From assembly GCA_017959965.1 (NCBI GenBank), contig JAGCZO010000157.1, positions 1 to 53,208 of the forward strand: a stretch of 53,208 nucleotides of DNA. The letters are read 5' to 3'. The DNA comes from Clostridia bacterium. GTDB taxonomy: Bacteria > Bacillota > Clostridia > UBA1212. Within the stretch, counting starts at the first letter, position 1. Each line of letters begins with the position of its first letter. Of the stretch, positions 1 through 53,208 are shown one piece after another. Position numbers and translations under genes: made by a program. The notes below the pieces were generated by a model. That model was not told where the DNA came from, did no database searches, and saw nothing but the letters and a program-made list of their open reading frames with translations.

Positions 1-2
1 AG

Positions 3-239
3 AAATTCAAAGACAAAAAGCTTTCGAGGCTCATTCTTTACGATATTGACGCGGCAAAGCTTTTTGCCAAGAAATCAAAGCAGCCCGCAAAGGCGGCTTC
101 CTCACGGAGCAGTTCCCGGAGAGAGACCGAAAACGGTGATGAAGAAACAAACGGCGGATCCGGCACGGTGGAGGATATCTATTTCCAAAACGACAGTTCC
201 GGGGACGATGACGGATCCGATGAGGATCATTGGAAATAA
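3..239 (+). CDS. C-terminal fragment of an unrecognised protein (5' end outside window)
   Basis: An open frame runs from the window edge to a TAA at 237-239 and encodes the last 78 residues of a protein. The first part is basic with a hydrophobic patch (LSRLILYDIDAAKLF). It is followed by a Lys/Ser/Arg-rich stretch and then a very acidic, Gly/Asp/Ser-rich tail ending in DEDHWK. Such a tail looks disordered. The stop lies 3 bases before the ATG of the next gene, so the two are probably co-transcribed. In many Clostridia the gene before this PLP enzyme is hfq or miaA, but the visible residues do not match the Hfq core, so no function is assigned. Confidence 0.6.
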   Translation, partial: KFKDKKLSRLILYDIDAAKLFAKKSKQPAKAASSRSSSRRETENGDEETNGGSGTVEDIYFQNDSSGDDDGSDEDHWK

Positions 240-242
240 ACC

Positions 243-1526
243 ATGGATGACAAAAACCAGATATTTAACGAACTCGGCGTTTCCGACAAGGTGATCGAAT
301 ACGGCGAAAGCGTTCTGGCAAAGCTTGAGAAGAGATTCAAGGCAATCGACGACATCGCGGAGCGCAACCAGGCCAAGGTGCTTCTGGCAATGAGAAAAAA
401 CCGGGTCAGCGCCGCCTGCTTCGCGGGCTCCACCGGATACGGCTACGACGACGCCGGCAGGGATACCCTTGAGAGGGTGTACGCCGACACCTTTCACACT
501 GAGGCGGCCCTTGTGAGACCCCAGATAACCTGCGGGACCCATGCTCTTGCGGTCGCTCTTTCCGCGAACCTGAAGCCCGGAGACGAGCTGCTTTCGATAA
601 ACGGGGCGCCTTACGACACGCTGCAGGAAGTGATAGGAATAAGGCCGAGCCCCTGCTCTCTCGCGGAAGCAGGTGTAACTTATGCCCAGGTCGAGCTTAA
701 TTCCATTGGCGGCTTCGATTTTGAAGCTATTAAGAAGGCAATAAACGAAAAAACTGCCCTTGTGGCGATCCAGCGCTCGAAGGGCTACTCCATGAGGCCC
801 AGCTTCTCGGTCGATCAGATAGGCGAGGCCATCGCCTTTGTTAAAAAAATCAAACCGGGGCTGGTAGTCATGGTGGACAACTGCTACGGCGAGTTTACGG
901 AACTTGAAGAGCCCTCTGACGTGGGTGCGGATATGACGGTAGGGTCCCTTATTAAGAACCCCGGCGGCGGTCTTGCCCCCTCCGGCGGATATATCTGCGG
1001 CACGTCGGAATGCGTTGAAAGGTGTGGCTACAGACTGTCCGCTCCGGGTCTGGGAAGAGAGGTAGGCGCCAATTTCGGCATCATCGACAGGCTTTACCAG
1101 GGCTTTTTCCTTGCCCCCACGGTCACCGCAGCGGCGGAAAAAGGAGCTATATTTGCGGCAGAACTTTACGAGCCCCTTGGCTTCAAATGCGTGCCGGGCG
1201 CTTCGGAAAAGAGGCACGACATAATCCAGTCAATAGAGCTTGGCAGCGAGGAGGCAATGCTCGCCTTCTGCAAGGGGATCCAGGAGGCGGCGCCTGTTGA
1301 CGCTTACGCCACACCTCTTCCCTGGGATATGCCGGGCTACGACTCCAAAGTCATCATGGCGGCGGGAGCCTTCGTGCAGGGGTCGTCCATCGAGCTGTCC
1401 GCGGACGGGCCCATCAGGGAGCCCTACGCGGTATATTTCCAGGGCGGTCTTACCTGGGCTCACGCGAAGCTCGGCATTCTTTTGAGTTTGCAGCACATGG
1501 TTTCCGGAGGTTTAGCGAAGCTTTAA
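243..1526 (+). CDS. Methionine gamma-lyase family PLP protein ('aluminium resistance' family)
   Basis: The 427-residue protein matches the full length of the Alum_res / YnbB family of fold-type I PLP enzymes, related to cystathionine gamma-synthase and methionine gamma-lyase. Visible marks are the cofactor-phosphate region ITCGTHALAVAL (about residues 97-108), the Asp that pairs with the pyridine nitrogen in MVDNCYGEF (about 210-218), and the Schiff-base lysine in GSLIKNPGGGLAPSGG (about 235-250). It is expected to be a cytosolic carbon-sulfur lyase. The substrate of this subfamily is not settled, and the aluminium label comes from an old homologue. The ATG directly follows the stop of the preceding frame. 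Confidence 0.85.
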   Translation: MDDKNQIFNELGVSDKVIEYGESVLAKLEKRFKAIDDIAERNQAKVLLAMRKNRVSAACFAGSTGYGYDDAGRDTLERVYADTFHTEAALVRPQITCGTHALAVALSANLKPGDELLSINGAPYDTLQEVIGIRPSPCSLAEAGVTYAQVELNSIGGFDFEAIKKAINEKTALVAIQRSKGYSMRPSFSVDQIGEAIAFVKKIKPGLVVMVDNCYGEFTELEEPSDVGADMTVGSLIKNPGGGLAPSGGYICGTSECVERCGYRLSAPGLGREVGANFGIIDRLYQGFFLAPTVTAAAEKGAIFAAELYEPLGFKCVPGASEKRHDIIQSIELGSEEAMLAFCKGIQEAAPVDAYATPLPWDMPGYDSKVIMAAGAFVQGSSIELSADGPIREPYAVYFQGGLTWAHAKLGILLSLQHMVSGGLAKL

Positions 1527-1563
1527 AAAGGCCCTTGAAACAGTCCTTTAAATGCGGTCGCCG

Positions 1564-1592
1564 TTGCGTCGCTTTTTTCTTTGTGATAAAAT
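1564..1592 (+). promoter_or_regulatory. Predicted sigma-A promoter of the deacetylase-like gene
   Basis: TTGCGT at 1564-1569 and TAAAAT at 1587-1592 are separated by 17 bases and lie 36 bases before the ATG at 1628. A T-run (1573-1578) between the boxes follows the end of the upstream gene and may also serve in its termination. GGACGGAG just before the ATG is the ribosome site. Confidence 0.5.
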
Positions 1593-1627
1593 AATCTCGC
1601 TATAGCATTCCGAAAGGACGGAGAGCG

Positions 1628-2665
1628 ATGAAAAAAAGCCAATTCATTACTATTTTCATAATGCTGGTTGTTGCGTCGGTGCTGATCTGCATCGGATGTT
1701 TCCTTGACAATCCGAAGGGTGAGCCGGAGGCGACGCCAACGCCTTCCAGCCCGGTGGAGCTTCTGCCGACAGTGAAACCGACTGATTCCACGTACAATGA
1801 GGATGACTCTCCGACCCCGACTGCCGAGGCTGCCACACCGACGCCGGATGCAACGGCCGCGCCCACGGAAGCGCCTACTGAGGCGCCTACTGAGGAGCCC
1901 GGATGGCCGGATATACCGTTCCCGGTGATCAAAAACCTTGACTTTGTCCAGTATGACAACTCCTTTGACTACTTCTCCACAAAGTGGGTGACGGACTCCA
2001 ATCAGCAGAACAAGGCTGAGATCTACAGCAGCGTCATTTCAAAGCTGAAGGACGTTGACTACGTATTCTACACCATCGATTCGGATACCGAGTGGGCCCA
2101 TTACATGACGTTCACGCTTCACTTCGAGTCTGGATACACCGCGGAAATACTGGATCTGCTCAAGGACAAAGAAATCAAGGCGGTGTTCTTCGTAACGCAG
2201 AAATATATTGCCGATAACCCGAACCTGGTGCGCAGGATGAAGGATGAAGGACATATCATCGGAAACAGAGGCATAATCGGCGACAGTAACATTAAAAAGC
2301 TGACTCCCGAGACCTTCGCGGAAGGACTTTTGGCGGTGGAGCAGGAGTATCAGAAGCTGTTCGGGCCTCTTGAGAGAATGTATCTTTTCAGGACGGACTA
2401 TTTCAGCAACAGACTCCTTAAGGTCGCCGAGGCTATGGGCTATACGGTCGTATTCAGAACGTACACGTATTACAGTAAAGATACCGAGCCCTTCAAGGAA
2501 CAGTCCCCTGCCAAACTGGCCGAGTGGTTCATGGCAAGAGGCGGATACAACGGCTCCGTTGCAGAGTACACGAACGACAAGAAATGTCTCGACGCCCTCA
2601 AACTGTTTATCCCGAACTGCATTGACCAGGGTATCACTTTCAAACTTATTGAGAGAAGGCATTGA
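1628..2665 (+). CDS. Polysaccharide-deacetylase-like exported protein lacking catalytic residues
   Basis: The 345-residue protein begins with a hydrophobic export segment (residues 7-23) ending in IGC, a non-standard lipobox with Cys at -3. A Pro/Thr/Glu/Ala linker (about 33-95) with PTEAP repeats follows. Residues 160-340 follow the NodB-homology fold: a counterpart of TFDDGY, then AVFFVTQKYIADNP, MKDEGH and FRTDY. The metal ligands are missing: the Asp-Asp motif reads FESG (166-169), and GNHxxxH reads GNRGIIG, with Arg214 and Gly218 at the His positions. The fold is kept but deacetylase activity is unlikely, so it may be a surface-bound glycan-binding protein. It ends 2 bases before the ACT gene's ATG. 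Confidence 0.75.
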   Translation: MKKSQFITIFIMLVVASVLICIGCFLDNPKGEPEATPTPSSPVELLPTVKPTDSTYNEDDSPTPTAEAATPTPDATAAPTEAPTEAPTEEPGWPDIPFPVIKNLDFVQYDNSFDYFSTKWVTDSNQQNKAEIYSSVISKLKDVDYVFYTIDSDTEWAHYMTFTLHFESGYTAEILDLLKDKEIKAVFFVTQKYIADNPNLVRRMKDEGHIIGNRGIIGDSNIKKLTPETFAEGLLAVEQEYQKLFGPLERMYLFRTDYFSNRLLKVAEAMGYTVVFRTYTYYSKDTEPFKEQSPAKLAEWFMARGGYNGSVAEYTNDKKCLDALKLFIPNCIDQGITFKLIERRH

Positions 2666-2667
2666 CT

Positions 2668-2940
2668 ATGAATAAAGCTATCATCACGATCCTTGGCGCG
2701 GACAGAGTCGGCATCATTGCCGCGGTCAGCACGTATCTTGCCAAGGTGAACGTAAACATACTTGATATAAACCAGACCATCATGGAAGAACTCTTCACAA
2801 TGGTGACGATGGTAGACATAAATGAGGCCACGAAGCCCTTTGACGAGATATACAACGATCTCAACGAGCTTGGCAGCGAGCTGGGAGTAGTTATCCAGAT
2901 CCAGAGGGCGGAAATTTTCCAGTCGATGCATAAGATTTGA
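2668..2940 (+). CDS. ACT domain protein, UPF0237 family
   Basis: The 90-residue protein is a single ACT domain: MNKAIITILGADRVGIIAAV, then VNILDINQTIM and FTMVTMVDI, the beta-alpha-beta-beta-alpha-beta order of small-molecule sensor domains. It matches UPF0237, nearly always encoded beside UPF0210, as here. The first in-frame codon is a TTG at 2662, but the ATG at 2668 has the better-placed AGAAGG and is preferred. The ligand is unknown; amino acids or purines are typical for ACT domains. It starts just after the stop of the deacetylase-like gene, so transcription through from that gene is likely. Confidence 0.85.
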   Translation: MNKAIITILGADRVGIIAAVSTYLAKVNVNILDINQTIMEELFTMVTMVDINEATKPFDEIYNDLNELGSELGVVIQIQRAEIFQSMHKI

Positions 2941-2964
2941 ATGCAGGAGAGCCTCATCAGAAAT

Positions 2965-3004
2965 TGCGCCGTCCCCGGAAAAAGCAGGCCGGCGCATAAT
3001 TTTT
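2965..3004 (+). terminator. Hairpin with T-run between ACT gene and UPF0210 gene
   Basis: TGCGCCG (2965-2971) pairs perfectly with CGGCGCA (2990-2996) and is followed by TAATTTTT. It resembles an intrinsic terminator or attenuator within an otherwise conserved gene pair, and could lower expression of the downstream gene. Confidence 0.5.
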
Positions 3005-3029
3005 ACAAAAAAACGAAAGAAGAACGCAG

Positions 3030-4391
3030 ATGTTAATATCAGTTGACGAAATCAGACAGACGATCCACATGATACAGTCGGAACACCTTGACATAAGGAC
3101 GGTCACCATGGGCATAAGCCTGCTTGACTGTGTAAGGAGCGGTTTCGGGGACACAAAACAGGCGGTATATGACAAGATCTGCAGATCCGCGGAGAGGCTC
3201 GTGCCTGAGTGCGAGGCCATCGAGAGAGAGCTGGGGATCCCGATAGTGAACAAGAGGATATCCATCACACCTGCATCGGTGATCTGCGGAGGCGCGTCTC
3301 CCGAAGAGTGCGCAGGGCTTGCGGTAAAGCTGGAAGAGGCGGCAGAGACAGTCGGAGTGAATTTCATCGGCGGTTATTCCGCTCTTGTCCACAAGGGCTT
3401 CACCGAGGCGGACAAAGCGCTTATCGCATCCATTCCGGAGGCATTGGCGTCCACTTCAAGAGTCTGCTCAAGCGTAAACGTGGCGACGACTAAGGCCGGC
3501 ATCAATATGAACGCGGTGAAGGATATGGGTATCCTTATTAAGAAAGCCGCGGAACTGACTAAGGACAGCGGCGGCTCTGCCTGCGCAAGGCTGGTGGTTT
3601 TTGCCAACGCCCCCGAGGACAATCCCTTCATGGCAGGCGCCTTCCACGGTATCGGAGAACCTGAAAAGGTCATCAACGTGGGCGTCAGCGGCCCCGGGGT
3701 TGTCAAGTGCGCCATAGAGAAGGTGAGAGGCGAGGACTTCACGGTACTTGCGGAGACCATCAAAAAGACTGCTTTTAAGATCACCAGGATGGGTCAGCTG
3801 GTGGCCAGGGAGGCCAGCAGACGCCTTGGCGTTGAATTCGGCATAGTTGACCTGTCTCTTGCCCCGACCCCTGCGGTGGGCGACAGCGTAGCAAGGATCA
3901 TAGAGGAAATGGGCATCAGCTCCTGCGGCGGTCCCGGGACCACAGCCGCGCTGGCTCTTCTCAACGACGCAGTGAAGAAGGGCGGCGTAATGGCTTCGTC
4001 CCATGTCGGCGGTCTCAGCGGCGCCTTTATACCGGTCAGCGAGGACGAGGGTATGATCTCCGCGGTGAGAAACGGTTCCCTTTCCCTTGAAAAGCTGGAG
4101 GCGATGACCTGTGTCTGCTCCGTGGGCCTGGATATGATCGCGGTGCCCGGCGATACCGACGCGGCAACGATCTCCTCTATAATCGCGGATGAGATATCCA
4201 TTGGCGTTATAAACAACAAGACGACTGCCGTGAGAATAATCCCCGTACCGGGCATGGTGCCGGGCGATACGGTGGAGTTTGGCGGACTTCTGGGCGAAGC
4301 ACCCGTTATGAGCGTCAGGAAGGCCGACAGCAGCTTGTTTATTGACAGAGGGGGCAGAATACCGGCTCCGATCCACAGCCTGAGAAATTAA
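3030..4391 (+). CDS. UPF0210 / PFL family protein (DUF711)
   Basis: The 453-residue protein matches the full-length UPF0210 family (about 450 residues), a fold related to pyruvate formate-lyase and anaerobic ribonucleotide reductase barrels. No glycyl-radical motif is visible. Family stretches include [14 protein letters not shown] near the N-terminus, [17 protein letters not shown] in the middle and [20 protein letters not shown] near residue 295. The reaction is unknown. Its constant neighbour, the ACT protein upstream, suggests ligand-dependent control of this enzyme. It is cytosolic, with no signal peptide or membrane segment. Confidence 0.85.
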
Positions 4392-4421
4392 CTGCAGGCT
4401 CAAAAAACGGCGGTACGAAAA

Positions 4422-5621
4422 ATGACAAAAACAGGTATTCTCGGCGGCACGTTTGATCCGATACACAGAGGACACATTGAGTGCGCTTTAAAGGTTAAAG
4501 AAGAATTCGGCCTGGACAGGGTGATAATACTTCCCTCGGGCAACCCGCCCCACAAGTTCGCAAAGCCGGTGACCGCAGGGGCAACGAGGCTGAAGCTTGC
4601 GGAGATAGCGGTGAGGGGCCTTGACGGGATCACTGTCAGCGACGTTGAGGTGAGAAGAAACGGATACACCTACGCCGCGGATTCCCTTGCCGAGCTCAAG
4701 GAGAAGGATCCTTCAGCCGGGTTCTTTTACATCCTTGGTGAGGATACCGCTTCAGGCATTGCGGGCTGGAAGGACGTAGGAAAGCTGAAGGACTACTGCG
4801 GTTTTATACTCGTAAGGCGGGATACCGGAAGCGGCGGCAGCTTTGAAAAGGCTCTGGAGGCTTTAAAGAGCATCGGAGCGGATACCTTGGTCTCGAATGT
4901 ATCTGTCAGGCAGGTCTCCTCCACAAAGATCAGAGAGGCCCTTGCCAACGGCATCATGCCTGACCCGGAGCTGATGGATCCGGAGGTGTCGAAATACATT
5001 CTTGAAAAGGGTCTTTACAAGGGCGGCAGGATGACGGAGGAGGAGATCATCGAGGATCTCAGATCGGTGTTGCCGCCAAAGAGATTCATTCACAGCCTTG
5101 GCGTTGCCGAGGAGGCAGTAAGGCTTGCGGAAAAATTCGGCGCGGACAAGGATAAAGCCAGGCTTGCGGGTCTTCTTCACGACTGCGCAAAGAGCGTTGC
5201 GGTCACCCAGCTCCGCTGGATCGGTATGACCGTCGGAGATTTCTCCCCCGACCCTGCCGCGGGCTTCAGCACAAGAGTCCTCCACGGACCGCTGGGAGCT
5301 ATTGTGGCAAAGAGCAGGTACGGGGTCACGGATGACGAGGTGCTGAGCGCCATCTCGAAGCATACAACCGGCGACAAGCAGATGAGTCTTCTCGACAGGA
5401 TAGTTTTCATAGCGGACTACACGGAGAAAAACAGATGCGGAGGCTTCTTCGAGGAAGTGAGGCGTCTGGCAGACGACGAGGGACTGCTTCCCGCTGTAAG
5501 CTTTGCCTGCGGCGAGACCATCAAGATAATTCTGAAACGCGGCGAATCCATTGACGTCAGGACCGTATACACCAGGAACATGGCCATATACGATATGGGA
5601 AATACTGACGGAGCAAATTGA
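4422..5621 (+). CDS. nadD: Fusion of nicotinate-nucleotide adenylyltransferase (NadD) and HD hydrolase (YqeK)
   Basis: One 399-residue frame carries two enzymes usually encoded separately. Residues 1-200 are NadD, which joins ATP and nicotinate mononucleotide in NAD synthesis: GGTFDPIHRGH at 8-18 and SSTKIREAL at 167-175. Residues 204-399 are a YqeK-type HD phosphohydrolase, whose family cleaves Ap4A symmetrically: H224, the H253-D254 pair in LLHDCAKS, HGPLGA, and DRIVFIADYTE. The order nadD-yqeK-rsfS matches the usual Bacillota operon, so this is an in-place fusion. Met204 (ATG at 5031) marks the junction and could be a relic or internal start of yqeK. Confidence 0.9.
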   Translation: MTKTGILGGTFDPIHRGHIECALKVKEEFGLDRVIILPSGNPPHKFAKPVTAGATRLKLAEIAVRGLDGITVSDVEVRRNGYTYAADSLAELKEKDPSAGFFYILGEDTASGIAGWKDVGKLKDYCGFILVRRDTGSGGSFEKALEALKSIGADTLVSNVSVRQVSSTKIREALANGIMPDPELMDPEVSKYILEKGLYKGGRMTEEEIIEDLRSVLPPKRFIHSLGVAEEAVRLAEKFGADKDKARLAGLLHDCAKSVAVTQLRWIGMTVGDFSPDPAAGFSTRVLHGPLGAIVAKSRYGVTDDEVLSAISKHTTGDKQMSLLDRIVFIADYTEKNRCGGFFEEVRRLADDEGLLPAVSFACGETIKIILKRGESIDVRTVYTRNMAIYDMGNTDGAN

Positions 5622-5630
5622 AACAATATT

Positions 5631-5722
5631 TCCGCCTCCTGCGCGGGGCGGAGGCTCTAAACCGATAATTAAACACCCGGCGATGCTGACGCCGGCAATG
5701 ACCCTCGGGGCAGGGGCCCCGG
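5631..5722 (+). other. Three consecutive GC-rich hairpins in the rsfS leader
   Basis: Between the nadD-yqeK stop and rsfS lie GCCTCC/GGAGGC around 5633-5656, CCGGCG/CGCCGG around 5677-5696, and CGGGGC/GCCCCG around 5705-5721. None is followed by a T-run. A short CTGA-TAA-TCAG hairpin abuts the AGGAGG ribosome site of rsfS. This could be a processing, stability or translation-control leader; it matches no riboswitch class that I recognise. Confidence 0.4.
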
Positions 5723-5750
5723 GCTTATCTGATAATCAGGAGGATACCAA

Positions 5751-6116
5751 ATGACACCCGAAGCAATGGCTGAAAAGATCAAAAGCGTAATTGAGGACAG
5801 AAAGGGCAAAGACATAGAAGTGATCGCGCTTGCCGACAAGACGATAATCACGGATTATTTTGTCATTGCCAGCGGCACGTCCACGACCCATATCAGGGGT
5901 ATGGCGGACGAGGTCATATTCGAACTAGGCAAGCTCGGCGTAAAACCCGCGGGAGTAGAAGGGTATGACACCGCGTCCTGGATACTTATCGACTTCCTTG
6001 ACGTTGTCGTGCATATTTTTCAGCAAAGCGAGCGTGAATTTTACAATCTGGAAAAGCTCTGGAGCGGCACCGCGGCTGCAAAGCGCAAAAACGAGAAGGA
6101 AAATCAGGAAAGCTGA
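5751..6116 (+). CDS. rsfS: Ribosomal silencing factor RsfS
   Basis: The 121-residue protein is a full-length RsfS/YbeB/Iojap protein. Family marks are DKTIITDYFVIASGTSTTHI (about 28-47) and GYDTASWILIDFLDVVVHIF (about 71-90). The protein binds uL14 on the large ribosomal subunit and blocks subunit joining when nutrients are short. AGGAGG lies 6-10 bases before the ATG. It follows nadD-yqeK in the conserved order and is followed 14 bases later by a HAD phosphatase. The last 15 residues are a charged Lys/Glu/Asn tail beyond the usual domain end. Confidence 0.95.
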   Translation: MTPEAMAEKIKSVIEDRKGKDIEVIALADKTIITDYFVIASGTSTTHIRGMADEVIFELGKLGVKPAGVEGYDTASWILIDFLDVVVHIFQQSEREFYNLEKLWSGTAAAKRKNEKENQES

Positions 6117-6130
6117 GGCCTGTCAGTGTT

Positions 6131-6778
6131 ATGCCGCAAAAGGGACTTTATATTTTTGATTTCGACGGTACGATATCCTACACCGGCGATGACATTGCCC
6201 TGTCGCTGAACGAAGTAAGAAAAGCTCACGGCCTTGTTCCTCTCGAGACAAAGGAGGTCCTGAGATTTGTTGGCTACGGTGCGAAATATCTTATTGACAA
6301 TACGCTGAACGTACCGGGTGCATCACCGGAGGATATTCTTAACGAGTACAAAAAAGCGTACTACTCCCATTGCACGGACACGTCAAGGCCTTACGAAGGG
6401 CTTGACGAAACGCTGGACCGCATCATTGAAGAAGGCGGAACGGTGTCGATGTTCACCAACAAGCCTCTTAATATTACTCTTAAGATGCTGGACTTTTTCG
6501 GGGTCAGAGACAGATTTCACTCGATCTTCTGCCCTGAGAATCTGGTTAAAAGAAAACCTGACCCGGAAGGCATTTTCAGATGCATGGAGGAGGCGAACCG
6601 CAGCAAAAGGGATACGGTCATGATCGGGGATTCAAAGGCTGACATTGACGCGGGAAGGGCCGCGGGAGTGAAGACCTGTGCCTGCCTTTACGGAGTGGGG
6701 GACAGGGAAAAGCTCCTTGAAGCAGGGCCCGATCTCCGGATATCAGACATCAGGGAGATCACAGACCTGAAAATATGA
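6131..6778 (+). CDS. HAD-superfamily phosphatase (phosphoglycolate phosphatase-like)
   Basis: The 215-residue cytosolic protein has the four HAD motifs in order: nucleophile motif DFDGT near residue 9, FTNKP near 110, KRKPDP near 141, and MIGDSKADIDAG near 165-177. A helical cap lies between motifs I and II. It resembles Gph-type subclass IA phosphatases that clear 2-phosphoglycolate or related sugar phosphates. The exact substrate cannot be read from sequence. It is the last gene of the plus-strand run and ends before a strong bidirectional terminator. Confidence 0.8.
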   Translation: MPQKGLYIFDFDGTISYTGDDIALSLNEVRKAHGLVPLETKEVLRFVGYGAKYLIDNTLNVPGASPEDILNEYKKAYYSHCTDTSRPYEGLDETLDRIIEEGGTVSMFTNKPLNITLKMLDFFGVRDRFHSIFCPENLVKRKPDPEGIFRCMEEANRSKRDTVMIGDSKADIDAGRAAGVKTCACLYGVGDREKLLEAGPDLRISDIREITDLKI

Positions 6779-6796
6779 AAATATGAGAAATTGAAC

Positions 6797-6868
6797 AGAC
6801 CCGCATACCGGGGAGTTTCAGGGAATTCATCTGTTTCCCGAGACCTGATATGCGGGTCTTTATTTGTT
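6797..6868. terminator. Bidirectional intrinsic terminator between convergent genes
   Basis: AGACCCGCATA (6797-6807) pairs with TATGCGGGTCT (6849-6859) and is followed on the plus strand by TTATTTGTTT. It separates the plus-strand HAD phosphatase gene from the convergent minus-strand TPM gene. Confidence 0.75.
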
Positions 6869-6896
6869 TAAACAGTTGGAGAATTTTAAGAACGGA

Positions 6897-8795
6897 TCAG
6901 AATCTTCCGCCTCCGCCTCCGTGGCTTCTGCCTGAGGAGCCGCTTGAGTGACCTCCTCCGCCGCCTGAGGAACCGCCTGAAGAGGATGGGGGAATGTAGA
7001 CTCTCGTGGTAGTTGTGTCAATGTAGATCTCGTTTTTGTCACGAATATTCAGTATCGAATTGTCGATATACTGGGTGGGCGAGACCCTGGTCACGGGATT
7101 GCTTGAGTTGCTTGTCCTGATCATGGTGATGATCAAGCCTACTGCGACTGCTATCGCGACGGACCAGAACACGTTGCTGAAGGAAAGAGGATAATGGCCG
7201 AAAATCATTTTCCAACGGACGTAGGTGATGAAGATCTCGGAGGTCTTCATCCAGGTGTTGCCGAATAACGAGTTAAGGCGCAGATCCAGAGCGTCCTCAA
7301 GATCGTCTGACTTGTAGGCCGGGATCCTTGATCCCGCTTTGACTCCGGTGGAGGCAAAAGCGAATTCCTTATAGGTGTTGTTCTGGTAGAGCACAAGGAT
7401 CACCGCGTCGCCGTTATCGCCGGCTCCGTACCCGTGATATCTCAGGTAGCATTCGGCGTAGTCCGTCAGATTGAAATAACTGCCGAAAAAGCCGTGGTTG
7501 TAACCGACGATGCAGCCCGGTCCGAACTCGGAGGGAGCGTAGTCGACCACCGTAAGTATCACCAGCTCGGTCTTTATATCGTTAAGGGCCTTGGCGGTCT
7601 TCTCCGTAAGGGTCTTGACGTTGTCGTCGCCAAGGACTTTGGCGTTGTCCGAAACAAGCGGAGCGTCCCCGCCCGCGCCTTTTTCAAAGAGATCCGCAAT
7701 ACTGTATTCATTGTGCCGAGCGTCGATCTCCAGTAAGCCGATGAGGTCGATATAACTGACCAGTCCTTCAACGCAGGCTGAGGGGGTCCCGGCGTCTTTG
7801 GTATACTGATACTGCTCGTTTTTCAGGCCGAAGCCGCATTCCTTGATCATGCCCGCAGAATAGCAGGAAGAGTTGAACCCGTTTTCATCCTTGCAGATAG
7901 CGAATATAACGCCGCAGGGAGCTTCCGAGCCTTCCGAGGCGCCAAAGCCATTGGAGTTGAAAAAGTCAGCCGCGTAGTCGTTCAGATTGTACACCGGGCC
8001 TCTGTTTTTGTAAAAAGCTTCGGCTTCGGGACCGAAATCAGCTGCGGAAAAGTCTTCCTTTACGGTCAGCAGAACAAAGTCGCAGCCGCATTGGGCTTCG
8101 TACTTTTTCAGGGTCTCCTCCGCCAGCTTTTTGTCGGCGGCACTGAGGATACCGGCGTTGTCGTAAACGAGCTCCGCGTTGACGGTGGTCTCAGTCTTGA
8201 AGGAATATTTCTGACTCAGGGCAGCCTCCTTGGCAACGTTCTCGGCGCTGCCAATGTAATAATCCATGGCTTCCTCGTATTTTCCTGCCGAGAGGAGGGG
8301 CTGGATGCCGCTCTTCATTTCGCTGATATACGGTTCAAAAATATCTTTGGCTTCGCCTGTGGTGATAAACCAGTACATCCTGTCGTCGGGATCCATGTTG
8401 ATTCCGAGAATGACTCCGCTGTAGTTATCGCCAAGGCCGTAGCCGTTGTAGTCGAAAAAGTCCGCGACATAATCGTCAAAGGCCATGCCGCCGGGCTCAT
8501 ATCTGTAATAATACGCCACTTTTTCTCCGAATTCGGAGGCCGAGTAGCCGTTGACGGTCAGGACCACGAAGTCAATGCCGTAGAGAGCGCCGTCATTGGC
8601 GATACGCTCCGCAAGCTTTTCTTCATAGGTCTGAGACAGAATGTCGGCTCTGTCCGTGACTCTCGGCGCCGTGGGATCGTGAAAGGGCTCAAAGCCTTCG
8701 ATGGCTGCGGAGACGTTGGGAACGAACAGGGAGGATACAAGCATCAGCGCCGCGAAGAACAGGGCTGTGATCTTAAAAATCTTTGAGTTTTTCAT
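6897..8795 (-). CDS. Exported membrane protein with three tandem TPM domains and a Gly/Ser-rich tail
   Basis: The 632-residue protein has a signal peptide (LFFAALMLVSSLFVPNVSAA) and three diverged TPM (YgcG-type) repeats at about 45-190, 205-350 and 375-500. Each opens with a phrase like VTDRADILS or VYDNAGILS, then an FVVLTV-type strand, an E/DFG segment and an FNxNGFG-type turn. A membrane helix (about 545-567) is followed by a cytoplasmic part ending in GGSSGGGGGHSSGSSG. Most TPM proteins have one domain. TPM proteins have been tied to phosphatase activity and photosystem repair in plants; the bacterial role is unclear. GGGAGG precedes the ATG. It follows the zinc-ribbon gene by 12 bases, a common pairing. 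Confidence 0.8.
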   Translation of the reverse strand: MKNSKIFKITALFFAALMLVSSLFVPNVSAAIEGFEPFHDPTAPRVTDRADILSQTYEEKLAERIANDGALYGIDFVVLTVNGYSASEFGEKVAYYYRYEPGGMAFDDYVADFFDYNGYGLGDNYSGVILGINMDPDDRMYWFITTGEAKDIFEPYISEMKSGIQPLLSAGKYEEAMDYYIGSAENVAKEAALSQKYSFKTETTVNAELVYDNAGILSAADKKLAEETLKKYEAQCGCDFVLLTVKEDFSAADFGPEAEAFYKNRGPVYNLNDYAADFFNSNGFGASEGSEAPCGVIFAICKDENGFNSSCYSAGMIKECGFGLKNEQYQYTKDAGTPSACVEGLVSYIDLIGLLEIDARHNEYSIADLFEKGAGGDAPLVSDNAKVLGDDNVKTLTEKTAKALNDIKTELVILTVVDYAPSEFGPGCIVGYNHGFFGSYFNLTDYAECYLRYHGYGAGDNGDAVILVLYQNNTYKEFAFASTGVKAGSRIPAYKSDDLEDALDLRLNSLFGNTWMKTSEIFITYVRWKMIFGHYPLSFSNVFWSVAIAVAVGLIITMIRTSNSSNPVTRVSPTQYIDNSILNIRDKNEIYIDTTTTRVYIPPSSSGGSSGGGGGHSSGSSGRSHGGGGGRF

Positions 8796-8807
8796 AACAC
8801 CCTCCCT

Positions 8808-9875
8808 TCACCGCAATAGAAACATAATGATCATCAAAACTGCCGCGATTATGCCTGCCGAGATGGCGAAATTCTTCAGCCAGCGGAATTTTGACTTTGG
8901 GAACTCACCGACTATCTTGCCGGTCTGTCCGTTGATGGTATAGGTATACGTGTTGCCCCCGTACTTGGCTTTCATCATGTAAACGGGAAGCAGGGCGTAT
9001 TTTGCTTCGGTATCCTTGAGACTGAGATCGTCGCTGACCTTCCTGACGGAGGAGTAACCGGTGACGCTTTTTGAGAAAGCTTTGTTGACTCCGTCCGAGA
9101 CCTTGACTCCCGCTCTGGGCGTGCAGGCCTCCGGGTCGTCATCGTACCTGTCGGCAAGAAAACCGCTGAGATAGCCCGGGGCGAATTCCTCCAGCTGGGA
9201 GTAGTCGTAGGGCTCAAGGAGATCCATGGTGTTGTCGTCCATTTTGATGCTGGCATCAACGGGTATCTTCTTGAAGCCCACCTCGCCGTCCACCGTCACG
9301 TAGTAATACTTGGTCTCGGTGTAGCGGTAGTTAGAGGAGTACCAGGATCTTGTGGTGGTGGTCTCGAAGGTGACCTTGCCGTCGGCGGTGCAGTCGTAGA
9401 GCCAGAAGGGCACGTACAAGCCAATGGCCTTGTCGATGACCACGTCCGTGACCAGCTTTTTTGGAAGGAGCTTTCTCTTTTTCACAAGGTCCTTCCACAT
9501 GTCGGCAAGATCTTTTTTGACGATCTTAAAGGGAATAATGTAGTTCGGCCGCAGCGCTCCCTCCAGGTTTTGATTGATTATTATTTCATTGTCGCAATAG
9601 GGGCAATGGGTCGCGCTGGTGGTCGCGTCGGTGACGATATCGGCTCCGCAGTATTTGCAAGAATACGTCACGGAGCCTGTCAGGTCCTCCTTGACGAATG
9701 AGGCAATGTGATCGCCCCAGTCGAAGGAGGGCTCATCCGATGCGGCGGCGTTTCGTATTGCGAAAAGATCATACCGGTTCCCGCAAGCGGGACACCGAAA
9801 TTTTCCGATGGCGACGTCATAAAGCAATGAAGTGTCGCATGACGGACATTTGAATGATACCAAATTATTCTGCAT
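8808..9875 (-). CDS. Zinc-ribbon protein with C-terminal membrane helix, partner of TPM protein
   Basis: The 355-residue protein has two N-terminal zinc ribbons: CPSC and CPAC in the first 35 residues, CKYC and CPYCDNEI at about 75-97. The middle part includes RPNYIIPFKIVKK and YVPFWLYDCTADG, typical of Clostridial proteins named for a TFIIB-type zinc ribbon. One membrane helix ends the protein (AGIIAAVLMIIMFLL), leaving the ribbons in the cytosol. It lies directly upstream of the TPM gene in one transcript, suggesting a membrane-associated complex. No enzymatic motif was seen and its biochemical role is unknown. Confidence 0.75.
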   Translation of the reverse strand: MQNNLVSFKCPSCDTSLLYDVAIGKFRCPACGNRYDLFAIRNAAASDEPSFDWGDHIASFVKEDLTGSVTYSCKYCGADIVTDATTSATHCPYCDNEIIINQNLEGALRPNYIIPFKIVKKDLADMWKDLVKKRKLLPKKLVTDVVIDKAIGLYVPFWLYDCTADGKVTFETTTTRSWYSSNYRYTETKYYYVTVDGEVGFKKIPVDASIKMDDNTMDLLEPYDYSQLEEFAPGYLSGFLADRYDDDPEACTPRAGVKVSDGVNKAFSKSVTGYSSVRKVSDDLSLKDTEAKYALLPVYMMKAKYGGNTYTYTINGQTGKIVGEFPKSKFRWLKNFAISAGIIAAVLMIIMFLLR

Positions 9876-9902
9876 TTTGATCCTTTCAATTGTGTAAGCC
9901 GT

Positions 9903-9942
9903 AAAAAAGATCCGGATTTCCCTTTTACAGGAGATCCGGACC
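9903..9942 (-). terminator. Intrinsic terminator after the lipid kinase gene
   Basis: On the minus strand GTCCGGATCTCC pairs with GGAAATCCGGAT across a short loop and is followed by CTTTTTT (plus-strand AAAAAAG at 9903-9909). It lies downstream of the kinase gene ending at 10034. Confidence 0.7.
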
Positions 9943-10033
9943 GCCGTTTATGAGAGTGTTATCCGGACCTTTGAATCTCCGTGAGAAGCCTGCCTTAAGG
10001 AGGCCGTTCACACTTTCATCTTTTTTCGTGACG

Positions 10034-10891
10034 TCAGTCTCTGTAAGCATGTGTTTCGGTTGAGGAAATATTCAGGAAGGTCTCGCCGTCGATCTGCATA
10101 GCGCAGGGCTGATCGAACTCGACTGTGATGTCCTTACCGGTGAACACCGAAACGTGCTTTGTTTCGTTCACAAGCTCTCCCTTGAAGATCTTCGGGAAGA
10201 TCATGAGGGCGTGGAGCGGGATCTTATCGTACATCACGACGCAGGTCAGCGTTCTTTCCTTGTTCAGTCTGTCCTGATCCGGAGCGACCTTCATGCCGCC
10301 GCCGTAGAATTTTCCGTTCATAACAGGAGCCAGCCAGGCGTTTTTAAATTCATGCACGACGCCGTCAACAGTGATCTTGGCGGTCCTGGGCTTGAATTTG
10401 AAAAGCAGACCCTTGATGGCAATGGAAGTGTAGTTTATCGGCTTGTCGCTGAGAGCGCGCTGTCTGTCGCCTTCTTCACAGCAGTATCCGTCGATACCGT
10501 AGCCAACGCCGTTCACAAAGCAATATTCCTTGCCGTCAACGATCGTAACAGGCAGCTTCTCCAGGTATTTGTTGACGAGAAGCAGCTCATCCTTTACGCT
10601 GCCTTTGACGTCGTTCCAGAAATCGTTGCCCGATCCGGCGGGAAAGAAATAAATATCTCTCTTAAGAGGCCTGCTGTGGATGTCGTTCGCAAGGTGCTGG
10701 AGAGTTCCGTCTCCGCCGCAGAAAACGACCTTCACGTCCTCGGGAACCGTGTCGAGATAGTCGTAGGCATTGCCAATGGTCGTAACGTCGACATATTCAA
10801 AGGTCTCGCCCGGGAGCAGCTTTTCTATTTCTTCGCCTGAGGTTTTGCCCGTTCCGTTGTTGGATTTACTGTTAATAAGGATCCTAACCAT
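10034..10891 (-). CDS. Diacylglycerol kinase family lipid kinase (YegS/BmrU-like)
   Basis: The 285-residue protein has the DAGK catalytic domain: an N-terminal ILINSKSNNGTGK segment, the nucleotide-binding FCGGDGTLQHLANDI motif at about 57-71, and PAGSGNDF near 83-90. The C-terminal beta-rich half contains NGKFYGGGMKVAPDQ, typical of the YegS/BmrU group. Members phosphorylate diacylglycerol or related lipids with ATP and recycle diacylglycerol from lipoteichoic acid synthesis. The lipid substrate here is not determined. AGGAGG sits 6 bases before the ATG. It follows the tail-anchored secreted protein gene, with a strong hairpin between them. Confidence 0.85.
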   Translation of the reverse strand: MVRILINSKSNNGTGKTSGEEIEKLLPGETFEYVDVTTIGNAYDYLDTVPEDVKVVFCGGDGTLQHLANDIHSRPLKRDIYFFPAGSGNDFWNDVKGSVKDELLLVNKYLEKLPVTIVDGKEYCFVNGVGYGIDGYCCEEGDRQRALSDKPINYTSIAIKGLLFKFKPRTAKITVDGVVHEFKNAWLAPVMNGKFYGGGMKVAPDQDRLNKERTLTCVVMYDKIPLHALMIFPKIFKGELVNETKHVSVFTGKDITVEFDQPCAMQIDGETFLNISSTETHAYRD

Positions 10892-10937
10892 TATTTCCTC
10901 CTGATCTTATCACACTTATGGCTTGTTTTTTTGAGGA

Positions 10938-10965
10938 TCACCGGAACGGAAGACCGTCCCGGTGA
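10938..10965. other. 12-bp perfect-stem hairpin without T-run
   Basis: TCACCGGAACGG (10938-10949) pairs with CCGTCCCGGTGA (10954-10965) across the loop AAGA, with one G-U type pair in the transcript. The nearest T-run (plus strand 10925-10932) is on the wrong side for a minus-strand terminator. It may block read-back or protect the upstream mRNA 3' end. Confidence 0.45.
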
Positions 10966-10977
10966 CCAAATCTGTCT

Positions 10978-11817
10978 TTATCTGGATTTCTTTTTGATGA
11001 ACACTGACACTGCGGCAAGGGCGAGCAGCGAAAGTCCGGATACCGAAATGATGCTGCCGCAGCCACTGCTTTCGGGCGCTTTTGTCGCAGGCGCGTCGGT
11101 GGCTTCCGGAGCGTCGGTAACTTCGGGAGCGTCGGTTACCACCGGAGCTTCGGTCACTTCGGGAGTAGCGGTGGGCTCGGGTGTCGCGGTAGGCTCGGGA
11201 GTGGGCGTGGGAGGCTCGGGAGTTACTTCTTCGCCTTCGTCAAGGATAACGGCGCAATGGAACCCGTCGGCTTCAATGCTGCATCCGTCGATATCAAACT
11301 CGATGCCGTCCGCAGGCTCTGCGGCGCTGAGGACCAGGTAGGCACCTTCCTCGGAGAGAAGCATAACTCTGAAGCAGTAGGTTCCGCCGGGGAGCTGATC
11401 AAAGGTCCACACGAAGTTACTGTTGTCCTTGTCGGTCGTAATAACTTCTCTTCTCAGAGCGTCTTCGGCTTTATACTCGTATCCGGACTTTGAGGAATCC
11501 GCTTTGAATATTGCCAGCTCCATTTCTCCTGCGACGATACCTTCAAACTGGTTCGGGTCGCCTGCCCAGTAAGGCATCCGGATGGTGCTGAAGGGCTTCT
11601 TGGCAAAGAACGAGACCGATGCGTAGGCGTCCTCGAACACTGTGGCTGTCCACTCGCCGCCGAGAGCTCCGGCAACTGCCGCAAACCAAAGAGTCGGCTG
11701 AGCCGCCTCGATACCTTCGGCAAGCTCCAAAACCTCGGGAGCTTCCTCGGCGGATACTGACATCATACCCATGACCAGAACGGCCAGGATCAAAAGAATC
11801 GATACTACTTTTTTCAT
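10978..11817 (-). CDS. Exported protein with beta-sandwich module and Cys-Gly C-terminal anchor signal
   Basis: The 279-residue protein has a signal peptide (residues 1-23, ending SVSA), a beta-rich domain at about 65-165 ending LPGGTYCFRVML, and a Thr/Pro/Ala/Glu-rich linker at about 205-250 with repeated TATPEP and TDAPE units. The tail reads SSGCGS, then a hydrophobic helix, then KKKSR. This tripartite tail resembles C-terminal protein-sorting signals of the MYXO-CTERM kind. The same SGCG-helix-basic pattern ends the large enzyme encoded at 21680-24184. The beta-rich domain looks like the recurring module described in the findings. It is probably a cell-surface protein of unknown ligand. 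Confidence 0.6.
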   Translation of the reverse strand: MKKVVSILLILAVLVMGMMSVSAEEAPEVLELAEGIEAAQPTLWFAAVAGALGGEWTATVFEDAYASVSFFAKKPFSTIRMPYWAGDPNQFEGIVAGEMELAIFKADSSKSGYEYKAEDALRREVITTDKDNSNFVWTFDQLPGGTYCFRVMLLSEEGAYLVLSAAEPADGIEFDIDGCSIEADGFHCAVILDEGEEVTPEPPTPTPEPTATPEPTATPEVTEAPVVTDAPEVTDAPEATDAPATKAPESSGCGSIISVSGLSLLALAAVSVFIKKKSR

Positions 11818-11848
11818 GATGAATATTCCTTTCTTCTAGATCAATTCC

Positions 11849-11931
11849 GGGCAGCTTGTAATAGAGGCTGCCCTGTTATATGCGACAGTTGCCTGTCTGA
11901 AACCGAAGACAGCGAACTGTCCGGCTTTTTT
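11849..11931 (+). other. Two hairpins plus plus-strand T-run in an intergenic region
   Basis: GGGCAGC/GCTGCCC (11849-11855 and 11867-11873) is followed by GACAGTT...AACTGTC (11884-11921) with an inner CTGTCT/AGACAG stem, then CGGCTTTTTT. The terminator-like order is on the plus strand although both flanking genes are on the minus strand. It could end a small plus-strand RNA, or fold in the leader of the minus-strand gene starting at 11817. Confidence 0.4.
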
Positions 11932-11970
11932 CACAATTTATAACTCCGGCAACGCCAGAGTGCGCCCGGG

Positions 11971-13407
11971 TCACCTGTCGATGAAGGCAAGGTAGCCCTT
12001 GTAGGCCCAGTAAACGTCTGCCTTTGAAGCCATCTCGAGAGGGGCGTGCATGCTGAAGAGAGGCACACCGCAGTCGATCACTTCGACGCCCTTGTCGGCC
12101 ATGAACTGAGCAATGGTCCCGCCGCCGCCGGCGTTCATCTTACCCATTTCGTTGATCTGCCAGGCGACCTCGTTTTTGTCGAAAATGCCCGTGACCTCGG
12201 CGACAAATTCCGCAGGAGCATCGGAGGTTCCGCCTTTTCCGCCGCCGCCGGTGTACTTTTCGATGGCGATGCCGCCGCCCATGAACGCGGCGTTTGACTC
12301 ATCGTAGACCTCGGAGTACGAGGGATCGAAGGCCGTGGTAACGTCCGCGGAAAGCATTTTTGAGGATGCAAGGCAGCGTTTGGCGGCGAGAAGGGTCTCA
12401 CCGTAGCCGTAAAGGGAAGCCACCTCCATGGCGAAAAGCTCGAGAGAATTGGACCTTGCGCCTGTGACGCCGACGGAGCCGATCTCTTCTTTATCAGCAA
12501 AATAAGCTACGGCTGTCTTTTCGGGTACGTTCTTCATGTCGATGAGAGCCCGGAGCTCGGTGAATGCGCAGACTCTGTCGTCGTGTCCGTACGCAGCAAT
12601 GATGGCTCTGTCAAAACCGATGTCGACTGCTTTGTCCGCAGGGGTGATGACGAGCTCGGCGTTTATGAAATCTCTCTCGGAAATCTTGTATTTTTCGGAA
12701 AGATAGGTAAGTATTGCCTGCTTTACCGTGAATGGCTTATCGTCCGGATCTGCTTCATTTATGACGCCGGGCATTGAGCCTACGATAACGTTAAGGTGCG
12801 CCTCGGGGTCAATGAAGCCGTTGGCGGGCTTGCTCATCTGGGCATGGCCAAGGTGAGGGAGCAGGTCGGAGATCATGAATTTCGGATCGCCTTCGTCTTC
12901 GCCGATCCTGAAATTGACTTTGGTTCCGTCCGATCTGACGATAACGCCGTGAAGGGCGAGGGGAATGGTGGGCCACTGATACATCTTGATGCCGCCGTAG
13001 TAGTGGGTCTTGAAGTAAAGGAAATTATTCCTCTCCATCAGGGGCCAGGGCTTGAGGTCGAGCCTGGGACAGTCCACGTGGGCGCCGATCAGGTTAAAGC
13101 CCGCATCCGGGCAGGTCTTTCCCAGTCTGGCAATGAAGATGCATCTGTTGTGGTGAACGTAATAAAGCTTAGTGCCGGGAAGCTCGGCGGCAGGGATATT
13201 CTTAGCTTTGATCTCGTCAAGTGAAAGAAATCCGTCGGCTCTAAGCATCTCTACGGCCGAGTCAACGGCCTCGCGTTCGGTCTTGCTGTTGTCAAGAAAT
13301 TTTTTGTAGTCCTCGCAGAAATCGAAAACTTCCTTTTTCTTTTCGTCCGACATATACTGCCAGGAATTCTTTTTCTTAAATTCAAGGGATTCATCAAATT
13401 TTGCCAT
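11971..13407 (-). CDS. M18 family aspartyl-type aminopeptidase
   Basis: The 478-residue cytosolic protein matches full-length bacterial M18 aminopeptidases, dodecameric two-metal enzymes that remove N-terminal residues, often acidic ones. Metal and catalytic regions in order: GAHVDCPRLDLKP (His and Asp), YGHDDRVCAF (bridging Asp), DKEEIGSVGVTGARS (catalytic Glu and metal Glu), ADVTTAFDPSY (Asp), and FSMHAPLEMASKAD near the C-terminus (His). GGAGG precedes the ATG. A tandem 17-base repeat lies upstream. It is probably monocistronic, since terminators or hairpins lie on both sides. Confidence 0.9.
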   Translation of the reverse strand: MAKFDESLEFKKKNSWQYMSDEKKKEVFDFCEDYKKFLDNSKTEREAVDSAVEMLRADGFLSLDEIKAKNIPAAELPGTKLYYVHHNRCIFIARLGKTCPDAGFNLIGAHVDCPRLDLKPWPLMERNNFLYFKTHYYGGIKMYQWPTIPLALHGVIVRSDGTKVNFRIGEDEGDPKFMISDLLPHLGHAQMSKPANGFIDPEAHLNVIVGSMPGVINEADPDDKPFTVKQAILTYLSEKYKISERDFINAELVITPADKAVDIGFDRAIIAAYGHDDRVCAFTELRALIDMKNVPEKTAVAYFADKEEIGSVGVTGARSNSLELFAMEVASLYGYGETLLAAKRCLASSKMLSADVTTAFDPSYSEVYDESNAAFMGGGIAIEKYTGGGGKGGTSDAPAEFVAEVTGIFDKNEVAWQINEMGKMNAGGGGTIAQFMADKGVEVIDCGVPLFSMHAPLEMASKADVYWAYKGYLAFIDR

Positions 13408-13481
13408 AACAATCCTCCACTCAGAAGTTTGAGGTAATTATATCATCTTTGCTTTTTTTGTGCGACCTTTTTTTATATTGT

Positions 13482-13521
13482 TTAACAGATTCGTGCTGCT
13501 TTACTTAACAGATCCGTGCTG
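13482..13521. repeat. Tandem 17-base repeat upstream of the M18 aminopeptidase gene
   Basis: TTAACAGATTCGTGCTG at 13482-13498 is repeated with one change at 13505-13521, a period of 23 bases. The copies lie 75-115 bases upstream of the minus-strand aminopeptidase start, just after the terminator of the dockerin gene. Their position suits an operator pair. Confidence 0.5.
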
Positions 13522-13523
13522 TC

Positions 13524-13563
13524 AAAAAAGAAGCCCGGAGGTTTTTATGCCTTCAGACTTCTT
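13524..13563 (-). terminator. Intrinsic terminator after the dockerin gene
   Basis: On the minus strand AGAAGTCTGAAGG pairs imperfectly with CCTCCGGGCTTCT and runs straight into TTTTT (plus-strand AAAAAA at 13524-13529). It lies about 60 bases beyond the stop at 13624. Confidence 0.55.
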
Positions 13564-13623
13564 GATCCTACACCGATCCGTTACGGACAGTGTTTATTTC
13601 TATCGATCAGCTGCTTTTAAATA

Positions 13624-14958
13624 TCAGCCGAAGGTCACGTCCCAGCCGGCGAGATATCTGGCCAGCATGATGGCATCCCAGTCGGAGACTTCACTGTCGC
13701 CGTCGAGATCAAGGGCGTCAAGATCGACATCAACGCTCCAGCCTGCCAGGTAACGCTCAAAGCTAATGGCATCCCAGTCGGAGAGCTCTCCGTCGCCGTC
13801 GGCATCGCCGAGCAGAACGTCGGTCTCGTCATCAGGATCCTCGGGACCGGTGTATTCTGCCGTTCTGAGGGCACAGTAGGGATAGAGCTCCGCTTCATCT
13901 CCGTTTACGAAGAACTCCCAATCTCCTCTTTCGATCGAATTCTCAGTGCCCTGCCAGAAACCGATAGCGCCCTCGTTTATGCGGGTGATGACTATGAGAT
14001 AACGGCGTCCGGCTTTCAGTTTGGCGCCGAAATCAAATTTCAGATCCTGGTTATCGATGTGATCCAGAACTTCGTCCGAGAATACCGGGGAGGAAGCAAT
14101 CGTGGTGTCATAATCGCCTTTCCAGACGTAAACGTCAACGCCTGCGTCAGAGTCGTGATTCTTGTTGCTCCAGGTGGGAGACTGCTTGAAGGTGAATTCC
14201 TTGATGACTTTTCCTGCGGGGACCTGCTCCGTAAGGATCGCGAATTCTTCATCTTTTCCTATTTGGTGAGGATCGTAAGCTCCGTCCACACGGGCAATGA
14301 TAGTGGTCTCCACGTCTTCTATGAAGTACGAAGGAGTCGACGTTTCGATAGATTTAAAGAACTCCGATGCGGCGACTGAGCCGTCGTAGAAAACGCCGAA
14401 AACAAAATCAGATCCGAGCACGTTTTTAGTCGATCCGAACTTTATGTATGAAGGTCCGTAAGCAGCCACGCCTGAAGGGAGAACTGTGTACGGCCCGGGG
14501 GCGTTGGGATTCAGAGTCTCCGCATACGGAGTTATCTGTGCGATCCTGAAAATATACTGGCCTGCGGGCAGAGTCTTTCCGAATCTGAACTCGACGTTAA
14601 GAGTATCTCCGTCGATGTTCCTGTCTTCGGAGAAGAGCGGGGCGGCCGCAACGGATGAATCCGCATCGCCGTCGAAAGCAAAGATCTCAAAACGTACGGT
14701 TGCATCAGCTTCATCAGCGCTTTTGCCGGCAAAGATAACAGGCAAATAGATTCCTGTGATGGGCGCCGCCGCGTTGAAAGTGGCATCGACGTTTCCGACG
14801 CAGTTTCCGTCGCTGTCAAACTGGCTCAGCCAGTATCCTACGCCGGTCGCGACGCCGGTATCGTATGAAAAAGCCAGACCTTCGTCGGCAAAAGATCCGA
14901 TCAGGCATACGGAGAGGATCATGGAAACGGCCAGAAGAACAGCTAATAATTTTTTCAT
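13624..14958 (-). CDS. Secreted dockerin protein with two beta-sandwich modules
   Basis: The 444-residue protein has a signal peptide (ending GSFADEG, about residue 24) and two copies of a beta-rich module at about 65-170 and 225-350. Typical phrases are APLFSEDRNIDGD ... LPAGQYIFRI and VYVWKGDYDTTIASSPVFS. A type I dockerin fills residues 384-444. Its two calcium loops read DADGDGELSDWD and DLDGDSEVSDWD, each followed by RYLAGW. The dockerin would attach the protein to a cohesin-bearing scaffold on the cell surface. No catalytic motif was seen, so it is probably a binding or structural subunit. GGAGGAG precedes the ATG. The 278 bases upstream hold an imperfect TTCGGGAAA/TTTCCGGAA hairpin and nothing else I recognise. 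Confidence 0.8.
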   Translation of the reverse strand: MKKLLAVLLAVSMILSVCLIGSFADEGLAFSYDTGVATGVGYWLSQFDSDGNCVGNVDATFNAAAPITGIYLPVIFAGKSADEADATVRFEIFAFDGDADSSVAAAPLFSEDRNIDGDTLNVEFRFGKTLPAGQYIFRIAQITPYAETLNPNAPGPYTVLPSGVAAYGPSYIKFGSTKNVLGSDFVFGVFYDGSVAASEFFKSIETSTPSYFIEDVETTIIARVDGAYDPHQIGKDEEFAILTEQVPAGKVIKEFTFKQSPTWSNKNHDSDAGVDVYVWKGDYDTTIASSPVFSDEVLDHIDNQDLKFDFGAKLKAGRRYLIVITRINEGAIGFWQGTENSIERGDWEFFVNGDEAELYPYCALRTAEYTGPEDPDDETDVLLGDADGDGELSDWDAISFERYLAGWSVDVDLDALDLDGDSEVSDWDAIMLARYLAGWDVTFG

Positions 14959-15236
14959 AAATTACTCCTCCTTTTTTTGAAACGGTGCTCCGCAGGGCAA
15001 CTGATGCACAGGCTCCGGCGCACGCTCCGTTGATATACAACCATCACTTTAACAAAGATAGAAACCATTTGCCCTTACGCATAAAAAACCTAAGCGTTCG
15101 GGAAATACTTTCCGGAATTGTTCGTGGTCATTGCCAACATTTTAAACTATCGCAGGGCGAAAATCAACAGTGTTTATCGGCTGTAGACAGGGATGGAAAG
15201 GCGGTAAAAGAGAAGTAAAAGGGCGTGACGCGGTAC

Positions 15237-16178
15237 TCAGACTGCGGAAAGGATGTGGGAATTTCTGACGGAGGAGTCGGATATAAGCGCGTTTACGGCA
15301 TATGCCTGCGCCTCAAGGGAAGGACCGGGATCGGGAAGGAGACCCCGCTCTTTAAGACAATGCGTTATGGAACGAGAAACGTTTTCGATACCGCTGATTT
15401 TTCTTTCCGCGTCGGAAGATGAATTGGCGGTGGTCATAAGGCCGTTCAGGACCGGGATAATATCGCAAAAAGAGGGAATTTCACGCAGAGCGCGGAAGGC
15501 CCATTTGTAGTAGGGACGGTACTTGCCGGAAAGCAGAAAGGCGGCGGAGACCGCGTTGTCGACGAATTCGAAGACCGCCAGCTGGGCTGCTTCGGGCTCT
15601 CCGTGTTTTATACACCGTTCGTAGTTGTACTGGCCGGACTGGCCCATGAGAAGGAGCCTGCCCGCAAGCTTTTTAAGCATCACATCCCGGGGAAAAAACT
15701 CCAGCCTTTCGCGTATCGAGGTGAGAAGCCCGAAATTGTCGAAAAAGATCCGGCCCGAGGTCGCTTCAAGCAGAGCCTGTTCGGGCAGGGAGAACCACAT
15801 GCCGAAGGTAAGCTCTCCGTCCTCCGAACCGACGGTCTTACTGAAAAAATCCGGGATCCTGATGACCCCGTGACGGGGGCCTCCGACGGGAGCCAGCCGC
15901 TCGCGCTTTACGCCCATAAACTCCTTGGGGAGCTTTGCGTAAGCTTTTTCAAGAAGAAATGCGTCACGGCGGCTGACGGTGTCCTCGCCAGGGAGAAAAA
16001 TGCAGAAGCCCGGCTCGAAATCGTGGTCTCTGGATACTTCGTCATCAAAGCCAAGGCACTCTGAACCGCTGCCGGCCAGCCCGACGGCAATGAAAGGCAG
16101 CAGCCCGCTGAATTCGTTTTCAAGCAAAGGCCGCCCGAAGTTTTCAAAATATTGTTCCGAAAGCTCAATTCCCCGCAT
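15237..16178 (-). CDS. DUF4037 domain protein
   Basis: The likely start is the ATG at 16178 (313 residues), 11 bases after the TPR gene's stop. A longer frame opens at 16277, but that would overlap the TPR gene by about 90 bases. Residues 1-70 contain GLAGSGSECLGFDDEVSRDH and DFEPGFCIFLP, the nucleotidyltransferase-like signature of DUF4037 proteins. The C-terminal part has FVDNAVSAAFLLSGKYRPYYKWAFRALRE, also typical. The family resembles kanamycin-type nucleotidyltransferases, but its substrate is unknown. It is regularly encoded after a TPR protein, as here. Confidence 0.8.
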   Translation of the reverse strand: MRGIELSEQYFENFGRPLLENEFSGLLPFIAVGLAGSGSECLGFDDEVSRDHDFEPGFCIFLPGEDTVSRRDAFLLEKAYAKLPKEFMGVKRERLAPVGGPRHGVIRIPDFFSKTVGSEDGELTFGMWFSLPEQALLEATSGRIFFDNFGLLTSIRERLEFFPRDVMLKKLAGRLLLMGQSGQYNYERCIKHGEPEAAQLAVFEFVDNAVSAAFLLSGKYRPYYKWAFRALREIPSFCDIIPVLNGLMTTANSSSDAERKISGIENVSRSITHCLKERGLLPDPGPSLEAQAYAVNALISDSSVRNSHILSAV

Positions 16179-16189
16179 GGATCCGTGTA

Positions 16190-17041
16190 TTATTTGCCTG
16201 AGTAGATACGCTCCGCCTCGCCTTCCAGGTACTCGGAAGCAAGAAAAAATCCGTAGTGACCGAAAACAGGGGCGCATTTTTCGCAGACGAAGGCGTAGTA
16301 CCCGTCCCTCGGCGCGGCTGTTTTCGTGAGATAGTCATATGCTTTGTCGAGGAGCTCAAAGATCTCGGGCTCGCCGTCCACCTCGCCCTTGTCGGCGGCA
16401 ACTACGTCCGCAACGTTCAGGCAGGTGATGGCCCGTTCCAGCTCGCCGAATTCCACCTTTGACATGTATTCGTCGGCTTTTGCGTATGCTTCGAGGGCGT
16501 CGCCGTACCGCCTCAGCGCTTTACAGCAAAGCCCCATGTTATTGTAAAGTCCTCCGAGAAGGGTGGAAGACACGTTTTCAAGTTGTTTGAAGGCCAGCTC
16601 GGCTTTTTTGAAAAGGACGATGGAGCGCTCGTTCTCGCCAAAAGCATTGCAGGCGGTGGCTGCGTTGACGTAAGTGGTGCCGGCGCTCATCGAATCGCCG
16701 AGATCCAGCTCGTCAATGAGGCTCAGCGCCAGGTCCGCGTTGGCGAGAGCTTTTTCCTTTTCGCCGCACTTGCGGTAGTGGCCGATGAGCTCGTTGGCGA
16801 TCACAAGCATGCCTCTTTTGTCGTTGCCGAGCCTTGCCTCCTCAAGCCAGTAGAGCAGATGCCTTTCCGCCCCCGCGTAATCCTTTTTTGCCAGATATTC
16901 ATCGTTTTTTTCGATGATGCGCTGCTGGGGCACGGAGCGGACCTCGGGCTCTTTTCCGAAGGGCTCGTCGCACAGAAGACAGCGGGGCTCCGCGAAATCC
17001 TCGGGACCTATCACACCGTTTTGAGAAGGATCGTTATTCAT
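16190..17041 (-). CDS. Tetratricopeptide repeat protein paired with DUF4037
   Basis: The 283-residue cytosolic protein starts with a short Cys motif (CLLCDEPFG, about 21-29). TPR-like helix pairs fill about 40-270: NDEYLAKKDYAGAERHLLYW, EKEKALANADLALSL, ENERSIVLFKKAELAF and RRYGDALEAYAKADEYM. TPR arrays hold protein partners. The gene is immediately upstream of the DUF4037 gene in the same transcript, so the DUF4037 protein is the obvious candidate. A late Cys pair (CEKC) may, with the N-terminal one, bind a metal; this is inference. GAGG lies before the ATG. Confidence 0.75.
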   Translation of the reverse strand: MNNDPSQNGVIGPEDFAEPRCLLCDEPFGKEPEVRSVPQQRIIEKNDEYLAKKDYAGAERHLLYWLEEARLGNDKRGMLVIANELIGHYRKCGEKEKALANADLALSLIDELDLGDSMSAGTTYVNAATACNAFGENERSIVLFKKAELAFKQLENVSSTLLGGLYNNMGLCCKALRRYGDALEAYAKADEYMSKVEFGELERAITCLNVADVVAADKGEVDGEPEIFELLDKAYDYLTKTAAPRDGYYAFVCEKCAPVFGHYGFFLASEYLEGEAERIYSGK

Positions 17042-17093
17042 GTCAAACCTCAGTAAAGCGCAGGCGCGTTCATGGAGCGTACCTTAAAAAAGG

Positions 17094-18380
17094 TTATTCT
17101 TCGCAATTTTCGAGAAGCTTCTCCATGGAGCAGATCTTGACGCACACGCAGAGGATGTTTATTGCAGCCTCAAGCTCCTGGATCGGGGGAAGGGTGGGGG
17201 CAATGCGGATGTTGGAGTCGTTGGGATCCTGCCTGTAGGGGAAGGTGGCGCCCGCGGGCGTGAATTTCACGCCGCACTCTTTGGCCTTGGCAACGACCGC
17301 CGAAGCGCAGCCCGGAAGAGTGTCGATGCTTATAAAGTAGCCGCCGTCGGGCTTTGTCCATTTTAGAATGCCGAGACCGCCAAGCTCCTTGGCGAGTATG
17401 TTGTTCACCGCCTCGAATTTCGGCAGAAGGATCTCGGCGTGCTTTTTCATGTGAGCGATAATGCCGTCGTAGTCCTTGAGAAAACGGGCATGCCTCAGCT
17501 GGTTGACCTTGTCGTAGCAGATGGTCTGGACCGTGAGGCAGGAGAGCAGATATTTGATGTTCTTTTCCGAGGCGCCGACAGCGGAAATGCCGGAGCCCGG
17601 GAAGGTGATCTTGGAGGTGGAGCAGAACAGGAACACTCTGTCGGGGTTGCCGGCTTCCTTGCAGGCTTCAAGCATGTTGAGCTGCTTCGCCGGGGCTTCC
17701 CTGAGAAAATGAACCGTGTAGGCGTCGTCGCACATGATCCTGAAATCTTTGGCGCCGGTCTCCATTGCCGCGAGACGGCGGATCTTCTCGTCGGAAAAGA
17801 CCTCGCCCGTGGGGTTGGAGTACTTGGGTATCATCCAGATACCCTTAACGCAGGGGTCCTTCACGAGCTCTTCCACCATGTCCATATCCGGTCCGTCGCC
17901 CTGAAGGGGCACCGCGATAAGCTCAAAACCCAGCTTCTCCGTGATGAGAAAGTGACGGTCGTAGCCGGGCACGAGGCAGATCCATTTGAGCTTCTCCTCT
18001 TTGACCCATGGCCTGCAGCCCTCCGTACCTGTGCCGAAAAGCATGAAACGGACCAGCAGGTCGTACATCAGGTTGAGACTGGAGTTGCCGCCAACGACGA
18101 TCTCCTCCGTCCCCACGCCAAGCATCTCGGCCATGAGCTTCTTCGCCTCCGGAATGCCGTCGAGCACGCCGTAGTTTCTGACCTCCTGGTCGGAGATCGA
18201 GCTGAAGCCCTTCAGGTACTTCTGATTTTCCAGCTCGTTGGACAGGTCCAGCTGTATCCTGCAGGGCTTGCCCCGGGTCATATCGTAGCTGAGCCCCAGG
18301 TTCTTGTAGCTGTTGAATATCTTGTACTCCGCGTCAAGGAGTCCTTTAAGCGTCTTTTTGTCGAGGTCTTTGTACTGCAT
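17094..18380 (-). CDS. Class I/II PLP aminotransferase (aspartate aminotransferase-like)
   Basis: The 428-residue cytosolic protein matches a family of PLP aminotransferases (PF12897 type). Landmarks are SYDMTRGKPCRIQLDLS near residue 31, the cofactor-phosphate region VVGGNSSLNLMYD near 95-107, PKYSNPTGEVF near 185-195, the pyridine-binding Asp in MCDDAYTVHF, and the Schiff-base lysine in CSTSKITFPGSG near 253-264. It transfers an amino group between an amino acid and a 2-oxo acid, aspartate and 2-oxoglutarate being the best-supported pair. GGAGG precedes the ATG. The amidohydrolase gene ending 26 bases upstream is probably in the same transcript. Confidence 0.85.
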   Translation of the reverse strand: MQYKDLDKKTLKGLLDAEYKIFNSYKNLGLSYDMTRGKPCRIQLDLSNELENQKYLKGFSSISDQEVRNYGVLDGIPEAKKLMAEMLGVGTEEIVVGGNSSLNLMYDLLVRFMLFGTGTEGCRPWVKEEKLKWICLVPGYDRHFLITEKLGFELIAVPLQGDGPDMDMVEELVKDPCVKGIWMIPKYSNPTGEVFSDEKIRRLAAMETGAKDFRIMCDDAYTVHFLREAPAKQLNMLEACKEAGNPDRVFLFCSTSKITFPGSGISAVGASEKNIKYLLSCLTVQTICYDKVNQLRHARFLKDYDGIIAHMKKHAEILLPKFEAVNNILAKELGGLGILKWTKPDGGYFISIDTLPGCASAVVAKAKECGVKFTPAGATFPYRQDPNDSNIRIAPTLPPIQELEAAINILCVCVKICSMEKLLENCEE

Positions 18381-18406
18381 GTTAATCCTCCATGTTATTT
18401 GCCATG

Positions 18407-19228
18407 TTATTTGCCGGCAAGCTTTGCCTTAACTTCGCCGATGAATCTCACCGCGTTCTCTCTGAAGATCATATTCCTTTCCGTGTCCGTGAGATCAAGC
18501 TTCATGAAATCCTCAAGCTCCGCGGTGTGGTTCTGCATCGGGTAGTCCGTGCCCCAGAAAACGTGTTCTACGCCGTGGGCCCTTATGATATCCACGGACT
18601 CTTTGGGATCGATAAATCTAATCGAACTGCTGGTGTCAAAATAGATGTTGGGGTTTCCCAGGTACCCCTTGAGCGCCACAACGCTTTCCCACTCGCTGTA
18701 GCCGCCAAGGTGAGCGCAGATGCAGGTGAGCTTTGGAAAATCCTTCAGGATCTTAAGAACTCTTTCGGGATTGGAATAGCTGTACCTCTTGTCTCCCGTG
18801 TGGAACAGTATGGGCAGCCTTCCTTCGGCGGCCTCGTAGATCGGATACGCCTCTCTGTCGTCAATGGCAAATTTCTGAAAATCCGGGTGCAGCTTTATAC
18901 CGACAAGGCCGATCTTAGTGATCCTGTCGACCTCTCCGCAGATGTCATCAAACCCTGGGTGCATCGTCCCGAAGCCAATGAACTCCGGATGTCTGCTCAC
19001 TTCTCCCGAAACGAAGCTGTTTATGGCGGTCACCTGAAGAGGGGTTGTAGCCGTGGAGCAGACAAGGTACTTGTCAACGCCGATCTCGCTTCCGGACTCT
19101 ATCAGATCCTCAGAGAACCCCTTTTTGACCATAGGGATCCCGTAGAACCCGCCAATGGACGACACCGCCTTTTCCGCTATTTTTTGCGGAAAAATATGGG
19201 TATGCATATCGTATATGAACTTTTCCAC
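18407..19228 (-). CDS. Amidohydrolase-2 family metal-dependent hydrolase
   Basis: The protein (273 residues) is a small TIM-barrel amidohydrolase: the first metal pair MHTHIF near the N-terminus, GIKLHPDFQKF near residue 110, the ligand His in ILFHTGD, CAHLGGYSEWE, and the late Asp in WGTDYPMQNH. The family includes decarboxylases and hydrolases; the substrate cannot be named. The GTG at 19228 is chosen because GGAGGG lies 6 bases upstream of it, whereas the ATG at 19234 would touch the ribosome site. The gene precedes the aminotransferase in one direction, so the two may serve one catabolic route. Confidence 0.8.
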   Translation of the reverse strand: MEKFIYDMHTHIFPQKIAEKAVSSIGGFYGIPMVKKGFSEDLIESGSEIGVDKYLVCSTATTPLQVTAINSFVSGEVSRHPEFIGFGTMHPGFDDICGEVDRITKIGLVGIKLHPDFQKFAIDDREAYPIYEAAEGRLPILFHTGDKRYSYSNPERVLKILKDFPKLTCICAHLGGYSEWESVVALKGYLGNPNIYFDTSSSIRFIDPKESVDIIRAHGVEHVFWGTDYPMQNHTAELEDFMKLDLTDTERNMIFRENAVRFIGEVKAKLAGK

Positions 19229-19404
19229 AAACATCCCTCCCTTTGCAATAACGGGGATCCGGCTTTTTGAAAATTACAGCCGGTAAGAATAAAAGTAGGA
19301 TTCTACCACCGTGAGAGAGATTATTCAAGAGCGGGGAACGATTAATTGAGCGTGTTTCTTCTTTTGCGGAAAAAACCGCGGGTCCGCCGATACACGGAAT
19401 GAGA

Positions 19405-19476
19405 GCAAAAAACGGGCCCCGTACCGTTCCGGAAGTGTTTGTCTCTTTTTGAGACCTGCGGAAACGAGAGGGCCCG
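19405..19476 (-). terminator. Strong intrinsic terminator after the zinc-ribbon gene
   Basis: On the minus strand CGGGCCC (19470-19476) pairs with GGGCCCG (19412-19418) and is followed at once by TTTTTT (plus-strand AAAAAA at 19406-19411). An inner GTCTC/GAGAC stem lies at 19441-19455. It separates the zinc-ribbon gene from the amidohydrolase gene. Confidence 0.75.
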
Positions 19477-19493
19477 AAACACTTTAGTCGTTT

Positions 19494-20108
19494 TTATCTT
19501 TCAGGCATATCATCCGGAGAAGCCTGAGCGATGTTGATCTCAAATCCCGCTTTCGCAAAGGACGCTTTGCAGAAGGCGTAGGGGGCTTCCGGCGTAACAG
19601 TGACCACCGGCATGTTGGAGGCCCTGGTGGCGGTGTGAGTGAGGTGGACCTGATGCTGTCCGAAGGGAACGCTGACTCTGACGGATTCTTTATTGCCAAG
19701 GTGTCCGAAGGGCTGACTGTCGATGTAAATGCCCATTCCGACTGCGCAGCCCATCATGTTGCCCATGCGGTAGATCTGTATGAAGCCGCCCTTTTTGAGC
19801 GGGGCTCCGCAGGTGGGGCAGGCGGTCTGGCTGTCGTTGCCGTCGAAAACGTGGCCCCCGTCGCAGCGGTATCTGACCTTGACGGCCGCAAACCGGCGGT
19901 TGAAGGTCTCAAGGTAGGGACCGGGAACGGTACTGTACTGAACACCGCCCGGGACGGGCCGGGAAACAGGCTGCGGGTCAGGCTGATAAACGGGTATTGG
20001 CTGTGGTGCGGGCTGTGGGGCAACGTTGACTGAGCGGCGGAAGCCGCAGGCGGGACAGAACTGTGCTGTGGGGTTTACCGATTTTCCGCATTTCGAACAA
20101 AATGGCAT
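19494..20108 (-). CDS. Zinc-ribbon protein with Pro-rich linker and beta-rich C-terminal domain
   Basis: The 204-residue protein opens with a classical zinc ribbon (CSKCGKS ... CPACGFR), followed by a Pro/Gln-rich linker (about 30-65). A second Cys cluster follows (RYRCDGGH and ACPTCGAPL, about 80-103). The C-terminal domain (about 105-200) is beta-rich with GIYIDSQPFGHLGNKESV, resembling small domains that follow zinc ribbons in Clostridial membrane or chaperone-like proteins. No signal peptide or membrane helix was seen. The role is unknown. GGAGG precedes the ATG and a strong terminator follows the stop. Confidence 0.65.
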   Translation of the reverse strand: MPFCSKCGKSVNPTAQFCPACGFRRSVNVAPQPAPQPIPVYQPDPQPVSRPVPGGVQYSTVPGPYLETFNRRFAAVKVRYRCDGGHVFDGNDSQTACPTCGAPLKKGGFIQIYRMGNMMGCAVGMGIYIDSQPFGHLGNKESVRVSVPFGQHQVHLTHTATRASNMPVVTVTPEAPYAFCKASFAKAGFEINIAQASPDDMPER

Positions 20109-20204
20109 GGCTTTGATCCTCCGAAAAAAATTGTCAAAAATTTTGGTTACTATGAAATATTTCGCATTTCTGCGGGAATATGATACAAACTAAAAGTGCG
20201 GCTG

Positions 20205-21683
20205 TCAACCCGGACCGGTACGGAGCATGTATTTTCTGATGAAATACGAGGGGGTGCAGCTCCAGGCGTGGCAGAAGCTGTTCATAGCGGGAGAGCCGTA
20301 GGGTGAGGCTTCCGGATCTCCGGGCACGAATACCTCGGGGAAGCAGTCATAGCCGCGGTCAAGCATTCCGCCCCAATAGCTTTTGAGCAGGGCAAAAGCT
20401 TCGTCCTTAAGACCGGAAAGGATAAGCGCTTCGACGAAATAATGCATCGCATAGGGCGCCACGGGACTCACAAGCTCCGCTTTGAGAGCCGCCTTCATCA
20501 TTTCTTTCTGCTCCCGGGGCCCGAGAACTCCTGCGAGTGCCGCCCACATCTGGGAGTGGGCCGACAGCTGACCTGAGGCTCCCCGGAAAAGACGGATATC
20601 GGGGGAATACATATCAAGCAGCGCCGATGAAACGTCTTTGATCCGTTCTTCCAACGAAGCTTGTTCCCAGGCTGTGCCCACGGTATCGGCGAGATAAAGA
20701 GCCTCTTTGAACATTGCCAGGATCATTCCGAGGGCGGCGCAGGACTTGTCAAGAGACGGACACCAGTCGATGAAGAAAAGGTCGACGTTGGCGGAACGGC
20801 CGCACTGTTCGAAACTTTTGTAAGCAAGCTCGGTCTGGCGGTAAGCGGCGGGCCAGAGCTCCTTCAAAACGCCAATGTCACCCGTTGCCCTGTAGTAGTC
20901 TGCCAGGGCTCCGACAAAAAGCAGGGCGTAGTCATGGAGCACCCAGGACTGGTTTTTAAGCACCGGCTCGTGGAAGACCGCTGAGGAAAGAAGCCCGTCG
21001 TCATGGGGGAGGCCGGCGAACAGATACAGACAGCGGAGGACCAGGCCGTTGTTTTTGAAGGTATAATAGTTCGTCTTGGCCTGGAGGTAAAGGTCGCCCA
21101 GCCAGAGCCTCCGGTCCCTCTTGGGGCCGTCCTCGAAGACCTGCTGCATGCAGTCTCTGAGCGTCAGGAGGGAGACCTTGTCAAGCTTCACGAGAAGGGG
21201 GTCCGTGTTTTCCGGAAGAGGCGCGACCTTGGTCATATCGGCGGAGGTCACGGCCCTCACAAAACAGTCCTTGTACACCACGGAGTAGCTGGTGTTTGAC
21301 GGAAAGCGGATCTTCACGTATCTGAAGGAGTAGCGGCGGTGAAGCTCGATGGGCGCGTAAGGATCGTCAATGAGTACGCTTGCGTTCTGGAACCAGGAGC
21401 GGGACATGCCGCCGGTGTAGGGCTCATCCGTATTTTCCCGCAAATTTTCGAAAAATCTGAACTCGACTGCCAGCGGCGCGTCCGCCGCGTCGTCCCCGGG
21501 CCTTTTCACGTCAAGGGCCAGCGTCAGATAACCGACGAAATGGGAGCCGAAATCCAGAGTGAAACCGTCTCCGTCCCTCATCAGTCTGTCCTTGCCGGGC
21601 ATTCCGGAGACCGGCCGCACCGTCGTCTCGTAAAGGACGGGCATAAGGTCATGCGCTTTTTTCAAAAAACGGTCATCCTTCAT
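20205..21683 (-). CDS. GH78-like (alpha-L-rhamnosidase-related) six-hairpin glycosidase
   Basis: The protein (492 residues from the ATG at 21683) has an N-terminal beta-sandwich (about 1-155, with FGSHFVGYLTLALDV and YSFRYVKIRFPS) and a helical toroid catalytic domain (about 170-490). The diagnostic phrase is FEDGPKRDRRLWLGDLYLQ near residue 193, equivalent to the CPQRDERxGWxGD region of GH78 enzymes that holds acidic catalytic residues. There is no signal peptide. Its ATG overlaps the TGA of the upstream GH99-like gene (ATGA), indicating translational coupling. A longer start at 21713 has no good ribosome site. It is shorter than typical GH78 enzymes, and the sugar released is uncertain. Confidence 0.7.
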   Translation of the reverse strand: MKDDRFLKKAHDLMPVLYETTVRPVSGMPGKDRLMRDGDGFTLDFGSHFVGYLTLALDVKRPGDDAADAPLAVEFRFFENLRENTDEPYTGGMSRSWFQNASVLIDDPYAPIELHRRYSFRYVKIRFPSNTSYSVVYKDCFVRAVTSADMTKVAPLPENTDPLLVKLDKVSLLTLRDCMQQVFEDGPKRDRRLWLGDLYLQAKTNYYTFKNNGLVLRCLYLFAGLPHDDGLLSSAVFHEPVLKNQSWVLHDYALLFVGALADYYRATGDIGVLKELWPAAYRQTELAYKSFEQCGRSANVDLFFIDWCPSLDKSCAALGMILAMFKEALYLADTVGTAWEQASLEERIKDVSSALLDMYSPDIRLFRGASGQLSAHSQMWAALAGVLGPREQKEMMKAALKAELVSPVAPYAMHYFVEALILSGLKDEAFALLKSYWGGMLDRGYDCFPEVFVPGDPEASPYGSPAMNSFCHAWSCTPSYFIRKYMLRTGPG

Positions 21684-24184
21684 TTCTCTTTGCGCCTCTT
21701 TGTTTTTTTGCATAACGCCAATGCGCCCGCGGCAAGGGCCGCCGGAAGAGCTCCCGCAGAGACCCCGGCGCCGCAGCCGGAGGGATCCTTGCCCGCGGGG
21801 TATGCCGCGGCCGCGAACTGGTATTTAAACCTTCCGCCGGGGGCGGTATCTCCCTTGGTGTAAAGCTCCAGAGGATCGCTGCCGTCCGCAAGGTTGTTGT
21901 CCGCCCATTTAAAATTCAACACGAAGGGAACTCCTCTGCCGAGGCCCAGGGCCTCACGGGGGATCTTCAGCTGAAGGATGTTGGCGTTTACCGAAAGCTC
22001 TGCCTCGCCGGTCTTTTCCCAGCTCCAGCCGCCGGAGGATCTCTCAACGGCAGTTATGGAGGAGGCGCCGGGGCTCAGACGGTTGACGATATAATTGAAG
22101 GATTCCCAGGATGGAAGCTTCACTGCCTTGCCGTTTACGGACTCAACGTCTATCAGGAGCCTCATCCAGAGTTCGTCCGTCGGAGACGTGATGTCTTCTG
22201 CAGTTTCGACTCTGAAATACACGAAGTCATTGTCGTAGGAGGCTTTGGCGGACACGATATCGTTGCGGCCGCTCTGATCCTGATACAAGTAATACTCGCC
22301 GGTGGCCTCGTTTTTGTATCCCTTGCAGTCTCTGTCAAATGTGTCGCCGGGGTAGCTCTCGTAAACGAGCTTAACGTCGTCCCAGCCTGCGCCGGTACCG
22401 ATGTCAATTGTGGCGGGCTCCTCCGCTACCGAAGCGGCGGGAACGCCTTTGTACTTTCTGATGAAGCTGCAGAGCTGGTAGTAGTAATTGTCCTTCAGGT
22501 CGCCTTTCGAGGGCTCGATGTCGCGGCTTAATTCGTCGCTGAAATTGTCTGGAAAAGCGTTTTCGACGCCCCAGAAGTCCTCAAAGCGGCCGGCGACGCC
22601 TTCGTTCCAGCCTGTGACCCATATGAACTCGGGATCCACGCTGAGGGCATACTCCCATTGCTCCTGAAAGTACGCTCCGTAGAGTTTGGCGTCGGGACGG
22701 CTGTCGTAATCGCCTTTCGAAGGCATATAGTGGCGCCCGAAGACCTTGAACTTGTCGTTGTTCATGGCCGTAAGGTGTGTCTCGGCGCACCAGTTGTGGG
22801 CAATGGCCACTGCGACCTCCTCGGGGGTGCCGTCAGGGTTCCTGTTTATGAGCTGGGGGGTGGTGGAGATCCAGTTCCAGAGCTGAAAGCTGTCCGTCAC
22901 CTCGGACTGGATGGCTCCCATGACGATGGGATCGCCGGATTCGCTCTGTACCTGGACGTGGTCCCGGGACTGGGCGTGGTTGATCACCCGGTAGTTGAAG
23001 AATTCGTAGATCTCCTTGTCCTCTTCCTTAGAAAGGTTCAGCCTTCCGGGATAGCCAACCATGAGGGGCTTGCCCTTCCAGTAAAACCAAAGCTCCCTAT
23101 AGAGTCCGTCCTTGTAGATATTTTTGTAGATCTCCCGGAGCTGGACCGCCACGTCGTTGTACTCGAACATGGGAAGCATGAAGGATATCTTCGGCGTGTT
23201 CACTCCGTCGGCCCTGGCGAGAGACCAGACCTTCAGCAGCGTCAGAACGTCGTCAATGAAGGTGGCGGTGCCGTTGGTGTTGTCGAAGAACACCGCATCC
23301 ACTCCCGCATCGGCAAGGAGCTCAGCCTGGCGCCTCAGGACCCATTCGTCGGAGCTTCTGTAGTAGCCCCAGATCGGCTCGTTCCAATGGTACGCGCCGG
23401 CGTGTCCCCAGAGAGGACTTGAATAGTCGTTCTTTATCTCGGGGTGCTCCCGAAGTATCTCCGTGATGTTCCTTGTGCCCGATGCGGTGAGACTGGTGTG
23501 CCAGGTGTGGAAGAAAAGTCCCACAGTTTTGTTTTCCCTTACGGTGCTGCTGTAGGAATTGTCAACGGTCCTGCCAAGCTCGTCGATGGCCACCCAGGTG
23601 CCTTGCGAAGAGACGAGCTTCACAACGTTTTCGGAGATCCCCGCCAAAGTGCCCCCGGCGTCTTTAAAAATGATCCTCGAAAGGATATTCCCCTGCCTGA
23701 CGGAGGCGTTGAAGTAGGTCCTTGCGTAGGGCGAGACCGCGGAATCGATGCTCAGCCGGACGCCTCCCAAAGTGTTCTTGATCAGGGCAACGTACTCTCC
23801 CGCAGGCGCCGGACAGTCCATCCGAAGCCAGGTCTGCATGTCGAAATCCTCGAATTTCCGCGTGAAAATCGCACTGCTCCGGGCAGACTCCCCATAGCTT
23901 CCCTTCCATTCGTGAAGCTCCACGGTGAGGCTCGTACCGCTCCCGGAAGCCGTCTTGGCAACGTATATTTCGAAAGCGTCTATTTCCTGACACGATTTAA
24001 ACTGTATGCCGTAGATATTGCCCGCGGTCTTTTCAAGGGAAAAGTCCGACTCCGGGCAGCACAAATACTGATAGCTTCCGGCCGCCATAGATCTTAAAAC
24101 ACCCCCGGTGAAAAATGAGGAGGCGACTGCCGCCAATGCGACCGTTACCGCCAATGTGATCCTGATAAATCGTTTTATACTCAT
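21680..24184 (-). CDS. Secreted GH99/WbsX-like enzyme with N-terminal beta-sandwich, CBM9-like domain and Cys-Gly tail
   Basis: The 834-residue protein is one of four paralogues here. Order: signal peptide (to about residue 35), beta-sandwich module (about 45-150, ending APAGEYVALIKN), catalytic-type barrel (about 195-580), CBM9-like sandwich (about 590-790) and a sorting-type tail (SGCG at 802-805, helix, basic end). Barrel landmarks are GLFFHTWH (222-229), ADAGVDAVFFDNTN (291-304) and VTGWNEG (523-529), where Glu528 is a candidate catalytic acid. The barrel resembles GH99/WbsX glycan hydrolases. The TGWNEW of the other copies ends in Gly here. It is translationally coupled to the GH78-like gene. 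The substrate is unknown. Confidence 0.7.
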   Translation of the reverse strand: MSIKRFIRITLAVTVALAAVASSFFTGGVLRSMAAGSYQYLCCPESDFSLEKTAGNIYGIQFKSCQEIDAFEIYVAKTASGSGTSLTVELHEWKGSYGESARSSAIFTRKFEDFDMQTWLRMDCPAPAGEYVALIKNTLGGVRLSIDSAVSPYARTYFNASVRQGNILSRIIFKDAGGTLAGISENVVKLVSSQGTWVAIDELGRTVDNSYSSTVRENKTVGLFFHTWHTSLTASGTRNITEILREHPEIKNDYSSPLWGHAGAYHWNEPIWGYYRSSDEWVLRRQAELLADAGVDAVFFDNTNGTATFIDDVLTLLKVWSLARADGVNTPKISFMLPMFEYNDVAVQLREIYKNIYKDGLYRELWFYWKGKPLMVGYPGRLNLSKEEDKEIYEFFNYRVINHAQSRDHVQVQSESGDPIVMGAIQSEVTDSFQLWNWISTTPQLINRNPDGTPEEVAVAIAHNWCAETHLTAMNNDKFKVFGRHYMPSKGDYDSRPDAKLYGAYFQEQWEYALSVDPEFIWVTGWNEGVAGRFEDFWGVENAFPDNFSDELSRDIEPSKGDLKDNYYYQLCSFIRKYKGVPAASVAEEPATIDIGTGAGWDDVKLVYESYPGDTFDRDCKGYKNEATGEYYLYQDQSGRNDIVSAKASYDNDFVYFRVETAEDITSPTDELWMRLLIDVESVNGKAVKLPSWESFNYIVNRLSPGASSITAVERSSGGWSWEKTGEAELSVNANILQLKIPREALGLGRGVPFVLNFKWADNNLADGSDPLELYTKGDTAPGGRFKYQFAAAAYPAGKDPSGCGAGVSAGALPAALAAGALALCKKTKRRKEK

Positions 24185-24257
24185 ACTTTTGTCCTTCGGA
24201 TATCGCCAAAATATCCGGCATTTGTTCTCCTGTGTGTCCGGAGGAACCTCTTCACCG

Positions 24258-25004
24258 TCAGTCGATCCCCGACGGGCTGAGAGGCCCGTATTTATTGGCA
24301 GGAGTCTTAAGGTACTTGATGTTCATGCAGACGGACACGTCGTACCAGACCTCGTCGTCAAGGTACGATCGCTGACATTCGCACTCCGAGTCCATGTACC
24401 AGACGCCGGAATTCTTCATGTTTTCACTCGAATAGTATTCCGCCGTAAGCACGTACTCACCGGCGGGGAGGCTGTCGACCTTGAGAGGCACGTTGGCGCC
24501 GTCCGCCCAGTTCTCAAAACTGCCCCCGGCAACAGGCCTTCCGGCCACAGTGTGCGGAAAGTCCCTGTCCCATTTGTAGAGAGTGTAATCCAGCGAATAG
24601 CCGTCCTTTGCCGTCCACGTGGGTGACTCAAACCCGACGCCGGAAAAATCGGCGGTGGCGTAGAACTGCACGGCAATGGAATGCCCGGTCCCGCAAAAAG
24701 GTTCTTTCGTGCCTCCGGAGGGATACATTGCGAACGACAAGGGCTTATCCTTCACGATGCCTCCGGAATAGTCGACGGCTGCTTCGGGCTCCTTGGTGGG
24801 AGAGGGCGCGGCGGCTTCCTCCCCCGACGTGGGAGCGGGAGTCGTTGTGGGGACCTCGGCCTTTTCGGAAGCGGGAGTCTCCGTGCCGGCAGAGGGAACG
24901 GAAACGTCCGGCTCTTTTACGCCGCAGCCCGCAAGGACGCAGAAAGCCGTCAGAACCAAAAAGATAAAGATGACGGCGCGCAGTTTTCTCTGATTTACTG
25001 CCAA
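24258..25004 (-). CDS. Lipoprotein with Thr/Pro/Ala/Glu linker and beta-sandwich module
   Basis: The best start is the TTG at 25004, 8 bases from GGGAG; a GTG at 25013 would overlap that site. The 248-residue protein has a short export signal with lipobox VLAGC (Cys27), a Ser/Thr/Pro/Ala/Glu linker (about 30-75), and one domain to the C-terminus. That domain contains YTLYKWDRDFPHTVAG and LPAGEYVLTAEY, the same module found in the N-terminal parts of two neighbouring enzymes and in the dockerin protein. It is predicted to sit on the outer face of the membrane as a glycan-binding lipoprotein. It lies between divergent GH99-like genes. Confidence 0.65.
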   Translation of the reverse strand: MAVNQRKLRAVIFIFLVLTAFCVLAGCGVKEPDVSVPSAGTETPASEKAEVPTTTPAPTSGEEAAAPSPTKEPEAAVDYSGGIVKDKPLSFAMYPSGGTKEPFCGTGHSIAVQFYATADFSGVGFESPTWTAKDGYSLDYTLYKWDRDFPHTVAGRPVAGGSFENWADGANVPLKVDSLPAGEYVLTAEYYSSENMKNSGVWYMDSECECQRSYLDDEVWYDVSVCMNIKYLKTPANKYGPLSPSGID

Positions 25005-25120
25005 TAGCTTCACTCCCTTTTCCGCGAATCGAAAGCAGATCAAAAGTCAAATCAAGGTGTACAAAAATCAAAAATAAATATATCAGATTTCCGGAGACAA
25101 AACAAGATTTTCGGCAGCTC

Positions 25121-25141
25121 AATGCGGCGCAATGCGGCGCA
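25121..25141. repeat. Tandem AATGCGGCGC repeat upstream of a GH99-like gene
   Basis: AATGCGGCGC occurs twice in a row at 25121-25140, in the region between the divergent lipoprotein gene and GH99-like gene. The embedded 11-mer GCGGCGCAATG (25124-25134) also occurs twice at 34776-34813, upstream of a paralogous gene. Confidence 0.5.
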
Positions 25142-25230
25142 TAATTGCCGGAAGCGATAACGCCGGTAAGCGCCGGGGATCCTTCTCCGCGGGGCCCCAC
25201 TCCCTCCTTTTTTTCCCCGGCGGGGTGTAG

Positions 25231-25236
25231 TATAAT
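25231..25236 (+). promoter_or_regulatory. Predicted -10 box of the GH99-like gene at 25271
   Basis: TATAAT at 25231-25236 is a consensus -10 box 34 bases before the GTG start. The -35 position holds only a T-run (25208-25214), so the promoter may need an activator. Confidence 0.4.
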
Positions 25237-25270
25237 TGGCTTGCAAAAGCAACTGAAAAGAGGGAAAAAA

Positions 25271-27850
25271 GTGAACGGATCAAAACGTTTTATTGTCAGG
25301 ATCGCATTGGCGGCAGTCGCCGCGGTAATTCTCGCGGGAATATCGGCGTTTTCGGGAGGATCCGCGGCCGCGGAAGACGCAGGCTCTGTCGTGTACCCTT
25401 TGTGGTACGAAAAATACGGCGCCCGGGACGAGGACACGTGGAAACCGGGCATGAGTGTCCAGTACCAGATATCGACCACTGTGCCGATAAAATCCGTGAC
25501 GCTGAACTATTTTCACTCCACGTCCTCAGAGACGGGACCTGTCGGACTTGAGTTCACGGTGAGAGTGTACAAGTGGGACACCAATATTCTGCAGTCCATC
25601 GGGGCGGAGCCTATATTAACGCAAAAATGCGTATCATATGAGAAAAAGGAAGCCGATTCGGACTACGCGGTCACATGCGATATGTCCGCCGATCCCCTTC
25701 CAAAGGGTGAATACGTTTTTGAATTCGAGAACAATAACAGCTTTTCAGTTTTGCTGTCGAGGCTCATGCCCGCGCCCACGGGCGTCAGGAGCTACCTGGC
25801 GGGAAGGGGCTGGTACGGTTCATTCCCCGGCAGCATTGAATTTACGGAGGACGCGAAATTCGTTTTCCGCTCCGCCACGTCAAACTATAAGCTTGTCTAC
25901 AACGAACCCCCGGAGGAGCCTGTGCTGACCGAGGACGACCCCATCGTTTCCCTTGGCGTCGATTCCACAAAGTGGGGCGCGGTGGACGGCCTGGGAAGAA
26001 CTCTGCCGGACAACAGTGAGACCGGCGATAAGAAGGAAAAGCTCGTCGGCATTTTCTACTGGACTTGGCACATGGGAAACCGCTCCAAGGAAAATCCCAA
26101 AAACATTAACAATATTCTTGAGGAATATCCTGAGGCGGTGAACGACTACTACCATCAGGTGTGGCAGACGGGAGGCGCCAATTTCTGGAATGAGCCCATA
26201 TACGGATACTATATCGAATCGGACGACTACGTTCTCAGAAAGCACGCGGAGCTGCTTGCGGACGCGGGCATTGACTTTGTTCTTTTCGACTGCACGAACG
26301 GCTCCATGGTGTGGACCGAAGCCTACATGAATCTGCTCAGGGTCTGGTCCGATGCCCGCAAGGACGGTGTAAAAACTCCTAAAATTGCGTTTATGATGCA
26401 ATTTGACTACAGCGGCAACACCAGGGCCTCCCTCTGGGATATCTACACGAACCTCTACAAGAAAGGATTTTACAAGGATCTTTGGTTCTATCTTGACGGC
26501 AAGCCCATGGTGATGGCCTGGGAGACGGGACTTGACACCAACGTCGGCGATGAGGCCGAGATCAGGTCCTTCTTCACCTACAGACATCCCATTGCCGGCT
26601 ACTGGGCCCAGGACGGAACCGACGACAGCTGGGGCTGGCTCAGCGCGTATCCCCAGGCCTGCTACTACAACGAGGACGGCACGGTGGAAATGACCACGGT
26701 GGGTATTGCCCAGAACGCCAATTACGAGACCCGGAGTCTCAGCGCCATGAACAGCGGCAAAAACATGGGCCGGTCCTACGCCGCGCAGCCGAATTATTCC
26801 TACAGCTACACTTACCGGGGACGAAGGATCACGGTGGACTCCAAGATCGAGAACAGCAAGCTCTACGGCCGCAATTTCCAGGAGCAGTGGGACTACGCCA
26901 TCTCCAAGGACCCGGAGATAGTTTTCGTGACGGGCTGGAACGAATGGATCATGGGCAGGTACGAGGAATGGTGCGGCGTCAGCAACGCCTTCCCGGATCA
27001 GTGCAACGACGAGAACTCCAGAGACATTGAACCCTCAAAAGGCGACCTCAAGGACTATTACTACTACCAGCTCGTCGCCAACGTCAGACGCTTCAAGGGG
27101 ACCTCGGAGCAGGACTATCAGCCGGACCCGAAGACTATTGATTTCTCAGGCGAAATGAGCCAATGGGACGACCCCTCGATCGTGACCTACAACCACTACG
27201 CGAATAATACTTTGCCAAGGAACAACATCGGCTTCGGCGAGCTGAAATACGTTTCCGAAGGTATCAGAAACGACTTCGTACAGACGAAAGTCTCCTACGA
27301 CAAAGACAATCTGTGGTTCTACGTAAAGACCGCCTCAGGCATAACTCCCTTCGAGGCCGGCAACTGGATGACTCTGCTCATAGACTCCCGGGCTGCCACG
27401 GCGTTTTCGAAGGACTGGGAGGACTTCGAATACATAATAGGGCGCGAAGGCACCACGGAGGATACGATGGTCCTGGAAAAGAGCACCGGCGGCTGGAACT
27501 GGGAATCCGTGGGAAACGTCAAATACCGCGTGTCGGGAAATGAAATGGTGATCGAGGTGCCCCGGAAGCTGCTGGGCGGCGCGGGCAGCTCCCTTGATTT
27601 CGGTTTCAAGTGGTGCGACAATAACCTTGCCGAGGGCGACATAATGGACCTTTACACGGACGGGGACGCGGCCCCCGGCGGAAGGTTCGTGTTCAGATTC
27701 GCGACGAAGCCCTCAGTTAAAAACGGCTGGGTGATACCGGTGATCATAGTCTGCTGCGCAGTCGCGGCGGCGGCCGCATTGGCGGTCGTGATCGTCGTTC
27801 TTAAGAAGAAAAAAGCGGAAAAACCCGCCGAAAACGTTAAAAACGATTGA
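25271..27850 (+). CDS. Secreted GH99/WbsX-like enzyme with CBM9-like domain and C-terminal membrane anchor
   Basis: The start is the GTG at 25271, preceded by GAGGG, giving 859 residues and a clean signal peptide (about 1-34); the frame also extends upstream without a good start. Order: beta-sandwich module (about 60-165, with VRVYKWDTNILQSIGAEPIL and LPKGEYVFEFEN), barrel (about 230-610) and CBM9-like domain (about 620-815). A membrane helix (about 822-845) and KKKKAEK end it. Barrel marks are GIFYWTWHMG (260-269), LADAGIDFVLFDCTNG and VTGWNEW (553-559; Glu558). It would be a membrane-tethered exo-facing glycosidase. It is closest to the 21680-24184 paralogue, with WNEPIxGYY and SRDIEPSKGDLKD shared. 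Confidence 0.7.
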   Translation: MNGSKRFIVRIALAAVAAVILAGISAFSGGSAAAEDAGSVVYPLWYEKYGARDEDTWKPGMSVQYQISTTVPIKSVTLNYFHSTSSETGPVGLEFTVRVYKWDTNILQSIGAEPILTQKCVSYEKKEADSDYAVTCDMSADPLPKGEYVFEFENNNSFSVLLSRLMPAPTGVRSYLAGRGWYGSFPGSIEFTEDAKFVFRSATSNYKLVYNEPPEEPVLTEDDPIVSLGVDSTKWGAVDGLGRTLPDNSETGDKKEKLVGIFYWTWHMGNRSKENPKNINNILEEYPEAVNDYYHQVWQTGGANFWNEPIYGYYIESDDYVLRKHAELLADAGIDFVLFDCTNGSMVWTEAYMNLLRVWSDARKDGVKTPKIAFMMQFDYSGNTRASLWDIYTNLYKKGFYKDLWFYLDGKPMVMAWETGLDTNVGDEAEIRSFFTYRHPIAGYWAQDGTDDSWGWLSAYPQACYYNEDGTVEMTTVGIAQNANYETRSLSAMNSGKNMGRSYAAQPNYSYSYTYRGRRITVDSKIENSKLYGRNFQEQWDYAISKDPEIVFVTGWNEWIMGRYEEWCGVSNAFPDQCNDENSRDIEPSKGDLKDYYYYQLVANVRRFKGTSEQDYQPDPKTIDFSGEMSQWDDPSIVTYNHYANNTLPRNNIGFGELKYVSEGIRNDFVQTKVSYDKDNLWFYVKTASGITPFEAGNWMTLLIDSRAATAFSKDWEDFEYIIGREGTTEDTMVLEKSTGGWNWESVGNVKYRVSGNEMVIEVPRKLLGGAGSSLDFGFKWCDNNLAEGDIMDLYTDGDAAPGGRFVFRFATKPSVKNGWVIPVIIVCCAVAAAAALAVVIVVLKKKKAEKPAENVKND

Positions 27851-27875
27851 ACGGACTCCGGTGAAGTGGTAAAAT
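27847..27875 (+). promoter_or_regulatory. Predicted sigma-A promoter of the oxidoreductase operon
   Basis: TTGAAC (27847-27852) and TAAAAT (27870-27875) are 17 bases apart. The -35 box overlaps the stop codon of the preceding GH99-like gene. AAGGAGG follows just before the ferredoxin ATG at 27927. Confidence 0.65.
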
Positions 27876-27926
27876 TCCCGGTTTGAATAACACTTTTCTC
27901 TGCGCAAACAGGCGCAAGGAGGTTCT

Positions 27927-28133
27927 ATGGCTAAAGTTACTTTTGATATCGACAGATGCAAGGGCTGCAGACATTGTGTGGCTGCCTGCCCGAAAAAGAT
28001 CGTTGTGATCCGCGAGGACGTCCTTAATAAGAACGGCTACCATCCCGCGGGAGTTCTTGAAATGGAAAAATGCATCGGCTGCGCGTCGTGCGCTACAATG
28101 TGCCCCGACTGCGTTATTACTGTTGAAAGGTAA
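27927..28133 (+). CDS. Ferredoxin-type delta subunit of 2-oxoacid:ferredoxin oxidoreductase
   Basis: The 68-residue protein holds two [4Fe-4S] clusters: CKGCRHCVAACP (about 12-23) and CIGCASCATMCP (about 51-62). It is the electron-carrying subunit of a four-subunit oxidoreductase and is encoded 12 bases before the alpha subunit. Clusters of this kind carry electrons from the TPP site to external ferredoxin. AAGGAGG precedes the ATG. Confidence 0.9.
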   Translation: MAKVTFDIDRCKGCRHCVAACPKKIVVIREDVLNKNGYHPAGVLEMEKCIGCASCATMCPDCVITVER

Positions 28134-28145
28134 GGAGGCGGAAAC

Positions 28146-29210
28146 ATGGGTGAAAGAATTCTTATGAAGGGAAACGAGGTCATTGCCGAGGCTGCGCTCA
28201 GAGCGGGCTGCAGGCACTATTTCGGATATCCCATCACCCCTCAGACAGAGGTGGCCCACTACATGGCGAAAAAGATGGAGCAGCTGGGCGGCACCTTCGT
28301 GCAGGCTGAGAGCGAGGTCGCGGCTATAAATATGGTCTACGGCGCGGCCAGCGCAGGCGTAAGAGCCATGACGTCATCCTCCAGCCCCGGCATATCCCTC
28401 AAGCAGGAAGGCATTTCCTATTCCGCCGGCTCCGAGCTTCCCATGGTCATCATTGACATCGTGAGATGCGGCCCGGGCCTCGGAGGCATCCTTCCGGCCC
28501 AGTGCGACTATTTCCAAATGGTCAAGGGCGGCGGACACGGCGACTACCACCTTCCGGTGCTTGCTCCCTGCAGCGTGCAGGAAATGTACGAGCTGGTGGT
28601 GGAAGCCTTCAATATTGCCGATAAATACAGGAATCCCGTTGTCGTCATGGGCGACGGATACCTTGGCCAGATGATGGAAGCCGTCACCTTCAGGGACGAG
28701 GAACCCATCTACAAAGCGGACAAGTCCGGCTGGGCTGCCTGCGGAAGCAAGCTGGAAAGACCCCACCACACGATAACCTCCATTTACATCGAAGCGGACG
28801 TGCTGGAGGCCCACAACGTAAAGCTCCAGAAGAAATACGCCGAGATCAAGGCCAATGAGACCCGGGTGGAGGAGTTCAACTGCGAAGGCGCCGACATCAT
28901 CATCACCGCCTACGGAACCATCTCCAGGATCGTGAAGAACGTGATCAAGGACGCCGAGAAGGAGGGCATAAAAGTCGGTCTGATCAGGCCCATTACCCTC
29001 TGGCCGTTCCCCTCGGAGTCGTTTGAAAAGTACGCCGGTAAAGTGAAGAGCTTCCTCTGCGTTGAAATGAGCGCCGGCCAGATGATCGAGGACGTTAAGC
29101 TTGCCGTCAACGGCAGAAACGAAGTCAGGTTCTACGGCAGAACGGGAGGCAACGTACCCTCCCAGAACGAGATCTTAGAACAGGTCCGCGTCATCGCGGC
29201 ACAAAAGTAA
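28146..29210 (+). CDS. vorB: 2-oxoacid:ferredoxin oxidoreductase alpha subunit (VorB-like)
   Basis: The 354-residue protein matches the alpha subunit of four-subunit 2-oxoacid oxidoreductases. GNEVIAEAALRAGCRHYFGY and PITPQTEV lie at the N-terminus, FVQAESEVAAINMVYGAASAG is the subunit- and TPP-facing region, and the C-terminal part has KVGLIRPITLWPFP. With its partners it oxidises a branched-chain 2-oxoacid or 2-oxoglutarate to an acyl-CoA and reduces ferredoxin, or works in reverse. The order (ferredoxin, alpha, beta, gamma) fits the 3-methyl-2-oxobutanoate type commonly annotated in Clostridia, but substrate choice is not certain. It is spaced 13 bases from the beta gene. Confidence 0.85.
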   Translation: MGERILMKGNEVIAEAALRAGCRHYFGYPITPQTEVAHYMAKKMEQLGGTFVQAESEVAAINMVYGAASAGVRAMTSSSSPGISLKQEGISYSAGSELPMVIIDIVRCGPGLGGILPAQCDYFQMVKGGGHGDYHLPVLAPCSVQEMYELVVEAFNIADKYRNPVVVMGDGYLGQMMEAVTFRDEEPIYKADKSGWAACGSKLERPHHTITSIYIEADVLEAHNVKLQKKYAEIKANETRVEEFNCEGADIIITAYGTISRIVKNVIKDAEKEGIKVGLIRPITLWPFPSESFEKYAGKVKSFLCVEMSAGQMIEDVKLAVNGRNEVRFYGRTGGNVPSQNEILEQVRVIAAQK

Positions 29211-29223
29211 GGAGGCGAGCACT

Positions 29224-29970
29224 ATGGCAATTGTTTTTCAGAAACCCCACGCTCTTACGGATAAGCCCTTCCATTACTGCCCCGGATGCACCCACGGACT
29301 GATCCACCGCCTTGTCGCCGAGGTCCTTGACGAGCTTGGCATCGAAGGCACCACGGTAGGCGTTGCCAGCGTTGGCTGCACCTATAACAGCTATGAATAT
29401 TTTAACTGCGACATGGTCCAGGCCGCTCACGGCAGGGCTCCCGCAGTCGCCACAGGCCTCAGACGTTCGCTTCCCGACAGACAGGTGTTCACCTATCAGG
29501 GCGACGGAGACCTCGCGGCTATCGGTACGGCTGAGATCGTACACGCGGCCACCAGAGGCGAAAAGATCACCACGATCTTCGTTAACAACGCCATCTACGG
29601 CATGACCAGCGGTCAGATGGCTCCCAAGACCCTTGTTGGTCAGGTGACCACCACCACTCCCTTCGGAAGAAAGCCTGAACTCCACGGCTACCCCATCAGA
29701 GTCTGCGAGATGCTCTCGACTCTTGAAGGCGCCGCCTTCGTGGAGCGCGTGGCGGTGAACAACGTCGCCAACGTAAGAAAAGCAAAGGCCGCCATTAAAA
29801 AGGCCTTCAAGGTCCAGATGGCCGGCAAGGGCTTCTCCATCGTTGAAGTTCTCTCGATCTGCCCGACGAACTGGGGCATGAATCCTCAAAAGGCCCTCGA
29901 ATGGCTTGAGCAGAACATGATGGAGCATTATCCGCTTGGCAATTTCAAAGGCAAGGACCTGGAGGTGTGA
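29224..29970 (+). CDS. 2-oxoacid:ferredoxin oxidoreductase beta subunit (TPP-binding)
   Basis: The 248-residue protein carries the thiamine-diphosphate site. CPGCTHGLIHRL lies at about 20-31. The GDG...N motif follows as YQGDGDLAAIGTAEI and FVNNAIYGMTSGQMAP, where Asp and Asn hold the metal and cofactor diphosphate. CPTNWGMNP near the C-terminus is also family-typical. It is the catalytic subunit, working with the alpha subunit encoded just upstream. GGAGG precedes the ATG. The gene ends 1 base before the gamma subunit's start. Confidence 0.9.
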   Translation: MAIVFQKPHALTDKPFHYCPGCTHGLIHRLVAEVLDELGIEGTTVGVASVGCTYNSYEYFNCDMVQAAHGRAPAVATGLRRSLPDRQVFTYQGDGDLAAIGTAEIVHAATRGEKITTIFVNNAIYGMTSGQMAPKTLVGQVTTTTPFGRKPELHGYPIRVCEMLSTLEGAAFVERVAVNNVANVRKAKAAIKKAFKVQMAGKGFSIVEVLSICPTNWGMNPQKALEWLEQNMMEHYPLGNFKGKDLEV

Positions 29971-29971
29971 T

Positions 29972-30499
29972 ATGCAAGAGATCATTTTAGCGGGATTCGG
30001 AGGACAGGGCATACTGTCCATGGGAAAATTCATCGCGATGGCAGGTCTTGAAGAAGGCAAAAACGTATCCTGGCTCCCCTCTTACGGGCCGGAGATGCGG
30101 GGCGGCACCGCAAACTGCAACGTTATCGTTGCCGAGGAAGAGGTCGGCTCCCCGATCATCAACAAAGCCACGGCGATAATCGTTATGAACCAGCCTTCGC
30201 TGGAAAAATTCGAAAGCTATCTTATCCCGGGCGGCGTGGTCATCCTGGACAGCTCCCTTGTCCCTGTGATGCCCGAGAGAAAGGACGTTGAGGTCTACGC
30301 GATACCCGCGACTCAGATGGCTTACGAGCTGGGCAACTCGACCTTTGCCGGCATCATCCTCCTGGGCAAGCTCCTTGAGGTGACCGGAGTCGTCTCCCGC
30401 GAAAGCTTTGAAAAAGCGCTCTACAAGATACTGCCGCCAAAAAAGCACGGGATGATCCCGGACGAGATGGCCGCTCTTGAAAAAGGCGCGAAATACTGA
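29972..30499 (+). CDS. 2-oxoacid:ferredoxin oxidoreductase gamma subunit
   Basis: The 175-residue protein starts at the ATG at 29972 (GGAGG upstream, almost abutting the beta stop); a longer frame from 29936 would overlap the beta gene. Family marks are ILAGFGGQGILSMGKFIAMA at the start, YGPEMRGGTANC near 42-53, and NKATAIIVMNQPS. It is the last gene of a four-gene operon encoding the whole complex. A GC-rich hairpin (GGGGCG/CGCCCC) lies between this gene and maf without a T-run, so maf may be partly co-transcribed. Confidence 0.9.
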   Translation: MQEIILAGFGGQGILSMGKFIAMAGLEEGKNVSWLPSYGPEMRGGTANCNVIVAEEEVGSPIINKATAIIVMNQPSLEKFESYLIPGGVVILDSSLVPVMPERKDVEVYAIPATQMAYELGNSTFAGIILLGKLLEVTGVVSRESFEKALYKILPPKKHGMIPDEMAALEKGAKY

Positions 30500-30569
30500 A
30501 CGTAAAACCTGAAGGGGCGGCGCTGTTTCATAAAGGCGGCGCCCCGAATCATATTGATCGGGAGATACT

Positions 30570-31148
30570 ATGAAGAAAACTCTTTGCCTGGCGTCAAATT
30601 CCCCGAGACGACGCGAACTGATCAGGTATTTAAACAGACCGTTCGTAACTTTTTCCGTTGATATAGACGAAAAAAGCAATTCGAACGACCCGGTGGAATA
30701 CGTGCGGGAGATCGCCAATGAAAAGGCGGACGCCGTCCTTGAACAGAGAGGCATGGGCGATGACGAGATCGTGATCACCGCGGACACCTGTGTTGCCGTT
30801 GGGGGCGAGATAATGGGAAAACCCGGGAACAGAGCGGAAGGCTTTGAAATGCTGAAAAAGCTTTCGGGAAAGACCCACACCGTTTCCACAGGTGTGGTGA
30901 TCCTGAATAAACTCGGCGGGACCGTTATGCGGCACTGCCTCTGCGAGACCACAAGGGTGACCTTCGCGGAGCTTTCGGACGGAGAAATAAACGAGTATCT
31001 GGACACGGGAGAATATGCGGACAAGGCAGGCGCCTACGCGATACAGGGAGCTTTCTCAAAGCACATCACAGGTATCGAGGGAGATTACAATAACGTTGTA
31101 GGCTTCCCGGCGGCGGCTGTTTACGAGCTCTTGAAGACGATAGAATAA
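30570..31148 (+). CDS. maf: Maf family nucleoside triphosphate pyrophosphatase
   Basis: The 192-residue protein is full length for Maf/YhdE enzymes. Residues 4-14 are LCLASNSPRRR, the substrate-binding loop. EIVITADTCVAV contains the catalytic Asp near residue 72, followed by GKPGNRAEGFEML and KTHTVSTGVVI. AGAYAIQGAFSKHITGIEGD and NNVVGFP lie near the C-terminus. It hydrolyses dTTP, UTP or modified pyrimidine triphosphates to monophosphates, preventing their incorporation. GGGAG precedes the ATG, and a bidirectional terminator follows. Confidence 0.92.
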   Translation: MKKTLCLASNSPRRRELIRYLNRPFVTFSVDIDEKSNSNDPVEYVREIANEKADAVLEQRGMGDDEIVITADTCVAVGGEIMGKPGNRAEGFEMLKKLSGKTHTVSTGVVILNKLGGTVMRHCLCETTRVTFAELSDGEINEYLDTGEYADKAGAYAIQGAFSKHITGIEGDYNNVVGFPAAAVYELLKTIE

Positions 31149-31162
31149 AGCCTTAAAGGCGT

Positions 31163-31215
31163 AAAAAACAGCGGTCTCCCAAGATCCGATCTCAGGGAGC
31201 CCGGCGATTTTATTA
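31163..31215. terminator. Bidirectional terminator between maf and the convergent lipoprotein gene
   Basis: CGGTCTCCC (31172-31180) pairs with GGGAGCCCG (31195-31203) with one mismatch. The plus-strand side runs into ATTTTATT and the minus-strand side into TTTTTT (plus AAAAAA at 31163-31168). Confidence 0.6.
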
Positions 31216-31232
31216 TGCAAGGTGCAGGTGTG

Positions 31233-31982
31233 TCAGGCCGCGATTATCTCGATCTCGCCTATCTGCATCAGTATGCCGTCAACTCCCGACGGAACGTCGT
31301 AGAGCTTTGTGGCAACGAACTTAACGTATCCGGCGGTGACGGCGTCGAACGTCAGTACGACGGGTTTGGTGCTGCCGGTCTTCGCGTTTTTGCACCCTTC
31401 GACGGAGGCCACAGTGGTGTAATTCTTTCCGTCAAGAGACACCTCAATGTGGAAGTCCACCGGGAAGCAGGAGCCTCCGATGGTGGGGCAGACGTTGACG
31501 GTGTCTATGAGAGTGTATTTCTCGAGCTTGAAGATCATCCACTCCTCCTGGTCCGGGTCGTCCTGATTGACGCCCACGTTGGTGGTCCAGCCCAGGCTGG
31601 GCTGCTCAAGGGTCGTATCGTAAATAATACCGTCGTTTATAAACTCATAGGACCAGCCCCATTGCACGTGGGTGTCGCCCGTTGTCGACGAAACGTCTTC
31701 GATATCGGCGGTAAGAGCAACGTTGACTCCTTTTTCGATAGTCGGGTCCGCGGTGGGAACCGGGGTCGGGGTAGGCTCCTCCGTCGGCGCCGGAGTGTCG
31801 GTGGGCGCCTCAGTGGGGGCAGGGGTCGCTTCCTCCGCAGTTGCCTCTCCCGCAGTCTCGTTAACGCCCGGCGCGGCGCTTTCCGCGGGGCTTTCCGTGG
31901 ACGGTGCGCAGGAGCAAAGGAACGCCGCGGTAAGAACCGCAAGAACGGAGACAAAAACGGTGATAATTATCGTTTTTTTCAT
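31233..31982 (-). CDS. Lipoprotein with discoidin (F5/8 type C)-like binding domain
   Basis: Starting at the ATG at 31982 (GAGGATC upstream), the 249-residue protein has an export signal with lipobox LCSC (Cys25) and a Thr/Pro/Ala/Glu linker (about 30-80; APTEAPTDTPAPTEEPTPTP). One beta-rich domain (about 85-249) contains VALTADIEDVSS, INDGIIYDTTLEQPSLGW, WMIFKLEKYTLIDTVNVCP, HIEVSLDGKNYTTVASVEG and AGYVKFVATKLYD, the usual order of discoidin-type carbohydrate-binding domains. It is probably a surface glycan-binding lipoprotein, encoded upstream of GH1 and SGNH genes on another transcript. Confidence 0.75.
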   Translation of the reverse strand: MKKTIIITVFVSVLAVLTAAFLCSCAPSTESPAESAAPGVNETAGEATAEEATPAPTEAPTDTPAPTEEPTPTPVPTADPTIEKGVNVALTADIEDVSSTTGDTHVQWGWSYEFINDGIIYDTTLEQPSLGWTTNVGVNQDDPDQEEWMIFKLEKYTLIDTVNVCPTIGGSCFPVDFHIEVSLDGKNYTTVASVEGCKNAKTGSTKPVVLTFDAVTAGYVKFVATKLYDVPSGVDGILMQIGEIEIIAA

Positions 31983-32058
31983 AGCTGAGATCCTCAAAAT
32001 CTTTTAGTTTCAAAGACCGGCGGAACGGTCTTTTTTATTGGCGGCGTCAGTTCCCTGA

Positions 32059-33414
32059 TTATTTAAGAAAATCCCGGAACCAGGCGGCGCTGTCCTTTTC
32101 TATATAACCGTCTCCTTCTTTTCTCATGAGACCGAAACGGTAGCCGTAGCCTGCGGTCCACTCGAAATTGTCAAGGAGAGTCCAGGCAAAATATCCTCTC
32201 ACGTCCGCCCCTTCGTCAACGGCCTTTTTCAGCCACTCGAGGAAGCCTTTATAATAGCGGACTCTGGTGGGATCATGGATCACGGGCCTGCCGTTTTCCG
32301 TTTCGATCCTTTCGTTCAGTCCGAAGGTGCCGTTCTCAGTGATAAAAATGGGCAGATCGCCGGTGAAATTGGATCTGACGTTGGCGAGGGCGTCGTATAT
32401 CGCTTTTGGGTAGTACTCCTGGCCGTTGTCCATGAAGTTGCCGCCTCTGTGTTCGATCTCGTCCCGCGCTGCGGAGGGGTCTGAACTGTCGACGACCCGG
32501 TTGTAGCAGTTGAGACCAAAGAAATCCAGGGACTCGCATATGCTCTCCATATCTCCGGGCTGAATGTCGGGCATGGACCCGGTCTCCTCCATGTAGCGGA
32601 GAAGAGGCTCGCGGTAGAAGCCCTTGAAGATGGGACTCATGTAGGATCTGTAGGTCTTTTCGTTCTCCAGCTCCGCGATCCGGATATCACCGGGATCGTC
32701 CTTCCTTGCGGGGTGGTGGTGCCAGACGTCGACGACAATGCCAATGTTCGGATGGTCAAGCCCGAACTCCTTTTTGGGTCCGCAAACGTCCCTGAAGCGT
32801 CTCACAGCCTCGCCGTGGGCAAGGAGAAGATTGTGATTGGCCTGTCTGCCGCATTTTTCGCCTTTTCTGCCGGGGGCGAAGGCCCCAAGACTGTAGCCGA
32901 CGTACGTGGCGATTGGCTCGTTGAAGGTGGCGAAGAGGGGGATCTCATCCTTGAAGGTCCTGAAGATCAGCTCCGCGTAGTCCCCGAACCAGCCGGCAAT
33001 GTCCCTGGTGAGAAAACCGCCCCGGCACTCCAGCTCGAAGGGAAGGTCCCAATGGTAAAGAGTGGCGTTCGGCGTGATCCCCAGCTCCAGCATCTTGTCG
33101 ACAACGCGCCTGTAGAAGTCGAGACCGGCCTGATTCACCCTTCCGAAGCCGTCGGGGAGGATCCTTGCCCAGGAGAAGGAAAATCTGTGAGCGTTGAAGC
33201 CAAGGGACTTCATGAGCTCAAGCTGCTCCGGATACTTGCGGTAGTAGTCGCAGGCAACGTCCGGCGTGTCGTTGTTCCCTATTTTTCCGGGAATACGTGA
33301 AAACACGTCCCATATATTCAGGCCCTTGCCGTCCTCAAAAGCCGCGCCTTCGATCTGTGCCGCGGAGGTGGCAATTCCCCACAAAAAGTCTTCGGGAAAA
33401 TCCTTTCTGTTCAT
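32059..33414 (-). CDS. Family 1 beta-glycosidase (beta-glucosidase-like)
   Basis: The 451-residue protein is a full-length GH1 enzyme without a signal peptide, thus cytosolic. It starts with FPEDFLWGIATSAAQIEGA. The acid/base glutamate lies in TFNEP (Glu166) and the nucleophile in ITENG (Glu360). HRFSFSWARILPDG and LYHWDLPFELE are also typical. GH1 enzymes hydrolyse beta-glucosides, beta-galactosides or beta-mannosides; the specificity here is open. AAAGGAT precedes the ATG. It follows the SGNH hydrolase gene by 55 bases on the same strand, suggesting joint action on imported oligosaccharides. Confidence 0.92.
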   Translation of the reverse strand: MNRKDFPEDFLWGIATSAAQIEGAAFEDGKGLNIWDVFSRIPGKIGNNDTPDVACDYYRKYPEQLELMKSLGFNAHRFSFSWARILPDGFGRVNQAGLDFYRRVVDKMLELGITPNATLYHWDLPFELECRGGFLTRDIAGWFGDYAELIFRTFKDEIPLFATFNEPIATYVGYSLGAFAPGRKGEKCGRQANHNLLLAHGEAVRRFRDVCGPKKEFGLDHPNIGIVVDVWHHHPARKDDPGDIRIAELENEKTYRSYMSPIFKGFYREPLLRYMEETGSMPDIQPGDMESICESLDFFGLNCYNRVVDSSDPSAARDEIEHRGGNFMDNGQEYYPKAIYDALANVRSNFTGDLPIFITENGTFGLNERIETENGRPVIHDPTRVRYYKGFLEWLKKAVDEGADVRGYFAWTLLDNFEWTAGYGYRFGLMRKEGDGYIEKDSAAWFRDFLK

Positions 33415-33469
33415 TCTTCGATCCTTTCGGTCAGGGCGGAGCCCCGGTCAAAACCTTAATAGGCAGCCT

Positions 33470-34639
33470 TTATTCGCCTGTCACGGTGGCGTAGACCACC
33501 TGGGCGTAAACTCTCGACATGAAGTCGTTGGGGTGGTTGATATTGTTTCCCGTGTAGTCCCGGAATCTCTTGGTCTCCAGCATGGAGAGACTCATGGCGG
33601 TCATCTGTCCAACGGCAATGTGTTTACCGAGAGCGGTGTATTCCTGCGCCAGCTCAAAGAAAACGCCTTCGAACAGATACTGATTGCCGTACCAGCCGTT
33701 CACCGCCTCGTTGTTGGGCACCATCGTTGCGAGAAGAAGCATCTCCACGTCGGGGACCATACCGTATACCGCTTCAATGGCGGCCTTCTGGAGCTCCTTT
33801 TCCGTCTCAAGGGAGTTCCCCGCGTCATTCATGCCAAAGGCAAGGAGCATAAAGTCGCAGCCGTATTTTTCTATGAACGGCTTGACGTAGGTGTCGAATT
33901 TCTCCACGCCGTCGTTGATCCTCCAGCCGCCGACGGCGGGGTTGATATAAGTGATCGTACCTCTTGTGCCGAAGACCGCCGGTTCCTCCGGGACCGCGTT
34001 GGTGCCGGGAAGATCCACCGATACGTATTTGACGGTGTAGCCGTACTTTTTGGCGAGGTAGTGGGTGAACATCCTGGGCCAGATGGGAGTGTGGGGCTCA
34101 AGGCCCAGCATTCCCGTTGCGGAGGCTCCGAAGGTGATGCTGTCGCCGTAGAACAGGAGGGTGACGTCTTTCCCCGCGTCAAGCTTTTTGAGAAGCCTTG
34201 CGAATTTCGCGCTTTCGTCATTGGGGATGAACAGCTTCCTGCCGCTTGAATGGGCGTAGGTCACGAACACCTGATATTTGCAGATGAGCTCGCTGAAATA
34301 GATGCTTTTTTCTTCGCCTCTGTCCATGACTTTGATCTGGAAGGGAAATTCCTTGTTATCCGAAAAATACAGCTCCTCAGGGATAAAACTGATCGTCGAA
34401 TCCTCCGTCAGCTCGACCTTGCCGTCCACCAGGTTGTAGTCTTTTCCTTCTTTGTATTCGGTCTTCAGGTCAAAGGAGCGGATCGAGATGATCCTGTCCG
34501 CGGGGTAAAGCAGGGGAGCCTTGTCGCCCCGGCCCACGAACATGACAGATTCGTTGTAGACGTAGGGGCCTTTCCAGACAGGCGCCATCCAGGTTTCGAT
34601 GTCGTACTTGTCAAGTACGGGTTTTCCGGTAATACTCAT
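33470..34639 (-). CDS. SGNH/GDSL family hydrolase (probable carbohydrate esterase)
   Basis: The 389-residue protein lacks a signal peptide. An N-terminal beta-rich part (about 1-140) precedes an SGNH domain: block I FYGDSITFGAS with the catalytic Ser near residue 166, GTRGTITYINPAVGGW (block II glycine), FGMNDAGNS (block III Asn), and the Asp-x-x-His equivalent NNINHPNDF near 372 with the catalytic His. It probably removes acetyl or other acyl groups from oligosaccharides before the co-encoded GH1 enzyme acts. AAAGGATA precedes the ATG. It is the first gene of the minus-strand pair, divergent from the plus-strand lipid-anchored enzyme gene. Confidence 0.8.
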   Translation of the reverse strand: MSITGKPVLDKYDIETWMAPVWKGPYVYNESVMFVGRGDKAPLLYPADRIISIRSFDLKTEYKEGKDYNLVDGKVELTEDSTISFIPEELYFSDNKEFPFQIKVMDRGEEKSIYFSELICKYQVFVTYAHSSGRKLFIPNDESAKFARLLKKLDAGKDVTLLFYGDSITFGASATGMLGLEPHTPIWPRMFTHYLAKKYGYTVKYVSVDLPGTNAVPEEPAVFGTRGTITYINPAVGGWRINDGVEKFDTYVKPFIEKYGCDFMLLAFGMNDAGNSLETEKELQKAAIEAVYGMVPDVEMLLLATMVPNNEAVNGWYGNQYLFEGVFFELAQEYTALGKHIAVGQMTAMSLSMLETKRFRDYTGNNINHPNDFMSRVYAQVVYATVTGE

Positions 34640-34765
34640 AACAAATATCCTTTCAGATCGCTATATTAATTGCGCAAAACCGGGACCCGGAATGCGCCAA
34701 TGCTATATGCGGGATTTTAGTATTGAAAGGGGGAAAAGTCAAGGTGCGGATGATGCAGTGGGAAT

Positions 34766-34813
34766 GACGCGCCTGGCGGCGCAATGCTAATGGACGCGCC
34801 TGGCGGCGCAATG
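34766..34813. repeat. Tandem 21-base repeat in the 317-base gap between divergent genes
   Basis: Two identical 21-base units (34766-34786 and 34793-34813) have a period of 27. Each contains the small hairpin GCGCC-TGGC-GGCGC and ends in GCGGCGCAATG, the 11-mer also present at 25124-25134. The repeat sits just upstream of the promoter at 34842. Besides these repeats and that promoter, the 34640-34956 gap shows nothing I recognise. Confidence 0.6.
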
Positions 34814-34841
34814 ATGCACTTTTAACACATGCGTCAAAATA

Positions 34842-34870
34842 TTGGCGCGGACACGTTTTTTTGATATAAT
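34842..34870 (+). promoter_or_regulatory. Predicted sigma-A promoter of the lipid-anchored GH99-like gene
   Basis: TTGGCG (34842-34847) and TATAAT (34865-34870) are exactly 17 bases apart. The tandem repeat ends 28 bases upstream of the -35 box, a plausible activator position. Confidence 0.6.
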
Positions 34871-34956
34871 AAAGCCAAACGACCGGAAACGGCGCCGTGG
34901 GTGCGCCGTGAAGATAAGATCACCGGAAAGATTCCGGGGAAAAACGGAGAACTGTG

Positions 34957-36810
34957 ATGACCCATTCGGAAAATTCTTCAACGCAAGGCTTTAAGTCAAT
35001 GAGACAAAACCGCACGTCCGCGTTTGCCAAGGCCCTCGCCTTGCTGGCAGCGGCTGTCGCAGTAATACTTTTGGCGTCGGGGTGCAGCACGGGCCCCGTT
35101 GAAACGTCCGACGAATACGTCAACACCTCCGAGGCGAGGAACAGTGTGACCTTCGCGGTGGACGACCTTGGCAGGAAGACCGTCACGGGGAAGGACGCTC
35201 CGGAAGCCCGGGAGGGTAAATACGTCGGCATTTTCTATTTTCTCTGGCTGGGCGAGCACGGCCTCAGCGGTCCCTACGACAACAGCGTCATCGAGAAGAC
35301 CCTCGGGTCCACTGCGTCGGAAAAGAACTGGATCGACGCCGGCGGCGGAAAGGAGAGGGCTCACCATTTTTGGGGCAAGCCTCTCTTCGACTACTACGTT
35401 TCATCCGATAAATGGGTCACCAGGAAGCACATCCAGATGCTTACGGACGCGGGAATTGACTTCGTGGTCTTCGACACCACGAACTCGGTTACGTACATTG
35501 ACAACGCGCTGAACTTCATTGCCATTGCCCACGAGTACAACCAGGCGGGGTTCAAAGCGCCCCAGGTGGTCTTCTACACCAACACCCGCTCCGGACAGAC
35601 CATGGAGGAGATCTACCGCAAGATTTACATGAAACACCGGGGCTTTTCCGACACCTGGTTCTGCCGCGACGGAAAGCCTCTGATCATCGGAGACAAATAT
35701 GACTCCGGACTTAGCGACGAGGCGTCGGCTTTCTTTACGTTCAAAGCCAATCAGTGGCCGAACGAGGACAAAAAGGACAACGGATTTCCCTGGATGGAAT
35801 TCAGCAGGCTCCTTTCGGATTACGCCGTCTACGGCGAACGGGGACGCAAAGAGATCGTGAACGTTTCGGCGGCACAGCACTGCAACACCATCAGGTTCAG
35901 CGCCACGGCCTGGTACGGCGGTTCGGATCACACCAGAAGCTGGCACGACGGGGCCATCGACACCTCGCCGGACGCGTATCTTTACGGTTACAACATTGCC
36001 GAGCAGTACGAGTGGGCACTCAAAATGGACCCTGAGATAGTGTTTATCACGGGCTGGAACGAGTGGGTCGCCCAGAGACAGCCGGGAAGCGCAGACCAGC
36101 CTGTGGTGTTCGTCGACTGCTGCGACACCGAGTGCAGCCGAGACATCGAACCCATGGAGGGCGGCTTCTTCGACAACTACTACATGCAGATGATATCCTT
36201 CGTCAGAAAATTCAAGGGCGTTGACGCGGACACCTCCGCCGTCAGGAAGACCATAAGCATCGACGGAGGGTTTGCCCAGTGGAACGACGTGGCGGCGTAT
36301 TACGTTGACTACGAGAACGATACGGTGAACCGGGACTGGTACATCTTCGGATCCACTGAAATACAGAACACCACCGGAAGAAACGATATCGTTGAAATGA
36401 AGGTCTGCGAGGATACGCAATACGTCTATTTCTTCGTAAAAACCGCCAATGACATCACCGAGCCCTCAGAGGACTGGATGAGGCTCTACATCGGCACCTA
36501 CGGAAAGGGCCGCGGCGGCTACGACTACTGCGTCAACTACAAAGCACCCGACAAGGAAGGAAAGCTCCACGTCGGAAAGATCGCTCCCGGCACGGGCGAC
36601 TACAGCTTCACGGAGGCCGGCGAGGCAGATTACAGGATCAAGGACAACATGATGATGCTCAGGGTCAGAAAGAGCACCATTGGCGTGTTCATAAACGCAA
36701 ATATTATATTCAAGTGGGCCGACAACTGCGGCGACAACGTTGAAGGCTTCTACAAAAACGGCGACGCCGCTCCCATCGGAAGGGCGGGGTACTGCTACGG
36801 TAACAGATGA
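34957..36810 (+). CDS. Lipid-anchored GH99/WbsX-like enzyme with CBM9-like domain
   Basis: The ATG at 34957 lies 7 bases from GGAG and follows an in-frame GTG. The 617-residue protein has a basic n-region, a hydrophobic segment and lipobox LASGC (Cys43). The barrel (about 60-420) carries GIFYFLWLGEHG (91-102), FWGKPLFDYY, MLTDAGIDFVVFDTTN and ITGWNEW (364-370; Glu369). A CBM9-like domain (about 430-617) starts at ISIDGGFAQWNDV. No beta-sandwich module precedes the barrel, so it is the smallest of the four paralogues. It would sit on the outer membrane face. The next paralogue follows 51 bases downstream and shares FWGKP and SRDIEPMEGG with it. Confidence 0.72.
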   Translation: MTHSENSSTQGFKSMRQNRTSAFAKALALLAAAVAVILLASGCSTGPVETSDEYVNTSEARNSVTFAVDDLGRKTVTGKDAPEAREGKYVGIFYFLWLGEHGLSGPYDNSVIEKTLGSTASEKNWIDAGGGKERAHHFWGKPLFDYYVSSDKWVTRKHIQMLTDAGIDFVVFDTTNSVTYIDNALNFIAIAHEYNQAGFKAPQVVFYTNTRSGQTMEEIYRKIYMKHRGFSDTWFCRDGKPLIIGDKYDSGLSDEASAFFTFKANQWPNEDKKDNGFPWMEFSRLLSDYAVYGERGRKEIVNVSAAQHCNTIRFSATAWYGGSDHTRSWHDGAIDTSPDAYLYGYNIAEQYEWALKMDPEIVFITGWNEWVAQRQPGSADQPVVFVDCCDTECSRDIEPMEGGFFDNYYMQMISFVRKFKGVDADTSAVRKTISIDGGFAQWNDVAAYYVDYENDTVNRDWYIFGSTEIQNTTGRNDIVEMKVCEDTQYVYFFVKTANDITEPSEDWMRLYIGTYGKGRGGYDYCVNYKAPDKEGKLHVGKIAPGTGDYSFTEAGEADYRIKDNMMMLRVRKSTIGVFINANIIFKWADNCGDNVEGFYKNGDAAPIGRAGYCYGNR

Positions 36811-36861
36811 CCGTTCCGCGGAACAGGACGCTTGTTTACAAACGGTAAGGAGAAACGACCT

Positions 36862-39291
36862 ATGAAAAAAATGCTGACGTTCATACTTATATTGGCGATG
36901 ATGCTGTCAATTCTTCCGGCGGGGAATATCGTATCCTTCGGAGATACCGCTCCCCATTACGAGCTGACAGCCGGAAAAGCCTATCCCGGCGGTTCTGTGG
37001 AGCTGACCATTTCGATCGCGAACAATCCCGGGGTCATTTCCCTGAGAAACTCGGTCACGTTCAATATGGACATTTTTACCCTTGAGTCCGTGGAGGATCT
37101 GGGGCTTCTGAACGGATTTACGACTCCCGCGCCGAAAAAGGTGTCCCCTTATACGCTGAGATGGGCGGACGCATTGGCGACGGAGAACAATTTCGCGAAC
37201 GGGGACCTGATCAAGGTCACGTTTACCGTAAATGAAAACGCGGCGCCCGGGAAATATGCCGTGACCGCGGCTCACCTTGAAGCCAGAAACGCAGGAGGAG
37301 AAAAGATCTACTTCACCGCCGCCACTACTGAGATCGAGATCCTTAAACCTCTCAAGGGCGACGCAGACGGCGACGGCGAGATCACGGACTGGGACGCAAT
37401 AATATTTAACAGGTACCTTGCGGGCTGGGAGGTCGAAATAGATCTTTCGGGGCTTGACATTGACGGCGACGGAGAGGTGACCGACTGGGATGCGATCATA
37501 CTGAGCCGCTATCTGGCGGGCTGGCAGATCGAACTGAACCCCGAGGAGACTCCCGTACCCACCCCTGAGTACACCGAAGAATACGTCAATACCGCGACCT
37601 ACAAGAACACGTACTCGATAGGCATCGACGACCTCGACAGAAAGCTTTATACCAGCGAGGCTCCGGCGATGAGAGAGAACCGCCAGGTGGGAATATTCTA
37701 CTTCCTCTGGATCGGCTATCACAGCAGCACTCTGTACGACAACTCAGTTATAGTGGCGAACGATCCCAACGCGATAAAGTCCGTTGACAACTGGATCGCT
37801 GCGGGCGGCGGCGGAGAGCAGGCTTTCCACTTCTGGGGCAAGCCCATGTTCGGCTATTATCCTTCAAACGAAAAGTGGGTCATGAGGAAACACGTTCAGA
37901 TGCTGACAGACGCAGGTATTGATTTTCTGTGCTTCGACGCCACCAATGCCTACACTTATTCTTCCAACGCTCTCAGCCTTATGAAGGTGCTGGAGGAATA
38001 CAGAGTTCAGGGCTGGAGAGTTCCCAAGGTGTGCTTCTACACAAACTCCAGTTCCGGAAAAACCATCAACACGATCTACAACGAGATATACAAGGCGCAC
38101 CCTGAGTATCAGAATCTTTGGTATTACTGGGACGGCAAGCCCATGATCGTCGGCGTTGCAGCTGACAGTGACCTTTCCGCTGAGGCCAAAAACTTCTTCA
38201 GAATAAAAGCAAGCGTCTGGCCCAACTCGGGCAGAACGGACGACGGCTTCCCGTGGATGGAATTCGGCAGGCTTCTTACGAACAATGCGGTCTACGGTCT
38301 CAACGGACGCAAGGAGGTCGTGAACGTTTCGGTGGCCCAGCATAGCTCCACCTGCACCTTCAGTCTGACGGCCTGGTACGGCTCCAACGACAGGACCCGC
38401 AGCTGGCACTCCGGCAAGAACGAAAAGGGTGCCGACGCATATCTCCACGGCTACAATTTCGCGGAGCAGTTCGAATGGGCCCTCAGAGTGGATCCGGAGA
38501 TGATCTTTATCACCGGCTGGAACGAGTGGATCGCCCAGCGTCAGCCACCGAGAAACTCGAGAGAACAGATCATATTCGTTGACAACGCCAGCGCCAACTG
38601 CAGCCGCGACATAGAGCCGATGGAAGGCGGATACGGCGACAACTACTACATGCAGATGATATCCTTCATCCGCCGCTACAAGGGCCTTGACGATGCGGGC
38701 GGAAGCTCGAAAAGGACCGTTGACCTGGAGAACGGATTTGCCCAGTGGAACGACGTTGAGTCTTACTACAAGGACTACGAGGGCGACGCCGTAAGGAGGG
38801 CCAACTCCACCTTTGAGAGAAAGGTGGACTACACGAACCGCAACGACATCACCGAAATGAAGGTGTGCGAGGACGACGGAAACGTCTATTTCTTCGTGAA
38901 AACCAAAGCCGATATCACGGACCCCGCCGCCAACGATTTCTCGCAGACCGGCTGGATGACCTTGTATATATCCACCGACCTGGACAAGGGCTGGAAGGGC
39001 GCGAACTACGTGGTCAATTTTGAGGCGCCATCAGACGGCAGGACCTCCATCGCCACATTGGCGAATTCCGACACCTTCACACCCATCAAGAGCGGCGAGG
39101 TGTCATACAGACTGTACGAGGACATGCTTATGATATCCATACCGAAGTCGATGATAGGCATCTCCGGCAAAGCCAGGCTGGGCTTCAGGTGGTCCGACAA
39201 CAACACCTGGGGAGACGTTTTCAGCTTCTACAAGAACGGCGACTCCGCGCCCATCGGCAGAAATTTCTACACCTACGGGTATGCGGACTGA
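36862..39291 (+). CDS. Secreted cohesin-dockerin-GH99/WbsX-like-CBM9-like enzyme
   Basis: The start is the ATG at 36862, 9 bases after AAGGAG, giving 809 residues. Order: signal peptide (about 1-27); cohesin-like sandwich (about 32-158; AYPGGSVELTISIANNPG, LRWADA, FTVNENAAPGKYAV); type I dockerin (165-226; loops DADGDGEITDWD and DIDGDGEVTDWD); Pro/Thr linker; barrel (about 240-610; GIFYFLWIGYHS, LTDAGIDFLCFDATN, ITGWNEW with Glu555); and CBM9-like domain (615-809). Cohesin and dockerin in one enzyme is unusual, since they normally sit on scaffold and enzyme respectively. It may both dock and present a docking site. Its dockerin matches that of the 13624-14958 protein. The cohesin call rests on motif order only. 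Confidence 0.72.
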   Translation: MKKMLTFILILAMMLSILPAGNIVSFGDTAPHYELTAGKAYPGGSVELTISIANNPGVISLRNSVTFNMDIFTLESVEDLGLLNGFTTPAPKKVSPYTLRWADALATENNFANGDLIKVTFTVNENAAPGKYAVTAAHLEARNAGGEKIYFTAATTEIEILKPLKGDADGDGEITDWDAIIFNRYLAGWEVEIDLSGLDIDGDGEVTDWDAIILSRYLAGWQIELNPEETPVPTPEYTEEYVNTATYKNTYSIGIDDLDRKLYTSEAPAMRENRQVGIFYFLWIGYHSSTLYDNSVIVANDPNAIKSVDNWIAAGGGGEQAFHFWGKPMFGYYPSNEKWVMRKHVQMLTDAGIDFLCFDATNAYTYSSNALSLMKVLEEYRVQGWRVPKVCFYTNSSSGKTINTIYNEIYKAHPEYQNLWYYWDGKPMIVGVAADSDLSAEAKNFFRIKASVWPNSGRTDDGFPWMEFGRLLTNNAVYGLNGRKEVVNVSVAQHSSTCTFSLTAWYGSNDRTRSWHSGKNEKGADAYLHGYNFAEQFEWALRVDPEMIFITGWNEWIAQRQPPRNSREQIIFVDNASANCSRDIEPMEGGYGDNYYMQMISFIRRYKGLDDAGGSSKRTVDLENGFAQWNDVESYYKDYEGDAVRRANSTFERKVDYTNRNDITEMKVCEDDGNVYFFVKTKADITDPAANDFSQTGWMTLYISTDLDKGWKGANYVVNFEAPSDGRTSIATLANSDTFTPIKSGEVSYRLYEDMLMISIPKSMIGISGKARLGFRWSDNNTWGDVFSFYKNGDSAPIGRNFYTYGYAD

Positions 39292-39314
39292 CGTTGCAGT
39301 CCGGACAGGAAGAG

Positions 39315-39362
39315 ATAACTGCGGTAAGATATAACTGCGACAGGAAATAACGGCGGTAAAGG
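39315..39362. repeat. Three copies of a 16-base unit before the GH127 gene
   Basis: ATAACTGCGG, ATAACTGCGA and ATAACGGCGG start at 39315, 39331 and 39347, a strict 16-base period. They lie between the dockerin-enzyme stop and the GH127 ATG at 39393, and could be a small expanded repeat or regulator sites. Confidence 0.5.
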
Positions 39363-39392
39363 GCACATTGGCGGAAGACGGAAGGAAGGTCC

Positions 39393-41279
39393 ATGGAGAA
39401 GGTTAGATTTAACGACGTAAAGATCACAGGCGGCTTCTGGCGGAAGCGGATCGATCTTGTCAGAAATACAACGCTTAAAGCGGTGTACGACAGATTTTCG
39501 GATACCGGCCGCTTTGCCGCTTTCCGCTGCGACTGGAAGGAAGGCATGCCCAACAAGCCCCACTACTTCTGGGATTCCGACGTGGCAAAATGGATAGAAG
39601 GCGCCGCTTATCTCCTGCAGGAGAAAAGAGATCCCGAGCTGGAGGCGATCGTTGACGGTATTGTCGACAATATAGAGAAAAACCAGTGGGAGGACGGCTA
39701 CTTCAACATTTACTATACGCTTTTCGCCAAAGACAGACGCTTCACCCGCAGGGATGAGCACGAGCTGTACTGCGCGGGCCATCTGATGGAGGCAGCGGTG
39801 GCCTACGCTGAGGCAACGGGGAAAAAAAAGTTCCTCGACTGCATGGTGAAGTACGCCGCATATATCGAAAAACGTTTCAAAACAGACTGCGACACGGGTT
39901 TTGTGACGCCGGGACACGAGGAGATCGAGCTTGCCCTGGTAAAGCTTTACGGTTTTACCGGCGATGAAAGGTGGCTCGAGCTTTCCCGATTTTTTATCGA
40001 CAAGAGAGGCGTCTCAGACGAGCAGCGCCCGGACTGGATGAAGCCGGAGTATAACCAAAGCCACCTGCCCGTAAGAGAGCAGAGGACCGCGGAGGGACAT
40101 TCCGTGAGAGCCTGTTATCTTTACAGCGGCATGGCGGATATTGCCCGGCTCACGGAGGACGGGGAGCTGAAGGAGGCGTGCAAGGCGATCTTTGACGACA
40201 TCACCCGCAAAAAGATGTACGTCACGGGAGGCATCGGTTCGTCCTCGGGCGGAGAGGCCTTCACGGTACCCTATGATCTGCCCAACATCATTTCCTATAC
40301 GGAGACCTGCGCCGCCATTGCCCTTGGGATGTTTGCAGGAAGGATGCAGCTTATCGAAGCCGACTCGAAATACGCGGACACCTTGGAAAGGATCATTTAC
40401 AACGGCTTTTTATCCTCTCTGTCCCTTGACGGAAGGTCGTTTTTCTACGAAAATCCCTTGGAAATACTTCCCTGCATGCACACAAGAGACGTGAGCATTA
40501 AAAATCCGGCGATCCATCTGCCGCCAATGAGAAGAAGCGAGGTCTTCGGCTGCTCCTGCTGCCCTCCGAACATCGTGAGGTTCATACCCTCCATTTCGGA
40601 CTATTTCTACACCGTGGACAACAGCGGAAATCTGCCCCTGATCTACATGCACCAGTTTGCCGAAAGCACCGCCAAAATACCTGCGGGCAAGGGCAGCGTC
40701 ACAATAAAACAGAAAACAAAATTCCCGGAGAACGGGAAGCTGGCGGTCACCGTGAAGGGCGGCAAGGCAATGCTTGCCGTAAGAATACCCTCCTGGAGCG
40801 ACGGCTTTAAGGTCTCTGACCTTTCCGGCGCGATATTCGTCAGGAAGGAAAAGGGCTACGCCTTTTTCAACGTCTCCGACGGCGCGGAGATCAAGCTGGA
40901 TCTCGGAATGAGAATAAGACTCGTGGAGGCAGACCCCTATGCAAGGTTTGACTGCGGCAGGGTCGCGGTCACCCGGGGGCCGGTAGTGTACTGCCTTGAA
41001 GGCTGCGACAACGGAGAGCCCCTGAGAGATATCAAAATAAAAGCCAAGTCGCTCAGGTACAAGGACGACGGCCCCGTAAGAGACGTCCCGTCAATCGTCT
41101 GCGAGGCGACGAGACGCTACGCGGATTCGTTTAAGAACGAACTGTACAAGGAAGCCGGGACTGCCGCAACGCTTGATTTTGAGGCGGTGTTCATACCCTA
41201 CTACGCCATGGCCAACAGAAAAGAGACCGAGATGCAGGTTTGGACCCTTGCCGAGGCCTCCGGCAAAAGACTCGGTTAA
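39393..41279 (+). CDS. GH127 family glycosidase (beta-L-arabinofuranosidase-like)
   Basis: The 628-residue protein has no signal peptide. It matches GH127 (HypBA1-type) enzymes, which use a zinc-bound Cys nucleophile. The two diagnostic clusters are present: SYTETCA (Glu304, Cys306) and GCSCCPPN (Cys389, Cys390), equivalent to the Glu/Cys/Cys/Cys zinc site, one Cys being the nucleophile. Other family phrases are HYFWDSDVAKWIEGA and QWEDGYFNIYY. Members remove terminal beta-L-arabinofuranose; specificity may differ. It would act on imported oligosaccharides. The nth gene follows 15 bases after its stop, so transcription probably continues. Confidence 0.9.
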   Translation: MEKVRFNDVKITGGFWRKRIDLVRNTTLKAVYDRFSDTGRFAAFRCDWKEGMPNKPHYFWDSDVAKWIEGAAYLLQEKRDPELEAIVDGIVDNIEKNQWEDGYFNIYYTLFAKDRRFTRRDEHELYCAGHLMEAAVAYAEATGKKKFLDCMVKYAAYIEKRFKTDCDTGFVTPGHEEIELALVKLYGFTGDERWLELSRFFIDKRGVSDEQRPDWMKPEYNQSHLPVREQRTAEGHSVRACYLYSGMADIARLTEDGELKEACKAIFDDITRKKMYVTGGIGSSSGGEAFTVPYDLPNIISYTETCAAIALGMFAGRMQLIEADSKYADTLERIIYNGFLSSLSLDGRSFFYENPLEILPCMHTRDVSIKNPAIHLPPMRRSEVFGCSCCPPNIVRFIPSISDYFYTVDNSGNLPLIYMHQFAESTAKIPAGKGSVTIKQKTKFPENGKLAVTVKGGKAMLAVRIPSWSDGFKVSDLSGAIFVRKEKGYAFFNVSDGAEIKLDLGMRIRLVEADPYARFDCGRVAVTRGPVVYCLEGCDNGEPLRDIKIKAKSLRYKDDGPVRDVPSIVCEATRRYADSFKNELYKEAGTAATLDFEAVFIPYYAMANRKETEMQVWTLAEASGKRLG

Positions 41280-41294
41280 GGAAGATCAGAAGAT

Positions 41295-41954
41295 ATGGTT
41301 CCGGAAAACGCCCGTGAAAAGATCGGTTTTGTGATAGAAGAGCTGAAACGCCTGTACCCGGATGCGGAGTGCACGCTGAAATATGACGACCCGCTTCAGC
41401 TCCTTATAAGCACCAGACTCTCCGCCCAGTGCACAGACGCCAGAGTCAACATGGTGACGCCTGCTCTGTTCAAAAAATATCCCGACTGCAGGGCTTTCGC
41501 CGAAGCGGACGCAGAAGAGCTTGAGGACATAATAAGATCCACGGGCTTTTTCAGAGCCAAGGCAAGGAACATAATCGACTGCTGCAATGAGCTGCTGGAA
41601 AGGCACGGGGGTCAGGTCCCTGATACGATGGAGGAGTTAACGGCCCTCTCAGGCGTCGGCAGAAAGACCGCCAATCTCGTGCTGGGGGACGCCTTCGGCA
41701 AGCCCTCGTACGTTGTGGATACCCACGCCATCAGGCTGACCAACAGGATAGGTCTCACCGACACTAAAGATCCCGAAAAAATAGAGAAAGACCTGAGAAA
41801 GTTGGTGCCTCCGGAGGAGAGCGGCGGCTTCTGCCACAGACTTGTTGACCACGGAAGGGCGGTCTGCAAAGCGGCAAGGCCCGACTGCGTTAATTGCACC
41901 CTGAGACCGTATTGCGCGGAATACGAAAAGAGAGGTGAAAAGGTTGTTCACTAA
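41295..41954 (+). CDS. nth: Endonuclease III (DNA glycosylase/AP lyase)
   Basis: The 219-residue protein is a full-length Nth. The helix-hairpin-helix reads LSGVGRKTANLVLGDAF, with the catalytic Lys near 121. VVDTHAIRLTNRIGL holds the catalytic Asp near 138. The [4Fe-4S] site shows the usual spacing Cys-x6-Cys-x2-Cys-x5-Cys in CKAARPDCVNCTLRPYC. It excises oxidised pyrimidines and cuts the abasic site. The gene is sandwiched between GH127 and glgB, and its end overlaps the start of glgB, so it probably shares their transcript. Confidence 0.95.
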   Translation: MVPENAREKIGFVIEELKRLYPDAECTLKYDDPLQLLISTRLSAQCTDARVNMVTPALFKKYPDCRAFAEADAEELEDIIRSTGFFRAKARNIIDCCNELLERHGGQVPDTMEELTALSGVGRKTANLVLGDAFGKPSYVVDTHAIRLTNRIGLTDTKDPEKIEKDLRKLVPPEESGGFCHRLVDHGRAVCKAARPDCVNCTLRPYCAEYEKRGEKVVH

Positions 41955-43881
41955 CTATGACAGCTACCTTTTTCACGAAGGAACACATTGCGAATTATAC
42001 AACTGCCTGGGCGCGGCGACGACTGTGGAAAACAACACCAAAGGCGTCAGGTTTTCTGTCTATGCCCCCAACGCGAAGCTTGTGAACCTGAGGATCGCCG
42101 GGCAGTATGACGGCGGCGGACGGGGCGTTGACCTTGACGAATGGACCTCCTGGCTCATTCCCATGGAAAGATGTTCCGGCGGCGTGTTTTCCGTGTTCGT
42201 TCCCGGGGTAGGAGAATACGCTTCTTACAGATATGAGGTCCTTGGCAGCGACGGGATCCTTAGAAAAAAAGCGGACCCAATGGCAAGATTCTCAAGGCTC
42301 AGACCCTCAGCTCTTTCCGTCGTGTGCCCTGAATCAAAATACGTCTGGCGTGACGGAAAATACATGGAGGCTCTGGATCCGAAGACGGTCCATGAGAAGC
42401 CGATGTCGATATACGAGGTACACCTCGGCTCGTGGAAAAAGGACTACCGGAGAGGCGAGGACGGATTTCTGAATTACAGGCAGCTGGGAGACGAGCTCTC
42501 CGATTACGTCAAGTACATGGGCTTTACCCACGTGGAGCTTATCGGGATCTGCGAGCACCCCTTTGACGGCTCCTGGGGATACCAGGTGACGGGGTTCTTC
42601 TCCCCCACCAGCAGATACGGAGAACCTGACGATCTTCGCTATTTTATCGACAAAATGCACGAGAATAACATTGGCGTCATACTGGATTTCGTTCCGGCGC
42701 ATTTTCCGAAGGATCCCTTCGGCCTTGAGAGATTCGACGGCACGAATCTTTACGAACCGGAAGACCCGATGCTTGAGGAATACCCCGAGTGGGGCACGAA
42801 GGCCTTTGACCATAAAAAACCCGAGGTGAGAAGTTTTCTTATTTCCAGCGCCTGCTATTGGCTTAAAGAGTTTCACTTCGACGCTCTCAGAGTCGACGCG
42901 GTGGCCTCAATGCTCTACCTGAATTTCGGCAGAAACACGGGGAGAAAAAACGTTTACGGCGGCGAGGAGAACATTGACAGTATTGAGTTCCTGAGGCAGC
43001 TGAACAGATCCGTCGGAAGCATGACGAAGGGGTATATGATCGCCGAGGACTCATCCATCATGGGAGGCATCACGGTGCCTGAGGAGGAAGGCGGCATTGG
43101 CTTTGCCTTCAAGTGGAATCTCGGCTGGATGAACGACACGCTGAAGTATTTTGAGAAGGATCCGGTCTTCCGGGGCTACCACCACGGACAGCTCACACAT
43201 ACCATCGATTACGCCTTCACCGAGCATTTCATCCTGGTACTTTCCCACGGCGAGGTGGTGCATCTGAAGAAATCTCTGCTCGGCAAGATGCAGGGCACCG
43301 ACGGTGACAGACTGGGGGCTCTTAAGACCCTTTACGCATACCAGTACGCCCATCCGGGCAAAAAGCTGCTCTTCATGGGGCAGGAGTTTGCGGAGCCGAC
43401 GGAGTGGTACGAGGGCGCGGAGATCGACTGGTCTCTGGCGTCGGACACCTGGCACAGAGACGTCATGGAGGAGCTCAGGCTTCTGAACTCTCTTTACAGG
43501 AAATATCCCTGCCTCCATAACGATTCTCTCAACGCCAATACCTTCAACTGGGTCAACAAAAGCGACGCGATCCGGTCCACGGTGAGCTTCATCAGAAGAA
43601 ATCCCTGGAACTACAACGGCGCAGTCCTGGCAATATGCAATTTCACTCCTGTTTACATAGAAGGGTACACCGTGGGCGCCCCCATAAATGGAAAGTACAA
43701 GAGGATATTCTCCACCTTCGACACCCTTCCCGGCGGAGGGACCGTATCTTCCGACACTGTTCCCGCGGAGGCGGAGGAGAGAGAATGCGACGGGCTCCCC
43801 TATACTCTCACATACGATCTGAGACCCTACGAGACCGTGTTTTTCGAGGTGCCCGGAGAGTATACGGAGACCCCCGGCTGA
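41935..43881 (+). CDS. glgB: 1,4-alpha-glucan branching enzyme, third catalytic Asp replaced by Gly
   Basis: The 648-residue protein has the GlgB order: N-terminal CBM48-type domain (about 35-120), GH13 barrel (about 155-530) and C-terminal beta domain. The barrel carries HLGSWKKD, ILDFVPAHFPKD (region I), DALRVDAVASM (region II, nucleophile Asp321), MIAEDSS (region III, Glu371), FKWNLGWMNDTL and LLFMGQEFAEPTEW. Region IV normally reads SHDEVVH but here reads SHGEVVH, with Gly438 (GGC at 43246-43248) in place of the transition-state Asp. If real, this should strongly reduce branching activity. The GTG at 41935 overlaps nth by 20 bases; a TTG at 41944 is an alternative start. A strong terminator follows. 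Confidence 0.9.
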   Translation: MKRLFTNYDSYLFHEGTHCELYNCLGAATTVENNTKGVRFSVYAPNAKLVNLRIAGQYDGGGRGVDLDEWTSWLIPMERCSGGVFSVFVPGVGEYASYRYEVLGSDGILRKKADPMARFSRLRPSALSVVCPESKYVWRDGKYMEALDPKTVHEKPMSIYEVHLGSWKKDYRRGEDGFLNYRQLGDELSDYVKYMGFTHVELIGICEHPFDGSWGYQVTGFFSPTSRYGEPDDLRYFIDKMHENNIGVILDFVPAHFPKDPFGLERFDGTNLYEPEDPMLEEYPEWGTKAFDHKKPEVRSFLISSACYWLKEFHFDALRVDAVASMLYLNFGRNTGRKNVYGGEENIDSIEFLRQLNRSVGSMTKGYMIAEDSSIMGGITVPEEEGGIGFAFKWNLGWMNDTLKYFEKDPVFRGYHHGQLTHTIDYAFTEHFILVLSHGEVVHLKKSLLGKMQGTDGDRLGALKTLYAYQYAHPGKKLLFMGQEFAEPTEWYEGAEIDWSLASDTWHRDVMEELRLLNSLYRKYPCLHNDSLNANTFNWVNKSDAIRSTVSFIRRNPWNYNGAVLAICNFTPVYIEGYTVGAPINGKYKRIFSTFDTLPGGGTVSSDTVPAEAEERECDGLPYTLTYDLRPYETVFFEVPGEYTETPG

Positions 43882-43907
43882 TGTGAAAAACAGTGATAAT
43901 AAGCTCT

Positions 43908-43959
43908 GCCTGACCTGCCCGGTTTTTCCAAAAAAACTGCGGGATCAGGCTTTTTTTTG
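43908..43959 (+). terminator. Intrinsic terminator after glgB
   Basis: GCCTGA and CCCG on the left pair with TCAGGC and CGGG on the right (43908-43950), followed by TTTTTTTT. Its T-run abuts the -35 box of the next promoter. Confidence 0.75.
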
Positions 43960-43988
43960 TTGAACGTAAAGGCCGGAAATGGTATAAT
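43960..43988 (+). promoter_or_regulatory. Predicted sigma-A promoter of the phosphofructokinase gene
   Basis: TTGAAC (43960-43965) and TATAAT (43983-43988) are 17 bases apart. The transcript would start near 43995, giving a leader of about 58 bases that contains a perfect 8-bp hairpin. Confidence 0.8.
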
Positions 43989-44016
43989 TTCAAGCGGAAA
44001 TCCAAAGGGAGGAAAA

Positions 44017-44039
44017 CCCGCGCAGCAAACGTGCGCGGG
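44017..44039 (+). other. Perfect hairpin between the ribosome site and start codon of the phosphofructokinase gene
   Basis: CCCGCGCA (44017-44024) pairs with TGCGCGGG (44032-44039) across GCAAACG. The only strong Shine-Dalgarno (GGGAGG, 44008-44013) is 39 bases before the ATG at 44053. Folding the hairpin would bring the two within about 16 bases. Confidence 0.55.
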
Positions 44040-44052
44040 ATGTTGGAATGTT

Positions 44053-45297
44053 ATGAAAAAATTGGTTGGCGCAGCGGTTTTCGGACAGTCCGGAGGCCCC
44101 ACATCGGTTATTAATTCCAGCGCGGCAGGCGTGTTTCTGACCGCTCTTGACAGTGAATGCATCACAAAAGTTTACGGCGCGGCTCACGGGATCAGGGGTA
44201 TCCTTGACGAGCAGCTTTATGACATCGGCCTTGAGGACAGGCAGGAGCTCCTTTACCTTAAAAACACCCCTTCGTCCGCACTGGGAAGCGTAAGATATAA
44301 GCTCGCGGACGCGGAAAAGGACGACACGGACTATAAGAGGCTGCTTGAGGTCTTCAAAAAGTACGATATCAGGTATTTCTTCTACAACGGCGGAAACGAT
44401 TCCATGGACACCTGTAACAAGATATCGAAGTTCATGCAGAAATCGGGATACGAGTGCCGGGTCATGGGCGTTCCCAAAACTATCGACAACGACCTCTGGG
44501 GCACCGATCACTGCCCGGGCTTCGGAAGCGCCGCTAAATATATTGCCACGTCCCTCATGGAGGTCTACTGCGACGCCAGAGTTTACGACAAGGGCTGCAT
44601 CATTGTCATCGAGATCATGGGAAGGAACGCGGGCTGGCTGACAGGCGCGGCGGCTCTTGCCAGTGCCAAGGGCGCAGGCCCCGATCTTATTTATCTCCCG
44701 GAGCTTCCCTTCGACAAGGAGAAGTTCATCGAGGACGTGAAGCGCATTTCCAAAGCCAATAACGGAAACTGCATGATAGCCGTTTCCGAAGGCGTGAAAT
44801 ACCCGGACGGCAGATACGTTGCCGACAGCGGCGTAAAAGACAAGTTCGGCCATGCCCAGCTCGGCGGCGTTGCCGGGGCTCTCGGCGCGATCCTCAGGGA
44901 AGAGATCCAGGACTACAGAGTCAGGACCATTGAACTCAGCCTTCTCCAGAGATGCGGAGCCCACTGCGGATCCGGAAGAGACGTTGAGGAAGCCTTCGAG
45001 GCCGGAAAGACCGCAGTCGAGATGGCTGTGTCCGGAAAGACTGATTTCTGCGTCGGCTTTGAGCGCGTTATAAAGAACGGCGAGTACAAGTGCGAGATGA
45101 AGCTCATCCCGCTTTCCGAGATCGCTAATACAGAAAAGAAGGTCCCCAGAGAATGGATCAACGAAGAAGGAAACTTTGTAAACGAAAAATTCGTTGAGTA
45201 TGCTCTTCCTCTCATCCAGGGCGAACCGGACTACTGCCGCGAAGACGGTCTCCCCAGGTTTGCCAGACTCAAAAAGATCCTTGCAAAGGCTAACTGA
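44053..45297 (+). CDS. pfp: Phosphofructokinase, pyrophosphate-dependent type by motif
   Basis: The 414-residue protein is a phosphofructokinase: VFGQSGGPTSVINSSAAG at the N-terminus, GGNDSMDTC (113-121) and VPKTIDNDLWGTDHCPGF with the catalytic Asp145. ATP-using enzymes have Gly at the position after GGD and LPGTIDND. Here Asp116 and Lys142 occupy these two positions, the pair that defines pyrophosphate-dependent enzymes. It would convert fructose-6-phosphate and PPi to fructose-1,6-bisphosphate reversibly. It has its own promoter and terminator, so it is probably transcribed alone. Upstream in-frame codons offer no start with a ribosome site. Confidence 0.85.
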   Translation: MKKLVGAAVFGQSGGPTSVINSSAAGVFLTALDSECITKVYGAAHGIRGILDEQLYDIGLEDRQELLYLKNTPSSALGSVRYKLADAEKDDTDYKRLLEVFKKYDIRYFFYNGGNDSMDTCNKISKFMQKSGYECRVMGVPKTIDNDLWGTDHCPGFGSAAKYIATSLMEVYCDARVYDKGCIIVIEIMGRNAGWLTGAAALASAKGAGPDLIYLPELPFDKEKFIEDVKRISKANNGNCMIAVSEGVKYPDGRYVADSGVKDKFGHAQLGGVAGALGAILREEIQDYRVRTIELSLLQRCGAHCGSGRDVEEAFEAGKTAVEMAVSGKTDFCVGFERVIKNGEYKCEMKLIPLSEIANTEKKVPREWINEEGNFVNEKFVEYALPLIQGEPDYCREDGLPRFARLKKILAKAN

Positions 45298-45325
45298 TCT
45301 TCCTTTGAACAAAAGTTGATTCCGG

Positions 45326-45366
45326 ACGGAAAAGGCCCCGTTTTGAGACCTTTTCCGTTGTTTTAC
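45326..45366 (+). terminator. Intrinsic terminator after the phosphofructokinase gene
   Basis: ACGGAAAAGG (45326-45335) pairs perfectly with CCTTTTCCGT (45349-45358), followed by TGTTTTAC. Confidence 0.75.
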
Positions 45367-45371
45367 ACCTT

Positions 45372-45472
45372 ATGACGCCCCTCCCGGGCGCGAAAGACCG
45401 CCCGGGAGAAGGTTTCCTGCGGAAACCCGGCCGCGCCGCGGCCGGGGCGTCATGCGGCTCACAAGCAGCCGC
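45372..45472 (+). other. Four-way-junction fold plus a flanking hairpin upstream of polC
   Basis: ATGACGCCC (45372-45380) pairs with GGGCGTCAT (45445-45453). Inside lie three perfect hairpins: CTCCCGGGCG/CGCCCGGGAG (45381-45408), GGTTTCC/GGAAACC (45411-45427) and CGGCCGC/GCGGCCG (45428-45444). Only two bases (AA, 45409-45410) are unpaired at the junction. A fifth stem, GCGGCT/AGCCGC (45454-45472), stacks directly on the closing helix. All helices are free of mismatches. It lies after the upstream terminator and 36 bases before the polC ATG. I cannot match it to a known RNA class. Confidence 0.65.
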
Positions 45473-45507
45473 AAAAACGGGTGCGTTGCGACAGGATAAG
45501 AGACGAA

Positions 45508-48500
45508 ATGAACAGCAATATGACCATAGATAAACTGAAGGTGGCGAAAAACGGCTCCGTTGAGGTGTACATAAGCGGAGGCGTGTTTGGCTATGACGAC
45601 GCAAAAAAGTTCGCAGCCGCCCAGCTGGGAAATAAAATAGACATGGAAAAGGCCTCGATCCGCATCTCCTGGGGCGAGGAATATATAAAAGCGGTAACGG
45701 ACGACGTTTTAAGAGCAAAGCTCTGGAACACCATCAGGGAGTACGTCTGCGACAAACACCCTGCCTCCTGCGCCATGCTGAGGCTGGAAGGCTCCGCCCA
45801 CAAGATCACGCCTGAGGGCGTTTTCATTTTGGTAAACCCCATGGCGTATACTATTCTGAAGAACGAAAATATTGCCGATGAGATCAGAAAGTTCCTGAAA
45901 ACTCTCTTTAAAAAGACCGTCCCCGTGTCCATACGTGAGGCCGAGGACGTGAAAGCCGGTTCTTCCCGCCGCGGCAGGAAAAAGGAGCAGGTCTATTATT
46001 ACGACGAAGAGGCCTACAACAAGGAGGTCGCCGAGACCATAAAAAACAATAAGGACAAGAGAAAGACCAAGCGGGCGGCGGGCTCCTACTACAGCGACCA
46101 CTATAAAGGAGGCGGTTCGGGAAAGAAGCGCATCCTGACGCCGAAGGACGGGGCGGAGCTTCCGAAGGACACAAAAGGCAACACCATGCTCATTGGCGGT
46201 GAGATCGTTGACGAGCCTGTGAGGATGGATACGATAAATGCGGATATGGGCTTCGTTGCCGTGAAAGGCAGAGTCTTCAAGCTGGAGACGAAGCCTATCA
46301 GAAACAATTCCCGCATAGCCATATTGTACATCACCGACGAGACCTATTCCGTTGCCGCCAAATTCTTTTTCGAGCCCGAGGATGATGCCTTCGTGGAGAA
46401 GCACTTCGCGGCGGGCAGCCATCTGATACTCTACGGGGACATTGCCTACGATAAATATTCAAAGGAGCTCAGCCTTCTGATCAGGAACGCATCCTCCTAT
46501 AAGCCCGAAAAAAGAGTGGACCATGCGGAAAAGAAGAGGGTGGAGCTGCATCTCCATACCACTTTGAGCGCCCTTGACGCCCTGACAAGGCCGAAGGAGC
46601 TCATCAAAAGAGTGACTGAATGGGGCCACAGCGCGATCGCGATCACGGATCACGGCGTGGTGCAGGCATACCCTGACGTGTTCAACGCCGCAAAAGACCT
46701 CAAGAGCGACATAAAGATCATCTACGGAATAGAGTGCTACCTGACCGATTTTCCGGAGGAGACCGATCCCGAGACTTCTAAAAAGTTCCGCACCTGGCAC
46801 TGCATCATACTGGTGAAAGATCTCGTGGGCCTTAAAAACCTTTACAGACTCATCTCCAATTCCAACCTCAGCTACTTCCACAGAAGGCCCAGAATGCCCA
46901 GGTTTGATATAGACGCGAACAGGGAAGGCCTGATCATCGGAAGCGCATGCTCTGAGGGCGAGCTTTACCAGGCGATAGTTGACGGCGCAAGCGATGAAGA
47001 GCTTGAGAAGATCGCATCGTTTTACGACTACCTGGAGATCCAGCCCATAGAGAACAATATCTACCTTGTCCGGGAGGGAAGGGTGGCCTCCGAGCAGGAG
47101 CTTGTAAACATAAACAAGAAGATCCTCGGCCTTGCCGACAGACTGGGCAAGCTCACCGTTGCCACCTGCGACGTTCACTTCCTTGACCCCGAGGATGCGA
47201 TATACCGCGAGGTCATGCAGACCGCCCAAGGGTATAAGGACGCAGCTTTCCAGGCGCCGCTCTACCTCAGAACCACTGAAGAGATGCTGGCGGAGTTTGC
47301 GCACCTGGACGAAAGAGCCTACGAGGTGGTGGTGGAAAACACCAATAAGATCGCGGACATGATCGAGGTGATAAGGCCTGTTCCCAAGGGGACCTATCAG
47401 CCTGCCATAGAAGGGTCCGACGAAGACCTGAGAAGCATGTGCCTCAAAAAAGCTATAGACACCTACGGCGATCCGGTGCCGGAGCACGTAATGGCAAGGC
47501 TGAACAAGGAGCTTGACGCCATTATCTCCAATCACTTTTCGGTGCTCTACATCGCCGCGCAGAAGCTCGTGGCCCACTCCGCGGAGAACGGATACACTGT
47601 GGGCTCAAGAGGCTCTGTGGGATCGTCATTGGCGGCATACATGGCGGGAATAACGGAAGTCAACGCATTGCCTCCCCACTACCGCTGCCCCGAATGCAAA
47701 TACAGTGAATTCTACTTCAATCAGGAGTACGAGGCAGGCTGCGACATGCCCGAAAAGGACTGCCCGAAATGCGGCACAAAGCTCATAAGAGACGGCTTTG
47801 ACATTCCTTTTGAGACGTTTTTGGGATTTAAGGGCGAAAAAACCCCTGATATCGATCTCAATTTCGCCTCCGAGGACCAGGTCAGGGCCCACAAATACTG
47901 CGACGTGCTGTTCGGCGAAAAATACGTTTTCAGAGCCGGAACCATAGCGGGTCTGCAGGACAAGACCGCTATGGGCTATGTCAGGAAATATCTCGAGGTG
48001 ACCGGAAGAGCCGCCAATGAGGCCGAGATGATGAGACTTTCCGCGCCCCTTGAAGGTGTGAAAAAGACAACGGGCCAGCACCCCGGAGGCATCATGGTGG
48101 TGCCCAGGGATAAGGACATACTTGATTTCACTCCTATCCAGCACCCCGCGGACGACGACGGCAAAGGCGTTGTGACCACCCACTTCGACTACCATTTCCT
48201 CCACGACACGATCCTAAAGCTTGACATTCTGGGCCACGACGGCCCGAAGATCGTCAAGATGCTTCACACCTTCACGGGCATTGACCCCATGAAGATCGAC
48301 ATATCCGATCCTGAGGTGCTATCGCTTTTCGTGTCCCCGGAGCCCCTTAATGCCGACCAGGCCCTTCTCAACGAGCCTCTCGAAACCGGCAGCCTCGGCA
48401 TCCCCGAATTCGGAACCTCTTTTGCCATTGGCCTCCTGAAGAGCACAAAACCTAAGACAGTATCCGATCTGGTCAGGATCTCAGGCCTTTCCCACGGAAC

Positions 48501-49317
48501 CAACGTCTGGCAGGACAACGCCTCCGAGCTTATCGAAAACAACGTCGCCACGTTGTCGGAGTGCATCTGCTGCCGCGACGATATCATGATATATCTCATC
48601 AAAATGGGCGTTGAAAAGGAGATCGCCTTCAACGTCATGGAAGCGGTAAGAAAGGGAAAGGTCGCCTCCGGCAAGTGCCCCGAATGGCCCAAATGGAAGG
48701 AGGAACTCAAGGCTCACAACGTGCCCGACTGGTACCTCGGCTCCTGCGAAAAGATACAGTACATGTTCCCGAAGGCCCATGCCGTTGCTTACGTGCTTCT
48801 TTCCGTGCGAATGGCCTGGTACAAGATATACGAGCCCCTTGCCTATTACGCAACCCGGTTCACCCTGAAGCTGGAGTTCTTTGAAGGCCACAATATGATC
48901 AACGGCATCGACAAGGCGAAGCTTGCCCAGAAGGATCTGAAGCAGAAGGGCACCAGGGAAAAGCTGTCCAAGAAGGAAGAGGACCTGCTGGTGATCTACG
49001 AGCAGATCGTTGAAATGTACGCAAGGCACATAGAATTTCTGCCCGTTGACCTGTACAAGTCAAAAGCGGCCATGTTCGTGCCCGAGGACGGTAAGCTGAG
49101 GCCTCCCTTCTGCGCTCTTCAGGGCGTCGGCATCACAGCCGGCGAGTCGCTTGAAAAGGCCGCGTCCACGGGCGAGGAATTCAGCAGTATCGAAGACGTA
49201 AGGAACAGGGCAAAGGTGAACAAGACAGTTATCGAAGTCCTGAGGGCCAACGGAGTTCTGACCGGCCTTCCGGAGGACGACGCGCTCACCTTCTTTGACT
49301 GGGCAGACAAAAAATAA
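45508..49317 (+). CDS. polC: DNA polymerase III PolC-type alpha subunit lacking the exonuclease insert
   Basis: From the ATG at 45508 the protein has 1269 residues, versus about 1440 for typical PolC. Order: N-terminal domain, a charged linker (about 145-225), OB-fold, PHP domain from about residue 345 (VELHLHTTLSALDAL, AITDHGVVQAYPD), palm with PDIDLNF (Asp781, Asp783) and LDILGHDG, the Cys cluster CPECKY ... CPKCG, and fingers with SLGIPEFGT and ISGLSHGTNVWQDNA. In PolC the 3'-5' exonuclease is inserted within PHP. Here IYGIECYLTDF runs within about 25 residues into RTWHCIILVKDLVGLKNL, so the insert is absent. The ribosome site is weak, and a GTG at 45481 is an alternative start. Proofreading must come from elsewhere. 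Confidence 0.9.
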   Translation: MNSNMTIDKLKVAKNGSVEVYISGGVFGYDDAKKFAAAQLGNKIDMEKASIRISWGEEYIKAVTDDVLRAKLWNTIREYVCDKHPASCAMLRLEGSAHKITPEGVFILVNPMAYTILKNENIADEIRKFLKTLFKKTVPVSIREAEDVKAGSSRRGRKKEQVYYYDEEAYNKEVAETIKNNKDKRKTKRAAGSYYSDHYKGGGSGKKRILTPKDGAELPKDTKGNTMLIGGEIVDEPVRMDTINADMGFVAVKGRVFKLETKPIRNNSRIAILYITDETYSVAAKFFFEPEDDAFVEKHFAAGSHLILYGDIAYDKYSKELSLLIRNASSYKPEKRVDHAEKKRVELHLHTTLSALDALTRPKELIKRVTEWGHSAIAITDHGVVQAYPDVFNAAKDLKSDIKIIYGIECYLTDFPEETDPETSKKFRTWHCIILVKDLVGLKNLYRLISNSNLSYFHRRPRMPRFDIDANREGLIIGSACSEGELYQAIVDGASDEELEKIASFYDYLEIQPIENNIYLVREGRVASEQELVNINKKILGLADRLGKLTVATCDVHFLDPEDAIYREVMQTAQGYKDAAFQAPLYLRTTEEMLAEFAHLDERAYEVVVENTNKIADMIEVIRPVPKGTYQPAIEGSDEDLRSMCLKKAIDTYGDPVPEHVMARLNKELDAIISNHFSVLYIAAQKLVAHSAENGYTVGSRGSVGSSLAAYMAGITEVNALPPHYRCPECKYSEFYFNQEYEAGCDMPEKDCPKCGTKLIRDGFDIPFETFLGFKGEKTPDIDLNFASEDQVRAHKYCDVLFGEKYVFRAGTIAGLQDKTAMGYVRKYLEVTGRAANEAEMMRLSAPLEGVKKTTGQHPGGIMVVPRDKDILDFTPIQHPADDDGKGVVTTHFDYHFLHDTILKLDILGHDGPKIVKMLHTFTGIDPMKIDISDPEVLSLFVSPEPLNADQALLNEPLETGSLGIPEFGTSFAIGLLKSTKPKTVSDLVRISGLSHGTNVWQDNASELIENNVATLSECICCRDDIMIYLIKMGVEKEIAFNVMEAVRKGKVASGKCPEWPKWKEELKAHNVPDWYLGSCEKIQYMFPKAHAVAYVLLSVRMAWYKIYEPLAYYATRFTLKLEFFEGHNMINGIDKAKLAQKDLKQKGTREKLSKKEEDLLVIYEQIVEMYARHIEFLPVDLYKSKAAMFVPEDGKLRPPFCALQGVGITAGESLEKAASTGEEFSSIEDVRNRAKVNKTVIEVLRANGVLTGLPEDDALTFFDWADKK

Positions 49318-49372
49318 CTTACTTTAAAGGACGACGCCAAAGGGCCTGCCTGCCGCGGAGACGTTATTTTCC

Positions 49373-49401
49373 TTGACGAAACCTGCCGACTGTGTTATCG
49401 T
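49373..49401 (+). promoter_or_regulatory. Predicted promoter of the second SGNH hydrolase gene
   Basis: TTGACG (49373-49378) and TATCGT (49396-49401) are 17 bases apart. A GTAAAAGCA/TGCTTTAC hairpin and a tandem repeat lie between this site and the ATG at 49537. Confidence 0.4.
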
Positions 49402-49448
49402 TCGACAGGTAAAAGCATTTATGCTTTACCGGAAAGCTCTCACGGGTT

Positions 49449-49517
49449 TTTTGAAGTCCGGCTGCGTTGATGCCTTTTGAAGTCCGGCTGAGTTGATGCC
49501 TTTTGAAGTCCGGCTGC
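49449..49517 (+). repeat. Tandem 26-base repeat (2.6 copies) in the SGNH hydrolase leader
   Basis: The unit TTTTGAAGTCCGGCTG plus (C/A)GTTGATGCC starts at 49449, 49475 and 49501, the last copy being partial. In the third copy the sequence continues so that CCGGCT pairs with AGCCGG (49510-49525), placing a hairpin directly before the AAGGAG ribosome site. Confidence 0.7.
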
Positions 49518-49536
49518 GGAGCCGGAAGGAGTTTTT

Positions 49537-50607
49537 ATGAAAAACGAGAAAAAATATGTTCCGGAAGGATTTGAAGTATCGCCGGGTCAGAAATTCTACA
49601 GAATACCCGACGTTCATTTTGATCTTTACGGGGTGTTTTACGATGAGAAGGCGGGACGTTTTCTCAGAATGCCCTCCGACGCCGCGGCAGCCGTGAGCCC
49701 CGCTGTTGAGGAGCTTAACAGAAACACCGCAGGGGGCAGGCTCAGATTCACTACCGACGCTACGAGACTTTCCGTTTCCATGAGATGCGGCAGCCTCGCT
49801 TCAATGAACCATATGCCTCTCTCCGGTACCCACGGCTTTTCTCTTATCGAGGACGACGGCGACAGCCACTCCTTTGCTGCGGCTTTCATGCCCGGTCACT
49901 ACGCAAATCTTAAGGAGTCGGTCTGTCAGGACGGCTATTACGCCGAAAAGCCGCTGCTTGGCGGCAAGATGCGCTCATACACCTTGTTTTTCCCTCTTTT
50001 TACGGACGTACGCGAACTCACCATAGGCATTCCGGAGGAGGCGACTCTTACCAACGGCCCCGCCTACAGGCCCGTGAAGCCCGTGGTCTTCTATGGCTCT
50101 TCCATTACCCACGGCGGATGTGCGTCAAGGCCGGACAACATGTACGAGGGATACCTTTCGAAGTGGTTTGACGTTGACTTTATAAACCTGGGCTTTTCCG
50201 GGTCCGCATTGGCGGAGGTCCCCATGGCCGAATATCTCGCCGGCCTTGACCCTTCTGTTTTCGTATACGACTACGATTACAACGCCCCCAACGCAGAATT
50301 CCTTGAGAAGACACACTACCGTCTTTACCGCATTTTCAGGGAAAAACATCCGGACACCCCGATCATTGTCATTTCAAATCCGGACTACGATACGGACCTT
50401 TCTTCGGAGGACAGGCTCAGGGTGATAAAGAAAACCGTGGCATTGGCGAGAAAAAGCGGAGACAAAAACCTTGCGTTTATAAACGGAAAGAAGTTGTTCG
50501 GCAAGTCGGACAGAGAAAACTGCACCGTGGACATGACGCATCCCAATGACCTTGGCATTTACAAGATGGCGCAAGAGATCGCCAAGGCGCTCAGAAGGTT
50601 TATTTGA
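49537..50607 (+). CDS. SGNH/GDSL family hydrolase with N-terminal beta-domain
   Basis: The 356-residue protein has no signal peptide. Residues 1-170 are beta-rich (YRIPDVHFDLYGVFYDEK, FRLSVSM-type strands). Residues 175-356 are an SGNH domain: VVFYGSSITHGG with the catalytic Ser near 191, INLGFSGSAL (block II Gly), YDYDYNAPN (block III Asn), and DMTHPNDLG with the Asp-x-x-His pair near 335. The GSS in block I and THPND match the SGNH_hydro_3 group. It is probably a cytosolic esterase or lipase-like enzyme acting on sugar esters. It is not closely similar to the SGNH protein at 33470-34639. The next gene starts 24 bases after its stop. Confidence 0.8.
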   Translation: MKNEKKYVPEGFEVSPGQKFYRIPDVHFDLYGVFYDEKAGRFLRMPSDAAAAVSPAVEELNRNTAGGRLRFTTDATRLSVSMRCGSLASMNHMPLSGTHGFSLIEDDGDSHSFAAAFMPGHYANLKESVCQDGYYAEKPLLGGKMRSYTLFFPLFTDVRELTIGIPEEATLTNGPAYRPVKPVVFYGSSITHGGCASRPDNMYEGYLSKWFDVDFINLGFSGSALAEVPMAEYLAGLDPSVFVYDYDYNAPNAEFLEKTHYRLYRIFREKHPDTPIIVISNPDYDTDLSSEDRLRVIKKTVALARKSGDKNLAFINGKKLFGKSDRENCTVDMTHPNDLGIYKMAQEIAKALRRFI

Positions 50608-50631
50608 AGGGCGCGGGGAGGATTGTGAAAT

Positions 50632-51489
50632 ATGATAATTCTTGACGGAGCAATGGGAACGACTCTCTGGGATATCGCTCAGAGGAACGGCGCGGAGAAA
50701 GTCCCGGTGTGGCGCTACAATATCGAGCATCCCGAATTTGTCGCGGAGATTACGAGGCGTTATATCGATGCCGGCGCAGACTTTGTGCAGGCAAATACCT
50801 TCGGCGCCAACAGACCCGCGGTTAAAAAAAGCTCGAAATACGACGTGAAGGACGTCGTGGCCGCCGGAATGAGGATCGCAAGGGAAACCGCCGCCGGAAA
50901 AGACGTGAAGATCTTCCTCAGCTCCGGACCGCTTATGGAGATGCTTGAACCTTACGGAGACCTTGAGGAGGACGAGTGCAGGGAAATATACGGAGAAATA
51001 TTCGACGCCGCGATGCCCTACAAGCCGGACGCGATCCTTCTGGAAACGTTTATAGACCTGGGAATGATGCGGGTCGCCGCTGAAAGGGCAATGGAAACGG
51101 ACATACCCGTGTTCTGCTCCATGTCCTTCGAAAAGTCAGGCAGGACTATGTTCGGAAACTCTGTAGAAGACGTTGTCGGTACCCTTGAGCCTCTCGGAAT
51201 AACAGCCGTTGGTCTCAACTGCTCTTTGGGCCCGGATTCCGCTGTGCCGATAATAAAAGATTTTTCCGGGAAAACGTCGCTGCCCCTTATCTTCAAACCG
51301 AACGCCGGTCTTCCGGTGACGACCGAAGGTGCCAAAATGACATCCGCCGTGGGGCCGAAGGAATTTGCCGAGGCAGTCTCCGCCGCTTTTCCATACGTGA
51401 CTTACGTTGGCGGATGCTGCGGAAGCGATTGGCGTTACGTTGAAGCCATAAAAGAAAAACTCCTTGAAAAAGGATCCTTATATTTATAA
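50632..51489 (+). CDS. Homocysteine S-methyltransferase family protein
   Basis: The 285-residue protein is a stand-alone homocysteine-binding barrel like the first domain of MetH. It starts ILDGAMGTTLWD, then DAGADFVQANTFGANR, and has the zinc cysteines in GLNCS (about 199) and GGCCGS (about 263-264). The family moves a methyl group onto homocysteine from donors such as S-methylmethionine or betaine, or from folate with cobalamin domains. No cobalamin or folate domain is encoded beside it in this window, so donor and partner are unknown. It is probably co-transcribed with the SGNH gene upstream, 24 bases away. Confidence 0.85.
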   Translation: MIILDGAMGTTLWDIAQRNGAEKVPVWRYNIEHPEFVAEITRRYIDAGADFVQANTFGANRPAVKKSSKYDVKDVVAAGMRIARETAAGKDVKIFLSSGPLMEMLEPYGDLEEDECREIYGEIFDAAMPYKPDAILLETFIDLGMMRVAAERAMETDIPVFCSMSFEKSGRTMFGNSVEDVVGTLEPLGITAVGLNCSLGPDSAVPIIKDFSGKTSLPLIFKPNAGLPVTTEGAKMTSAVGPKEFAEAVSAAFPYVTYVGGCCGSDWRYVEAIKEKLLEKGSLYL

Positions 51490-51531
51490 CCGAAGTATTG
51501 TTTATCAAAGAGATGCTGAGAAAGGATCGTT

Positions 51532-52848
51532 ATGTCTAAGAAAACGCGCTCGCTTCGTGCAGAACTCGCAAACAGAAAATACAGGATACCGAACCGCCTG
51601 TACTACTGGATCTACCACTTCTTGATGTCAGGCTTTATTGCCAAGAAATACAGACCCCACGTGGTGGTTAAGGACAGTATCTCGGACTGCAAGGGCCCCT
51701 GCTTCCTCATCTGGAACCACCTGTCGAGGCTCGACCATGCCTTCGTTATGCAGGCGGCCTATCCAAGACCGATAAACATTGTGGCGGGCTACAGTGAATT
51801 TTTCAGAGGCCATCTCCACACTGTGTTCAAGATGATGAATATAATCCCAAAGAAAGTCTATACCAACGACATGCTGGGCCTCCGGGGCATGAATTCCATC
51901 ATCAGGCAGGGCGGCTGCGTCGCCTTCTCCCCGGAAGGGATGAGCTCCATCTACGGCACGAACCAGCCCGTGGTCCCCGGCACCGCGAGATTCATCAAGC
52001 ACTACCGCATCCCGGTATATTTTCTCATGCTGAAGGGCAGCTACCTTACAAGCACCAAGGTTTGCCTTGACGAGCGCTACGGAAGAGTTGAAGCTGAGCT
52101 CTCGCTGCTTTTCACCCCGGAACAGCTGGATGAAATGACTGACGAGGAGATAAACGATAAGATCAACGAGGTCTGCCATTTTGACGACTACGAGTGGACC
52201 CGCAAGGAGCGCATCAAATGGAAGCATAAAACCGGCATGTGCACAAGGCTTTCCGACATCTGCTACCGTTGCCCCCGCTGCGGCTCCGAGGTCGAAATGA
52301 TCAACACCCCCGACATGGTCAAGTGCTCAAAATGCGGCAACGGCTTCACCGTAAACGACTACTACGACATGGTTCCCCTGGACGACACCTGCGTCATCCC
52401 CGAATCGCCTACGAAGTGGGTGGCAATGGAGCGCGAACACGTGATCCGTGAGATACGTGAAAACCCGGACTACTCTTATTCCGCCAAAGTCACTCTCGGC
52501 GACATGCCCGACGACAGGTACATGAAGCACTTTGCCACCACCGAACCCTGCGGAGAAGGCGAATTTACAGTCGATCACCTTGGCGTACACTACAAGGGCA
52601 CAAGGCACAGCGAACCCTGGTCCTTCGACATGCCCTACGAAATGGTCTACGCGCTCCCAATCATGACCAGCACCGCCAAGTTCGGCCTTTACGTTGACGG
52701 CGAATTCTATGAGTTTACGCCGGAGCTCCCCTGCACCGGCAAGATGCTCCTCCTGACCGAAGAGATGCACCGCCTCCACGTCAACGACTGGAAAAACTTC
52801 CCCTGGAACGACTACATGTACCAAAACGCCAACGACGCCAAGGCCTAA
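51532..52848 (+). CDS. 1-acyl-glycerol-3-phosphate acyltransferase-like protein with zinc-ribbon extension
   Basis: The 438-residue protein has a PlsC-type domain at about 45-235. The catalytic HX4D motif is NHLSRLD (about 62-68), and FSPEGMSS (about 130-137) is the glycerol-phosphate-binding motif. It is nearly twice the usual length. After the acyltransferase comes a zinc ribbon (YRCPRCGSEV and VKCSKCGNGF, about 244-270) and a C-terminal beta-rich domain. The acyltransferase would acylate lysophosphatidate or a similar lipid at the membrane. The extension may sense or bind a partner. A hydrophobic segment near residues 24-38 may touch the membrane. A 158-base gap follows before the tRNA genes. 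Confidence 0.8.
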   Translation: MSKKTRSLRAELANRKYRIPNRLYYWIYHFLMSGFIAKKYRPHVVVKDSISDCKGPCFLIWNHLSRLDHAFVMQAAYPRPINIVAGYSEFFRGHLHTVFKMMNIIPKKVYTNDMLGLRGMNSIIRQGGCVAFSPEGMSSIYGTNQPVVPGTARFIKHYRIPVYFLMLKGSYLTSTKVCLDERYGRVEAELSLLFTPEQLDEMTDEEINDKINEVCHFDDYEWTRKERIKWKHKTGMCTRLSDICYRCPRCGSEVEMINTPDMVKCSKCGNGFTVNDYYDMVPLDDTCVIPESPTKWVAMEREHVIREIRENPDYSYSAKVTLGDMPDDRYMKHFATTEPCGEGEFTVDHLGVHYKGTRHSEPWSFDMPYEMVYALPIMTSTAKFGLYVDGEFYEFTPELPCTGKMLLLTEEMHRLHVNDWKNFPWNDYMYQNANDAKA

Positions 52849-52935
52849 ACTTGAGCTCTCGAAGGCGCTTTGCGCAGCAAAAAAACGCAAATATTTTGCA
52901 TGTGATTTTTTCTCAAAAATCATTCAAAAAAGTTG

Positions 52936-52964
52936 TTGACAAGGCTTTTTCCTTGTAGTATACT
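52936..52964 (+). promoter_or_regulatory. Strong sigma-A promoter of the tRNA cluster
   Basis: TTGACA (52936-52941) and TATACT (52959-52964) are 17 bases apart, the closest match to consensus in the window, 42 bases before the first tRNA. Confidence 0.9.
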
Positions 52965-52967
52965 TGC

Positions 52968-53005
52968 AAAGCACCTCGCGAGGAGCCCCTCGAGGGATGT
53001 GCTTT
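52968..53005 (+). other. Hairpin in the tRNA precursor leader
   Basis: AAAGCAC (52968-52974) pairs with GTGCTTT (52999-53005), ending directly at the first base of tRNA-Val. It encloses two palindromes, CCTCGCGAGG and CCCTCGAGGG. It may guide processing or keep the leader from misfolding with the tRNA. Confidence 0.55.
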
Positions 53006-53081
53006 GGGAGTTTAGCTCAGCTGGGAGAGCATCTGCCTTACAAGCAGGGGGTCACAGGTTCGATCCCTGTAATTCCCACCA
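53006..53081 (+). tRNA. tRNA-Val (anticodon TAC)
   Basis: The cloverleaf is complete. Acceptor GGGAGTT pairs with AATTCCC; the D arm has AGCTCAGCTGGGAGAGC; the anticodon loop CTTACAA gives TAC; the T arm is ACAGGTTCGATCCCTGT; the CCA end is encoded. Confidence 0.96.
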
Positions 53082-53085
53082 TTTT

Positions 53086-53162
53086 GGCCCGGTAGTTCAG
53101 TTGGTTAGAACGCTAGCCTGTCACGCTAGAGGTCGTGGGTTCGAGCCCCATCCGGGTCGCCA
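53086..53162 (+). tRNA. tRNA-Asp (anticodon GTC)
   Basis: Acceptor GGCCCGG pairs with CCGGGTC. The anticodon loop CTGTCAC gives GTC. The T loop TTCGAGC and an encoded CCA are present. It lies 4 bases after tRNA-Val, so the two are cut from one precursor. Confidence 0.96.
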
Positions 53163-53181
53163 ACTTCATAAGAATGTCCTC

Positions 53182-53208
53182 GCCCAGGTAGCTCAGTTGG
53201 TAGAGCAG
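53182..53208 (+). tRNA. Partial tRNA, probably tRNA-Phe (cut by the window end)
   Basis: The 5' part GCCCAGGTAGCTCAGTTGG, followed by TAGAGCAG, matches the start of Bacillota tRNA-Phe and fits a Val-Asp-Phe order. The anticodon lies outside the window, so the identity is inferred. Confidence 0.6.

Follow-up and report, generated by a model that had tools for sequence, protein, structure and literature searches.

A cohesin–dockerin cassette on many secreted proteins of a clostridial genome may let enzymes both dock and receive

Introduction

How large a cellulosome can be normally depends on how many cohesins its dedicated scaffoldin carries. Scaffold and enzyme usually sit on separate proteins, and a sequence-only reading of the locus described here had remarked on their union in a single chain; that layout stands, but exceptions to the usual separation are already known, namely Amy4, GH31 enzymes, CipV and adaptor scaffoldins. 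Amy4 (Sca1) of the Ruminococcus bromii amylosome is a secreted GH13 protein with cohesin and dockerin side by side, whose dockerin binds cells with Ca2+; self-aggregation has been proposed for it, as has the integration of other amylases (PMC5814915, PMC9112005). GH31 enzymes with one cohesin and one dockerin have been described in Clostridium perfringens and Akkermansia muciniphila, the C. perfringens system forming pairwise assemblies without classical scaffoldin architecture (PMC12997984); in the assay cited by that paper, the C. perfringens GH31 cohesin did not bind. The same paper cites CipV of Acetivibrio cellulolyticus as a scaffoldin in which a GH9 is joined to cohesins. The adaptor scaffoldin ScaC of R. 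flavefaciens combines cohesin and dockerin in one chain (PMC4081043), and further adaptor scaffoldins are reviewed in PMC11557425. Finally, the Limousia mucinolysome is a gut clostridial cohesin–dockerin complex directed at non-cellulose substrates, with an anchored cohesin at its base (PMC12997984).

Here we analyse a gene in a 53,208-nucleotide stretch of DNA (the window) from a Clostridia MAG. Like Amy4, its product is a secreted catalytic protein with adjacent cohesin and dockerin, and ten other genes of the genome share this property. Amy4 is the one such enzyme of its genome, carries a C-terminal cassette and is directed at starch, whereas here at least 11 proteins are concerned, the cassette is mostly N-terminal, and the enzymes that bear it resemble esterases, a lipase, GH99, GH123 and NAGPA. 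GH31 enzymes likewise bear cohesin and dockerin on a catalytic protein but are single cases; adaptor scaffoldins are described as structural adaptors without enzymes, whereas here the adaptor cassette lies on the enzymes themselves; and CipV is one multi-cohesin scaffoldin, whereas the cassette here has a single cohesin and recurs on many enzymes. The Limousia scaffoldins, unlike the proteins here, lack catalytic domains and use LPxTG anchoring. Single enzymes with cohesin and dockerin are therefore already known; the open-licence literature searched gave no case of a genome in which some ten different enzymes carry the pair, which is no proof of absence, and the genome-wide set appears new within that literature.

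Results

The window gene occupies an open reading frame at 36832-39291 on the plus strand, and numbering its residues from ATG 36862 agrees with that of the sequence-only reading. The encoded protein is ordered as signal peptide, cohesin, type I dockerin with no linker between the two, P/T-rich linker, GH99-like barrel and CBM9-like domain (Table 1). A cohesin-like sandwich had been proposed at residues 32-158, with structure prediction as the means of checking it. The Pfam profile PF00963 (Cohesin) matched the window protein at 32.4 bits (cut-off 24.1; E 1.2e-7), AlphaFold2 modelled this part with a pLDDT of about 87-94 across most of its length, and when the model was compared with the PDB by Foldseek the first 46 matches were all cohesins or cohesin-containing chains (best E 1.6e-9), several of these matches to the jelly-roll fold being type I complexes. 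The cohesin fold was thus recovered, and an unrelated sandwich is ruled out by both Pfam and fold search. A single-sequence phmmer search of the PDB with the window cohesin gave chance matches only, whereas profiles did retrieve cohesins. The type I dockerin read directly behind the cohesin was borne out, and the coordinates of that reading hold: PF00404 (Dockerin_1) matched at 38.5 bits (cut-off 22.9; E 1.3e-9), and both Ca-binding loops, DADGDGEITDWD and DIDGDGEVTDWD, are complete. The AlphaFold2 model is poor in the dockerin part (pLDDT 34-60, from four aligned sequences only) and does not give its orientation. No relative was found in the plasmid collection. The match statistics, together with 15 further or parallel occurrences of the tandem in this genome, exclude chance as its source.

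The catalytic-type barrel and the CBM9-like domain of the sequence-only reading hold as module calls, with family assignments that are less firm. The barrel matched the GH99 profile PF16317 below the family cut-off (20.9 bits against 33; E 2.2e-4), and its low-confidence model (pLDDT 48.5) was matched by Foldseek to GH71/GH99 enzymes; because of the sub-threshold match and the poor AlphaFold2 model, we keep the enzyme class as GH99-like. The CBM9-like assignment comes from one weak Foldseek match, to 7nwn (E 0.045).

Table 1 Features of the window gene and of its relatives in the window
Feature	Position	Strand	Basis
Ribosome-binding site AAGGAG	36847..36852	+	Sequence; 9 bases 5' of ATG 36862
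Signal peptide MKKMLTFILILAMMLSILPAGNIVSFGD, residues 1-28	36862..36945	+	Sequence, N-terminal hydropathy
Cohesin module, residues 30-161	36949..37344	+	PF00963 above cut-off; AlphaFold2 pLDDT ~90; top Foldseek matches cohesins only
Cohesin residue 22	37006-37008		
Cohesin residue 36	37048-37050		
Fixed-length junction of 15 residues, from conserved F of last cohesin motif to G before first dockerin loop	37312..37356	+	Alignment
Type I dockerin, two Ca-binding loops	37345..37539	+	PF00404, alignment, motif counts
Dockerin recognition pairs D-W	37387-37392 and 37483-37488	+	Alignment, motif counts
P/T/E-rich linker from dockerin to catalytic domain; varies among paralogues	37540..37569	+	Sequence
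GH99/GH71-like barrel with TGWNEW motif; limits approximate	37570..38685	+	Weak PF16317 and fold matches
CBM9-like beta domain; limits approximate	38700..39288	+	Weak fold match 7nwn
Neighbouring paralogue (53% identity over 571 aa) with lipoprotein signal LLASGC, lacking cohesin and dockerin	34954..36810	+	
Paralogue, 31% identical; C-terminal membrane helix in place of cassette	25145..27850	+	
Paralogue, 33% identical; C-terminal hydrophobic stretch and basic tail in place of cassette	21680..24184	-	
Exported protein with C-terminal dockerin only; D-W motifs as in window cassette dockerin	13624..14958	-	

Four GH99-like paralogues lie inside the window on 18 kb and display three kinds of surface attachment: a lipobox, a C-terminal helix (two genes) and the cohesin–dockerin cassette. 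In the window gene the cassette replaces the membrane anchor of the sister paralogues, as would suit a role in attaching the enzyme to the surface, and it looks like an alternative device for that purpose. The lipobox paralogue ends 51 bases before the window gene, with which it likely shares an operon. Downstream, at 39393-41279 (+), lies a gene for a GH127-type protein whose sole NCBIfam match, 'aceric acid hydrolase', scored 373.6 bits against a cut-off of 950.

Profile searches of the whole MAG (label G000; 2.45 Mb, 235 contigs, reported contamination 8.35%), in which genes were cut from contig stretches, returned 27 cohesin and 48 dockerin matches. Grouping these into reading frames left 18 cohesin genes, among which a C117 gene broken by an in-frame TGA was entered once, and 31 dockerin-only frames. 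A dockerin directly follows a cohesin in 15 of the 18 cohesin genes, ruling out a one-off fusion. Eleven of these 15 encode single-cassette proteins with other domains, three are scaffoldin-like with several cohesins, and one is a fragment (C212). Two of the scaffoldin-like genes lie on C117 and the third on C133; C133:7274-11510 has five cohesins and three dockerins, and C117:8267-16846 four and one. Besides the GH99-like protein of the window, the 11 single-cassette proteins comprise a GDSL/CE2-like esterase, a NAGPA, a CotH/RCC1 protein, a class 3 lipase, two SASA esterases (catalytic parts 73% identical), two relatives of a GH123-like protein, and two proteins without a clear enzyme match. 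As for the cohesin genes that lack a dockerin, C198 ends at a contig border, while the cohesin-only products of C93:16774-17980 and C233:2772-3507 end in a C-terminal hydrophobic helix, which none of the cassette enzymes has, and are predicted on this basis to be surface-anchored. The dockerin proteins scanned with Pfam gave no match to a cellulase family, so we do not class the complex as a strict cellulosome.

Some further observations concern individual members of this set. The in-frame TGA at C117:7497 (L034:7497-7499; L100) falls inside the last cohesin of a scaffoldin-like gene, behind which frame, cohesin and dockerin resume; it may reflect an assembly error, a pseudogene or recoding. 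The N-terminal region of C133:7274-11510 (residues 1-484), which has no Pfam family match, recurs at 34-45% identity in the dockerin proteins C212:14790, C233:3584, C184:14347 and C51:24906. The dockerin at C204:267-446 is divergent, its recognition pairs being S-L and S-Y where nearly all others have D-W; it perhaps has a different specificity or stands outside the system.

Alignment of the cassettes revealed a junction of identical length in 15 of 15, with varying residues; the dockerin-to-enzyme linker, by contrast, is freely variable. No more than about four residues lie between the final cohesin strand and the dockerin. Given the constant junction length, we infer that the cassette is a rigid module.

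In type I dockerins, loop positions 10 and 11 set recognition. The D-W pair is found in 15/17 first and 14/17 second repeats of cassette dockerins, and in 29/31 and 30/31 of those without a cohesin; with recognition pairs equal between the two groups, a separate specificity for cassette dockerins is rejected. On the cohesin side, S33, R35, R73 and W74 are invariant across all 23 aligned cohesins, cassette and free alike, and S33 and R35 align with S and D at strand-3 positions of a CipA/anchoring cohesin which we take to be dockerin contacts. As both the D-W pairs and the docking-face residues are shared, one common cohesin–dockerin specificity is the simplest reading for this genome, and a likely one.

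Cassette and free cohesins do differ at two positions. Residue 36 is N, T, C or Q (I in one case) in cassette cohesins versus F, I, V or L in free ones, and residue 22 is mostly hydrophobic in the former versus mostly charged in the latter, neither split being reached in 2000 label shuffles. Kinship accounts for part of this, since the cassette and free labels cluster on the tree; the label nonetheless switches five times, so that the cassette cohesins are not one clean clade. The residue-36 split is seen again at loci L061 and L062, with L063 as an exception. In the alignment, residue 36 falls on a canonical hydrophobic core site; on strand 2, residue 22 alternates outward. The two changes may adapt the back sheet of the cohesin to the attached dockerin, and given these differences cassette cohesins may have altered binding or none.

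In the order searched, full cassettes (E < 1e-25) were found only in this MAG (about 18) and in G027. None of five same-genus genomes has one, and the cassette therefore does not belong to the core of the genus. Among 391 genomes of the class, cassettes of full length occur in at least roughly two dozen, with one to four each outside the present MAG, these counts per genome being a lower bound with 8 candidates scored in each. The tandem is thus widespread yet scattered, and this MAG is a clear outlier among the genomes examined. In two related 'Oscillospiraceae' MAG loci, L061 and L062, the cassette gene (X-Coh-Doc) has behind it a gene for a cohesin protein that ends in a membrane helix. In many relatives, a cohesin gene without dockerin adjoins a cohesin–dockerin gene at L061:4560-6377, L062, L069, L090, L105, L106, L109, L110 and L115. 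Cassette protein and anchor possibly form a conserved two-gene unit.

Discussion

We favour an enzyme able both to dock and to receive, because the layout is repeated, the dockerins share their motifs and the cohesins the residues of their docking face, cohesins with predicted anchors are present and the junction is fixed. On these sequence features we hold it rather probable that the cohesin–dockerin pair is a relay cassette, docking its enzyme and at the same time offering a socket. A rigid cassette of this kind would be fitted to at least 11 secreted, mostly enzyme-like proteins of a gut-type bacterium. Its dockerin would plug into a cohesin of a membrane-anchored protein, of a scaffoldin or of another cassette enzyme, and its own cohesin would then take up the next dockerin protein. 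The cohesin-only proteins of C93 and C233:2772, with their C-terminal anchors, could begin such chains, and the 31 dockerin-only proteins could cap them, so that enzymes would double as scaffold in the order anchored cohesin, cassette enzymes, dockerin-only enzymes. What we infer is binding itself, a common specificity, that cassettes do not dock on themselves, and that a chain can hold several cassette enzymes.

In XDoc pairs, an accessory beta module, the X module, abuts the dockerin at fixed length and stabilises and presents it; the junction here is fixed too, but the module in front of it is a cohesin whose docking-face residues are conserved. By analogy, the cassette cohesin could stabilise and present its own dockerin and receive none, leaving an ordinary dockerin enzyme. 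Such a partner would suit the fixed, linker-free junction, the cassette-specific change at the core site of residue 36, and the surface change at residue 22, which the strand alternation places outside the dockerin-binding sheet. Against it, S33, R35, R73 and W74 do not vary within or between cassette and free cohesins; moreover, the 31 dockerin-only proteins manage without one, and cassettes also occur inside multi-cohesin proteins (C133). We regard a purely structural role as unlikely.

Since cassette cohesins and dockerins appear to share specificity, self- and mutual binding are possible, and a cassette that docks on itself, or two that dock reciprocally, would yield a latent monomer or a dimer in place of open chains. 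Amy4 of R. bromii was proposed to be able to self-aggregate via its own cohesin and dockerin (PMC5814915). With some four residues between the last cohesin strand and the first dockerin loop, the geometry deduced from the alignment would make self-docking on the far cohesin sheet hard, an argument that bears on self-docking only; closed assemblies of either sort strike us as distinctly improbable. That the cohesin and dockerin contigs derive from another organism in the MAG might be suspected from its reported 8.35% contamination and from the missing cassettes in the same-genus genomes. The window contig, however, carries polC along with the cassette gene, and this PolC is 64-78% identical to those of same-genus genomes, declining with kinship, while the cohesin contigs stay within the range of the other contigs in both GC and tetranucleotide profile, making a foreign origin very hard to credit.

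Returning to the relay cassette, its furthest extension would be a self-extending complex, in which about ten kinds of enzyme with one cohesin–dockerin specificity join in a head-to-tail row, with a membrane-anchored cohesin at its base and dockerin-only enzymes as caps; from the gene set we advance this tentatively, as a possibility with somewhat less than even prospects. If true, enzymes carrying both halves would lift the limit on size, the enzymes expressed would decide composition, and chain length would follow the ratio of cassette to dockerin-only proteins. In the window, the cassette would serve one paralogue of an enzyme whose sisters carry lipid or helix anchors. For enzyme engineering, such a pair would also offer a polymerisation cassette of natural origin that is genetically portable.
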